A DNA stretch of 64,000 nucleotides, taken from the NCBI GenBank assembly GCA_949130485.1, contig OX422183.1, forward strand, positions 23,977,702-24,041,701, in the 5' to 3' direction. Positions 1-64,000 of the stretch are shown one piece after another. Made by a program: the position numbers and the translations under genes. This DNA is from Agelas oroides (taxonomy: Eukaryota; Porifera; Demospongiae; Agelasida; Agelasidae). Within the stretch, counting starts at the first letter, position 1. The number at the start of each line of letters is the position of its first letter. The notes beneath the pieces are model-generated. The model ran no database searches, was not told the DNA's origin, and worked only from the letters and a program-made list of their open reading frames with translations.

Positions 1-220
1 TGGAAATGAAGGTGTAGATGATATTGGACATGTTTTCTGGGAGAGCTTTATCATCAGTGTTATGCTATTATGTGTATTCCATGACATCTCAAGACAGTGT
101 ATGTAGTCTCATATACCCAGCTTGCATCTATTTAGTCTGGAATTGAAGCTGTTGGAACATGGAGTATGTGAGGTAGTTAAGTTGCAAGGTTCATTTACCG
201 TTCTCTTTCCCACTCTGCAG

Positions 221-3200
221 AGCTACCCTGGGATGCACCAACGTCAGAGTGCCCAGAGTATCGTGAGTGGTGTGCTCAAAATTTTTTCTTCTCCCCATGG
301 ACCAAGATCAGCAATGAACCCCTAGGTATTCTGTTTCATAAGGGAAACCTTAGGGCCATAATGGCCAGTATATACACATTAGTGGGTGGTAAGATTGGTT
401 TAATCAACGGTGATTACTGTACGCTGTACCATATTCCAAAATAAGCCCACCCCCCTTTTTTGAATGAAGTTGTTGCAAAGGGACCTTTTCTCTTGAAAAT
501 ACGCCGACCTATTTATGCTGTAGTACAAGCAGTTATGTTAAGCAAGAACCAACAGCTAGTACGGTGCAAGAGGAGGGACTATCAAAATAAAGGCATGCAG
601 GCACTATGTGCATTACAAGAGAGGCATATTGCAGAATCACTGCATATCTAAAGGGCTAGATAAACTACACATAAGGCGGGGTGTACGGACTTTCAAAAGA
701 ACTCTTGAAAATATGCCCACCCCTCTTTTTACATCGTTGTTGATTACATGCTGTAACCATATATGTGGCAGTCCCGTGTAGAAATCGAAGATTATTCAGT
801 TGGTTGCGTATTTCGATCGCATCGCTGAACTTCCGTTAAGGGCGGGGCTCATACGCGCTTTGTAGACTCGATAGCTATTCATGCATCTACAAAGCGCGTA
901 TGAGCCCCGCCCTTAACGGAAGTTCAGCAGTATGGCACTTTAAACACAGCGATGCGATTGAAATATGCGACGGAATAATCTTCAATTTCTACACGGGACT
1001 GCCACATATATGAACATGCATGTATATATGTAGTGATATTGACATGCATTTCTCCCACCCTGCTGCTATAGCGTTGCTTAAGAAAATCCTGAAACCCAAC
1101 CCAGCCAAGAGATACACCATTGAGAAGATCAAGAGTCACCTTTGGTGCAGAAAGTATGCTACTGAGCATGTATATACACATGTACCTTACAATGTGTGTC
1201 ACTGTGAGGAAAGGATAGACTATAAGGTTGTGGGTAGACTTTGACCACAAGTTGTGCAGAAAATAGATCCCTGTACATGTAAAATGAGAGAGTGGAGTAC
1301 ATATGTGTATGAAGGACTTCACAGCATCCGTGTAACTTCTGTGTTCCAACTTTTGTACTTGTAAAGACAGTGCATATATAGGTCTAGTGACTTAACTCAG
1401 AAATAGTGCATAGATAGGTCTAGTGACTTAACTCAGAAAGGCTATCAAGAGCTATAGTCGTTAGTATGCTGAGGGGGCTGGACAAGTGATCATGATAGTT
1501 TGCATTGTAGGAAGCACTTTAGAAAAATGTCAAATGTACCTTCTGTGCGTATGTGACGTGTGCATGCTGGCAAGTAGTTGTGTGTGGGGGCCAGAGGGCT
1601 GTGCAAGACTCTCCTCCCACTCCCTCACACCCCCAAACCCTATGCCACGTACAATATCCTGACTTCAGACCTGTCCTGGTCTATTATCTATTAACTCTGT
1701 CACTGCCTCTATTCTCTACCTACAACTCATAGCTCTCGTACAGTAGGTGCTAATGTTCTAGCCATTGCTCCTGACTGCCGCTTTCATTCCCCCCTCCCCC
1801 CCCCCCCCCCCCCCCCAAAGGTCCTACCCTGTGATTGACCAGTCCTCGCAGGAGGCTCTCACTATTGTGTCTCCCACACACCACCCTAACAAGAGAGTTA
1901 AGGTGGAGAGCTCTCCTCGATATGCAGACAGGAATGGAAGGTAAAACTGTACAACTATGTTTCTGAGGTCACTATGTTCTATGTCGTCTATATAATGCGG
2001 TGTGTATACTACTGTTTTGTGGGACCTGTGGTCTAAGTTGTTGTGTAAACTGGGGGAGCTCCAACACCAACTGAGACATGTACATGTATTAAAGAGGTGT
2101 ATGCATGATGAAAACCATCACAGCTTGTTGCAGGGCTGTTGCTTAGCAACCAGAAGGTTGGAACCAGAATGGGTGGAGCTAAGTGATAATGAGATGTGTT
2201 GCAGTTTGTCTATGTTTCTATTTACCATTCGCACTGGCTGCATGAATACTGGTACAATGTAGAAGTGAAGGAAAGTGACTTATAGCAATGACACTTTGAC
2301 CTTTCCTTCCCTCCCATTGTTTCCGTCCAGCGAGGTGACTTCTTCTCAGCCAGTCACCTCCCACCTAAATGACACCACAGGAGACATGGAGGATGGGGGC
2401 GTGGCCATTGAGAGCTTTACACAGCCCTCCAGGTTTGATGAGCTCATCATTGGAACACAGATCCCCTGCACACCTGGAGCATCGCAGGTAGTCAGTCCTC
2501 ATCCATTGTGTTCTTGGTTGAGTATACATGTATGTAGCCTCGTTCCCAGGCTCTCTTCTCTCAAAAAAAAAGAGGAAGGAGAGAGCCTGGTAACTCTTGT
2601 GTAAAAAGTTATCGATTTCCAGTACCTGGATCTGGCAATACCAATCAGATTACAGAACAAAACAACGTTTATACATGACAATTTGTCTAGTCAACAAAAA
2701 CCTGTCAAATCACAAAGAAGAACAGACCACACCTCAAAGGGGTGTGACAAGCGGTTTTTTAATGTGCAGTGTGGAAAAGGTGCAGGCCGAAAGAGTCCAA
2801 GATTGAAGTTTACTGTAGTTGGACTGGCTCGCTCACTGTACTTTGAGTTTACTTATGTGAAGTGTATCTCAAAACGCAACAGAACTATGGATGCCTCAAG
2901 AATGACGAGTAAAGTAGCTTGTATAGCTACTAGATATATCTCATGGCAGCTTATTAAATCACATGACATTTAATACTGAAGTAAGAGTGACCTATGTTGG
3001 TCACATGAATGATAGCATGCTGGAAGTCAACAGCTTTTCTCGTGAATGTTCCCAGGTTCACCCGGGTTTTGAGAAGAGAACCTGGGAACAAGGCTAAGAG
3101 CATACAGAACTCATTTTCAGCTGTTAAGTAAAACCCTATAAGTACATACAATTCTGATTATATCAACGCTGTGCAATGTGCTTACGAGATATATAAGTCC

Positions 3201-4932
3201 TTCATGGAGAAAATCGGTTTTGACACAGGGTAGAAAGTTTTTAAATTTTGTATGGAAGAAAATGCATCTCTCTCATCTCCTTACTCCTTCAGACTCCTTT
3301 CCAGAGGCTGACCCTTCGTATGACTCGCTTCTACACATCCCAGCCTAGTGCAAAGGTGTGGAACAGGCTGCAACACATCATGAGGAACATGGGCTACGAT
3401 GCTAGGACGAGTGCTGATAAGGTAGACACACATCTGGACCAATTAATCATGGTTACTCTAGCAAGGCTTAATTACACGTACATAGGTTTCATGAACAGTG
3501 CAATTATGATTGAAAGTACTCTTATTAGGCCATTGTAAATGTTTCCTGTCCACCGCCCGCATAAAACCCTTCATATTCTATTAAACCGAATAATTCTATT
3601 ATGTCATACCTATAATGCACACGCATCGTGTGATTCAGTACCACGCTGCCAGCTGGCTCTTTTTGTGTCTAAGGTGGACTGTAGCTTGCTTCTTTCGTCT
3701 TGGTGTAGTGCTGAATTACTTCTGTTTGAATGGCTGTCCTCATGCATTAACACGTCCATTTTTGACACAACTGCTCAAAGACGCTACTTCCATGGACTGC
3801 GCACTGCCTGGAAGATGAACGACTCGCGTTTGTGGTCTCGTTTGATGAGCCTTAATGGAGTTATGAAAATGAGCCGCCCACCCACATTTTTTGAAGCCAC
3901 AGGAAACAATTACGTAATTTATAACAGCCTTACCCATATACATGTACTGTATTGCTTTGAGAAAGTACCCATTCCTGTGCAAGCACCCCACCCACCCATT
4001 TTGTGGATTTGTGACATTTTCCATGTAACTATGCACAATTTAGTATAATTACATTGCATGATGGTTGGCTAGTGGTTTAGTTTAGTGCTATCGCTCACAT
4101 AGCAACAGAAGTGATTCAAGGCCCCACTCAGCTTTATTTTATCAGGTGAATTTAGTGCTGCCTGTATTACTATATTGGAGACAAATAGCACAGGGGGTAT
4201 TGGCTAGTGGTTCATGTTATTGCTATTGCTCATGTTAGTAGCTACATAGCAGCTGATTGGATTCAAAGCCCCACCCACGCAGCTTTCCACAATTATTTTA
4301 CCTTGTGTGTGCATGCATGAGGACTACGTACCAGTATTTTCTATATAGTGCAGAGTACACAGTTTAAACTCACACTGCAGTGTGGTTACATGTCCCAGTA
4401 TGGTATAAATGTTCTCATGCAGGTAAGCTTGGTGGTGACCACTACTGATTGCCGCAAGCAGCCACTGGTATTCAAGGCCTCCATCTATGAACTGAGACTT
4501 GACCTGCTTCTGGTGGAATTCAGGAGATCAAAGGTGTGTATGCGTGCCTGAGTGTGTGTGTGTGTGTGTGTGTCTGTGTCTGTGTGTGTGCGTGTGTGTG
4601 TGTGTGTATGCGCCTGTGTGTGGGTGCCTATGTGTGGGTGTGTATCATATACCACTGTAACACAGCAAAGGTAAAATTACCAGAGATGAGAAGTTAGCAC
4701 ACTTACCATGGTAAAAAGTTAGCAAACTTGGTAAGATGGTAAAAGTGTTCCATTAGCATCTGACATAGTCACTATGCTTTCTGTGCTATCACAATGCCAG
4801 TGTGAGTGTTTGGAGTCATGACCAGAATTTACTCTTGACCCACAGGGTGACGGAATTGAGTTCAAGAAGATCTTTCGTCAAGTAAAAGATCAGTGCACAG
4901 ACATTATTTGTAAGCCTCCACCTATCCAATAG
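221..4932 (+). CDS. CHEK1: Checkpoint kinase 1, 3' part of gene (5' exons outside window)
   Basis: CHK1 is the nuclear Ser/Thr kinase that halts the cell cycle after DNA damage or replication stress. Seven exons read through in phase: 221-325, 1072-1153, 1821-1940, 2331-2487, 3293-3421, 4423-4533 and 4846-4932 (stop TAG 4930-4932). All have GT donors and AG acceptors. The first two give ELPWD...SPWTKISNEPLALLKKIL and RYTIEKIKSHLW, the end of the kinase domain. Exon 4 holds FTQPSRFDELIIGTQ and TPGASQ, matching the regulatory linker of vertebrate CHK1. Exons 5-7 hold QRLTLRMTRFYT, VVTTTDCRKQPLVFKA and GDGIEFKKIFRQVKD, the C-terminal KA1-like autoinhibitory domain. About 263 codons are present; the family is usually about 476 residues, so the N-terminal kinase lobe lies left of the window. 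Identification rests on remembered family sequence and is strong. Confidence 0.93.
420..740. repeat. Decayed repeat with 'AAAATAAGCCCACCCCCCTT'-like ends in CHK1 intron
   Basis: Motifs of the form AAAATACGCCCACCCC recur at about 437-465, 496-515 and 705-732 inside the CHK1 intron. The same motif marks the ends of TA-flanked elements at 46926-47425 and 62473-63243, so this is probably an old, eroded member or nested pair of that family. Exact ends cannot be set by eye. Confidence 0.35.
759..1011. mobile_element. Long foldback (palindromic) element in CHK1 intron
   Basis: The 253-bp segment starts ATATATGTGGCAGTCCCGTG and ends with the reverse complement of that sequence. The arms pair almost throughout. 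The centre pairs TTCCGTTAAGGGCGGGGCTC (left arm, around 830-850) with its exact complement around 907-927, leaving a loop of roughly 20 bp around 873-892. It has no coding capacity and is a non-autonomous foldback/MITE-type DNA element. Its right edge lies 60 bp upstream of the CHK1 exon at 1072. A half copy occurs at about 59595-59670. Confidence 0.8.
1795..1816 (+). promoter_or_regulatory. Poly-C tract serving as polypyrimidine tract of CHK1 exon 3 acceptor
   Basis: An almost pure run of C (after CCCCCCTCC) runs straight into the AAAG acceptor of the exon at 1821. It is the only pyrimidine tract available for that splice site. Confidence 0.55.
2535..2604. mobile_element. Palindromic MITE, TAGCCTCGTTCCCAGG family (CHK1 intron)
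   Basis: TAGCCTCGTTCCCAGGCTCTC is followed after an A-rich loop by GAGAGCCTGG. This is the same terminal motif as the 9-bp-TSD copies at 30861, 37454 and 57937. The right end is eroded. Confidence 0.6.
3043..3097. mobile_element. Palindromic MITE, same TTCCCAGG family (CHK1 intron)
   Basis: GAATGTTCCCAGGTTC pairs with GAACCTGGGAACAAGGC across a short CCCGGGTT-containing centre. The copy is decayed and no clear target duplication was seen. Confidence 0.55.
4061..4295 (+). repeat. Two tandem tRNA-derived SINE-like units in CHK1 intron
   Basis: Two similar units (about 4061-4145 and 4195-4295) each contain a TTGGCTAGTGGTT motif resembling a pol III A box. About 55-60 bp downstream each has a GATTCAAGGCCCCAC or GATTCAAAGCCCCACCC motif resembling a B box, then a shared CAGCTTT tail and a T-rich stretch. 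This fits a tRNA-derived SINE duplicated side by side. It is not a functional tRNA. Confidence 0.5.
4555..4646. repeat. (GT)n microsatellite
   Basis: A GTGTGT run with CTGTGT and CGTGTG interruptions just after the CHK1 exon that ends at 4533. Confidence 0.9.
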
Positions 4933-5429
4933 AACAGCCCCCTTCATTATTTTCTTTCAATCATACACTGTTACTTATTTATCTCTCTTGTATCAGTGTT
5001 CATTCCACCAGTGATCATGCAGAAATGAATTGCATCATGTATACACAGTCATGTGATCAGAAATTTGTCATGAGGAGAGTGAATACTCATGTGCATGGCT
5101 CTGGTCCAAGAGTGATTATGAGGACAACTTTACCATTGATGCTGGAATTAGGGAGGTACAGAAGACCAAAAGTGCCTCGAATTGTTCCAGTGAAGTTCTT
5201 GTGAGATCCATTTCATTCTTAGATGCCCTGCATTGGTGAATGCGAAAAGCCATGCTCTCGAGACTAATTGAAGTGTCAGTGCGTGCTACAGAAGTTGAGG
5301 TGTATGGTGGGATGCCAATTAATGCCATTGAGCGATCATTCAGTCCCCTTTGGTGCACAAATGTGAAGTGGGAGGAGTGCTAGGTCGCGCGCCTGATTTT
5401 TCTGCGCATGCTCATCAGGTGTACTTCGG
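4933..5429. other. Intergenic stretch between CHK1 and the GTPase; nothing recognised
   Basis: It holds the presumed CHK1 3' UTR. I see no convincing gene. A minus-strand open frame at 5116-5358 has no recognisable family. Confidence 0.5.
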
Positions 5430-6508
5430 AGCTCAAGTCAAGATGGCCTCGCCTGAGGCCTCGTCATCTCCAAGCTTCCAAGGCTATTGCTTCTTGGCAA
5501 GACCGGGATGGGAAAAAGTACCACTGGAAACAACATGCTGCTCGATGCTCCGGATGATCATGGAGATAGCTAGTCTGACGTCGTGGACATCCCGGCGCTG
5601 AGCATGAGTCACTGGCTGGACAGCAGGATGACGGAACGACCACACGGCCGAGAACTTTGCTCAAACGATTTTGCCAAACTTAGAATCTTAGATACCCCTG
5701 GTTTTCAATCATCGACTGCACTCCAAAGAGAGGGGACTACTGCGTATCAGTCAGTATCATGCGCCAGATGCTACGCATTCAGGCACGTTATAGCCCCGTG
5801 TTTAATCGGGTTTTGTACTTTCTACCTGTGGAAAAAGCTGATGCTAGCTTTCAAGAAGAAATCAAGGTCATGAAGCACTTCTTTGGGCATGAAATATTCC
5901 AGATAATGATTATCATAGCAACCCGAGATCTGCGCCTAAGCCTCAAGGGAATTGGTTTCAGTGAAGAGGACATAGAAGAAACACAGGAAGCAATAAAGTA
6001 TGCATTTGATCTTGTATTTAAATCGAAGGAGGGAGAGGAAGGTCCACGCCCCCCCCCCCCCCCTCCCCCCCCCACTTCTGTATCTTCCCATTAATGACAC
6101 TGCGATAAAGTACTGGAAAAGATTCAGTCAATGGAGTAGTGAATCAACATGGGCCCAGAAGGGTACTTGTGCTCGTTGTGCCCTGCGCATTTCTGTAGTA
6201 TCAGGTATATGAAAATCCAACTGCCACCCTCTCTTTTTGCCTAGGCATACCAAATTGACAAGAATCTTGGGAAGTGTGCATTTTCATACCTGAACATGGC
6301 ATACATCATAACCCTAGGAATCCCACGCCTGTTTGGAGCAAAGTGGCCATCTCTTGTTACTCCAGATGAATTCTGCCCTGCTTGCAGCAAACAGCCTGGT
6401 GCACCTGGTTGTAAGCCAGTTCTGCAGCAATGCACAGTACCACTATCAAATGGAAAAGCCGTCCCATTCCTTGTAGATCACAGTAGCAAATTAGATGACT
6501 CCTTATAG
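5430..6508 (+). pseudogene. AIG1/GIMAP-type GTPase, probably a pseudogene
   Basis: GIMAP/AIG1 proteins are septin-related GTPases, often membrane-associated and expanded in invertebrates. Around 5482-5570 one frame reads LLLLGKTGMGKSTTGNNMLL, a classic P-loop (G1), followed shortly by a stop. A second frame carries LRILDTPGFQSS (G3, about 5670-5715). A third carries PVFNRVLYFLPVEK (about 5785-5835) and IMIIIATRD (about 5906-5935, the G4 region). After a run of C comes INDTAIKYWKRFSQW and CARCALRI. A tiny candidate intron (about 6205-6245) precedes an exon reading through PGAPGCKPVL and VDHSSKLDDSL to a stop at 6506-6508. The order of GTPase motifs is right, but they lie in different frames with no good introns between them, so the gene is broken or badly assembled. 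Motif recognition is firm; pseudogene status is likely. Confidence 0.7.
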
Positions 6509-8040
6509 ATCCCAGTAGCAAATTAGATGACGTACGTCTAGATAATCAGTAATCTCTATGACAAACATTATAAAGTAGCATTGTGGAATGTACTATACTT
6601 GTGAATACAATCATTATGATTGTGTGGCTTGTAATAATTATGATTCTCGATGTTGCATGTACATATTAGAAACTAGCTGATGTATGTAAATTTAGAAACA
6701 GTTGTTCACAATCTGCATAGATGTGTGGAAGAGTTTAAGGCGCGTCACAGTTGACTGTTTACTCATCAATGCAAGTGCAAATACAGATTTAATGTGAAAG
6801 TATTTTGCCATTCTGCAATTCTATCCTGCCAGAATGACCAAATAGCAGTATGGAATGGGCCCTTCTTGGCTTCCACACATTGCAAAGTTGCAAAGTTGTA
6901 TGCAAGGTGCCAAGTGGGGAAGTATCAAATTTTCAACTGTGAATTCCATCATCAGATAGACACAGCTTTGTATAGTTGATTCAATTATCCCCACTTCTGT
7001 AGTATTGATAGTCTTGTATTCAAAGGGAGTTAGAAACTTGTCCTTCAGTTAGCAGGTCATGCAAAACAGTTGCTGGAAGGCATGCAGCAAAACAAAACAC
7101 CAAACAAAACACATAGTCTGTATTGTGCCGAAAGATGTTGTGCAACATGAATCATCACAGTACAATCTGTTAAAGTGTGCTCCCAAAATAGTCCCATTGC
7201 CATATATACTCCTCCAAAAAGCAGAAAAGTCTGATGTTCTAAGTGACATTTCTTGTCACATGGGATAATACTGCACAAAGAATGCATTTAAAATCTGGAT
7301 ATATATGGCTAAGCGGCTCTGCAAGGATTTTACTGTGACTGGATACATTAGCACAGAATGGTATTGCTATCACCATGTTAGTTAAAACTGGGGGACCAGG
7401 AAGATGCAAGACAAGACCTACATCCAAAAATGCATGCATGGTAGCTAGACTTGAACTTTGGGCTGCTAGCTTTGTCTATGATAGAAATTACCTAGCTTGT
7501 GGATTACTTATGCTATAGCCAATGAAAGGCACTGAAGTGCCAAACCCTTGGCGCAGCAGGATGAAACCTGATCAGTAACGGGCAGCGGGCATACCTTTGA
7601 TGGAGCGATACTGCCAATGGCCAATAATCTCCCCCAAGAACAAAATGGCCGTTAGCCACGTGGTCCAGATTCATACGCATGCGCGTTTTTCGGGGAGTAA
7701 AAAATGGCCGACTTATCATATAGCCGTACCAACAGGTAACGCTCTTCGCAACGAAGCATTTTCAGAGAAAATCGCTTAAAATTTTCGACCTTCATCCGCC
7801 GCTGAGAAGGTTAGTATCGTTTGTGGCACGAATAATCACGTGAAAAGTGAGATGTTGAGTAACAGACACACACACACACACACACAGACACACAGATCAA
7901 TTACCGTAACCGTCGCTGCGCGTGCGCGCCGAGGGTTAACAATGCAACTGCCTCGCAATGTTCGCAAATACCGCATTAATTTCCGGAACGGTATACCCTT
8001 CCCAGAGAGGTGTGGCTTGCGTGACTAAGTAGATCTAGAT
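6509..8040. other. Intergenic region, no gene recognised
   Basis: AT-rich with scattered short open frames (such as 7059-7268 and 7597-7779) that match nothing I know. It contains a (CA)n run near 7867-7890. Confidence 0.5.
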
Positions 8041-8130
8041 CGGTTCCCAGACCCTTCCTGTATGGGCGGGGTGAGAAAGGCAATTCCCTCCCCTTTCTTG
8101 CCCGGTCCATATAGGAAGGGTCTGGGAACC
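8041..8130. mobile_element. Palindromic MITE just upstream of monooxygenase copy 1
   Basis: GGTTCCCAGACCCTTCCT at 8042-8059 pairs with its complement AGGAAGGGTCTGGGAACC at 8113-8130. The arms share the TTCCCAGAC core of the 9-bp-TSD palindromic family in this window. It ends less than 70 bp from the CRE of the copy 1 promoter. Confidence 0.6.
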
Positions 8131-8196
8131 AAACTAGTCTGGATCCAGTTCCTAGGCCATGGCGCTCTGCGCGCGCAATCCGCACATTACACTTTA

Positions 8197-8204
8197 TGAC
8201 GTCA
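8197..8204. promoter_or_regulatory. Perfect CRE palindrome TGACGTCA
   Basis: TGACGTCA is the consensus binding site of CREB/ATF bZIP factors. It lies 195 bp upstream of the copy 1 start codon and just before the GC-rich tandem array. Its role is inferred from the motif only. Confidence 0.55.
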
Positions 8205-8216
8205 CCACAGCGACTA

Positions 8217-8318
8217 TTTCGCGGGGGTCCCCATTTCGCGGGGTCCCCATATCGCGGGGTCCCCATATCGCGGGGGTTCCCTATCGCGGGGGTTCCCATA
8301 TCACGGGGGCCCCCATAT
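8217..8318. repeat. 16-17 bp tandem array in the promoter of copy 1
   Basis: About six copies of a unit like TATCGCGGGGGTTCCCA (variants TTTCGCGGGGTCCCCA and TATCACGGGGGCCCCCA) lie head to tail. The last unit runs into a 26-bp segment (8309-8334) that is also present upstream of copy 2 (33171-33196, 5 differences), where it is not repeated. Confidence 0.85.
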
Positions 8319-8340
8319 TGCGCTCACACTGGAAATTGCT

Positions 8341-8348
8341 TATAAAGG
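8341..8348 (+). promoter_or_regulatory. TATA-like box of monooxygenase copy 1
   Basis: TATAAAGG lies 51 bp upstream of the ATG at 8399, a plausible core promoter with a short 5' UTR. Confidence 0.5.
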
Positions 8349-8398
8349 CTATCATAGCCTATCGGGTCTTACTTTTGTGTTAGCGTTAAACAGCCACG

Positions 8399-11300
8399 AT
8401 GAGGTCTCTGCTGTATCTCCTGGCTCTGCTGCCCCTCGTTCTGGGTAACCTCTCTAGCAGGTACGCCTTCAGTTCCACCCTCTACGACAGGAATGGAGAT
8501 ACGTATGTGCTTCATTGGAACTTCAGCATTGCGGAGCGCACGATCGCATTTGCAGTGAACGTCAGTACGACGGGATGGGTGGGCTTCGGTCTTTCGCCCA
8601 ACGGTGGGATGGTCAACTCCGATGTTGTGATGGGGTGGGTGATCAACGGACGGACATACTTTCATGTGAGTTTGTATGGCTACAATCGTATGGGCGCATG
8701 CCTCACAATTGGACGTAGCTAGCTACGGCTATAGCTAAGATGCAATGTCTGCTGACTAAATTCAGTTGTTCGTGCAGTCAGTGTTTTAGTACAGCTAGGA
8801 GAGCCGCTCAAAGTGAGAAGGCTGATCGGCTAAGCTAGGTCATCGTACTTGCCTTTGTTGCCTGTTTAGTCTACTGTACATCAGATGGAGCTGCTTGGCA
8901 CAATCATGCCTTATCTCCTTTGCTTCAGGGCTTCAGACAGGATTCAATGAACATTTGAAGGAAATGTCCTATGGAATCACCAAGTTATTGATTTCCCATT
9001 CATCTCTCTACTTCATTGTTATCCTACACCTACAGGACCGCTTTGCTTTTCAACAAGCCCGGCCTCCCATTGATCCAAGCCAGGACTGGTTCTTGGTCAG
9101 AGGGCAGGAGGACGGTGGATACACCATCTTGGAGTTCACCAGGAACTGGACCACTTGTGATGACAGAGACAGAGACATTGAGGTATGTACAGAGGATGCA
9201 TTGATAGGAAGTTGTAATCATTGCTGCATGAGTGGGAAGCTGGGCAGCTGATGGTGTTGCATTGAGTCCCTGCATTTCTGTGACCATCATGTTTTGAGTG
9301 AACTACTGCTGTAATGTTTTCATATATATATATATATGTATCACATGAAGAAAAAGATTGGTTGTTTTAACCACTGAGTGGTTATCCTGATTGCAGACAA
9401 GCTGAGGAGACAGGTTAGGTTAATCATATGAACCTTACAAGTGACAACCCTCAGAACATTGACCTATGACTACACTTCAAAACTATGATGCTTTGTGGTG
9501 GCTCACAGGTGTTCAGTGGTTACTATATCTGTGAATTGCATGCTCTTTGATACAAGCTGGTGTGACCCCTTCAAAGATGTTCAGTGGTTACTAACTGGTT
9601 GTTAGATGTATAAGCTTCCTGTCTGGTTGTCTTATGTAAAATATAACCACCCTTTCTTCAGCTTGTCTGCATGCAATCAGGGTAAGCACTCTGTGGTTAA
9701 AACAACCGATTATATAGAGTAGTGCTTATCAACACAGATAATAGTATAGTATGGAAAGGAGAGAGCTTTGGTGGGAGGTTCATGCAGACAAGGGTAGGGT
9801 GAATTCAGCAGGAGGTGGGCAATGACCACTATTATGGTTGAGGGCCAGTTGAACAACATGCATGCGAGCAAGTCTTGCATGCTAAATGGATTCTTGTGAG
9901 ACCCTCTGTATGGAATAGAAGATGGATCTCAGAGCAATGCTGGGCTATCTAAAATCAACAAAAGTTGGGGTTTAAAACAACCTTGGTGCTCAAAGAATAA
10001 TTATGTATGTAGAATCAAAGAGGCATTAAACTACCTGTAGCATTTCTAGGTATAATTGTATGTACCCCTACGGGATGGGTGTGTCTAATTGTTGGACTGG
10101 AATATGGAATTGAATGGAACGGTGAATGTACACAGCTGACTCATGTAACTGGTGCTGCTCAGTTGAACTACCTACTCTATCTCTAAGGCTCCTATGTATC
10201 TCACTGCAGAAGCTTTATGAGCAAGTCTGACATTACATACACGTTTCTACATCCATACATGATACTGTAGCTAGCTCGTCATCATGCAGGTGCTTAGTTA
10301 CAGTAGTCTTGCTAAGTCAGACTCTCACACGAAAAGCAAGAGTCTGGCTTCATGTTGTTATATCAATGTACAAAAACTGGAGGTTGTATGACCCAAACAA
10401 TTTCATCTCAGTTGCAGTCTGGATTCATCGGTGGCCCACCTCCTTTTGCCAGGGTTTTGCCATGGTTTATGGTTATGCCCCTTGTCTGGTCAACGTTCCA
10501 GCAGAGCATGAATTAGGTTGCAAATGAAATTTATTTTGTAGTTGCATGTTTATGCCAAACAAAAGGGTGGAACTCTGGCTATATTCACGTATTAGTGGAT
10601 GAACTTGGAGAATATTCATGCACTACGGGTTCACCTGGGCAGTGATCATGCACAAGTATTCATGCCATATTGAAACTTTGAGTACACAAACACTGTAACC
10701 CTACACTGTGGTAAAAGTGGGAGGTGGTATGGACCAAGACCCTGCAACTGAGGTGACCCATCTTAGGTTAAATCAACCCTTTTCCCAGTGTTGTGAACAA
10801 AATTGTATAATGGCAGAAAGTAGTGCTCCATCCTTGAGGTCCCGTTTTACCATGACATCATGCAGACAAGGAAGTATACTGGACTTGCTCATACAGCCTC
10901 TGTATGTGATGAAATAAGAGCCCTAGTGACATAGTAGGTAGCTCAACTTGGATTGAGCAGTGCCAGTAGCACACATTAGCTGTATAACTGTGCACATTCA
11001 ATGCTTCATTCCATGTTCCATTCCACCATTCATTCCATATTCCATTCCACCATCCATTACATCTTCCAGTCCTGGACCAGCAATTAGAGACACTCCTACA
11101 GGATATGTGCCCATGCTTCTAGGTATGATATGATACCTGATGTTACCTGTGGTTTGTTTCTGGTTAGACCACTCTGGTTCTGAGCTATTTGTATGTAGTA
11201 AGCCGATAGCTGCTTCCTGCTTGCTGGTATATTGGCATTGTGTCAAGTTGCCTTGCTTGCACACACAGGCTAGATAGCCATGTATGTTTCAGTAGATTTC

Positions 11301-14300
11301 CTATTTAGGAATGGCATGGGATGTGTAACAAAGGTCTTCAAAACTCTATTGTCACTCTGTTGTAAGCTTTTATAGCCTGTTATTGTAACCAACAGGCAAT
11401 AGTGTCTTCAAAGCTCTGGGTCTTGACAGAACTGTTGTACTGAAATGGATCCACATTTGGGTTCAACAGCTTACACACAGTTTCATCACATATGGTCGAT
11501 GTTTAGTTGATAAAGCAACTGAAGACAGCATGCATACCCTGTCACTCCATTGCAGCTGATGAAGCCTGGTGTATATTGACCAAAACATGTCCTGTGACCT
11601 TTCACAACACTTGCAGTGGATGACCTTTATACTTACACCTGTTTTTGTTTTCAGAAGATGTGGCTCATTGATTGTTCATACATACAGCTGCAGCTATGCA
11701 TTTGAATAGTGTTTTTATTTTAGTATAATTAATTAACTGGGCAGACGTTTGAGATGATACGTCTGAATATTTTTCATTGACACCTTTATTGCTGGTAAGT
11801 AGTTTTCTTCACCAATAACCTTGTAGAATTGTTAGCACGCATGCAGTGCACTTTAAACAATATGCTGTGATGAAGAAACAATACTTGTATTTCGCAAGTG
11901 CAAGAACTACCACACATTGCCCTAAGTGAATAGTATTTTAAAAATGAAAAACTGAGTGTAGAATAATTGTATTCTGCAAGTGCACACATTGCCCTAAGTA
12001 AATAGTATTTGAAAGTGAACAAAGTGTATTTTCACTTTGCTAGCTACTAAGCAAATACTCTTAACTATGCAGGCCAACACAGCCCGTGTGATATTCAGCT
12101 GGAATGATGTGGACCCTACTATGGAAGATGGCAGTGATGCAATGCAACACATGACCAGGAGTTCGGCTAGTCTCAATCTCCTGGGTGGACTTCGCAGCAT
12201 ACCACCTGACCCCAGTGACACACTCTCCTTCACTTTTACAGTCAACAATGTATGTATGTTTTTGTTTTTTGTTTGTTGTTAGACATCTGGCCCCTTGGAA
12301 TCAATGGCTGACCCACAAATTCAGAAGAGGGCCAGGCTATCTCAGCCAAAAGAGCCTAGTTAATCCTTTGATTGTATGCTGTACTAGAGTTTATTTTGAG
12401 TAGGCCAAATTGATGCTATATGAGAGTATAGATTAGAAAGGTGTATATTCCGTACCCACTGTATGACAATATGCTTTTTTGTGGTAGGTTGAAATTCCCA
12501 GTGCAGACACGACTTACTGGTGTGCTGCCTATGAGCTGCCTCAGGAGGTCCAGCAACAGGAGCGATACATCATTCGAGTGAGTGAAAAAGTACCTTTATG
12601 TGCATCAAAAATCAGTAATCTGAAGTACAAACACCGTTCAGATATTGAATGATATACATGGCCCACTGAGTTTGCACAGTATGTGGTATGTCACTTTATA
12701 ATGTCACTTAAAATTGTCCAATGCTACAAACAGGTGTGAAATTGACGTAACCATAATGGGTCAAAACTATCAATTAATTATGTATAAACATGTACCTTTC
12801 TTTCTCTTTTCCTGTAGTTTGTTTGTTCTTATCAGTACTTAGGTGTGTAATTGACAATAACTGCTCTTTGTAAATTCAACAGCATTCACTTTTATGGCTA
12901 TTGTTGAAAATAAACCATTCAGTTAGTTCTCAGTACAACATAAACATTGTGTATTCTGTTATTGCTTCTGAGTAAAGCTTAATGGATATACACAACACCA
13001 TCAATTTCACTGTTCAATGGAATTTAAGCACTCTTAGAAGCTACCCTACTCAGTCTTTAGAGCAAGCTATGGAGTTGCACTTTTGTATGGTAAATGACTT
13101 AAAAATGATGGTACATTGAAACTAAATGCTGTACATATTGAACAAACGCTACATTCTCTGTTTAACTATGTATGTATGCACATTGCTATGTTCCATGGTA
13201 CATATGTCAGTAAACAACACCGGCCTCATTACTTGTTTATAAATTTTTGTGGGTACAAAATTTAAAAAAAAGAGTGCCAGGCCTTTAGAAGAAACTTTTG
13301 TTTTTGCAAGCACTTTGTGTGCTGCCACGCCCCCTAACATTGCTTTGTTTTCTGTTGAGCCAAATGTGAGAGGCAGCTATATGTAGATGCTGTTGACTTT
13401 TGTTAGTGCATGATGAATTAATTGCCAATGTCGGTGTGAGGGAATGGCAATGAGACCAAATACTTCCGTTTTGAGAATGAAGAGAGGTGAGATTATTTGC
13501 ATGCCAAACCAAACACTTTGGTATATTCAAATTTTTGTGCACTGAAATTTACACCAGGTAAACATTTTGCGCTATATGGTGCCATAAATTGCTGATAATC
13601 TTTCAATACAGTTTGGTGATGGGTATGTTGGTCTTCACTTTGCTCAGTGTAGAGACACATTCCAAAACATCAATCTCTTGTCCTTTATTTCAGTACTCAC
13701 CTCTGATTGACAATGAGAACTTTGCCTATGTTCACCACATGCTGGTCTATATTTGTGGGGGGCTGAATGAAACTGAAGTGAATGATAGTGCCCCATGTGA
13801 AGGTGGAGTTGGAGTGAGTCTGGGTGAATGTAGGTTTGGAGAGGTCCTTGCAGGATGGGCTGTAGGAGGAGAGGTAAGTAGTTTTTGCTTAATATCTCCT
13901 TTGTTATCAACAGGAAATAGAAAGTATACACCTGTAGGGATTAAACAATCTGCTTTGGGGGAAAAACCCCTATGCATGTTTGGGTGTTGGGAAGGCCAGA
14001 TATTTACTTGGGGAGCTACCATAATCTCTCGAAAACACGCCCATGGGCGGATGAACTTAAGTGGCTCCTCAAAGAGAGGGTGGGCGTATTTTTGAGAGTT
14101 GTGATAGTTCTCTTGAAAATACGCCCCTACCTCACACACAGTTAGTCTAGCCTTATTTATGTACTCATGCTGTGATTCTGCAATGCCTGTTTTGTCATGC
14201 GGTTAATAACAGCAAATTAATGGAGTGTCTGCCTTCATTTGTTAGTCCTTCCTCTTGCACAGCACAGCTTCTTCAGTCCTTCTAACTGCGTGTGCTACAG

Positions 14301-17300
14301 CATATTTTTGTGGGTGGGACTATTTTCGGGAAAATTACAGTACTTAAATTTGTCTTTAGTTTGTGTGTGTGAGGGGTGCCTGGAGACTTGGTCTCCCAGA
14401 TAAAGGTTTGATGCTTGAGATCACTTTTTAGGGATCAAATGCCATTGAAATCAGATTTTTAAGCTGGAACTGAGAACACTCTACAATGAAATTCTATGCT
14501 GTCACACATGCTGTGGTACTGCTGTGTGTGTCTCTGATGTAACGCAGGGAACACCCTTCATCTGAACAATAATAATAATCATATGTAGATCTAGCTTAAT
14601 TTTTATAGAGCAACTTCAAATTGAGTGCTAAATGTACAGTTGAACATTGCACATATTGTTTACTGCAGGACTTTGTCTATCCTGAGAATGTGGCTTATCC
14701 TATTGGTGGTCCAGGAAATGCCAGGTTTCTTGTCATGGAGATGCATTATGACAACCCAGATATGAACAGTGGTATGTTAGACTTTCAGATTGCTGAAAAT
14801 TCCTGTACAAGTCAAAGTTGCTTAATCTGTGCACAATATGTACATTGGCTTGTGTTGGGGTGAGTTCCATACTATTTGTAATCTACGCAAAGAGTTTGTA
14901 TGCCCATCTGTTACCAAAATCCTGTGCTGACTGCGTGGGTTAAGTCAATGGTGCCATCTCTTTGGCTAAGTTTACCCTGTTTGAAATGATTCATGCTGGC
15001 ATTGAATAAGTACATTACACAATAAAGTGTCTGCATCACCTTTGTCCAGGAGAGGTTAGGGTTGAGGGGCATACATTTGATAGGTGCATTACTCTCAATA
15101 ATACACCTTCCCCCTGTTCCTGATGATGATACGTGCGACATCAACAATCATGGTCACACCTTTCCGGAAGAACTACATCTTTGCTGGTTGTGTACTTATT
15201 GGTGCATGTGTTGATACTAAGCTGAGTGGGGCATCAAAGGAACTTGTAGTGCAGTCAATTGTGACAGGGGAGGACCCATGTAAGCTCGTATCGCAAGCAA
15301 TGCAAACCTAGGCGGTGGCTGGCAAATGAGGGTATAGATCCATGTGTATGCATTTATGAAAACACATGACTAAGCTGAACAAAAGGCTCACTAAAAGCCT
15401 GCCCAGAAAACACTCACTACAGGGTCGAAACAAGTGAAAATTACCTATATTCAAGAACTTGGGGGGTAAAAAGGGGGGAGGACATTTGCTCATATTATTG
15501 GGAGTTTACGTACATTAAATGCTCAATTGGCAGCACAGTGACTATATATTTGTGTCTCTACATAGTTGTGTACTATACATGTACCAGAAGCATTTGGCTG
15601 AGCACAAGACTATTTTATGTGTACGTGCTACTGTGTAACATGAAGTACAATGTACTATATCTGGTATGATAGATGGTAATTGTACTGTTTTTCTGTCAGT
15701 GTTAGTAAACTGAACCCTAAATACTCAACTTCTTACAGGTGTGATTGACAACTCTGGTATTGAATTTTTCTACACAAGTACACCGCGCCAGCATGAAGCT
15801 GGAATTTTGACAGTTGGACACCAAGTGAACAGGTTCATGATCATCCCTCCGAATACTGAAAGCTATTCTATTGTTGGAGAGTGTTCTGCAGATTGCACCA
15901 GCACGGTATATAATAGTTCTATAAATTTACAAATATATAGCAGCAGGAGGGTATTTATAGCAGTTACTGTGGTTTTGTGAAGAAGAAATATGCCTGGGTA
16001 TAATAAGTGCAACAATTAAGAAATAGGGATGCATCATCACGTTTTGTTCTGTCAGCTTGATTCATATCCTAAAATGGAATTGTTGTGATAAGTAGTTATT
16101 ACACCAAGGATGACTCTGCATATGCTCTTTCCCATACTGTAGTATTTGCCTCCAACTGGTGTCACCATCTTCGCTGATTTGCTGCACACTCACCTTGTTG
16201 GTAAGATAAAATTAAAGACAAATATGACTATCTGACATACAAAAAATCACTAAAAGGCATCTTGACAGCTAACTTTAAGTCCACAATGACATTCTTATGT
16301 ATATCCTTGTTAAGCATAATGTTGCTGTAAGGAACCTTGATAGATTAATGATGGTGCCATTTCACCTACTGCTCTCAAAAAGATTTCTTGAGTTAAGTGA
16401 GCCATCCACCTGCTGCAGAAAATGAACTTAATTTAGAGTTAATTTAAAGCAAATTTTGATCACAACATTTGGAGTTCAGTGAAACCAAAAGCAATGGCAG
16501 AAAACATCATGAGTGGAACCTCAAAAGCAGACAAATATTGCCAGGAAAGATCTCAGGCTGGACATCAGGTGTCCAAGATGAAGAAGCTGTCACAGAGCTT
16601 TCCACTAAGTTTCATGAACACTGTGACTACATAGCAAAATATCTCCCCAAGACAGAGTACACTTTAAAGCATTCAAGGGAGGGAGAAAGTAGGGAGAAAG
16701 TTTGCATGGTTCTTTTGGCAATTCATATCTAATGACTGAAGACTGGCATTGTCCCTTTCTCATTGGGACCAACAAGATCTCAGTTACTAGTTCACACAGT
16801 CAGTGAGCTATCCACCTGCTGCAGATGATTCTCTTGTCCATAATGGTCCTACAAGGCCTATACTGAACAAAGAGGTGGCTCAACCACCATGGCATCAAGG
16901 CCAAGGTGCTCAAGTGCAATAACTCTTCAGACTGGCCGTCTACATGTACAATCACTGCATGGACTGGACTAGTGGACTGACACAATTATTTTATGCCTTC
17001 TGATGAGACTCACATGCCTGCAGGGTTGCATGATGCCCACCCAAAACAGCCTTCTTCTTGCACAGACTGATTTGGCTAATAATATTTTTTGATGACAATA
17101 ACCAATGCATAACCTGTACCTCATTTCTCAAAATTGTCAGCATAGGGGAAAGCAAAAGTTGAATGTTAAAGATTTGAGGGAGCAATATCCTATGTTGAAC
17201 TTTTACCTCCCAAGAAACCTTTGTAATGCTGAGATTGGCAGTGTAGACAAGCCTTGTAAGAAGAAAGGAACAAGTATTGAATTGGTCACTATTTTATACA

Positions 17301-20300
17301 GTGTTACAGTGTATAATATGCTGATATGGTGGAGTGACAACTGAACAGTTTACCCGTTTGCAAACCTCATTTGTAGTCCAAGGAACTTTATTGAAGTCAG
17401 CTTGTCTATGCTATATCATATGCAGGAGAGAAGAAAGCCATTACACAGTGGGTACAGAGACCTTCTGTAGGTCTAGTGAGTTATTTGTTCCAGGACCACG
17501 TAGCTAGAGAGAAGGCTGTAGGGTTTCCATTGACCCAACCCTACAAGCAAGAGAGTCTCATTAGAAGGTGTAAAAATGATCATTAGTGTCAGTCCACCAG
17601 TCCAGTCCACCAGTCCAGTCCACCAGTCCAGTAGACGGTCCTTCAGACTCCCACTCCCAAAAATAAATACATACAATCCAAAATTTTTACTCTAGGGACA
17701 GCCCGTTAACTATCATGCACCATTAAGTTCCCTGAAAGTAGGTGGTAAACGCCCCTTCAACCCTGCAGGTTTCAATGGCCAACAGTGTCTAATTTGTTCC
17801 CCAAAATACGCCCCCTTCGAGCAAATGCCCTCCCCCCTTGTTAACCCCCACGTTCTTACAGTCATAGGTATTTTTCCTGCCTTATAAACACCCGTATCGA
17901 ACGCCTTCTAGGCATGCTTTTAGTGAGCTTTTGGTTCAGCTCTATCGTCGATTATGTTTGTAAACACGCACACACAAAATACCATAACCTCATTCGCTGG
18001 CCACCACCAAAGTTTTTGCTGCTCCCACTGGAAACGCGAACTTACGCGATGTCGTCCCCTGTTACCACTGACGATGCAAGTTGCTTCAAAGCCTCTTGGC
18101 TTAGTTTCAACACAAGCGCCGCTGATTTCCTGTAGTATACGTTCATCAAAGCTGCCGTTCATCCAGAAAGCCGCAGCAGTCGTTGCGATTGTGTGAGGAA
18201 CAGCGGGAGGGGTGTATGCACGGGACGAAATTAATATTTGAACAAACACCCCCTCCCCACTTTTGCCTCAAAGTAGTGTGCAAAGAGGGGGGGTGTATTT
18301 TTGGGACCTTACGGTATGCTTAAAGGCCTGTAAGTGCAAGAGAGTTTAAAGAGAGTAAGATGAGCATCTGATTGGGAAGTAAAGCCAGGAGTTTTGGTAA
18401 AGCCACGATCCTGGGAAAGCCTATAATGGCTGCTCTAGTTTACATATTCACTAATTTAAAACAATTCATGTGACACAATCAATCATGTTTGCACGAAGAA
18501 AAGAAAAGGTGATAGATAATAAATAATTCATTTAAAGTTTCCACATACCACATGCTTCTGTGTATGACTCATCTATGTCTATCAAGTCAACTATACCCTG
18601 CCCACCTTTATCATGTTGCTATGCAGGTAGTGGCGTTACATTGCAGCTGATCCGCAGGAACCAGCAATGTAATGTGTCGGAAGCACTGGCTCCAGTTGAC
18701 ATCAATCTCCAGTATGACTTTGACTACCAGCAGTTCACCTTCCTTCCTAATGAAGTCCAATTACTCCCTGTAAGCTTCAGTGTAACCATGACAATTAGGA
18801 TTTGAACAGTTGCTTTTAAAATGTATCTGGATCCCAGATTTTTTCCCCGTGGATTTATTTCTCACTCTCTCAGCAAAAACACGAGTGCCTACTGTCGCTT
18901 ACAGTAAATAACATCAGGCCTCTGAATTTTCACCACCAAGCTGTGGTTATGGCTACTAGGACTGCTAGGAGGACTATGTGTCACGACTGGGCCAACCTTT
19001 AAAGGTTGCAAAGTTCACACAGGGTGCCAGTTCAGTCCAGCTCTGAGAGAGTGAGAATCAGTTGGAATTCGGCTGAGGCCTCTAGGCAATGCTGCTTATG
19101 AATAGCTTGTCTTCCGCTCCTCTGCCAGGGGTCCTAGTGGCTTAATGGTAAGAGCATCTGACTAGTATTCAGAAGGTCTTGGGTTCGAATCGCAGCTGGA
19201 TCCCATATTTTTTTGTGTCGATTTATTTTTCACTCTCTCAGCAAAAACATCATGTTGTTAATAACTGATGCATGACCTTAATTGTTATCTCATGCAGAAT
19301 TAATGTATGCTTACATAACTTACTCTGCAGGGGGATACACTGCTTCTAAACTGCACATACCGTACTCAAAATACGCAGCGACCGGGAGTTACTTTGGTAA
19401 GCCAAGCTATTGGGAACATGTTCTGTGTACACATATATAGCATGATCAGAATAACAAGCTTCCAAGCATGATAAGAGAACGTACTCCCTTACGTGGCCTG
19501 AATGTGAGGCTAAAGTAATAGCAGACAAAATTTGCCTAAGAACTATATTGACTATTTGCATGCTTTGATGAGCACAGTGGGAGTTACACACACTATAATT
19601 ACATTTTAGCAAATAACCTTTGACCTTGTAGCTGGCAACTTAAGCATTCAAATTCTACTAGGTGATGTAGGTATGATCTTTTGTTGGTTGATATAACTTA
19701 TTTTTGAAAACTGGTAATTGAAATCTGCCAGGGCATTAATTCCTTTAGAATGCTCTCTCTGCCTCTTTATCTCATCTTGATACGTAGCTATTGTGTGAGT
19801 GAGAGCATGCGACTGGCTATAGCCTGGATTTCAACACGTTCATATACCCCAGTATACATTACAGGTCATGATAGTACCTTACCAGTTTGCATATGTGCCT
19901 AAAGAAACATACCCAAAACTTGTACAAATGACGCATATTTTGTGATTGAATGTTGTGTTGGAATGTTTCTTGACAGGGTGGACTGTCAACACGTGATGAG
20001 ATGTGTCTGGCATTCCCAGTGTACTATCCACGAACACGCCTGTCAGCTTGTGCTAGTACTGTGAACCCGAATACAGCATTCACTCCTTTCTTGAGCAGTG
20101 GACTTTTAACACAGTAAGTTTGTCATCCTATGTATGACAGCATTACAGATATTTCCATTGACATTTGACAATTGGGGTGTATATAAATAAAATGGGGTGG
20201 ATCTGGAGGCATGCCCCCCTCCTCCAAAATGTTGAAAGTACCCCTTCTCCCTTCTTAAGAGTGCTTCGGGTGTCTTCTTGAATGAGCCAGATGTTGAAAT

Positions 20301-21865
20301 CACAACTGACTTGTCTTGAAAAATGTAACACTTAGGTTGTTTGGGTAATTTACCAACCAATCTAAGAAGGGCAAAATTTTCCTAGTGAGGCATGTCCCAA
20401 CACCACCAGGCCCCCTCTCCCCCCTTATATTATAGCATGCTGTGCATGTCACCTTGTGGAACTTTGGCAAAACTCTGCTTTTTTCCCTTGCTTCTTATGG
20501 CTCTGGTAGTGGACTGGAATATTGATCTGAAATACCTGAACAATCTTTGACCCAAAATTACTATGTACTTGGTCAATATTTCTCAATATAACACCTACAA
20601 GGGATCATAAAACTATATAAAGCCACAGAATAACCATATGTACATGTCCACAAGTCAGTTCAGCAACAGCTCCAATGTCATCTATAACTCTAGGTACTGT
20701 CACAGAGGCACACAAGGCACAAGGATAGTTACACCTTACCACTGAATTAAAAAGAGTTTGTAATCGGGGGCAGAGATCACATAATTATATGATGTTGTTA
20801 GTTTAAGAACAGTCATCTTTTGACATGCATCGCACAAACTACCTTTAGTTGTTTTGTTGTGGGTGTGTTTTCAGCATGATGCCAACCCATATTTATGCTG
20901 TCCTACAAAAGTGATGCAAAGAGATTGGAATCTCATGTATATATAATGCACTAAACTACTAGTCTACATGTATAGTTCAAATGTTTGTATGCTTTAGCAG
21001 TTCACATCTCTAGACAGTGAATCATCACAAACTGAAAACACACCCTGCCTAATGACAAAAGGTAGTTTGTGCTATGCATGTATATACATTTTAAAGGGGT
21101 GACCGTTCTTAAACTAACAACATTATATCAATCAAAAATGTAATCTCTGGCACTGATTACATTAGATAAACTCTTAAATTCTTCTCAGTGATGAGGTGTA
21201 ACTATCCTTGTGCCTAGTTTTGCTGGCTACACCTGTGTAAGATTTATGCCCAGCTGTTTTCTTTCAAAGGCCATGCAAGTGTGGTGGTAAAATAAAAGAG
21301 AACCTCGAGTTCTCAACAATTCCAATAGTGCAACACATTTCTTATCAGCAAAAGCAGTTTCATAGATATTGCTTTCTTTTTTTACAGGCAACAAGTAACC
21401 CAACTATTAGGTGCTTTTCGGGGTTCAACTCAACAGTTCCAAATGGCCCTAGATCAAATTAACTGGAATTCTGATACAGTGCAGAGCCTGCAGCAAGCAG
21501 TGTTGAATGGACCGCAGGTCACCTTCTGCCGTACAAATGACTCTGTAAGTGAAGAGGTTCAGGGCAATATATTTGGCTGCTTGATATGAGTACATGCATT
21601 TGTGTTAGAATTGTTAATTTTAGATGTTTACAAAACGTTTAGTTTGACTTCTGTCACCATCTTTCCTTTTTAGGAAACCCGGCTCCTCACAGTGAGGGAA
21701 AACCTTATAAATGTAGTGTGTGACTATCGAGCACCTGACATCTGCAATCCAAACAACCAACCTGTACCCTGCTGCCAGCGTCCAGAGGTTCTTGGTGCTG
21801 CCAGTATGGTCATGAGCTCCCTTCTTGTGATGGCAGTAATGAGCTTTGTCACTTTGCTGCTATAA
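8399..21865 (+). CDS. DBH-like copper monooxygenase (MOXD1 type), copy 1, complete
   Basis: The family hydroxylates catechol- or phenethylamine-like substrates with copper, ascorbate and O2 in the secretory pathway; the substrate here is unknown. Exons: 8399-8665, 9036-9182, 12073-12249, 12488-12577, 13694-13873, 14669-14771, 15739-15905, 16143-16200, 18627-18769, 19331-19396, 19977-20113, 21388-21544, 21674-21865. All are GT-AG and in phase, about 627 residues (human MOXD1 is 613). Residues 1-16 are a signal peptide (MRSLLYLLALLPLVLG) and about 18-190 a DOMON domain. The copper ligands are all visible: H241/H242 in YVHHMLVY, H313 in MEMHYDNP, H392/H394 in LLHTHLVG and M475 in TRDEMCLAF. The last 23 residues are hydrophobic, a membrane or GPI-type anchor. 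It is a tandem paralogue of the gene at 33315. Confidence 0.93.
9356..9710. mobile_element. MITE with GATTGGTTGTTTTAACCAC ends (intron 2 of copy 1)
   Basis: The left end GATTGGTTGTTTTAACCAC pairs with GTGGTTAAAACAACCGATT at the right. The pairing extends inward through GACAAGCTGA and TCAGCTTGTC. The interior repeats TGTTCAGTGGTTACTA. A related partial copy is at about 29745-29970. Confidence 0.75.
9711..12072. other. Rest of intron 2 of copy 1: minor repeats, no gene
   Basis: It contains a short TTCCATTCCACCA-type repeat near 11010-11060. At 11150-11190 is a segment (CAGAACCAGAGTGGTCTAAC on the minus strand) shared with 28216-28235. A roughly 60-bp direct repeat with GTGCACACATTGCCCTAAGT lies at 11880-12020. 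Confidence 0.5.
13990..14135. repeat. Eroded TIR element of the 'AAAATACGCCC' family (intron 5 of copy 1)
   Basis: TACCATAATCTCTCGAAAAC and GCCCATGGGCGG at the left closely resemble the left end of the element at 46926 (CCATAGTCTCGCGAAAA, GCCCATGGGCGG). GGGTGGGCGTATTTTTGAGA follows on the right. Short and internally deleted. Confidence 0.45.
16380..16830. repeat. Short direct repeat in intron 8 of copy 1
   Basis: GTGAGC(C/T)ATCCACCTGCTGCAGA occurs near 16397 and again near 16804. The unit between them includes an open frame (16469-16732) with no recognised family. It could be an old element with direct repeats. Confidence 0.3.
17587..17634. repeat. 15-bp minisatellite (CCAGTCCAGTCCACC)n
   Basis: Three copies of CCACCAGTCCAGT in intron 8 of copy 1. 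Confidence 0.8.
17790..18314 (-). mobile_element. TIR element with a decayed HIRAN-like ORF (intron 8 of copy 1)
   Basis: The left side carries CCCCAAAATACGCCCCCTTCG. The right side carries GGGGGGTGTATTTTTGGGAC and ends TTACGG followed by TA, as in the family members at 46926 and 62473. On the minus strand, 17920-18249 encodes 109 residues including LQEISGAC and ATCIVSGNRGR, spaced like EISRVC...MTCIVNGDRRR in the HIRAN ORF of the 62473 element. I read this as a second, more eroded HIRAN-bearing copy. The left boundary is approximate. Confidence 0.55.
18826..19250 (+). repeat. tRNA-derived SINE and truncated tail copy (intron 9 of copy 1)
   Basis: 19131-19203 looks like a tRNA: A box TGGCTTAATGGTAAGAGCAT, an anticodon arm TCTGA-CTAGTAT-TCAGA, and B box GGGTTCGAATC. 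The acceptor stem has two mismatches and the T stem one. It is followed by GGATCCCATATTTTTTTGTG and a tail with CACTCTCTCAGCAAAAAC. The same tail (GGATCCCAGATTTTTTCCCC...CTCTCTCAGCAAAAAC) lies alone at 18826-18880, showing that the tRNA-like part and tail form a repeat. So it is a SINE, not a tRNA gene. Confidence 0.7.
20716..21214. mobile_element. 499-bp TIR element in intron 11 of copy 1
   Basis: GGCACAAGGATAGTTACACC at the left pairs with GGTGTAACTATCCTTGTGCC at the right. Inner pairs such as ACAAACTACCTTTAGT and AAAGGTAGTTTGTG, and the TTAGTTTAAGAACAGTCA region, also match. It is non-coding and foldback-like. I found no clear target duplication by eye. Confidence 0.75.
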
Positions 21866-23597
21866 ACTTTGTGTATAGCTGTTGTGTGGACCTGCATGAG
21901 TGTTTGAATTGGCTTCTGTATAATGTAGAGTGTGCATTTGCAACATAAAATACAGCTATCTGTTGTATGGTCAAACGATTCCACTAACTTTGTCTGACTA
22001 AGTTTGTGCTTATATTTATAATACACATTCATAGAAGTTAGTTGCTGCAACAGCTACAAAGAAAAATGCATGTTCACACTTGGTAGTGTAAAGTTACTAA
22101 ACTCCAAAAATGCTTACATTCATGCTTGATTGAGGTAGCTTAGAGGATAAACTAGCCCAGAAGTTCAATAAGCTGAGATCGTGGCTCACTGGCTTCCAAA
22201 GCTTAATTTTTAGGCCTACAAAATTAACAGTAATGTCTGATTTGCAGGCCTGAAGCTCGACCCAATGTTTGTGTGATTCACAAGCCTGGTTGTCGATTTT
22301 TAATTTGATGAACATGTTTGTAAGGCACCACCATTTCAAAGGGTGGGAGTCTGGTGAGTGCATTTATTATTTTATGCTAGGCTAGAGTGACAGTGTCCGT
22401 TATTTGTGGCTATATACACATGAAAGGGACATTGTGATTAAATGAGCTGGGCAATTCTCCTTCCTCCAGTGAGTCATAAGTATCCTCAGACAGGACAGAC
22501 AGCCAAATCTGCATTTCAAGCCAGAGTTCAAATTGTGATGCAAGCCTTGTATACATGCATGGAGCTGAGAAGCAAAATTTAAATCAAATCAAGTGTCAGA
22601 CCTTGTGGATATGAATCAAACTTTGAATCAAGCTTCTGGCCTGCAGATTGAGCTTAATAAGCTATATACACTGCAAAAACACTTGGGGTTATTTCAACCA
22701 CATTTTTAGTTGCATTAGAGTGACCAAGGAATGCTACCAAATAAGTTTTCTTGAAGGTTCGTTGAGGAGCTTTTTCATTAGTTACATTAGCTCATCTCTT
22801 TTTCCAGAAGATCTATTTGGATACATTCCTGGCATTACTACCACAACCAAGGAGCTCCTCCAGCTAGGGCGGATGTGTAAGATTATAAAAACAACAAACC
22901 TCACCACAATTGCTGATGTATAGGCTTTCTGAAAGGAGATAATAATTCAACAAAAGAGGGAATCTTCTCAACTGCACTCTGGTTCAAGTTGCAAGCATTC
23001 CTTGAACTTTATATGTCACTCACAATGCAACTGCATGAGGTGATCAAAATGTGCTTGAAGTATATGAACACAACTTATTGTACTTCTGGGCCACTGCAGT
23101 AAACAAGTAGCATACTGCTTACACAAGTCACGTGTAATGTCAATGGACAGATCCTCTCTGAAACTCAATCAGACATGTGCTTACAAAACCAGCTTCGTGA
23201 AACTAAAAAAAATGGGACATGCACAGGGAACATTACACACTTCCCTCAAGTCCATACATAAGAGTACAAAGTCAGTTCAATCCATATTGCTGGACTGGCT
23301 TCACTGTTTGTCCACTGTGTGGCTCCCATCAGCCCATACGGCATCATGGTGAACTCCCACTGTCTGTAACCTGCCCCAAGGCAGAATGCTTCTCTATGGA
23401 TGCCACTGCCTCACTCATGGGAAACTGCCAATATAGGAACTTGGGAGATCAATCACCTGCTTGTGGTCAAGCTTCTGTTGCAGTCCTTAAAAGGTATTGT
23501 TTGTGGGCAGTCTGCATCCAATGCCAGCATGCAGGAGTTTGTCACCCTCAGACTCAGCTTCCCTTCCTTGGTTAGGGTCTCTCTGCTGCAGTATATG
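21866..23597. other. Intergenic region after copy 1; no gene recognised
   Basis: It includes the presumed 3' UTR of copy 1. A short segment at 23137-23245 is similar to 26628-26735 and probably belongs to the retroelement debris described separately. CACTGCAAAAACACTTGGGG at 22669 resembles a CACTG element end but no partner end was found. Confidence 0.45.
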
Positions 23598-23813
23598 CAC
23601 TGCAAAACTACCTAGAACAACCTCTGAGTGGTTACTCCAGTTTCAAGTTTACTGAACTGGTAAGTACCAGATCACCATCCACTGTCTCCGGCTTCTTTAG
23701 GAAGCAAAGAGCTACCACAGAAGCTTGTCGGTCTGTATAGTCATTAGCTCAATGAACCATGAAATTGGAGTAACCACTCTGTGAGGTTACTTTAACCAAG
23801 AATTTTTTCAGTG
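23598..23813. mobile_element. CACTG-ended MITE, 216 bp
   Basis: It begins CACTGCAAAAC and ends TTTTTTCAGTG. Inner arms AACCTCTGAGTGGTTACTCC and GGAGTAACCACTCTGTGAGG pair. It belongs with the other CACTG-ended elements of the window. Confidence 0.6.
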
Positions 23814-24149
23814 GCATGCCTTTCTCAAAATCTATGATCAGGCCATGCTTCGCTAGAAAGTCACATCCTATATAGGATGGCAGGTGCTGACAGGCATTCT
23901 GTAACTACAATAATCTGATGGGTAGTAAGGCCAGGCAGACTTACTGTCATGGTGGCTAGTCCCACAGTGGCCATGCAGTCCCCTGCCGTCTGCATTCACT
24001 AGCCTCACTCGGGCTGTGGGTTCCAGGTCATTAGATTAGACACAGTCTTCGCACACCACTGAGCATGATGCATCTGCATGAATCCACATCTTAAATATTC
24101 AGCCATCCGTGTGTGTAAGCTGCCCTGGTGAGGATGTCCAGTGACGCCA

Positions 24150-24420
24150 TCGAATGGCATAGAAATTCTTAAGATAGAATATGAGTTGTACCATACCAGG
24201 GCATAACTCCCGAAATACTCTGACCGTCCCAGGATAGCACAAGGATGAGCACATGCATGTGCAAACCACACCATCCCTACTTTTCACACGTGAGATACCC
24301 TGACCATCCCGGGACAGTACATGGATGGGCACATGCACAGTGCACCCCCTTGTCAGGATATCCAAGATATCCCGAGATACTCTGACCATCCCGGGACAGT
24401 ACATGACATTACCATACAGC
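24150..24420 (-). repeat. Minisatellite, reversed orientation block
   Basis: About three units carry GATACYCTGACCATCCCGGG, ACAGTACATG and GGGCACATGCACAGTGC. They are the reverse complement of the units at 25090-25745. Confidence 0.75.
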
Positions 24421-25089
24421 TGTAAAGGGTTATCAACTGCTTTAGTAAAGAGACTGGGAGAGCACAAAGTCCTTCACTTCAGACATATCAGTTTATGAAA
24501 GCTTCTGTCCCAGTGGACCTCAAGAGGAAGGAAGCTTTTGTGTGAGTTAGTTATGTCATACGATGTATAGCAGTATGAGAGGACATAACAACGTAAGCTG
24601 AGATATCGAGTCATTCTTGCAAAATTTGCAGCATGCTTTCATGACTGAACATCAATATTGAAGGTTGGTACTTGAATCTCGTAAGAGGTGTGGCCCTGCT
24701 AGGGAACCTCCACCTTCTAGGAGGACATATCCCAGGAAGATGCTTACATTTGCAGATGATTACACTGCATGAGTATGTACAAACCATTCTCTCTATTGTG
24801 ATACTAGCAGTGTCATAATATTCCCAAGTGACAATCATACTCTAGCTTCATCATGCATACATATATTGTGTCATTATTACTCCTTACCTCACCCACGTTT
24901 TATCAAGACTTTCTACCAGCAGTTGATTACAGCATCAGCTTGATTATGTGGTGGTCTGTGCATATTCATCCCGGACATTTACATGACATGCCATAACCTT
25001 ATAATCTGATGATCGTACCCTTCATCATAGTTGTAAACATTTACCATTGATTACATCCACGAGCTTGATTATATGGTGGTGTGTGCATA

Positions 25090-25240
25090 TTACTCCTGGT
25101 GGAATAGTTTGGATCCTGGGATACTCAACAAGAAAGGGGAGAGGGGTGCAGTGTCATGTGCTCATTTCAGTACTGTTCAAGATATAATCAGAGTTGGGAT
25201 CCTGGAATATTCTGACAAAGAGGAAATAGGGGGGTGGTGT

Positions 25241-25288
<48 letters not shown>

Positions 25289-25745
25289 ATTGGACATGTA
25301 CTAATCCTGGTACTATCCCATGATAGTCTTGGGATCTCAGTATACTCTGACAAGGGGGTGCAGTGTGCATGTGCTCGTCCTAATACTGTCCCAAGTATCT
25401 TGATACACTGACAAGGAGGTGCAGTGTGCATGTGGTCATCCTGGTACTGTCCCAAGTATCTTGATACACTGACAAGGGGGTGCAGTGTGCATGTGGTCAT
25501 CTTGGTACTGTTCCGAGTATCTTGATACACTGACAAGGGGGTGCAGTGTGCATGTGGTCATCCTGGTACTGTCCCGAGTATCTTGATACACTGACAAGGG
25601 GGTGCAGTGTGCATGTGGTCATCCTGGTACAGTCCCGGTATCTCAGGATGCTCGGGATACTCATGACAAGGGGTGCATGCAGTGTGCTGTACTGTATCAG
25701 GATGGTAAGAGTATTTCAGGATCTCGGGATACTCTGACATAAGGG
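25090..25745 (+). repeat. Minisatellite of about 60 bp with an internal poly-G run
   Basis: The unit is CTGACAAGGGGGTGCAGTGT, then GCATGTGGTCATCCTGGTAC, then TGTCCCGAGTATCTTGATACA. At least four near-identical units lie between about 25380 and 25640, with diverged units on both sides. A GT run followed by more than 25 G interrupts it at 25236-25288. Confidence 0.9.
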
Positions 25746-27393
25746 GGCTGGTGTGATCTTCAGAAACAAATGTCACCATGACAACCGTTCGTACAATGTA
25801 CATCTTAAGAATGGCCACTGGACATGTGTGGCCCTGGTGGGGCTAACAAAATCTGAAAGTGGATATAGATATGCACATGTGTTCTGGTTCTTGAGAGTTC
25901 AGTTGTATAACAGGGAGCGCCCCCTTCCTACATCAGAAGCACTCAATGCTGGCATGGACTTGCAGTTCCGTGCAAGGTGTCCGCAGGCCGCCCACATCTG
26001 AAACACCGTGCTGGTTTGGGTCAACGGGAACCCATGGCAGCCAGTTCCTCTGACACTTGGAAGACGGCCTCTTCCAGCCTCACAAGGTGCTGCTCACTCA
26101 GCAACCTGATTCACCGGTACCATTGCTAAGTGGTAAATCAACCGGAGTTCCCTGCTTTGGCTATCATCTGGTGGTAGGTTGGAATGCAATCTTTTCTGGG
26201 AGTGCCGACATGAAATGAAGGCACAGAAGGAAGGCCTAGTGAGGCCCTGTCCAGTAGCTTCTTGATGCCTCTAGCCAGTTTGTCTACACTTTCTCAATCG
26301 CCTAGCCACCTTTTGGAGAGTTTGTCTCGGGTGCTTAATCTGTTCTCGTCTTTGTCAGGACTCAATCTCTCCAGGATGGTCTTCTTCAAGCTAGGGTACA
26401 TTTGTGTCTGCTCCCCAGACAGGGCGTCAAATATGGCCCAAGCTCAGCTGCACAGGAGGGTGGGCAGCTTCAGGAGCTTCTTCTCATCGTTCCATTCATT
26501 GGTGTCAGTGCAGATCTCGAACCGTTTGATCATGAACCAGGACCTCACATCGCCATCTTGGAGGGGTTCAGGGAGAGCTAATCCGACACCAGATACCATT
26601 CTCCTGGGTTTCGGCACCAGTGTATTAATGTCAATGGAAAGATTCTCTTTGAAACTCAATCGGACAATCAGGGACATGTGCCTTGCAAAACTGGTTAGAT
26701 CATGAAACTAAAAAAAAGGACATGCACAGGGAACATCACACATGTAACTAGTACACTGAATTTCAGTAGGGCATTTTTTGATTTTGTTTATTCATTCCCT
26801 TGGCGGTTCATACACCATTACCGTGAGAAAACAGGATGACAATGTAACACTACCTTTCCATTGGTCTAATATTTATATCTGGCATACCTCCAACCAGCCA
26901 TGAATCATATATCAATATTCGAGGCTTATTAGCTCTTCTTCACTATAGCTGCTCAGCTAGTGCCATAGTGCAATAATAATATTGGTATCAGGTACCATGT
27001 AATGCTGGATTGTGGATGCAGTCCGTTAAATGGTATGCTTGGCCATGCAGTGAGAGACCTGGGAATAGGAAACTGCATTTGCTGTAACATAGGGCACTGT
27101 ACTTGTTCTTTAAAACATTTAATTATATAATTATGTATGCAGATGCAGTTGTCACAAAAAGCTGTAAGCTGCATCTCATATGGCCCATAGGCTATAAGAT
27201 CTAGCTGATTGTACATATGCCCTTTAGCATTCTCCTGGCAATATATAGGATGGAGTGGTACACCCCTAGAAACACCTGTGTTTGAATAGCAATTATCATA
27301 GTGCCATTGAGCTTAACCACATAGTTACCAATCCTAGCTAGTTACTACCCTATAGCTCTATGTGCTGTTAAAGGGACTACCAAAGGCACCCCC

Positions 27394-27575
27394 ACCATCT
27401 GGATAGGATGACGTAGGCAATCATGGATCAGCAGTGAATGTGCTAAACTGTGAAAACACAGCAGTGAAGAGGCAGGCTTTTTGCTAGTACACTAGCACCT
27501 ACAATGGCTTCATATTAAGTACCTGCTATGGATATTCACTGCTGATTTGCCTATGTCATCCTATCCAGATGGGTG
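27394..27575. mobile_element. TIR MITE, 182 bp
   Basis: CATCTGGATAGGATGACGTA with GATCAGCAGTGAAT pairs with ATTCACTGCTGAT and ATGTCATCCTATCCAGATG at the right end. Confidence 0.75.
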
Positions 27576-28042
27576 TTATAGAAACCATAATTATGGGAGT
27601 TGCATGTAATAAACTCTTGTTCTAACGTATAATAATGTATATACACAGTAGCCTGGGACAATATACTTAAAGTGTACAAGTGGATTAGGTGTCCAGTTGA
27701 GTTTGGATTGGAATAGAATAGAGAAAACCAATGTTTCATCTTACAGAACAGAACACTGTGTAGCTACCCATAGCTTTTTGAAACTGAAATGAACTCAGAG
27801 TAGGAAAATTGTGTGATTATTAAATCTTGATTTTCTCAGGCTTATATATGACTTAGCTACCTGATGTCTTCTAATACCTTGTGCTGCCTTTCTCTGTCTT
27901 TATTCTCAACCGCACTGAATCTTTTTGAAAACTTACACACATGGCCTCGCAAAAATCACATGCAAAAATGGGGTGTGGTCACTGTAAATCACATGAATTA
28001 TGATGTAGTGGAAGTAAATGGCCCCGACCCCCGAATGTTACC

Positions 28043-28084
28043 AGGCTCTTTCCTCTATGAGAAAGAGCCTGGGTACGAGGCTAA
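28043..28084. mobile_element. Small palindromic MITE, CCCAGGCTC family
   Basis: ACCAGGCTCTTTCCTC pairs with GAAAGAGCCTGGGTACGAGG. The right end GGGTACGAGGCTA matches the 37454 and 57937 copies. Confidence 0.6.
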
Positions 28085-28110
28085 CCGAGCACTGTACTGA
28101 ATTGGTACCG

Positions 28111-28584
28111 GTTTGCCTACTCCCATTTGACCTACTCCCATTTGACCTACTCCCATTTCACCTACTTTAGGCCAAAAGTGGTGTTTCACCTACTCTTAAA
28201 AATGATATGAAGGGCTCAGAACCAGAGTGGTCTAACCAAAAACAAACAAGTCACATCACAGGTAATATCAGGTATCATACCTACAAATGCTGGAATATCC
28301 TGTGGCAGGTATACCTACAAATGCTGGAGTATCCTGTGGCAGGTGTACCTAGAAATGTTCTGTGGCAAAGGGTAGCTATACTTGGGTACACATCCTGTAA
28401 GGGTATATACCTTAAAAAGGGTTGGACATATCCTGAGAATTGGTACCTGCAGGTGAGACTAACTCCCGTTTGGCCTACTCTATTAGTGCATTTCTCTTCA
28501 AAATAGTACTTAGAAACTGATAAATGTTGGGGGTTTTTTTATGAGTAGGCAAAACTGGAGTAGGCAAAACTGGAGTAGGCAAAC
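28111..28584. mobile_element. Element with inverted arrays of GCCTACTCC
   Basis: The left end has four direct copies of CCTACTCCCATTTGA-like units after GTTTGCCTACTCC. The right end has three copies of GGAGTAGGCAAAACT and ends GGAGTAGGCAAAC. The interior includes a repeat (CAGAACCAGAGTGGTCTAAC) shared with 11150-11190 and a short CTGGAATATCCTGTGGCAGG tandem. Non-coding. Confidence 0.6.
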
Positions 28585-29744
28585 AGGGAATATCCCTGTG
28601 TATCCATAGCTTTTTGAAACTGGGTAAACCAAAAAAGAACTCAGAGTGGGCAAATTTAGACTAATTCACACATGAACAGTCTTATTTTGAAGTTGGATTA
28701 GGTGTCCAATTCGAAGTTGGATTAAGTTTCCAGGTTTGGATTGAAAGTGAAGTTTTGCATGGAATAACTCTATTTACCGATACTTAGACTGTGTGTTTCA
28801 AAATTACTCTAGGTTATCATTTTGTTGTCAAGTTTATGTAGTGCACCTTCATGCAATACACCTGCATGGGAGTGTAACTGTAACAATACAGTCTCACCTG
28901 ACATAGGTGCCTCTACCCAGCAAGTAGTGTGTTAAGATTGCTTATTCCAACACTTATATATACTAGTTCACATTAACAACTGCAGGTGACTACAGCAACC
29001 AAAGTGTTGTTTCTGCACTCACAGCTATTGAAAGTACAGCACAACTGGTGTCAAAACAACGACACATTTTTAACAGTGATATATATATGTGTGTGTGTGT
29101 GTGCATGCAGGGTATAATCCGCTATCGTACATTTACACTTGTTGGCCTGCCACTGCCAGTGTTAACACACCATTGGTCCCATTACATGGAATGAGTTTAT
29201 CATCTATGTGGCCAGTGTGCTGTGCACTCTTGTACATTCGTTGCAGGGTATACAGTGAGTTGACAAAGTGTATCTTAAGTTGAAGAAGGGAGGGAATTAC
29301 AGAAGGTCCATTCAATCTGATGCTGTCTGATGTTGTAGTTTCATATAATTAATGCCATTTCGATTATGAAAGGTGTTCAGTATGGACTTTGAACACCTTC
29401 CGTATCTGTTAACCAGGGGCATAACTTGATCTGAAGCTACAGGATCAACTACAATGTCTTTAGTAGGGTATATACGCCTTTGATGCTAGTCTCCTTGCAT
29501 GGGCTTTTTGGAGCATTTCAAAGTACAGTCTATAGTTTAGTATTCATTGAAACTTATCACACTGGCAATTAGGATAGCTAGATTTTGTCCCATGGAGTCA
29601 ATCTACCAACTTTTTGCATGGTTGTGAAGAAGTGGACAATCAAGGTATGGCAATGATACAAGTGAAGGTGAACATACAAAACCTCATCCAGAGCGTTCCT
29701 GCATTTGTACATCAAGGGAAATGCCACAAGTGTAGAGAGATTCC

Positions 29745-29970
29745 TACACAGATGTTCAGTGGTTACTATAACTGCAACATCATGGTTGTTATTGATGCAA
29801 ACAGGTGTGACCCCTTCCTTAGTGGTTACTAACTGCAACTTCCTGGTTGAATGATGGTCTGGGAAGCTTCCTCTGTGGTTGCCTTATATTAGCAATACAT
29901 AATCACTGTCTCTTCAGTTTGTCTGCATGCAACCATGCAGGGTAACCACTCTGTGGTTAAAACAACCAAT
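29745..29970. mobile_element. Partial copy of the GGTTGTTTTAACCAC MITE
   Basis: TGTTCAGTGGTTACTATAAC, GGTGTGACCCCTTCC and the end GTGGTTAAAACAACCAAT all match the element at 9356-9710. The left end was not found. Confidence 0.65.
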
Positions 29971-30084
29971 TTGTTCTTGCAGTGATATATATTATATATA
30001 TTATCTACTCATATATCAGAATCGTGTGAGGCTTCTGTTGTCATCTGTGAACTAAGTCTGAAGTTTATCCGTATGGAATTTCAT

Positions 30085-31263
30085 CAGGTTATCCCCCAAT
30101 TGTAACAATAGGCATAGCATTTGTTGCAGCACTGAAAAATGGCAGTCATCATACAATATTTGGGAACTGTGTCCCATGGAAGGCTTCTTTGTGAATCCAT
30201 AAATTTCAACATCAGTTAGCTAAGGTACTGCCCTGAATTTTGCAGGACAACTAGACTGGGTTACATAAGAGGCTATTTTAGTGAGAAAGTTTTTATTTCT
30301 TCTTTTGAGTGGCGCCTAGTGTAGAAGACAGTCCAAACTGCTTTCTTCATGATTTTCAAAATTGGTTTGGATCTCTTTACTGCAATTATTACATTTGGTG
30401 GTAGTACTGCTATATTGATTTTGTAGTTGGAGTGACGTCGACGGTTCAGAAGGAAGATGATTAAATCTTATAACTTGCCATGTTTTTCAGGCATGGGTAC
30501 GTAAAGCTTGAACCTCACAGCTCTTAATTAGGCAAAGAGCAATGGAAAAAATTGTTCCAAATTACCCCACCTTACGTACCTTACATTCTCACTAGTATTC
30601 ATCACAAATTGCCACACTGGCAGTTGGGACATATTTTACCTCATTATGGAATCCATTAACTTTTGTATCATCGTGGACATTCAACATAGGCCAATGGTGC
30701 AAGCATATACCTAATCTATGGAGTCCTCACATTTATACATCAGGGGAAATGCCACTACATATAGTATAGAGGAATTCTTACTCTACTTACGTGTGTGAGG
30801 TTTCTGTTGCCAAAACAAAGTTCATGGTTTACAGACACAGAGTTTCATCAGCTTATCTTCTAGTCTCATTCCCAGACTCTCAGTACGTACAGTAGATGCA
30901 TGTGAGGCTTGCTGAGGGTCTGGGAATGAGACTACTTATCTTCTAATTGTGACACAAGCCATCGCATTTGTTGCATCAAAGCAAAATAGCAGTCATGACA
31001 CAATGTTGGGGAACTGCATTCTATGGAAGGATCACCCGTAAATTTCACCATAACTTAGCTAAGGTACTGCCTGAGGACAGCAAGACTGGGTAGGTTGATT
31101 TAGTAAGAAAGGTTTTCCTCTTGCCTGGGTCTGGAACCGCTTCTCCTCTTATGCCTAATAGACCAGAATTTTACCTGGGCGGGTAAGGAACCGCCACTGA
31201 TGCCTGGTGCCTAATGTAGAAGACAGTCCATACTGCTTTCTTCATGATTTTCACAATTGGACT
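30085..31263. repeat. Direct segmental duplication (about 280-bp unit)
   Basis: 30085-30365 and about 30840-31263 align over CATTTGTTGCA, TTAGCTAAGGTACTGCC, GTAGAAGACAGTCCA and CTGCTTTCTTCATGATTTTC. The second copy carries a MITE (30861-30934) and an extra segment near 31120-31200 that the first lacks. Confidence 0.75.
30861..30934. mobile_element. Palindromic MITE with 9-bp target duplication
   Basis: It begins TAGTCTCATTCCCAGACTCT and ends AGGGTCTGGGAATGAGACTA. It is flanked by CTTATCTTC on both sides (30852-30860 and 30935-30943). A 9-bp duplication is characteristic of Mutator-like elements. The empty site is visible in the neighbouring duplicate copy. Confidence 0.85.
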
Positions 31264-33164
31264 ACATCACCTTATTATAGTATACTCTGTGTCTGAAATG
31301 GCAGGTCTCATGATAAAGAAATACAAACACTATCAGTAGCTAGTTTGTTTGTTTACCCATTTCTGCATGACAAACACAATGCCATACATCAAGTTACACC
31401 CACACGTTTGTGCCATGCCCATCTTCTGTCATGGCTGGTACTAACATTGAAGCATAAACCTGATGAAATTCACTGTCTGCAGCATGCAGACATTTGTGTT
31501 TGTTTACAGACGGCACTTCGACACTGAGAAGAGTAATTTTCAAAAGATATAATCCAGGAATTTACATAGCTTTATAGCAGTCCTGGAACTTGATCTCTCA
31601 CACAAATCCTTCTGAAATTAAACTGACCTTTGTTTAATTACTTAGATCCAATCCCACCTTGAAATGGCCCCCAAAACACAATAGTAAATGCCCCGATTGA
31701 AACTCTGGCCAAGCTGATCTTTGAAAGAAATCGCCACACATCCAGCACAAATGTGGGATAAAAAGAATAAACAAAATACTGAGGAGTGCAATTTGAAGGT
31801 CACGACTTCCACTAAATACAACCTTTCTGGCTGAATAGGGACATCAAAACAAAAGTATAACATAGGAGAGCAAGAACATTACACACAGACATCAGTCTGG
31901 AAACTTCTTAGCCAATTCAGGTGTTAAAGCAAGGAGTGTAAATTGAACTGCTTTAAAAGACTATGAAGGAATTATACTGCCAGTGAAATGTTACTTAACC
32001 ATATCTAATCTCAGGTACATGACACATCATCAAGTTCAAAAAGATGCAGGCTTCTAATTTGAATTATAAAGTGTTGTGAGAAGCTGTAATTTAGTAGCTA
32101 TCCCCTTTCAGGAGGTTTGATCTTACATGCACATCTGCCACAGCCACTGGAGGAGTTCCTTGGTTGTAGCTATGGTTATGTGGTAGCATGCCAGGAATAA
32201 TGCCAAATAGAAGAGACTGATTTAACCAAAATGCTCCACAATGGATGGTGAAGAAAAGCTAGCATTCCTTGGATAATAGTCATGCTGATGCAACTTAAAA
32301 ATGTGGTTGACGTAGTCCAAGTCCTTATATACATGCAGTGATTGGACACAACCTTTACATGGATTGTTGTTTGTAGCTAGCTACATCTCTGTAATTTGGG
32401 AGAGATGTTTGATCATCAGCTGGCGAGCCCAAGCAACCAGCAAATAACACCGCTGGCAAGTTTGCAATGCACACATATTATTAGCCAGCTTTGGCAGTAG
32501 TCATGGAGGCTAAAGTTTTATTTTCACTGAACTGGGTTGTGCTGCATTATGAGCCGTATGTTGTCAACTGCATCCTAGTGAATCCACTTGAGTGCACATA
32601 TGTACTACATGGACGGATGTACACTATGAGCTCATGCATACACACAGTGAGTTCACAGGGATCTAGTTTAGCATTCTTGAGAGACTAATACTTATGCACT
32701 ATTCATGACAAGTAATCATGACAAATATTCATTTTGTATCCCCCATCATGAATATGCTAAAAAGACCACAGCCTGATCACATGTCACATGCTTCACCTTA
32801 TCCCATAGCTGCGAAATCAGAGCTAATATATTTATAACTCTAGCAATAACCTAAAGACCTGTTCAGGTACTTACGGTATATTGGTATCAAAATTATCCAC
32901 CAGTTAAGTGTGTAAACTGCATAACTTTGTACTAGCTAACAAGCATGCATATTCCTAGCTATTAGCTTCATACTATTAACAAGAATACAATTGTAATGGA
33001 ATAATGCTTAAAAGATGATGCTAAGATTGTTTTTTCACTGACGAAAAGCAAAGTATGCACTGGACAAGGGATGCTAGCTACATATCCCCACAATGATGGC
33101 GAGGGGAGACTGTTTACAGCGCCACGGATGGTCCGGAGGACTAAGTATTCTGCTATGGCAATTT
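31264..33164. other. Intergenic region upstream of copy 2; nothing recognised
   Basis: Short open frames only (for example 31642-31863 minus). I see no known family. Confidence 0.4.
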
Positions 33165-33170
33165 GATGGA

Positions 33171-33210
33171 GCCCCCATATCACGCTGACATCGGAAGTTA
33201 CATGGCCAAT
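33171..33210 (+). promoter_or_regulatory. Conserved promoter segment of copy 2 with CCAAT box
   Basis: 33171-33196 begins GCCCCCATAT and matches 8309-8334 upstream of copy 1 at 21 of 26 positions. CCAAT follows at 33206-33210. Conservation between paralogues suggests a shared control element, but this is inferred. Confidence 0.5.
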
Positions 33211-33314
33211 TAGGGCGGTACCACGTGGGATTGCGTGAAAGGCAGCATCCGCAACATCTTGCGAACATAATATTTTGTGCACGCAGCTGTGCTAGCGTTG
33301 AATTGACCGCCACG

Positions 33315-35932
33315 ATGAGGTCTCTGCTGTATCTGCTGGCTCTGCTTCCCCTCGTTCTCGGTAACCTCTCCACCAGGTATGCCTTCAGTTCCACCCTTTA
33401 TAACAGGAATGGAGATACGTACGTGCTCCACTGGAACTTCAGCACTGCGGACCGCACAATCGCATTTGCAGTGAACGTCAGTACGACGGGTTGGGTGGGC
33501 TTCGGTCTCTCGCCCAACGGTGGGATGGTAAACTCCGATGTTGTGATGGGGTGGGTGAGCAACGGACGGACATACTTTCATGTGAGTTACGTTAGATGAA
33601 CAACTACTAAGAGCGGAACTATATGTGCACTTGATAGTCCGTATTATTGCAAAACTCTTGTGAGATCTGCCGCCAGTTGAGCTAAGCGGTGGCAATAGCT
33701 AGTTTGCTACTTCATCCTTCTAGTTGAATAAAAAAAAAATTGTTGTAATTTTTCCGTCGTGACGGTCGGCCAGTAGCTATCAAACTTGTACCTGTAAAAA
33801 TTATTGTGGCCAAAATTGGTTCATATGGTTCCTGTATGCAGAATATATTTGAATTGGTACAGAGGTGACAAGTTCTAAGACGAAACAAAGTGCTAATGAA
33901 ACTTCATCTACACCTGATGAAAAACTACAGTCAGTCTACATGCAGACTTCGAAATTTATTGATTGATTTAGGCAAAGTGGGCACAGGCTCGAACGTACAG
34001 AACACGCTACGAAAGCACAACCTGAGCTACACAGTCCTTCCTGCTCATTGTTATAACTTACAAAATATCCAATCTGCATAGCTATTGTACTCTCAAGCAC
34101 TTATGCAAGTGGCCTAGTGACCACTCTCAGCTGTGATTGATTTTCGATTTTGTCACACAACTATGGGCAGAACAGCCAAGAGCTCCGTAAATTTCTGGAC
34201 AAATTTTAACCCACTCTGACTACGTAGTCAAACTCAAAGTACTTTTCCAGTTATGGTTGAGCAAAGTTGTGATATTGTTCAGTAATCTGCTTGGAAATCC
34301 CAAGGAAGTTCATGGGACTTTCAATGGCAACTGAATGACAGCTGTATTGTGAACTGTTGTGTTGTGTAAGTTTACTGTACTTTTAGTTGACTACTTGTAA
34401 TAAATTATTGCTAATCTGACTTTGTAGGAGGTGGAATAAAATATATGGGAAGCCTGAGGTCTGCATTTAGACTGAGTGTCCTGCATGTCACATTGTGCCA
34501 GCATTTAGCATTACTAACAGCAAAGTCAGTTCAATTATGCATATTACATGACATGAGTTCGATATCTCTAAGGTGATATTTCAATTGTGTGTTACTTGAG
34601 GGATTTATTTATGATACCAGTTTTAAACACATCTTGGTTAATCATGTTTTTCAAAAACGACACATTCAACATTTTTTGGTGAAAAATAGTCACCCCCACT
34701 AGCTAGCTAGATACATGTGGTCGATACATTTTTTTTTTGTTATTTTTTTGGTGAATAATACTAGATCGGCTCCCTGCACTAGAAGTAAAAGAAAAGTGGG
34801 CGGGGATGAGCTTATGCCACTGCAAAAACAAAGTTGTTATTTTAGCTAAGTATTTGGTTACTACAGTTGCGTGACTATCCTTACTATAAAATTTTATGAA
34901 TGCAGTGCTGGAAAAGATTCATGCAGTGGGAGCTGATACATGAATAAACTTTACTAGCCTCCCACAAAATGTTTTACAAGCACTACATTCTTTGAATTAG
35001 AGTAGGAAGGATAGTCACGCAATTGTAGTAACGAAATAATTTGCTAAAACAGCAAATTTGTTTTTACAGTGTGAGATGTCATCATTTGGTTACAGTCATG
35101 CATATTGCTATTTTGTCTGCGTGGTTTACTAACCTGTTTGCCTTACATACATTGGTAACGTATTGTGTGTGTCCAAAATGTGAACACGTGTTGCCTAACC
35201 TTCAGTCATAATTTGCACACACATTGCCTAACAAGGTTGGTGTGTGTATTATAGAATCAACCCCTCTCCTACATGATGCTACACTATTCTAGACAAGGAC
35301 GTCTCATATTTCTATCATGGCGCACGATGACTGCCATATATAGGAATGGCCCCAAAAGAATAAATAATGGTAGCCACATTAAAGAGTGCACAAATGACAC
35401 GCTCAAAATGTTGCATTGTTACTTCATGATGTTGGTTACTTTGCATACACAGCCTTTCAAACTTCAGAGCCAGAAAGATTATTGCAGTTAGCTAATGTAC
35501 TGCTGCTACTAGTGTACTGTTTTGCATTCAGTTGAGCAACAGTACTATCTTATGTATGTGACATTACTCCCTTTCATGAATGTTGACTTTCATAAATATT
35601 GATATAAATGCATGATGACGTCTACATTGGCTACTACTCATGATCATCGTCCTCAATTTTTTTACTGGTCATTGACTGTCTGGATAGGACAATGTTTGGC
35701 TATGTCATAGAGAATTGCACTCATGAGCTGCCAAGAGTTGTCATCAGGTCATTGTAGAAGTATGTACATTTACTTAGAGGACAAGAGCAACCATGCAAGA
35801 TATTTTACCTCTGATGTTGTTCTTGTGAAGTTTAAAGCAGTATTACCAAAATATGATCGCGAGTGCCCACAGACCACCCAATTATAAATAACACTTAGCC
35901 TTCTTGTGTGCCCTCTTTGCATCAGTCATGTA

Positions 35933-35965
<33 letters not shown>

Positions 35966-38900
35966 ACAAAAACAAGAAATGAAAAAACAACAAAACCAAA
36001 AAAACAACAGAAAAAAAAAACCCAACCCAACTAAAAAAAAACAAGAAAAAAAACTGCAAGTAATGGAAAGGTGGGTGGTAGGGGTGCGTGGATTATGCCG
36101 TCATTAAAGTGAACATAATAGGTATGCAAAAGCATCGACCATAATGCGAGCATAATGGGCAGATTCTCTGAGAACATTACATCATTTAAGTTTTGTGGAA
36201 ACTTGGTGATTCTGTGATGGCGACAACTAGCCCCATTAACGAGAGTCAAGCAACTGGCAGTAGCTCACAGCTTACATATCTTCTTCAATGTCTTTACTAA
36301 GCTAAGCAAACTTTGAGCCCCCACACAGTCGGAATTAATACGAAAGCGGAAGGTTAGGGTAATAGCAGCAGCAGTTATGTACTCTTGATACCATAGTTTG
36401 AGCATAATAGGGGCATTTGTAGAGCAAATTAGGTAGATTTTTGGAGCAGTGCATCATAGTATAATAGGTAGATTTATGAGCACAATCAGCTAGTGGGTGG
36501 AGACCTGTGAATAAGGTCATTGGTTAAAGCTATGTATATCGATATTTTGTCTGTGTGAGTTATATCATTTGTTTAGTGTTTGATATGAGTATCACCTTTT
36601 TGTAACAAAAATGTGGGCACTTTCAGACATAATGTGCACACACACGTTAAGGCTTCTTACAAAATTACAAGATAATTATATGGTCTTGCACGTTTTTGTG
36701 GAGCACCCACGTAGAGGTCAACTGTTGCTATAAACTCTGACTCACTTACTATGGTGACACTGCATGGGACTTCTTTATTTATAAAAATGCAAAAAAGGTC
36801 TGTCCAGTAGTCCATTCCAGTAGTCCATTCCAGTGATTATAGACAGCCGATTTAGTGCTTGTAAATTTCCAGGCAAAATCTAATGAGGATGCTTAAGTAT
36901 CACCGATGATGTAAATAAAAAGCTTGCACTGATATTTCTCATCACCTACTCCATAACCCTTGCCACAGAATTCTGCCTATACCACTGTTACTTCATGATG
37001 TTGGTTACTTTGCACACACAGCCTTTCAAACTCCAGAGCCAGAAAGATTACTGCAGTTAGCTAATATGCTATTGCATTCAGTTGAGCAATCAATACTATC
37101 TTTGTGTGGGTGACACTACTCCCTTTCATGAATATTGACTTCATGAATGTTGACTTTGATGATTATGAAATGCATAACTGGCTACCTACTCATCGTTCAA
37201 GTTCTTACTGGTCATTGACTGTCTGGATAGGACAACTATGTCATAGATATTATAATGAATTGCACTCATCTGAGCTGTCCAGCGCTTTCTCTTTGACTGG
37301 TACACTCATTATTAAGTGAATCCTTGTTTTTGTCTTTTAGAGGTAATTACATAACTCAGTAGCTATAACTAGGATTATAGTTTGGTCTGCCACCGTGGAG
37401 CAGTGTGAGATGTGTCACGTTCCACTTACTGGTAATTATAATCTCTCTGTCACTAGCCTCGTACCCAGGCCGTTAGCCTGGGTACGAGGCTACTCTGTCA
37501 CCAGCTAGCCTGGGAATGTTGTAAGTAACATTATTCATGCTTTTAACAGGTGTATATAAGCATATTCATGTTGGCAGTAGTTCCGGTTTGCTGTAGTTCT
37601 ACTGGGGGTAGTTGTGGTATATGTATATTCATGATGGTATCTACACTGTAGGTGTGCATCATGTCATGATAACAATTTTGATTAGTAATAGCATCCCTCC
37701 ACCCCCCATCCCCCTTTCCCAAGCCACTAAACTCTCTACATGTTTTGGTTCTCTGAGCTGCTAGAATTAGCTACTCTCAAAACTTCATAGCTGCAAAGAG
37801 ACTTCAGTAAAATAGTTCCAATTGTGTCACTGCTGAGGAGAATGACCTGATAAAAATAAGTTCTTTGTACTTCAGTGTTGGCCCACTTTAGCACAGGCTG
37901 TCCATGTTTTGTATATGACCGGGGCTGGCATGAGTACTAGTGGTATTGGTTGGGAACCTTACAAATGTTCTTGGCAAAGGTAATTAAATATTCAAACTTC
38001 CTCCTTTCCCCACCAATCATCCATAGCTTCCTTTTTTGGATTTAGCTTGCCTTGGAGTGGCCTCAGAAGTGATCTCAGAGTGCAATTAAGGAATATCCTG
38101 GGAGAGCACGCCCCCAACCCCCAGCCCCCCCTTCCCCTACTCTTGCATGCTTATGCACGGACGCATAGTGCACACTTCAAACTGAGTCCTTGTGTGCTCA
38201 CTACAATTCTAAGTTTGTTTCTCTAGCCTCAATCAGAATGACTATATGTATACATCTGAGGCATTGGAAACATTTTGAAAGTGGTAAAGCTATGGCAATG
38301 TGTGTGTGAACTCACAGCAGCTAGGGGAATCTGGGGGCATACCATGCCTCAGGAAAATGTTTGCAAATACTATATAGCTCCGAGGTTGCTTCTGACACCA
38401 ATTTTGGGCTATATTACATGTAGATCTTTCTTCTATCTCACTATTACCGCCTACCACAAAAGTGTAAGCAAGTCATTAATTTTTTGCATAAGAGTGGGGT
38501 GGCCATGGCCACTACATGTATAGTTGCTGCTGTTCCAATGCCCCTGTACACACAGGCAAAGATTCATCATTGCATTAGCCACCTTCATGTTTTTACTAGT
38601 CTATCAACTGCCACTGTATCTTATATACTTGCAGGATCGCTTTGCCTTTCAACAAGCCCTGCCTCCAATTGATCCAAGTCAGGACTGGTTCTTGGTCAGA
38701 GGGATGGAGGATGGTGGATACACCATCTTGGAGTTCACCAGGAACTGGACCACTTGTGATGACAGAGACAGAAACATTGAGGTGCGTTTGTAAATTTTGA
38801 GGTACTGTGATACAACTGTTCACGATTAATAAGAAAGACCCAGTTAACCTACATTGTAACTTTGCAAGCATTTACGGTAGAGAAAGTAAATCCTGCATCA

Positions 38901-41900
38901 TTGACTTCACGTAGCAGTTGATTGGAAGGTGTTCTTAGGGATTACTGTGTTTTGTCAGATGGCAGAGCATCAGTGCACCAAGCTAAAGCAGGTTGTTGCT
39001 AACTGTATAGAGTCACTGGTTTGTCAAAGTGTGAAATCATCACAGTGTTATTGTTAAACTGCAAAATTATTTTTAACAGTGAAATTTTCCTGACCTATTG
39101 TTTACCAAGTAAACTATGAACTTGTGTTCAATCATGTAACAACTACATACTGCATACTCTTACCTTCCACAGGCCAACACAGCCCGTGTGATATTCAGCT
39201 GGAATGATGCGGACCCTACTATGCCAGATGGCAGTGATGCATTGCGACACATGACCAGGGGTTCGGCTAGTCTCAATCTCCTGGGTGGACTTCCTGACCC
39301 CCCACCTGAACCCAGTGACAGACGCTCTTTCGCTTTCACAGTCAACAATGTATGTATGTTACAGTATTTAATCTCCTTACTGTGCATATACAAGGCTGCT
39401 GGATGCAATTCACGAATTATACCATACTCCCTTCTTGTGGGGGTTGAGCTGGGCCTAATGGAGGGCTAGAGCTGCTCAATAGCAGGTGCAGTTTATTAGC
39501 ATTAGGCACGTGCAACCAGCCAGTAATTAGCTTGCCCCCGACTATAATGACACATTGTCCGAAGCTTGGGGGTAAATCACTGGTGGCGGAGCCTCCAGGT
39601 ATTGGCCCAGCTCAGATCATGTCTATAATTAAGACGGAGAAATGTAGTCTTAAAAAAAAGGGGGTTTGGGTACATGGGTGGGAAATTTTTGAGTAGATAC
39701 AGGCAAAAAAGGTAGCTTCAATGGCTAACAATGAGTGCAAAAGCGGTTGCCACTGACATGCGTGGACTGAGCATGCGCAAAGCCCGCCCAATATTACGTA
39801 ATTGCACGTGCACTCAAGAGCCGTTCGTCGATTAACTTTGTTTAACTAGCATTAAACATCATTAATTTTAATCTCCTTACTGTGCATATACAAGGCTGCT
39901 GGATGCAATCCACAAATTATACCATACTCCTTTCTTGTGGGGGTTGAGCTGGGCCTAATGGAGAGCTAGAGCTGCTCAATAGCAGGGGCAATTTATTAGC
40001 ATTAGGCACGTGCAACCAGCCAGTAATTAGCTTGCCCCCAACTATAATGACACATTGTCCGAAGCTTGGGGGTAAATCACTGGTGGCGGAGCCTCCAGGT
40101 ATTGGCCCATGGACGAAGTCTAACCCCCAAGAGAGGAGAGGTAGGTAGGATTTTGATCGGGTTTATATTAGTGTACATAATGTGACTTTATAACAATACC
40201 TGATCTCAGTGCCATGACCAGTTAAATGGTTGCTGCAAATGATTAAGCAATGGCAGAAATTCAAGAAGAGTAACCCGAGCAGTGGGATTAGTTCATCAGT
40301 GAAACAGTAAACCTGGGCAGTTGTTGTTGTTGTTGGTGGTGTAAATGAAAGGGGGCGTACTGATCATTTGCTCTCTTCAGCTTGTTAAAGTGCACCAGCT
40401 GGTACTATGCTTAAGTGGAAGAAACCACTTAGCCAACTTTACATTGAAATTGCCTCCTGCAATATCCCTGCTCATCTCAGCAGCAGGCATCCACTGATAC
40501 TCAACCATTTAACTTAGTGGCCAACCCACTACAGTAGATAGAGAGGCTTTGAGGCATATCCTCGATTGCATATGGAGCTACAACCGTAGACATAACCTTG
40601 CAGTCGTGGCTGGAGCAGCAAACAGCAAGACCTAGTGGTTATGGTGTGGTAGGCATTACACATAACGTAATGGTCATATAGCTCATCTTGATAACAGGCA
40701 TCCTCTGGTAATACTATGGAGCAAGCATTCAAGTATCTTAACTCAGTGGCCAACACGCTATCAACAGATGGGAAATGTTATGGCATATCATGGCTATAAG
40801 CGGCAAGCGTTGGCCATAATCTTGTGGTTATGGAGCAGCAGCATTAGGTATAACCTACTGGTTATGGTGTGGTAAGGATTAGACATAAACTAGTGGTTAC
40901 AGAGTAGCACACATTCGGCATAACCAAGTGGTATTCTGCGGCAAGCATTAGGCATCACCTATGGAGCATCAGACATAACCTTGTTGCAGGGTATGTAACA
41001 GCAAGTATTAGATACATCTTTGTGGATATCGTACAGGGACAATCTGGTGGTTATGTCACACCAAGCATGTTGCAGTGGCTGTATGCATAATCCTGCGGTT
41101 ACACGTGGTCCAATATCTTTATTACAGCTGGAGCCATTCGGTGCAATAAATGCACACCAATTATGTGGTCCTCAATTGAGTGAGAAACTGGTTTCATCTT
41201 GTAGGTATAGAGCTACAGGCATTATAAAATGGGTGTAGACACTTTGCTTAGCAAATTATTGCTTGTTAATATGTGTGGCAGTAATGGTAGGAAATTGAAA
41301 CGTACTGGCAGGAATTATTTTTCTTGTCATGCATGCCTGAGCAGGTGGAGAACCCAAAGTATAGATACAGCAGTGAGTAAGCATTGTTCACTGATATGTA
41401 TGCTTCTGAATGCGAATGGTTGCAAGATCATAGCAATGATGAGATGCTGTTAGTAATTGTAGGCAAACCAAAATGTAGTAGCAGAGAGCATAGCATTGAT
41501 GAGATGCTGTTAGTAATTGTAGGCAAACCAAATGTAGTAGCAGAGAGCATTTTTACACATGCCTGCAGGATATGCAATGATTACAGATGTGTGTGCCAGT
41601 GAATTGCAAATATAGTAATAATGAGGGCTGAGTAATGAAAGGCAAACTAGAAGGACAGCAATTATTATATTTATTTCCACTCACCTATGTGCAATGTATG
41701 TTGAGAACAGAAGGTACAGATACAGCAGCTAAACAAGTGTTGTTGTACTTATACTGATACATGCTTACCATGAATGTGAACAGAGAAAGGATCATATAGC
41801 AGTGATGAGGGACTGTGCATATCGATAAGTGAACTAGAATGTAATAGCAGTGAGCGTTTTTCTCGTCGCGTGCTTGGGCATGTGGAGAACAGGAACTATA

Positions 41901-44900
41901 TAGATATACACAACTTAATACACATTGCCAGCAAAGGGATATGCAAACGTTTGCATGATCGTAGTGATGATGAAATAGGCAAACTAGAATGTAATAGCAG
42001 AGAGCATTCTTTAAAGAGGGGCTTTGGTCACTGATATGTCCGCGGGTGAATGTCAAATTAGACTGCTGTGGCAGGACGCATTTTGGCTAGTTTGCTAGTT
42101 TGCTTGTTTTCTCTAGCAACTAAACAAGCAGTGTTGTGCGATGAGATGAGGCTTTCATGCCAATGATTGCTGATATGTTGCCAATGAGTGTGAACAATGA
42201 GCAAATTATAGCAATGAAGAGCAGTTATGGGTAATGATAGCGCTAACTAGTAATAGCAGAGAGCATGTTTTCAAATCACACATGCCTGAGCATGTGGAGA
42301 ACAAGAAATATAACTTAGCGGCAAAATAAGCCTTGTTAGAATAGATCATAAGTAACTGAGGAACCACAAGTAGTAATAGGTAGACTAGAATCTAATAGCA
42401 GCGAGCATTTTTCATATCACAAATGCCTGAGCATGTGGAGAACAAGAAATATACATACATGCTGAAAGGGAATAAACATTGTTGTGCAATAAGAGGCTTT
42501 AGCCTCAGTGATCCCTGATAGGTTTACCAGTCAATGTTAACATTTGCAGAGCAACATCACAGTGATGATGAGACACTATGATTGATAGATGTATGTAGAA
42601 GCATGCAGTGAGCACATTTTATTTCTTTTCCCACATCGGGAATGGAGAATGTGAAGGTTATGATGAAGCAGACACAAATTGATAGCTGTTATGAAGCAGA
42701 CACTGTTTTGATCATGGAGCAGCAAGCCATAGACAATACTTGATCAGAAGTGGGATAACCCAGCAGGAACGGTACATTGGCTAGCATCTGCATTGCTGTG
42801 GCCCTTATAGGTACAAGCTAACAGTTATGGAGTGGGAATCGGTGTAACCTGGTGGTTGCAGTTCAGCAGGAAGTGGGCCTCACCTGACAGTTGTGATGCA
42901 GGTATAGCCTGGCCATTGGGGATGGGTGATTATGTATTTGCTGGGCTTGGCAGCCAGCAGTCAGCAACCACAGAAAGTTACCTGATTGAGGCCATTTAAA
43001 GTGTGCTGCACGAGGGCACCATGCATAGGTAGATGGAGGATGAAGGTAAGGTCTGAGTGCTGGGACCAGGGTATGAAACCCCGGTGAGACTGTGCATAGA
43101 GGGGTGGGAACAGTGCCACACGTTGGGTGAGAGATTACTGAACAAATAAGCAGAGGCATTAGTCCGGTATTTGGCATGCACTAATGGCTGGGTTGGGTCA
43201 GTTACATATGGAGTGCCAGGCATAAAGGTGTACTGTGATATGAATATGTGATGAGGTATGCCAAGCCTGCTTAGCTTTGCGGCAGCAGTGCAAAGAGCAA
43301 CTAGAATGATAATGTTGAGGTGGATACTGTGTGCAATCTGGCACTGTTAGGGGTGCATACCCAGGTGTGATCATTGTAAACAGTATGGAGAAGAATGCGA
43401 TAGACCAAGCAGACCCTTCTGCCCTGTCAATCACTACTATCAACCACATATCTTCTGGGGGCAAATAGCCAAATAGAATCAACAATAGCTCACGGTAGGG
43501 ACAGACTAGAACATTGACCATTCTAATTACAGTAAGTATAACATCATGCACTTATATGTGATGAAAGTGGTTGAGGTGCGATGGGCGCTAGGATGTGCAG
43601 CTTGTATTAAGCCGAGGTTATCGATTGACATGCAAAGCATTTGACCTGTATGGTGAATGAATGAGCAATGGGGACTGGACATAACCTAGCTTTTGAATTG
43701 GCAAGTATTTGTACGTTGGGCATTTGGACTGTTAAGTTATTTGCATGAGGGCAATTAGCAACGACCATCGGCAGCAACTCCACTAGCGATGATATTGGCC
43801 TAACCGTGCAAATGAGGTGTAAGGAGGCTGGATTAGTTCAAGATGATTAACTACTAACAGTTAACTAAGCTCTTTCTACTTGTTCTTGCTGATAGCTTGT
43901 CGACAGTTCTAAATTAGCACAAGTTTCCTGCTTCCTGCTTAGGATTCATATCATCAGTTATGATGCCACAAGTGTTATGGTTATAGAGTGGCAAACATGT
44001 GGAGCAGCAAGCATTGGGTATAACCAAGCGGTTATGGAGCAGCAAGCATTGGGCATAACCAAGTGGTTACGGAGCAGCAAGCATTGGGCATAACCAAGCA
44101 GTTATGAAGCAACAAGTGTTTGGCATAACCAAGTGGTTATGGAGCAGAAAGCATTGGGCATATAACCAAGCGGTTATAGAGCAAGCTTTGGCATAATTTT
44201 GCAGTTGCAGCAGCAAGCATTGGGCATAACCAAGTGGTTATGGAGTAGCAAGCACCATAGGCATAACCAAGCGGTTATGGGCAGCAAGCATTGGGTATAA
44301 CCAAGCGGTTATGGAGCAGCAAGCATTGGGTATAACCAAGCGGTTATGGAGCAGCAAGCATTGGGTATAACCAAGCGGTTATGGAGCAGCAAGCATTGGG
44401 GATAACCAAGTGGTTATGGAGCAGCAAGCGGGCATAACCAAGTGGTTACGGAGCAGCAAGCATTGGGGATAAGCAAGTGGTTATGGAGCAGCAAGCATTG
44501 GGGATAACCAAGTGGTTATGGAGCAGCAAGCGGGCATAACCAAGTGGTTACAGAGCAGCAAGCATTGGGGATAACCAAGCGGTTATGAAGCAACAAGTGT
44601 TTGGCATAACCAAGTGGTTATGGAGCAGAAAGCATTGGGCATAACCAAGCGAGCAAGCATTGCGCATAACCAAGCGGTTATGCACTGTTAAAATAGAGGT
44701 GTGAAATTAACACCGGTAGTGTTAAAGTAAGCATATATCTGCAGTGCAAGTATCAACCCATGAGGTGTAGTATAACACTTGGTTGTTTAGTCCAGCACCA
44801 GCACGGCTTAGTGTAAACCACCATGGAGTAGCATTGACACCAATGTGAGGTTCACATGATACACGCAAGAAAGGGAGGTGTTATACCAACACCAGGAGTG

Positions 44901-47900
44901 CTATTTATGTAGTGTTAAAGTTAACCCAGTAGGTGCAGTGTAGCACTACATGTTTTACTGTAGCCCTAACATAGTTTAATTTAAAACTCTAGTGTAGAAA
45001 CAGCACCAAGAGTAGGGTTTATAAGGTTCATACTCTAGTGCACATCAGACAAGAATTTCCTGAGTATTTTTTTTCATAAAACATACAGATACCTACTTTA
45101 TTACACACTTCCTCGGTTAATTTGAACCACCTTGAAACAATTGCTGACATCGATTTGAAGGCGCTATACATCATGGACTTGCTAAAATTTGGAGTTAAAC
45201 ATACAGTAGTAAAACTCCAGACGCTTGCTGCGGTGGGAATCCGTGCAGAGATGCAGTTTCTAGCCTGCTGTGTCTCACTGGGTAAGTATTTCCGTGCTAC
45301 GCATGCGCATACTGAACTTCGTACTTTGCACTTTGTACAATCGCGTGATTTTCGGCGCGCGGGCAGCGCAGCAGCTGCCGATTTCTCTTGTGTGCGATTT
45401 GAACCTTTTCCCTGGGTTGTAACTTCTAACTTTTGTGATTCTAGCAACCTCCTACTGTTTTAAAGTAGTCGCTCTCGACGTTTAAAATGTGTGCGCATCC
45501 CGCGCATCCGAGTCGGCGTATCACTGATCGTCGAATCGGTGACTGTCGCATCAAGGACAGCTGGAAGATGAATGCCATAGTCAGCACGCACTGGGTTGGG
45601 AGGAGGTGCTGTGAGGCACGTGCAGGCCTGTTTAAGTGCCTGAGAAGATCGACAAAGCAGTATTCACCGCTGTGGAGCCCGTGTGAGGTTGGTGCAAGCC
45701 TGTTTATGTGCGGGAAATCCTGAAAAAGCAGTTTTAACCTCCGATGATGTGCTGTGAAGCACGTGCAGGCCTGTTTAAGTGCCAGGGAAGATCGAGAAAG
45801 CCGTTTTCACCACTGTGGAGGTCCTGTGAGGGCTGAGCAAGCCTGTTTATGTGCGGGAAAAGGACTTCGCTCCCCCAGATTCCAACAGAACAAACAATTC
45901 TGTATTGTTGGAGTCGTTCTACCGCGAGAGACAGCAACAAGACAGTGGAATCAGCTATCATAGTGAGTTGCAAGCAATAAACTCTAGTGTGAACAAGACT
46001 AGGAGATTGCCAGAGCATGCATGCAGTACTATAACTGTATCTATAGGCTTATTGTTTATACCAACATGCAGTTGATTTCACTTATGGAATGCCATTATAC
46101 AATCTATATTTGTAGCTGCTCAAGAAGCTCAAAGCTGAGGATGTGCTAACAGGGAGTATCAACTGAGAGAAAATGAGGGGAAACGTTTGGAGTGGCAAAG
46201 CTGTGTGGACTAAGCCAATGACGACTTCTCTACTACAGGTGGCGGATAACATGGTAAGCAACATTCAACTTGAAGCCACATGCGTGATTCAATTAAGGTT
46301 CATGTCAAAATATTTTCATAGGCCATCATTTTTACACAAAAATTGTTAACGTCGAAATTTTTTAGCAAGGCAAGGGTGGACTTGAGAGATTCAGCTGCTG
46401 ATGAGCTACCACTGGCCAAAGACATAGCTGTATTTGTGCCTACCATTATGTACCTTGGCTACAATCGCTTGTGAAGGCAGATGAATAAAAAACGACTCCT
46501 TGGGCAGACTCTTCAAAGGTGAAATTGTGAAACCAACGCACTGCATTGGAATCTGAGTCAGTTGATCTTACCCAAGACTTCTATGCCTAGCGCTCAAGTT
46601 TTGTCGCTAGCAGTATTTACCCCACAGGCATGTCACTAGCTTGAGCTATATTTTCATGTAGCATTGTTTTAATACTTAGCTATTGAATAATTTTCAGCAG
46701 TTTAATTCTTGTTGCTGTCTAGGTCTACAAAAGATGTTAACACCAAAATTTTTCCAATTTACAAGATATATAAACTGTCTCAATCTTCTTCATGTAGAGA
46801 ATGAGAGTGCAGTAGCTCTGCTCCTGTTGTTGATGTGGTACAAAACTGGAATTGGCTTCAGTTGTTGGAGGTGAGGTTTACATTTGAGTAAATGCCTCCT
46901 CCTCACTTTAGACTAAAATGTAGTACCATAGTCTCGCGAAAAAGGGCCCATGGGCGGAGCACCTTACAAGTCTGCCAAAGAGGGGGGTGGGCGCTCTTTC
47001 GGGTGTTTCCGCATTTAACCACGAAAGAGCGCCCATGTCTTGTTTACAGCGACTCGATGCCCTCGAAGCAAATAATTGGACAAACAGTAACGTACAACAG
47101 AACCACCAGCGGCTTCGAAGTTGAGTCCTAACGGCACACAACACTCTGAACGGCACCACATCACCGTGAGCATGGTGTAGCTCGCAGTGCACACTGCATT
47201 AGCTACGTCCGTCTACGCAAAGACGCACGCCTTGTAGCAACTTCGGTGAAGTATTACACGAAGTTTCTTACCTCAGATACGCATACTGTGCTTCTCAAAC
47301 TCCATGCGAAGCTCCCTCCAGGGTGGGCGCTCATTCGAGTAAACTTTGACCCTGTACAGGAAATTGGGCGAAAAGTAGGGGGTGGACGCTCTTTCGTAAG
47401 TGGGCCCTTTTTTGCGAGACTACGGTATAGAAAAATTGGAGAGGGCATTTTGGCAAATGTATTGATTTACTTACTAGGCCCAGTGAAAACATGAGTGAAT
47501 GGTCTGGTCAATTAAGGGAAATCCATGGGCATAGCTAGCAGTGATGCACAGAAGGCAGTTGCGTTCTCACTTTTATTGTGAAATGACATGCATGTACTAG
47601 GTCCTTCATGGACCTGCATGTTTAAAAGACAAATACAAATACATGTAAATATTATAAATGCATGTGTCTACACAATGTTTCTCTCGATGTAGGACAAGGA
47701 TGATCCGGATTCTGCTCTCAGAGAAAGCAAGTCAAACTTTGAATTCCATAATGTTAAAGTGTGTTGTGTGCATGGACAAACTGAAGCTGCTTATTTTATC
47801 GCATGTTAGGTTATTGCATTTGTGCAACTTGTTTATGGACTGCTATTCATCCATTTTATTGTACTTGTTCGTTTTTGAAGTATACGTTCAACATGTTTGA

Positions 47901-50900
47901 ACTTTGAACTTTGAATCCTCCAGTGCTAAATTTACCCAAAAACTGGTGTACCCCTACACAATTACGCCATTTAGAGGTGCCAATTGAGCACTCTCAGCTG
48001 GTGTCACCAATATTTGGCCTTTGAAGAACTCCACAATACGGTGCTATTCTAAATCCTCTGGTGCTGAACAAGCCCAGGAAGCTGGTGTAGTTCTACACCA
48101 CTCGAGTGTAGCATTAGCACCATTTTAGAGGTGCTATCCGAGCACCCAAAGGTAGAGTCACTGAGTGGACACTCAAGTAACACCTCTTTTAAGTGTTAAT
48201 GTAACACCTCATTTTTAACAGTGTGGAGCAGCAAGCATTGGGCATAACCAAGTGGGCATAACCAAGTGGTTATGGAGTAGCAAGCACTATAGGCATAACC
48301 AAGCGGTTATGAAGCAACAAGTGTTTGGCATAACTAAGTGGTTATGGAGCAGAAAGCATTGGGCATAACCAAGCGAGCAAGCATTGCGCATAACCAAGCA
48401 GTTATGGAGCAGCAAGCATTGCGCATAACCAAGCGGTTATGGAGCATCAAGCATGGGGCATAACCAAGTGGTTATGGAGCAGCAAGCATTGGGCATAACC
48501 AAGTGGTTATGGAGTAGCAAGCACTATAGGCATAACCAAGCGGTTATGGGCAGCGAGCATTGGGTATAACCAAGTGGTTATGGAGCAGCAAGCATTGGGG
48601 ATAACCAAGTGGTTATGGAGTAGCAAGCACAACCAAGCGGTTGTGGAGCAGCAAGCATTGGGGATAACCAAGTGGTTATGGAGCAGCAAGCGGGCATAAC
48701 CAAGTGGTTACAGAGCAGCAAGCATTGGGGATAACCAAGTGGTTATGTAGCAGCAAGCATTGGGGATAGCCAAGTGGTTATGGAGCAGCAAGCGGGCATA
48801 ACCAAGTGGTTACGGAGCAGCAAGCATTGGGGATAACCAAGCGGTTATGAAGCAACAAGTGTTTGGCATAACTAAGTGGTTATGGAGCAGAAAGCATTGG
48901 GCATAACCAAGCGAGCAAGCATTGCGCATAACCAAGCAGTTATGGAGCAGCAAGCATTGGGCATAACCAAGTGGTTATGGAGCAGCAAGCATTGGGCATA
49001 ACCAAGTGGTTACGGAGCAGCAAGCATTGGGCATAACCAAGCGGTTATGAAGCAACAAGTGTTTGGCATAACCAAGTGGTTATGGAGCAGAAAGCATTGG
49101 GCATAACCAAGCGGTTATGGAGCAAGCTTTGGCATAATTTGCAGTTGCAGCAGCAAGCATTGGGCATAACCAAGTGGTTATGGAGTAGCAAGCACTATAG
49201 GCATAACCAAGCAGTTATGGGCAGCGAGCATTGGGTATAACGAAGCAGTTATGGAGCAGCAAGCATTGGGTATAACCAAGTGGGGCATAACCAAGTGGTT
49301 CACTGTAAAAAAAAGTGGGTAGTTTTAACCCATTTTGGTTACCTCAGTTTCATACCCTTTTCCACACGATTGGACAATTTCGTTAGCAAAGTATTCTCCC
49401 ATGACATTTACTAATGTTCTGGAAAGTCAAATTAAGTTGTTAATCTGTTTGGAATCTAAAGCAGGCAGTGGGACTCCAATGTGTTTAACAATGCAGAGAA
49501 TTGAAATAAAACTGAGGTAACCAAATTGAGTCAGAACAACCTTTCCTTTTTCACAGTGTATGGAGTAGCAAGCACAACCAAGCGGTTATGGAGCCGCAAG
49601 CATTGGGCATAACCAAGCGGTTATGGAGCGAGTTTTGGCATAATTTGCAGTTGCAGCAGCAATCATTGGGCATAACCAAGTGGCTATGGAGCAGCAAGCA
49701 ATTTGACTTAACCTAGTGGTTATGGAGCAAGCATGTATTAGGCATAACCGCATGGTTAGAAAGAAGCAGGCATTTTACATGACCTAGCTTTGTGAGCAAT
49801 AGGTGTTACACAACCTAGTATAGACATAACCCAGTACATAACCTGGCAGTTATAGAGCAGCAGGCGTTCTACATAACCCAGCGGTTATGGAGCGGCAAGC
49901 ATTAAGCATAACCTTGTTTATGGGGCAAGCAAGTGTAAACTGGTAATAGATCAGTAAACATTCAGAAAAACCCAGTGGTTATGGTAGTGGCAAGCTTAGC
50001 TTGACGCCTAACCTTGAGGTTAGGGAGCGGAAATCATTAGGCATACTGACCTAGCAGTTATGAACAGTAAGCATTAAAACTGACCTAGTAGTAATGGAGC
50101 AGTAAATATTCAGCATAACCTGGAGCAGCAAGTATTACGGCATAACCATGAGGTTATGGAGCGGTAAACATAAGGCACAACCAAGGCATTACCTAGTCTT
50201 GTGCCCAGACTACTGGCGGGCGCTAAAAATACGGTCTGGGAACGAGACTAGACACAACCAAGCGGTTATGGTGCGGCAAGCATAAGGCATACGCTACCTA
50301 CTAATAACAGCCGTTGGCTAAACATACCAGCTTGCAGGAGGAGGCCTGGGAGGAGAACGCGCGAAGTGGGGGTGGTGCTGTCGTGGGCGGCGAGTTCAGG
50401 TAGAGGGAGTCATTAAGGTGCAGAATTGGCTAAATTGCAAATTAGACCAAATTTGACAGCAATTTTACTGTCAAATTGCATACTATGCTATTATTTTGAT
50501 ACAGGCCTTCATGCAATGTGTATAATATACAATTTGACACAATTTGTATACTGTATGTATACTTTGTCTATTCTTGTGTGTAAGCCTATGGATTTTAAAT
50601 GTGTCTAATTAGTATTATTTTGTATATTTCTGTTTGTATTTTGTATATTTTAAATCAAACTTGTATATTTGTTATCAATGTATGCTGTCAAAATTGTGTA
50701 TAAATATATTCACTTTGTGTATAATTTGCAATCAAATTTGTATATTTCTGTGTTGAGGAAACCACCTTGTCAAAAGTGTATACTTTGTATATTTACATAT
50801 GTGTACTGTATAAATTTCAGTCACATTTGTATATTTTTGTATATTCTTCAGTAAATATGTAGCATATTTTTCAATTCAAACACATAATAACCGTAAATGT

Positions 50901-53900
50901 TCCGTATATCATGTTAAAATACACATGTAAATTATAATACATTTCAGTCACGTGGGATGCTTACTTCAGGTGATTATGCTCTCGGAGTTGTTGTTCTATG
51001 TACATGTTGCGATTGTGGATAATTGTTTGTAAGAAAAAGTTGAATCTGTGTTCGTGCATCTGCTTCAATGATGACTTGAGTTTATTGAGCCATCTGAAGG
51101 CTTGTTCGGCGCACTCCGTATTAACACCATGTACTTCACTCAGATGAGGGAGCAAAGGGTGGTATCTGCATGCTGGATTATCCGGAGGCATACAACATGG
51201 CTCTGTGTGTTTGCCAACGTGGAAGGCGTCTACAAAAAAAGAAACATTCCTGTTCAGCCACTTTGCGAAGAACCCCCCCTTTGACTCCACATTACACAGA
51301 AACGGGTGGAGATCACATGCTCTGTCATAACCAAGATATCTCAGTCGCTTGATATCGTCACCATGAGCAAACGTTGTAACAAGAAACAGGTACACTTGTG
51401 TTGGTGACTCGCATGTGTACATTTCTGTCGTGTTGACAATGACTCCACATGGACGTACAAGTGCGAGTATTCCTGCTGTTCTGTCGTAGAACTTTGTGAC
51501 ACCTTTTTCTTTGCGACATCCTGTAAGAACACTGCTATCATCATTTTCAGTTACCTCTCCAACCTTATCTTTCAACAAAATTGGATTGGGGGTGTGCAGA
51601 TTAGGTGCCTGTGGCAATGCTGTTGACGAACATGATGTCCCCTGCGAGCTTGATGTGGCAGCGTTCTCAAGACCATCATGAAGTGCACAAAACTTGGATG
51701 CCTTCACATGCTTACCTCCTGTCAACGGGGAACGGCAGCATAGACTGGTCATGCAAATGTGCTGATTTGGCAACCGTACTTTGCTCCTTGGAGCTGCACA
51801 AACTGTGCGGTTCAGCTTCTCATTTCCGTCAACCACAGCAAAACCCTCACTGCATCCCTTCAAAGTACACTTGTGTGAAACCCATCTTGGTGATGTTAAA
51901 GACCTATGCAGGTTCACTTGCTTGCAAAGATCATCAATATCCATTCTCTTCCCTTTGTTGGCATCACATCCAAGGTCTTGTGTTTCAAGACAGCCAGCAG
52001 ATTGGTGGTAAAGGATGACATTGTACAGGAACCAACCATCTTCAAGTCGCTTTTCATTCAGCTTCCAGCTCAAACTTGAAGCATTTCTCACTCGACTGAA
52101 TGATGACTTCAATGCACCAAGACAATCCTCATCGTGCATACCAAAGCATGAATTGTACACAAGCGCTTGGCTTTCAAAAGTAACACCTGCATGCACTATC
52201 TGTTGTGTTACTTGCTCAATAAGCTTCACTTCAAATACCGTTTGGGTACTTGTACTGATGTAAGGTGAATGTGATGGATCAAAGAAATGCTCCACCCTTT
52301 CTTCACCTTTCGGAGACCAGCTGCTGTGATGGATTACAGCTTTGCATTCACTGCACGTTGCGCTGTATGCAGCAGCAACAAGGGTTCCTTTAGTCGTGAA
52401 GACTAATGGAAATGCTGGACGGTTTCTGCAACAAAAAAAAATACAAATATCATCTTTCTTCATTAATGCCTAAATGAACAACATCAATCACATAATACAC
52501 AACCACTTCACACATACCTAACAACCACCTTCTTGCCACAGCATTCCATTCGACCAGGAAGTAGCACTAAAGGCTTCAAACCACTCTTGCTGCCATCAGA
52601 AAGCAACGCATCATCAAGTTTTCTTCTCTGCTCAAAGATTTCAGGATTACCCTGCTCAATAACGCTGTACATCTCTTTGCAGTGACCTTCACTCCCATCA
52701 AACTCACACACACAATGTTTCCGGCCTTTGTAAATGAAAAATAGCAAGCATTTCACACTACATCAATCAACTTCAATGGGAATTAAATAAATTACAACTA
52801 AACAACCAAACATACGTCTTCCAATCACTCCACTTTCATCACAATACACTAGGATTAAGGGGTTCATTATGGTTACTCCTGTCTTAACTCTTTGCACGCG
52901 GAAATGGTTTGTACAGTACCGTTTATTAACGCGGAAATTAATGTTATCAGTCTGAGGTCAAAGTGGCAAGCGTTGCCTAGCACGGCCCTGGGCAGTCCCA
53001 GTGGGCTGATTTGCATAGACAGCGTGTAACTAGGCTGGACTTGTTTATCTAAATAGCTGATCAGTGCTAGGTAAGCAATTTGTACTTGTTTGAAGCCATT
53101 ATCTGCGGCTTTACATCGTAGCTGACCAGCGATTCGAAACGGCGCCGATTTTCTCACTTGTCACCTACAGCCTTGACAGATTCAGCCGATTTCCAAGTTA
53201 TCTAAAGGTAGTACTCCAACCTTGAGTGAAAACTGGAGGCCGTTTGCTCCCCGTGGTGAAGAGAAAGCTTCGTGTTCAACAGCCCTTGGTCAAATTCACG
53301 ATCACTCGCGAACTAGCACCGCCCCTTCCTGCCTTTTATGAGATCAAAGTAAGTGCAAAAGGTGTGGCCTAGACTTATTACTACTCAATAGACAGGGATT
53401 TACCCTAACTTCTTGTTCGGCTTTACTATTGCGCGGTTCTGCTTTTCCCAAGATCCCGTGCAGATTTATGTGCACTTCGCGTAGGCTAAATTAATCACGT
53501 ATGCATATAAATCTGCACTTCGCGTGCAAAGAGTTAACATTGGGAATGCTTTTTGGGTAGGCAACATGTTACATGCTGGGTTAGGGCTAGGGTTAGGTTA
53601 GGGCTGGGTTAGGGTTAGGTTAGGACTGGTTAGGGTTTAGTTAGGGTTAGGTTAGGGCTGGTTAGGATTTAGTTAGGTTAGGACTGGTTAGGATTTAGTT
53701 AGGTTAGGACTGGTTAGGATTTAGTTAGGTTAGGGCTGGTTAGGATTTAGTTAGGTTAGGGCTGGTTAGGATTTAGTTAGGTTAGGGCTGGGTTAGGGTT
53801 AGGTTAGGGCTGGTTAGGGTTTAGTTAGGGTTAGGTTAGGGGTAGGTTATGGCTGGGTTAGGGAATGGCTTTTGTTAAACCACCAGCATACGCCTGGGTT

Positions 53901-56900
53901 AATTAAGCCTGCGAGATTACTAAGACTAGAGACTAATTAAGAGATTGAGTGTGTGGAAGCAGAAAATTGGCGACTTCACCAACAACAACTTGCAACAACA
54001 AACACTGACAACCCACCTCAGCTATGCATTGACAACTTCAGCTTCGAGGAATTACATCATGTGATGAAGAGAAACGGGTCACAGATACTGGGATTGTTTG
54101 ATGAAATGAGTACAATGTACTCTCAACTTGATCTCTACAAGCAGTCCGGTTCTGTAATGGATCGCAAGACACTCATTACACTGAATGGTGGAAGCTCCTG
54201 GTCAAGAAACTACCGAAATTACACAGCGTCAATGAAACAAACAGCATTCAACATGTCCGGCTTTATACAGCCATCCTTTGTAGAAAAGATGCTTCTTTCG
54301 GATGATGCTGATGGTTTCAATGATAGACAGCTTTTTGTGTTCCCTCCACAAAGAGATGTACTCCTCAATGAACTCAAGCTGCCTATTCCCTCCAACATTC
54401 CATCATTGAAAGGCGTTTACAGATTGCTTCGCACCATTCATTCCTCACCACATACCTATGTGTTGGTTGGTGATGCACTGGACACATACAGGGATTATCA
54501 TGACCAACTGGTCCGTCGTCAAAGTCGACAAGTGGATGGAAACATTCAAGGGATATTGTCAAAAGCTAGGGGCTACACAGCTCGATTGGCAATGATCCTA
54601 TTTGCACTTGAGCAGACACTCACTCATATAATTGAGGGTGAATGTGATGTGTGCCCCAATACATCATGGAGCTTTGACGTAAGCACTAGTTGTTCCAGGG
54701 CAGCATGTACCATCATGGATTACCTCATTCAGCAAAAGTTGATCATCATGGATGTCACAGAGGTAGACGAACACAATACTCTTCACGCTGATCAACTTGT
54801 GCAAATTCCAGATGCCAAACGCATGCGTAGACTACTGCTACTACCACTTGAAGACAGCGATGGCCAGATCACTCCATCCAAGCTGGCTCAAAAACATATC
54901 TGTGCACCAACTGACGGTAAATACACGGTCGTGAAAGCACTTGAACTGTTCCGCTCAGCCTCTTCAATGGGATTCGGCGAGCAAGTTGATCACGTTGTGC
55001 CAAGTACAAACCGTAAGGTTAGCCGATTCCGGAAGACACCTTACACTCTCCTCTCGTCAAACGCACGTAGCGCCTTGAGACAGCTTCGTATCACAGAGGA
55101 GGAATACAATCAAACTTTTCCGACATCTTCTACCACACCTTCAACGCCATCTCCCGATCCAGAGTTCTAGTATGTCACGTGTACGTTATCTTACTTCCGC
55201 AACTTCCGTGCACTCATTCCTCATAACTTCCTGTATTCATCATAATTCCTGTATTTATCATAACTTCCTGTATTCATCTTCAAAATGTTACTACATGTAC
55301 TAACACACCTCAACGCCGTCTACCCATCCCGAGTTTTTAACATAACTTCCTGTATTCATCTTCATACACTACACTTTCCTCATATCATGTTATTTACATG
55401 TAGTAACTATAAGCATCCATATTCATGCCACAAACTAAAACCGTCCACACTAAGTCATAAATTACTGTATATTGTCAAACTGTAATCAAATTAATGTATA
55501 ATTTAAATAGAAAGATGTCTAATTATACAAAATATACAAAGTTGACTTTGTACACATCAAAAACACTACTAAAAACAACAAAGTATAGTAATTTGACAAA
55601 CCAAAATATATTGTCAAACTGTAATCAAATCACTGTATAATTTTAATATAAAACATGTCTAATTATGCAAAATATACAAAATATACAAAGTTGACTTTGT
55701 ATACATCACAAACACTACTAAAAACAACAAAGTATAGTAATTTGACAAAACAAAATATACTGTATATTGTCAAACTGTAATCAAATTAATGTATAATTTC
55801 AATATAAAACATGTCTAATTATGCAAAATATACAAAATCTACAAAGTTGACTTTGTACACATCACAAACACTAGTAAAAACAACAAAGTATAGTAATTTG
55901 ACAAAACAAAATATACTGTATATTGTCAAACTGTAATCAAATTAATGTATAATTTCAATATAAAACTTGTATAATTATGCAAAATATACTAAATATACAA
56001 AGTTGACTTTGTACACATCACAAACACTAGTAAAAACAACAAAGTATAGTAATTTGACAAAACAAAATATACTGTATATTGTCAAACTGTAATCAAATTA
56101 ATGTATAATTTCAATATAAAACATGTCTAATTATACAAAATATACAAAATCTACAAAGTTGACTTTGTACACATCACAAACACTAGTAAAAACAACAAAG
56201 TATAGTAATTTGACAAAACAAAATATACTGTATATTGTCAAACTGTAATCAAATTAATGTATAATTTCAATATAAAACGTGTCTAATTATGCAAAATATA
56301 CTAAATATACAATGTTGACTTTGTACACATCACAAACACTAGTAAAAACAACAAAGTATAGTAATTTGACAAAACAAAATATACTGTATATTGTCAAACT
56401 GTAATCAAATTAATGTATAATTTCAATATAAAACATGTCTAATTATGCAAAATATACAAAATCTACAAAATTGACTTTGTACACATCACAAACACTAGTA
56501 AAAATAACAAAGTATAGTAATTTGACAAAACAAAATATACTGTATATTGTCAAACTGTTATCAAATTAATGTATAATTTAAATATAAAACATGTCTAATT
56601 ATGCAAAATATACTAAATATACAAAGTTGACTTTGTACACATCACAAACACTAGTAAAAACAACAAAGTATAGTAATTTGACAAACCAGAAAAGTAGACT
56701 GTATATTGTCAAATTGTTATGTACTACAAACATACACACTAACTTTACAAAATATACTGGCAAAATTCTAATTATACATGATTATACAAATCAAACATGT
56801 GTAAAACATGTATAATTGCATTAAACGTACAATGCAATTTGACATTGGTAAAGTCAAATTGATTTTAAGGGGTAAATTTAGCCAATTCTGCACCTTACTC

Positions 56901-59900
56901 GAGGGAGTATCTGTAATTGGAGCGCTGTTAGCCGCTGGCGCTCGAAGCGGCATCACCGTGACTATGACTGTTCGGCGAAACGGAGAAAATTTTTGAGTAG
57001 ATACAGGCAAAAAAGGTAGCTTCAATGGCTAACAATGAGTGCAAAGGCGGTTGCCACTGACATGCGTGGACTGAGCATGCGCAAAGCCCGCCCAGTATTA
57101 CATAATTGCACGTGCACTCAAGAGCCGTTCGTCGATTAACTTTGTTAAGTTTTCATCTATAAATCAAAGGCTACATGAGAGCTAGATCATCTGATACACA
57201 CTGCCTAGCTAGACCTTTATTTGTGTATTGTTCGGTCTAATCTTCCATCTTTTGTGAAGGCTCGTGTGCTGATTTTTATACTATGTGAGAGAGTGGATGC
57301 ATAACAGCTATATGGCAATGTATTTCCTTGTGTAGGCACAGATTCCCACTGCAGACACCACCTACTGGTGTGCTGCCTATGAGCTGCCTCAGGAGGTCCA
57401 GCAACAGGAGCGATACATCATCCGAGTGAGTACCTTAACTAGCTACCTTACCAGCAGCAAAAATCAGAGCACTACACGACACCCTCAGTCTAGATACACA
57501 AGCTATTCAACACCATAGCCCAGTACATTGTGCACCAGCATAATTTTGTGTAACCTGCTTGAAGTAAAATTGCACAGCTAATTCACATCAAGTAACATGC
57601 TCCTTCTCTTTATTTCAGTACTCACCTCTGATTGACAATGAGAACTTTGCCTATGTTCACCACATGCTGGTGTACATCTGTGCAGGACTGAATGAAGCTC
57701 AAGTGAATGATAGTGGTCCATGCAATGGAGGGGTAGGTGAGAGTTTGGCAGAATGTCGGAGTGGAGAGCTCATTGCAGGATGGGCTGTGGGTGGAGAGGT
57801 AAGCAATGCAGCATAATTAGAGTTCTTATCACATACCCTTGCAGTTCACATCTTGAGGGTTACTTTTATGCAGCTGGCTTTACTGCATCTATGCAGCTGG
57901 CTTTACTAGTTGAACTTCAAATAATAGAGTGCTAGTTAGCCTTGTACCCAGGCTCTTGGTGGACGAGGAGAAAAAGAGTATCCACTGTCATGCATGTAAT
58001 TATCCCCTGCTGAACATGTGTTCAGGCAATAGTGGAAGGGGTACGCATAATACTTATCCAAAACAAAGTTGAGGGCATACATCAACTTCAAACAGAATAT
58101 GAGAAAACAGAAAAGTATGTACAGAAAGTTAGAGTAAATCTCACTGATCTCTACTGGCACAATTGAGACTGGTAGGTACATTGGCCTCCCAGTAGAAGAG
58201 AGGATATTCTGGTCATGTAACACACGGCAGGTGGAAGACGAGCAGCATTTCTGTGTGGGATGTCCCACTCTAGAAGAGGATAGATCCCCCTTCTGGATCA
58301 TTTGAACCTCCTCCATTCCAGAGCACTCTCTGACGAAGACAAATTTATTACTACTTTGCAGAGTGCTGACAGTAGAATAGCTAAACTTCTTTATAATATG
58401 TTTATAAAGCATACTTCATGACTATATATATTAGTGACTTGTAAGCCGGAACTTCCAGTGAGGACAGCATGCGGCTAATAAGCGATGTGCGCTAAATAAC
58501 GAAGTGCGACGGTACACTACAACTAGCACTACACCGCCCTGATTCACTATACGTATTTTCCCCAGCAAACTACCTAACTAGAAGCTACCTGTACTTTCCT
58601 GAGACTCATATCAGAAGTACCTAGCCTTCGGAGGGAGCTGGAGAGCACAGCAGAATGAACGATCCAAGGACTTCTATCGTTGGTCAGAAAAAATGTGCAG
58701 ACAATGTAGTGATAAGTATACATTATGACGTCACGGTTGTATGGATATAACACGATAGTTTCCGATTTTCCCAAGTTTCTTGGAAATTAAGCGCATGCAC
58801 AAACAAACTCTTTTTCCCCACCCAATGTGTGCCTGAGTACGAGGCTAAGTGCTAATGCAAAGTTGAACATTGCACACATTGTTTACTGCAGGACTTCATC
58901 TATCCTGAGAATGTGGCCTACCCTATTGGTGGTCCAGGAAGTGCCAGGTTTCTTGTCATGGAGATGCATTTTGACAACCCAGATATGAGAAGTGGTATGT
59001 TAGACTTTCAGTACTTACTCTTTGTCAGACTTTCAGACTGAAAAGCAAAAATAGAAACAAAGAAGATGCTATAGAGTGTGTTGGGTCTGTGTGGTAAACA
59101 AAAGTTGTATTATCACTACACTGTAAAAATAAAATTGTGGTTTTGACTAATTATTTGGTTACTACAATTGCGTGACTGTCCTTCCTGCGCTAATTCAAAG
59201 AATGTAGTGCTTGTAAAACATTTTGTGGGAGGCTAGTAAAGTTTATTCAAGTATCAGCTCCCACTGCATGAATTCTTTTCCAGCACTGCATTCATAAAAT
59301 TTGCATAGTAAGGATAGTCACGCAACTGTAGTAACCAAATACTTTGCTAAAATAGCAACTTTGTTTTTGCAGTGTACTCAGATACAACCAAATGTTTTGT
59401 CTCATGTCTTCATTACTGCATTACAGAATGGAGAAGTAGCTGAAGAATGAGGCTATCTTTTGATTCATTGAACTTGAAATGTACATATGAAACTATATAC
59501 TGAGGTGCAGCTAGAGTAAACTAAGTATTGTTGTGTGCCAAATGTTGTTATGTGGCTCATACATGCTTCATAAATGCATGAATATCGAATGAATCTACGA
59601 AGCGCATATGAGCCTCGTCCTTAACGGAAGTTCAGCGCTATGTTTCGAATGCAACGATGCGATCGAAATAGATAGAGATAGATAGATAAACTTTTATTTT
59701 GAATAGGAATACTCCATCAGCTCATATAGCCGGTCTTCCCGGAGGTCCTAATACAAAGCAAAAGATAAAAGGATATAAAAAAAAGAAGACAAAACGTGCA
59801 CACAAAAAGAGGGAAAAGGAAAAAAAAATCCAAAATTAGAGCTCTAACAGCTGACCAAAAAAAAATTCTGTACATAACTTTTAAAGGCAGTTTCTGAGCG

Positions 59901-62900
59901 AATAGTCTTGATATTATTTGGAAGGTGGTTCCAGTCAAAAGCACCCTGATATTCAAAGGAGTTGCGATAAAAGTTAGTAGTTGGTCTCTTTAGGTAGAGG
60001 TTGCTACTGCCCCTGGTAGTGCGGAGGCCAAGGCTCTCGTTGGTAACAAACTTGGAGCACAGATACTGTGGAGCTCTTCTGAGGAGACATTTATGTACCA
60101 AGGCAAGTCTGAACAACCTCCTCCTTTGCTCCAGTGGTACCCAACCCAACCTACTCCTCAGCATTGCACTACAGGCAAGTCGTGGTGAGGATGTGATTAG
60201 CCGCATCCCATAGTTTTGCAACTGTTCGATTTCGTGTCTCAACGCTGCCCCACATTCCATCCAGACAACACAGCAATAGTCCATATGGGGAAGTACCAGA
60301 GCATTATACAGTCTTTTCTTGGTCTCAAATGGTAGAACGGAAGACACCCTTCTGAGTCTGGCCAGACTGCTCAAGCAGCTTCGTCTCACCTTACACACTT
60401 GGTCTTTCCAGGTGAGGTTTCTGTCTATATCCACACCCAAATATCTTACTTTCTCCTCACTCACAAGTATTGATCCATCTAGCTGGATACGAATCCGTTC
60501 AGCCTCACACTTTCTACGTCTCCTGCTTAGGACCATCAGTTGAGTTTTGCTCACATTCATCTTCAACTGATTCCGTTTGATCCAGTGGGCCACTGCTCCA
60601 AGCTCTGCTTCAAGAACTTCCTGTACTTCCTGAGGATCTTTGCTTGAGAAGTAGATAGTGGTGTCATCTGCATAGAGGTTCACATTGCAATTTTCAATGA
60701 CACTGGGGAGATCATTCATAAAAATTGTAAAAAGCAAAGGACCCAAAATGGAGCCCTGCGGAACTCCATTCACCATCTCACTCCATGTCGACTTTGCTCC
60801 GCCCACTACTACTCTCTGCTGTCTGTCCGTCAGATAGCTTAGAAACCACTCCTACACGATGGAGTAACCTACACTGCCACAAGTATTGTTGTGTGCCAAA
60901 TGTTGTTATGTGGTATTCTGGGAAAAGAGGTCTCATTAACGGATGAATGCATAGACTATTTGAAAGAGTGCCCACTACTTACTTTGGTGAACATGTAAGG
61001 TCCTCTGTTAATTGATCACACACCTGTGCAACCACCAGTTATAAGACTCTTGTAGGCATTCATTCAAGTAAAACTTTGATTTTGGTGTGAAATTGCAACA
61101 AAGGTTGCAGTGAGGACAGGGCCTAAAATAAGGGGGTAACACTGCCCATTTGTGCAGTGATTAAGCTAGAGTGGGCAGTGATAAAATCTAAGTTGGGCAG
61201 TGTTAAAAATTAATCTGAGTATATAAGCATATTCAACCAATAACCCATCTGATAAAAAGATACTGAAACAATAGTCACTCAAATCTAACAGAGGGTAGTG
61301 CTGGGTTCACACATTTAGAAGCATTTCCTTGCCATTGTAAAAACGCAAAATTTTTCCGTGTTTCCCGTGGGAACTTTGGGAAGGGCTGCTTCGCAGCCCA
61401 AGTTGGGCAGTGTTAAAAAATAGATATTTGAGGCCCTGAGTGAGGATAAACTACAAATTGATGTTTAACTTGCTACAGGTGTCATTGACAACTCTGGTAT
61501 TGAGTTTTTCTACACAAGTACACGGCGCCAGCATGATGCTGGAATTTTGACAGTTGGACATACAGTGGTCAGGAGCATGATCATCCCTCCAAATACTCAA
61601 AGCTACTCTATTCTTGGAGAGTGTTCTGCAGATTGCACCAGCACGGTATAAAATAGTTTTTTAATGCATGTAACTACAGAAATAGCTACCTGGCCTAGGG
61701 GTATTTAATGCAGCTATCACTGTTATGCCCCACCCTCCCAGGTTGGTAGAAGGTGGGGCATAATAGGGGATTTGAACATGGCAATTATCTAATTCCCTTC
61801 TACAGGGGCAGTCTCTTTTGTCAAATCAGTACTACACATGTGTGAATGTGCAGTAAAAATCCCCTATATGAAGCAATTACCCCTCCCAGGGGGCATGCTA
61901 CTGGGGTCAAACCCCCTTCAAAATCCCCACCCACCACCAACCTGTGAGGGTGGGATAGGTGCAATACAATAATTACTAGGTTTACGCATGTGCAGAGTAA
62001 GCCTCGCCCACGAAAGACCCATAATATAGGTGTGGTCAATGACTGAGGAGCGAAGCATGTCGAGGCGATGAGGAATGAGAGCGTGCTTTTGAGAAGTTTA
62101 CAGACATTAGCAAGATGTTGCAGCCTTCACCTAGTGCCAAAATGGTACTGTGCAGTAACTTCACTATCACTCTTGCATTTGCTCACTTAGTGTTGCAAGG
62201 CGTTGACTGCAGTCTGCTGGCCTCGAACTCCACTTCCTTGAGCTTCTGTTGTTTTGCTTCACTCTGTCTAGCTCTCTGGTTTTATTTTGTTGTTGCTGTC
62301 AAGTGCTGGTTGCGCTCTGCTAGCTCCGGTATTGCATTCCTACATGTAAGTGGGACGGAAGTTAGCACCACACCCCGCCAACCGAGAACAGCATACACTG
62401 CAAGATTAGTAGCCTTGCGCTAAGGCGCTCGGCAACAAAACAGAGAATGTTAGTTTTGTCTTTGTACGTATACCGTAGTGTCCCGTTAATACGCCCCCCC
62501 ATTTTGTACACTACATCCCGCCTAAAGTGGGGGGGGGGCTTATATTCGAGGATGCAATTAGTCTCGACTATAAGCCCCCCCCCCCCCCCCCCAAAAGATT
62601 TTACGCAAGTGCTATGTACGCAATTAGGACACTTCCAACTAACTATGGCGACGACTTTCAGGATCGAGAGTACTGTTCGCGGACATCACGTTTACAAAGC
62701 TGCGTGGTCTCCCTACATCGGAGAAGAGCTGCCAGTTCAACGCGAGGTCAATAACATTCACGACGACTTCGCTGTAGCTGTTCTCAAGAACGGCAACACT
62801 GTCGGTCATGTACCACGGTAAATTTCCAGAGTCTGCTGGTATTTCTTGCACAAGAGTGGCAGCGAGATGACTTGCATCGTCAATGGTGACAGAAGACGTT

Positions 62901-63995
62901 CTGAAGTTGATGGGAAAGGACTCGTGGTTCCGTGCGTGTACATCTTCAGAGGGAAACAAAAACACCTTGACAGACTGATAAACCTGTTTGCTAACTAGCA
63001 GCTTAAAACTTGGAACATCTAACCGGCTTTTCTAAAAGCTACAAAACTTACAAAAGATTCACCGACTACTATAGTCTTACTGAACGCACTTGCAACGTAT
63101 AGTAAGCACGTGTAGTTTTGATGTTCCAGAAGACGCTCACCGGGGGGCGTTATAACGAGTCAAACTACCCTGTGCAGGAACTTTGGCGGAAAAGAGGGGG
63201 GGGGGCGTATTTTCGAAGGGGGCGTATTAGCGGGACACTACGGTACATCTTAATTCCATCAGGGTTTGGTAGTTACACTCTGCATCATTTTTTTCTCACA
63301 CTGTAGTACTTCCCTCCTACTGGCATCACCATCTTTGCTAACATACTGCACACTCACCTTGTTGGTAAGATATGTACACCAAAGTATTGAACCACATTTA
63401 GTGCTTATGACTTATTGTATGTAAATACCAATGTGTGTACCACTCCTAATCATTAGTGTGCTAAAGTAGATTATTGTATGATGTAAGGGTTTGAACCTGG
63501 GTCTTCTGCACTCCAATAACATGCTCTTACCAGCTCTCCAGCATATTTCACATGATGTAATGATGGCAGTAAAATGTTGAACCAACCCACCGGATGTTCA
63601 TCCTAACAATGTGAATGTCTATTTCTGATACAAATGCACTGTGTGTACATATAAAATACAGTAGATATACCACACATCAAGGTACTCACAAAACCTGCCA
63701 ACCCACAAGGGAAGGATCAGCTAGTCAATTGTTCAGTAGTGCACAGTAGTGGTTGGCATGACCATGCACTAACACTAAAAGATAAAAGGTCTGCCACAGT
63801 GATACGATCATCTATTCTACCCACATTTACTTAACCATGTATCCTTTCATAGGTAGTGGCGTTACATTGCAGCTGATCCGCAGGAACCAGCAATGTAATG
63901 TGTCGGAAGCACTGGCTCCAGTTGACATCAATCTCCAGTATGACTTTAACTACCAGCAGTTCACCTACCTTCCCAATGAAGTCCAAGTGCTTCCT
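33315..63995 (+). CDS. DBH-like copper monooxygenase (MOXD1 type), copy 2, 3' end outside window
   Basis: Exons in phase: 33315-33581, 38635-38781, 39173-39349, 57336-57425, 57619-57798, 58892-58994, 61479-61645, 63307-63364, 63853-63995. Each has exactly the length and phase of the matching exon of copy 1; the last four exons lie beyond 64000. Exon 1 differs from copy 1 at 5 of 89 residues. The signal peptide, DOMON domain, YVHHMLVY, MEMHFDNP and LHTHLVG motifs are intact, so five copper ligands are present; the Met ligand exon is not in view. The ATG at 33315 is chosen over the in-frame ATG at 33225 because it aligns with copy 1, starts the signal peptide and has a good context (CGCCACGATG). 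Intron 3 is 17,986 bp. Confidence 0.92.
34818..35071 (+). mobile_element. CACTG-ended MITE, 254 bp (intron 1 of copy 2)
   Basis: It starts CACTGCAAAAACAAAG and ends TTTGTTTTTACAGTG. Inner landmarks GGTTACTACAGTTGCGTGAC and CACGCAATTGTAGTAAC form long inverted arms. The copy at 59119-59374 is the same element in the other orientation. Confidence 0.85.
35090..37276. repeat. Direct duplication within intron 1 of copy 2
   Basis: About 35090-35730 and 36530-37276 share TTACTTCATGATGTTGGTTA, CAGAGCCAGAAAGATTA, ACTCCCTTTCATGAAT and CATTGACTGTCTGGATAGGA in the same order. Divergence and indels are considerable, so the duplication is old. A poly-C run (35937-35965) and an A-rich tract (to 36052) lie in between. 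Confidence 0.75.
35937..36052. repeat. Poly-C run followed by A-rich tract
   Basis: About 29 C residues, then ACAAAAACAAGAAATG-type low-complexity A-rich sequence. No coding meaning. Confidence 0.9.
37454..37492. mobile_element. 39-bp palindromic MITE with 9-bp target duplication
   Basis: TAGCCTCGTACCCAGGC and GCCTGGGTACGAGGCTA are separated by only 5 bp. CTCTGTCAC flanks both sides (37445-37453 and 37493-37501). It looks like an extreme internal-deletion form of the Mutator-like family. Confidence 0.85.
39367..40109. repeat. 243-bp direct repeat at exactly 500-bp offset, intron 3 of copy 2
   Basis: 39367-39609 and 39867-40109 are nearly identical (for example TTTAATCTCCTTACTGTGCA and GGTGGCGGAGCCTCCAGG). 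Between them, 39683-39842 has a second copy at 56987-57146 (GAGTAGATACAGGCAAAAAA to CGATTAACTTTGTT). See findings for the implied history. Confidence 0.85.
40550..43960. repeat. Degenerate satellite and longer-period repeats, intron 3 of copy 2
   Basis: Scattered GTGGTTATGG and GCAAGCATTAGGCATAACC motifs are decayed forms of the 35-bp satellite to the right. Between about 41280 and 42560 a longer unit recurs at least five times, marked by ATGCCTGAGCATGTGGAGAA, TAATAGCAGAGAGCAT and AAACAAGTGTTGTT. No gene was recognised. Confidence 0.65.
45604..45866. repeat. Tandem pair of about 145 bp inside the CACTG element
   Basis: GTGCTGTGA(G/A)GCACGTGCAG, GCCTGTTTAAGTGCC and AGCCTGTTTATGTGCGGGAA recur twice in the same order. 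Confidence 0.7.
46926..47425. mobile_element. 500-bp TIR element, TA-flanked, nested in the CACTG element
   Basis: The left end is CCATAGTCTCGCGAAAAAGG and the right end CCTTTTTTGCGAGACTACGG. TA lies directly outside both. Inside are GGGTGGGCGCTCTTTCG and its complement. I see no HIRAN-like ORF in this copy, unlike its longer relatives. Confidence 0.75.
49301..49558. mobile_element. CACTG-ended MITE, 258 bp, inserted in satellite
   Basis: It begins CACTGTAAAAAAAAG and ends CTTTTTCACAGTG. Arms TTTGGTTACCTCAGTTT and AAACTGAGGTAACCAAA pair. Satellite monomer continues on both sides. Confidence 0.8.
50194..50250. mobile_element. Palindromic MITE in decayed satellite
   Basis: TAGTCTTGTGCCCAGACT pairs with GGTCTGGGAACGAGACTA. 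The flanking 9-mers GGCATTACC and GACACAACC both look like drifted forms of the satellite's GGCATAACC, consistent with a 9-bp duplication. Confidence 0.65.
50440..50950. repeat. AT-rich left subterminal field of the KDZ element
   Basis: TTTGTATATTTCTGT, GTATAATTTGCAATCAAA and related motifs recur irregularly. They resemble reverse complements of the right-hand 156-bp units, giving loosely inverted subterminal regions. Confidence 0.6.
50961..52867 (-). CDS. KDZ-family (Kyakuja-Dileera-Zisupton) transposase, three exons
   Basis: It presumably catalyses cut-and-paste of the surrounding element in the nucleus. On the minus strand the exons are 52867-52816, 52725-52518 and 52425-50961, all GT-AG and in phase, giving 574 residues. 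The N-terminal part is rich in paired cysteines (HCVCEFDG, ATCSECKAVIHH), like the CxC zinc-binding regions of KDZ proteins. The C-terminal third shows the family landmarks in order: GYDRACDLHPFL (about 452-463), FVDAFHVGKHTEPC (about 484-497) and NTECAEQAFRWLNKL (about 522-536), followed by MHEHRFNFFL. These match the conserved YD-CxLH, HV-H-C and NTE motifs of the RNase H-fold core. The start ATG opens a short first exon and an upstream extension cannot be excluded. No internal stops. Confidence 0.82.
52888..53533. mobile_element. piggyBac-type MITE (TTAA-flanked) between the two KDZ genes
   Basis: CTCTTTGCACGCG at 52888-52900 pairs with CGCGTGCAAAGAG at 53521-53533. TTAA is directly outside both ends. 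TTAA duplication with CYCTTTG ends is the piggyBac signature. It has no transposase. It sits in the divergent spacer where promoters of both KDZ-element genes would lie. Confidence 0.8.
53578..53870. repeat. TTAGGG-rich (telomere-like) degenerate array
   Basis: Repeats of GGGTTAGGGTTAGGTTAGGG and GGTTAGGATTTAGTTA with an approximate 26-bp higher-order unit. The hexamer TTAGGG, the metazoan telomere repeat, appears many times, interleaved with TTAGGA and CTGG variants. It lies 80 bp upstream of the helicase-like ORF. Confidence 0.85.
53953..55170 (+). CDS. DUF3987-type helicase/primase-like protein of the KDZ element (N-terminus probably missing)
   Basis: The 405-residue ORF resembles DUF3987 P-loop ATPases, found in mobile elements and thought to act as helicase/primase-like proteins. 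Visible features are PPQLCIDNFSFEELHHVM (21-38), a Walker-B-like ILGLFDEMS (45-53), LITLNGGSSW (74-83), AFNMSGFIQPSF (98-109) and DGFNDRQLFVFPP (120-132). The C-terminal part is helical and less typical, ending in a Ser/Thr/Pro tail. I see no Walker A motif, which should precede the first motif. Either upstream exons were missed or the 5' part was lost where the TTAGGG-rich array and piggyBac MITE now lie. It is divergent from the transposase within one set of TIRs. Family assignment is moderate. Confidence 0.68.
   Translation: MEAENWRLHQQQLATTNTDNPPQLCIDNFSFEELHHVMKRNGSQILGLFDEMSTMYSQLDLYKQSGSVMDRKTLITLNGGSSWSRNYRNYTASMKQTAFNMSGFIQPSFVEKMLLSDDADGFNDRQLFVFPPQRDVLLNELKLPIPSNIPSLKGVYRLLRTIHSSPHTYVLVGDALDTYRDYHDQLVRRQSRQVDGNIQGILSKARGYTARLAMILFALEQTLTHIIEGECDVCPNTSWSFDVSTSCSRAACTIMDYLIQQKLIIMDVTEVDEHNTLHADQLVQIPDAKRMRRLLLLPLEDSDGQITPSKLAQKHICAPTDGKYTVVKALELFRSASSMGFGEQVDHVVPSTNRKVSRFRKTPYTLLSSNARSALRQLRITEEEYNQTFPTSSTTPSTPSPDPEF
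55470..56730. repeat. About 156-bp tandem array, about 8 units, right subterminal
   Basis: Each unit carries TCAAACTGTAATCAAATTAA, CATGTCTAATTATGCAAAAT, ACAAAGTTGACTTTGTACAC and ACAACAAAGTATAGTAATTTG. The units starting at about 55772 onward are near-identical, while the first and last are diverged. GACTTTGTACACATCACAAACACT is invariant in most copies except for single bases. Confidence 0.92.
56987..57146. repeat. Second copy of the 160-bp segment found at 39683-39842
   Basis: It matches from AAATTTTTGAGTAGATACAG through CACGTGCACTCAAGAGCCGT to CGATTAACTTTGTT with only a few differences. It marks the right edge of the 16.9-kb island in intron 3. Confidence 0.9.
57937..58847 (+). mobile_element. 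911-bp Mutator-like element carrying a LINE-type C-terminal fragment
   Basis: It begins TAGCCTTGTACCCAGGCTCT and ends GCCTGAGTACGAGGCTA. The flanks AGTGCTAGT and AGTGCTAAT (57928-57936 and 58848-58856) are a 9-bp duplication with one change. Inside, plus strand about 58150-58300, is ETGRYIGLPVEERIFW then CNTRQVEDEQHFCVGCP. This resembles the Cys/His-rich C-terminus of many non-LTR retrotransposon polyproteins. It then shifts frame into HLNLLHSRALSDEDKF. It is a filled member of the family whose other members here are short palindromes. Confidence 0.7.
59119..59374 (-). mobile_element. CACTG-ended MITE, 256 bp, TA duplication (intron 6 of copy 2)
   Basis: The ends are CACTGTAAAAATAAAA and TTTGTTTTTGCAGTG, with TA on each side (59117-59118 and 59375-59376). 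It is the same element as 34818-35071 in the opposite orientation (GTTTTACAAGCACTACATTC on the minus strand). Confidence 0.85.
59523..60913. repeat. 33-bp direct repeats flanking the LINE insertion
   Basis: AAGTATTGTTGTGTGCCAAA and the next 13 bases occur identically at 59523-59555 and 60881-60913, bracketing the whole LINE plus 115 bp of extra sequence. Confidence 0.9.
59556..60880 (-). mobile_element. 5'-truncated LINE (CR1/Jockey-like reverse transcriptase) with extra 3' sequence
   Basis: The minus-strand ORF 60806-59844 (320 residues, open further upstream in frame with EWFLSYLTDRQQRVVVGGA) contains GVPQGSILGPLLFTIFMNDL and NLYADDTTIYF, the catalytic FADD-type box. Next come NQLKMNVSKTQLMVL, KVRYLGVDIDRNLTWKDQ and the usual C-terminal region ending SETAFKSYVQNFF. 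It is the second half of a non-LTR reverse transcriptase; endonuclease and N-terminal RT parts are absent. The 3' tail is (TATC)n-like (59671-59690). Beyond it, 59556-59670 is half of the foldback element seen at 759-1011, inside the same 33-bp target duplication. The exact clade is unsure. Confidence 0.85.
62473..63243 (+). mobile_element. 771-bp TIR element, TA-flanked, carrying a HIRAN ORF (intron 7 of copy 2)
   Basis: The left end is CCGTAGTGTCCCGTTAATAC and the right end GTATTAGCGGGACACTACGG. TA sits outside both. Inner ends add CGCCCCCCC and GGGGGGCGTATTTTCG. It encodes a HIRAN-domain ORF at 62645-62998 but no transposase that I can see, so it is probably mobilised in trans. It ends 63 bp before exon 8 of copy 2. 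Confidence 0.82.
62645..62998 (+). pseudogene. HIRAN-domain protein ORF inside a TIR element, one in-frame stop
   Basis: HIRAN is a DNA-end-binding domain known from HLTF/Rad5 and from stand-alone proteins. The frame reads MATTFRIESTVRGHHVYKAA, then GEELPVQREVNN, DDFAVAVLKNG and VGHVPR. After one TAA codon (codon 59) it continues ISRVCWYFLHKSG, MTCIVNGDRRR, GLVVPCVYIF and a natural stop, 117 codons in all. These are the standard HIRAN landmarks (GxxVY-W-P, E-N-D-AVAV, VGHVPR, C-VTG-R, L-VPC-YxF) in the right order. The domain is complete except for the stop, so this copy is recent or recently decayed. Its position between TIRs of a 771-bp element is unusual. Confidence 0.8.
63484..63545 (-). 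repeat. tRNA-like fragment (SINE or tRNA pseudogene)
   Basis: The minus strand reads GGAGAGCTGGTAAGAGCAT (A-box-like) and, after an anticodon-like stretch, CCAGGTTCAAACCCTTAC (B-box-like). The stems do not close well, so it is not a functional tRNA. Confidence 0.5.
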
Positions 63996-64000
63996 GTAAG

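Follow-up and report, generated by a model that had tools for sequence, protein, structure and literature searches.

KDZ transposons differ in their ends: Zisupton elements have terminal inverted repeats (TIRs) and 8-bp target-site duplications (TSDs), one Dileera family likewise has an 8-bp TSD, and Kyakuja elements have a 7-bp TSD and lack TIRs (available text of PMC12730594). Published Zisupton proteins reach 1,400 amino acids, and two Pristionchus families have genes of 18 or 31 exons with no TSD detected (available text of PMC9297572). Accessory genes occur within such elements, as fungal KDZ transposons have acquired TET/JBP genes more than once (PMC12730594, same text). Outside this group, Kolobok DDE transposons of fungi and a red alga encode a RecQ helicase (available text of PMC9587614). 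For DUF3987, the domain of interest here, a role as a mobile-element helicase has been predicted (available text of PMC5862659).

The window, by which we mean the whole 64-kb stretch of DNA analysed, contains a KDZ element in which a transposase gene and a DUF3987 gene lie on opposite strands and point away from each other. The DUF3987 gene is 5′-truncated and has no P-loop. The features of the element are as follows.

50403–50410, + strand: left TSD copy, 8 bp, GAGGGAGT
50411–56900, no strand: whole KDZ element, 6,490 bp, delimited by TIRs and TSD
50414–50436, + strand: left TIR, 23 nt, exact
50437–50960, no strand: AT-rich subterminal region on the left, containing TGTCAAA/TGTATA motifs
50961–52425, − strand: transposase exon 3, with most of CxC5, the KDZ domain and the stop codon
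52518–52725, − strand: transposase exon 2
52816–52867, − strand: transposase exon 1, ATG beginning at 52867
52884–53537, no strand: nested element of 654 bp, flanked by TTAA and with inverted ends of 17 bp, TTAACTCTTTGCACGCG, which we take from its ends to be a piggyBac-like MITE
53578–53863, no strand: TTAGG-type minisatellite of 11/26-bp units, roughly at the position expected for the DUF3987 P-loop codons
53941–55170, + strand: 5′-truncated DUF3987 gene, 409 codons from stop to stop, keeping a Walker-B-like LFDEMS and without a P-loop
55524–56717, no strand: subterminal tandem array, 156-bp unit, 7.7 copies
56875–56897, − strand: right TIR, 23 nt
56901–56908, + strand: right TSD copy, GAGGGAGT

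The TIR arms are 100% complementary over 23 nt, lie 3 bp inward from the element ends and form the only perfect inverted pair among the matches listed (25 of 94). The outermost 3 bp mismatch (CAT on the left, GAG on the right when that end is read inward). The TSD is exactly 8 bp at both flanks, and the adjoining bases differ. The sequence-only reading had proposed matching inverted ends, an 8-bp duplication and a transposase with an opposite-strand DUF3987 open reading frame (ORF) inside one TIR pair, all of which we confirm. Its description of the element as near-complete is generous, because the MITE and the minisatellite interrupt the centre. Elsewhere in the 64-kb window there is no second match to a TIR arm with up to six mismatches, and blastn of positions 50301–57000 against the rest of the window returned no match at E 0.01. 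TIRs and an 8-bp TSD, traits of the Zisupton lineage, are both present; the TSD length is not diagnostic, because of the Dileera family that shares it.

AT-rich DNA sharing the TGTCAAA motif lies on the outer side of both genes. Counted on the + and − strands, the motif occurs three and two times in the 550-bp left subterminal part, nine times on each strand in the 1,730-bp right part, once and not at all in the 4,210-bp core, and six and five times in window positions 1–50000. The right-hand copies are not independent, as eight on each strand sit inside the amplified 156-bp array and only one on each strand lies outside it.

Spliced, the transposase is a minus-strand protein of 574 amino acids from three exons, without an internal stop, and both introns (90 and 92 bp) are GT..AG. 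It matches the Pfam KDZ domain (34.5 bits against a cut-off of 26.6, E = 2.2e-8, profile positions 65–217 of 217) and the CxC5 cysteine cluster (29.8 bits against a cut-off of 26.9, E = 7.3e-7, positions 19–117 of 117). Positions 1–64 of the KDZ profile are unmatched. Candidates for the DDE catalytic triad are VDGN at 285, YDRAC at 453 and NTECAEQ at 522; VDGN falls outside the matched part of the KDZ profile, and that stretch alone matches nothing. The gene was thought to be an intact three-exon transposase. With a CxC5 match that starts at profile position 19 and published Zisupton proteins of up to 1,400 amino acids (PMC9297572), ‘intact’ can mean no more than open and spliceable, and the 5′ end is a putative one. 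The transposase has no match among plasmids or in NCBIfam, and its three sequence matches in the PDB (E = 0.33 or worse) are at chance level.

In its domains (KDZ with a cysteine cluster), TIRs, 8-bp TSD and multi-exon gene, the element resembles Zisupton and Dileera as presented in the available texts (PMC12730594 and PMC9297572). Its transposase, at 574 amino acids from 3 exons, is smaller than those of the two Pristionchus families, which reach 1,400 amino acids and have 18 or 31 exons, and it may therefore be truncated as well (PMC9297572, available text). The element differs from Zisupton and Dileera in its added DUF3987 gene, a pairing not met in the literature searched, although a prior description (for example, in Repbase) is possible. 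The literature on DUF3987 and transposition contained, by title and among the matches listed, nothing on a eukaryotic transposon, and the available parts of PMC9926710 and PMC12062965 gave no further information on the domain. KDZ with DUF3987, known from one copy, looks like an unusual combination. The nearest parallels have an unrelated accessory enzyme gene within the element ends, as in the TET/JBP-carrying fungal KDZ elements (PMC12730594, available text), where the enzyme is a dioxygenase rather than a truncated DUF3987 ATPase, or a helicase gene beside a DDE-type transposase, as in KolobokH and Kolobok-1_CCri, on the complementary strand in the latter (PMC9587614). The Kolobok elements belong to another transposase superfamily and carry another helicase family, with no truncation mentioned in the available text, and they weaken the earlier suggestion that a helicase partner is something new.

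The ORF matches DUF3987 (PF13148) at 77.5 bits (cut-off, 27 bits; E = 1.4e-21), starting at ORF residue 15 and covering only profile positions 110–361 of 364; the phage DNA-helicase family phrog_2373 also matches (E = 1.6e-5). Profile comparison thus places the frame in the family that had been named for it; the absence of any P-loop ATPase family match, which would have counted against the earlier reading, did not occur. When these 1,230 bp were shuffled by mononucleotide 2,000 times, the longest ORF in the three forward frames was 209 codons, against 409. Codon usage correlates with that of the transposase at 0.76 in frame and at 0.31–0.64 in the other five frames, a modest contrast. A Pfam Ribosomal_S3Ae match (E = 0.15) is under its cut-off. 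The ORF has no match in NCBIfam, and three PDB sequence matches (E = 0.33 or worse) are at chance level. The two AlphaFold models, both made from single sequences, had mean pLDDT values of 35.0 and 33.9 and were unusable, also for a fold search.

The best DUF3987 matches that we found are on bacterial plasmids. With E values up to 1, tblastn of the ORF against plasmids gave six records (E = 1e-9 to 0.6), of which H2 (1e-9), H4 (3e-7) and H1 (0.1) were aligned and H3, H5 and H6 left out; phages gave no match at E 0.01. Cyanobacterial plasmid replication proteins that join Prim-Pol to DUF3987 share approximately 24% identity with the window gene over its retained part. Each of the three plasmid proteins scanned begins with a Prim-Pol domain and matches DUF3987 over nearly its full length, whereas the window gene lacks the primase and the P-loop part. 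Among 41 DUF3987 columns invariant in the three aligned plasmid proteins, the window ORF has gaps at 13 of the first 18; of the other 23, which fall in the retained part, it shares 14. Its acidic pair D54 E55 in LFDEMS, presumably the Walker B, aligns with an invariant DE of these proteins.

What precedes this retained part is missing. Profile positions 1–109 are unmatched, and the P-loop (SGxxK[ST]) of the three plasmid relatives lies some 35–60 residues upstream of the start of the ORF alignment. A strict P-loop motif, itself present in only one of the three plasmid proteins, occurs in none of the six frames of the element. A loose scan, based on the SGxxK[ST] found in all three plasmid proteins, gave two matches, both within the MITE and without the S/T. 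The P-loop regions of the plasmid proteins had nothing credible in the element by tblastn (best E = 0.85). Excluding the MITE and the minisatellite, only 16 + 40 + 77 = 133 bp of non-repeat DNA separate the transposase ATG from the DUF3987 ORF, so the missing ~109 codons do not fit there. No Prim-Pol domain was found in the window ORF, and we reject a primase function on this ground. The earlier name, helicase/primase-like, is supported as to DUF3987 homology; in its present form the ORF is no helicase/primase, and the protein that it encodes very probably lacks ATPase activity.

Copies elsewhere were sought in contig collections of viruses and prokaryotes, with patterns that reach close relatives only. 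In viral contigs, pattern scans with tblastn using the DUF3987 ORF, the transposase exon 3 frame, a four-row alignment and the conserved cores of both found no relative, nor did the transposase and the DUF3987 ORF in genome contigs; these scans matched 2 to 56 stretches, none of which tblastn confirmed. The exact 22-bp TIR core had no occurrence in viral contigs, and the degenerate pattern NT[EQ]xxEQxFxW had four, none significantly similar to the transposase of the window (best tblastn E = 0.18). The KDZ family had no match in a single plasmid record or in any of 14 control genomes, which is uninformative. Given the viral and prokaryotic collections and the reach of the patterns, these negative results tell little about the host.

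On balance, we lean towards a Zisupton- or Dileera-like KDZ cut-and-paste transposon whose progenitor had a transposase gene and, transcribed divergently from it, an accessory gene for a DUF3987 AAA+-type ATPase. The reading builds on what the locus displays (its ends and the duplication, two open frames, subterminal motifs in common, and a DUF3987 gene without its 5′ part); with a single copy known, we infer that the progenitor had an intact ATPase and that the gene is an accessory gene of the family. The transposase would bind the repeated TGTCAAA/TGTATA subterminal motifs, cut at the TIRs and insert by 8-bp staggered joining, and the intact ATPase of the progenitor may have aided excision, repair or target choice. 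The window copy would later have lost its central region, and with it the promoter shared by the two genes and the P-loop part; the probable cause is gap repair that broke off and left behind TTAGG-type filler. The TTAA-flanked MITE would have struck the copy as well.

It is also possible, if distinctly less probable, that one KDZ copy or small subfamily took up, as a passenger with no role in transposition, a DUF3987 fragment already without its P-loop; the donor could be the host, a different mobile element or something foreign. Capture by KDZ elements does happen, as the TET/JBP genes of fungi show (PMC12730594, available text), a single copy is known, and the gene begins downstream of the P-loop. 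However, the gene still has an open frame of 409 codons, which reaches the end of the domain and keeps 14 of 23 plasmid-invariant columns; it is damaged at its 5′ end, next to the minisatellite and the MITE, so loss after arrival fits better than capture of a fragment. A functional P-loop-less protein, for instance a partner that binds DNA or acts as a dominant regulator, made from a downstream ATG or spliced exons, is improbable. The long frame and the retained Walker-B-like DE would suit it, and the first in-frame Met codon, at 54064 (residue 42), would yield 368 amino acids, but this start loses part of a domain that begins at residue 15, the 133 bp of non-repeat sequence offer no plausible upstream exon, and the six frames supply no P-loop beyond the two loose matches in the MITE. 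That two separate elements or genes are chance neighbours seemingly within one pair of ends is close to refuted: the nested insertion shows that the locus accepts other elements, but the exact 23-bp TIRs, the exact 8-bp TSD and the common subterminal motif outside both genes speak against it, and we reject two abutting elements on these grounds.

On our preferred reading of a degraded KDZ transposon, the window copy could be moved at most by a transposase supplied from elsewhere, or by one weakly made off its own damaged promoter. The replication-linked mobility that had been proposed drew on the family name, and given the absent P-loop we reject it as an explanation of this copy; with no P-loop part and no primase domain, the copy is a damaged derivative that offers no evidence for helicase-driven mobility.

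Bacterial TnsC, IstB and MuB choose targets or remodel the transposase complex. By analogy, and as a rather unlikely extension, the window element could be a damaged member of an animal KDZ lineage that encodes a replication-helicase-type AAA+ ATPase active in transposition, through target choice, complex remodelling or copying. The window copy alone decides neither for such an ATPase-partnered lineage nor for the pick-up of a foreign gene. If there are no intact relatives, this is one more DNA transposon that acquired a foreign gene. If intact relatives exist, they would join a KDZ transposase to an ATPase of the bacterial replication-helicase type, and the use of a dedicated ATPase by a eukaryotic cut-and-paste transposon would become testable.

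The locus is a KDZ transposon of 6,490 bp (50411–56900) bounded by an 8-bp target site duplication (TSD; 50403–50410 and 56901–56908). Repeat finding returned 94 inverted pairs in 50000–57300, and the sole perfect pair among the 25 listed forms the terminal inverted repeats (TIRs; 50414–50436 and 56875–56897, 23 nt, spacing 6,438 nt). The exact 8-bp direct repeat GAGGGAGT starts three bases outward of each arm. The three outermost bases of the element differ (CAT on the left and GAG on the right, read inward), as do the bases adjoining the two copies of GAGGGAGT, which makes the duplication exactly 8 bp. It is not plausible that a 23-bp perfect pair and an 8-bp direct repeat at equal offset arose by chance. 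The TSD is of the size published for Zisupton and one Dileera family, whereas Kyakuja has a 7-bp TSD and no TIRs (PMC12730594). No further match to the TIR arm was found in the 64-kb window with up to 6 mismatches allowed, and blastn of 50301–57000 against the rest of the window (E 0.01) recovered no part of the element.

Features of the element and its neighbourhood
52867–52816, minus strand: transposase exon 1 (splice reconstruction)
52725–52518, minus strand: transposase exon 2 (splice reconstruction)
52425–50961, minus strand: transposase exon 3 (splice reconstruction)
52884–53537: nested 654-bp element flanked by TTAA on either side, its 17-bp inverted ends TTAACTCTTTGCACGCG matching perfectly
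53578–53863: TTAGG-type minisatellite (repeat finding)
53941–55170, plus strand: DUF3987 frame (profile match 1.4e-21)
55524–56717: 156-bp unit repeated in tandem (7.7 copies, 95% matches), close to the element's right end
8826–9251, 13562–14095, 33189–33599 and 57568–57816: exon-sized DOMON or copper type II monooxygenase open reading frames, flanking the element on both sides
59844–60851, minus strand: reverse transcriptase open reading frame (RVT_1, 2.9e-20)

The transposase, spliced across two GT..AG introns (90 and 92 bp), has 574 amino acids without an internal stop. Both its KDZ domain (Pfam 2.2e-8, profile 65–217 of 217) and its CxC5 domain (7.3e-7, 19–117 of 117) exceed the curated cut-offs. 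The motifs VDGN, YDRAC and NTECAEQ, which we take to be candidate catalytic motifs, occur in order, with VDGN outside the matched part of the KDZ profile. Membership of the family would imply DDE-type cut-and-paste transposition. Because Zisupton proteins reach up to 1,400 amino acids (PMC9297572), compared with 574 here, and the ATG lies 16 bp from the nested insertion, the transposase gene, like the DUF3987 gene, may have lost its original 5′ end.

Because TGTCAAA repeats adjoin both genes, and given the TIRs and TSD, the two genes belong to one element. AT-rich DNA lies outside the transposase (26.5% GC) and the DUF3987 gene (25.0%), around a core of 44.3% GC. TGTCAAA occurs (plus/minus) 3/2 times in the left 550 bp, 9/9 in the right 1,730 bp and 1/0 in the 4,210-bp core, and 6/5 times in window positions 1–50000; on the right, 8/8 are non-independent copies in the 156-bp array and 1/1 lie outside it. 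These subterminal repeats are probably transposase-binding sites. Codon usage agreement between the genes (0.76 in frame versus 0.31–0.64 in five other frames) lends weak support to a one-element origin.

The DUF3987 frame (409 codons, 5′-truncated) matches only profile positions 110–361 of 364, and also a DNA helicase family in PHROGs (1.6e-5). In the collections searched, its closest relatives are plasmid-borne, most of them on plasmids of cyanobacteria (six records at E ≤1, best 1e-9, identity 21–25%). The three that we aligned (E 1e-9, 3e-7 and 0.1) all carry a Prim-Pol domain at the N terminus and match DUF3987 over almost its entire length, with a P-loop, SGxxK[ST], about 35–60 residues upstream of the point at which the alignment of our frame starts. 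In the retained part, the frame keeps 14 of the 23 columns invariant among these proteins and a Walker-B-like LFDEMS; of 18 earlier invariant columns it matches 2 and gaps 13, including the P-loop G and K. As the P-loop is gone, normal ATP hydrolysis by the product of this copy is very unlikely.

The strict P-loop motif [AG]xxxxGK[ST] is absent from all six frames of the element. Because just one of the three plasmid proteins meets this motif, we added a looser scan that all three satisfy; it gave two matches, both within the nested element and both without the final S/T. A tblastn search of the element with the plasmid P-loop regions reached a best E of 0.85. Between the transposase ATG and the DUF3987 frame lie the nested element, the minisatellite and 16, 40 and 77 bp of other sequence, which is too short for the approximately 109 missing codons. 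The minisatellite, which resembles degenerate telomeric repeats, would sit at about the expected position of the P-loop codons, as estimated from the plasmid alignment and assuming no intron. GGGAATG and similar following sequence occur on both of its sides, at 53542 and 53861. When gap repair is interrupted in other DNA transposons, internal sequence is lost and filler marks the breakpoint; the central loss may have arisen in this way, and TTAGG-type filler would fit. The nested element, presumably a piggyBac-like MITE judging by its ends, would have inserted in addition to this loss; its ends have no further copy in the window at up to 3 mismatches.

Eight further open frames of the window were scanned, of which four matched copper type II monooxygenase or DOMON and one reverse transcriptase above Pfam cut-offs. 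The former suggest a cluster of dopamine-beta-hydroxylase-like paralogues, and the latter probably belongs to a non-LTR element. Exon-sized frames such as these are consistent with an animal genome. A HIRAN-domain match at 62366–62821 is weak (3.3e-4, under the Pfam cut-off).

Accessory genes are known in KDZ elements: those of fungi carry TET/JBP (PMC12730594), where this one carries DUF3987, a family predicted to comprise helicases of mobile elements (PMC5862659). Helicase genes are likewise known in DDE transposons: RecQ is carried by the fungal KolobokH and, on the complementary strand, by the red algal Kolobok-1_CCri (PMC9587614). We found no DUF3987 gene in a KDZ element in the literature collection searched for DUF3987 (PF13148) and KDZ transposons. 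The apparently new point is thus this combination, seen in one damaged copy. In an intact progenitor, the DUF3987 product might serve excision, repair or targeting.
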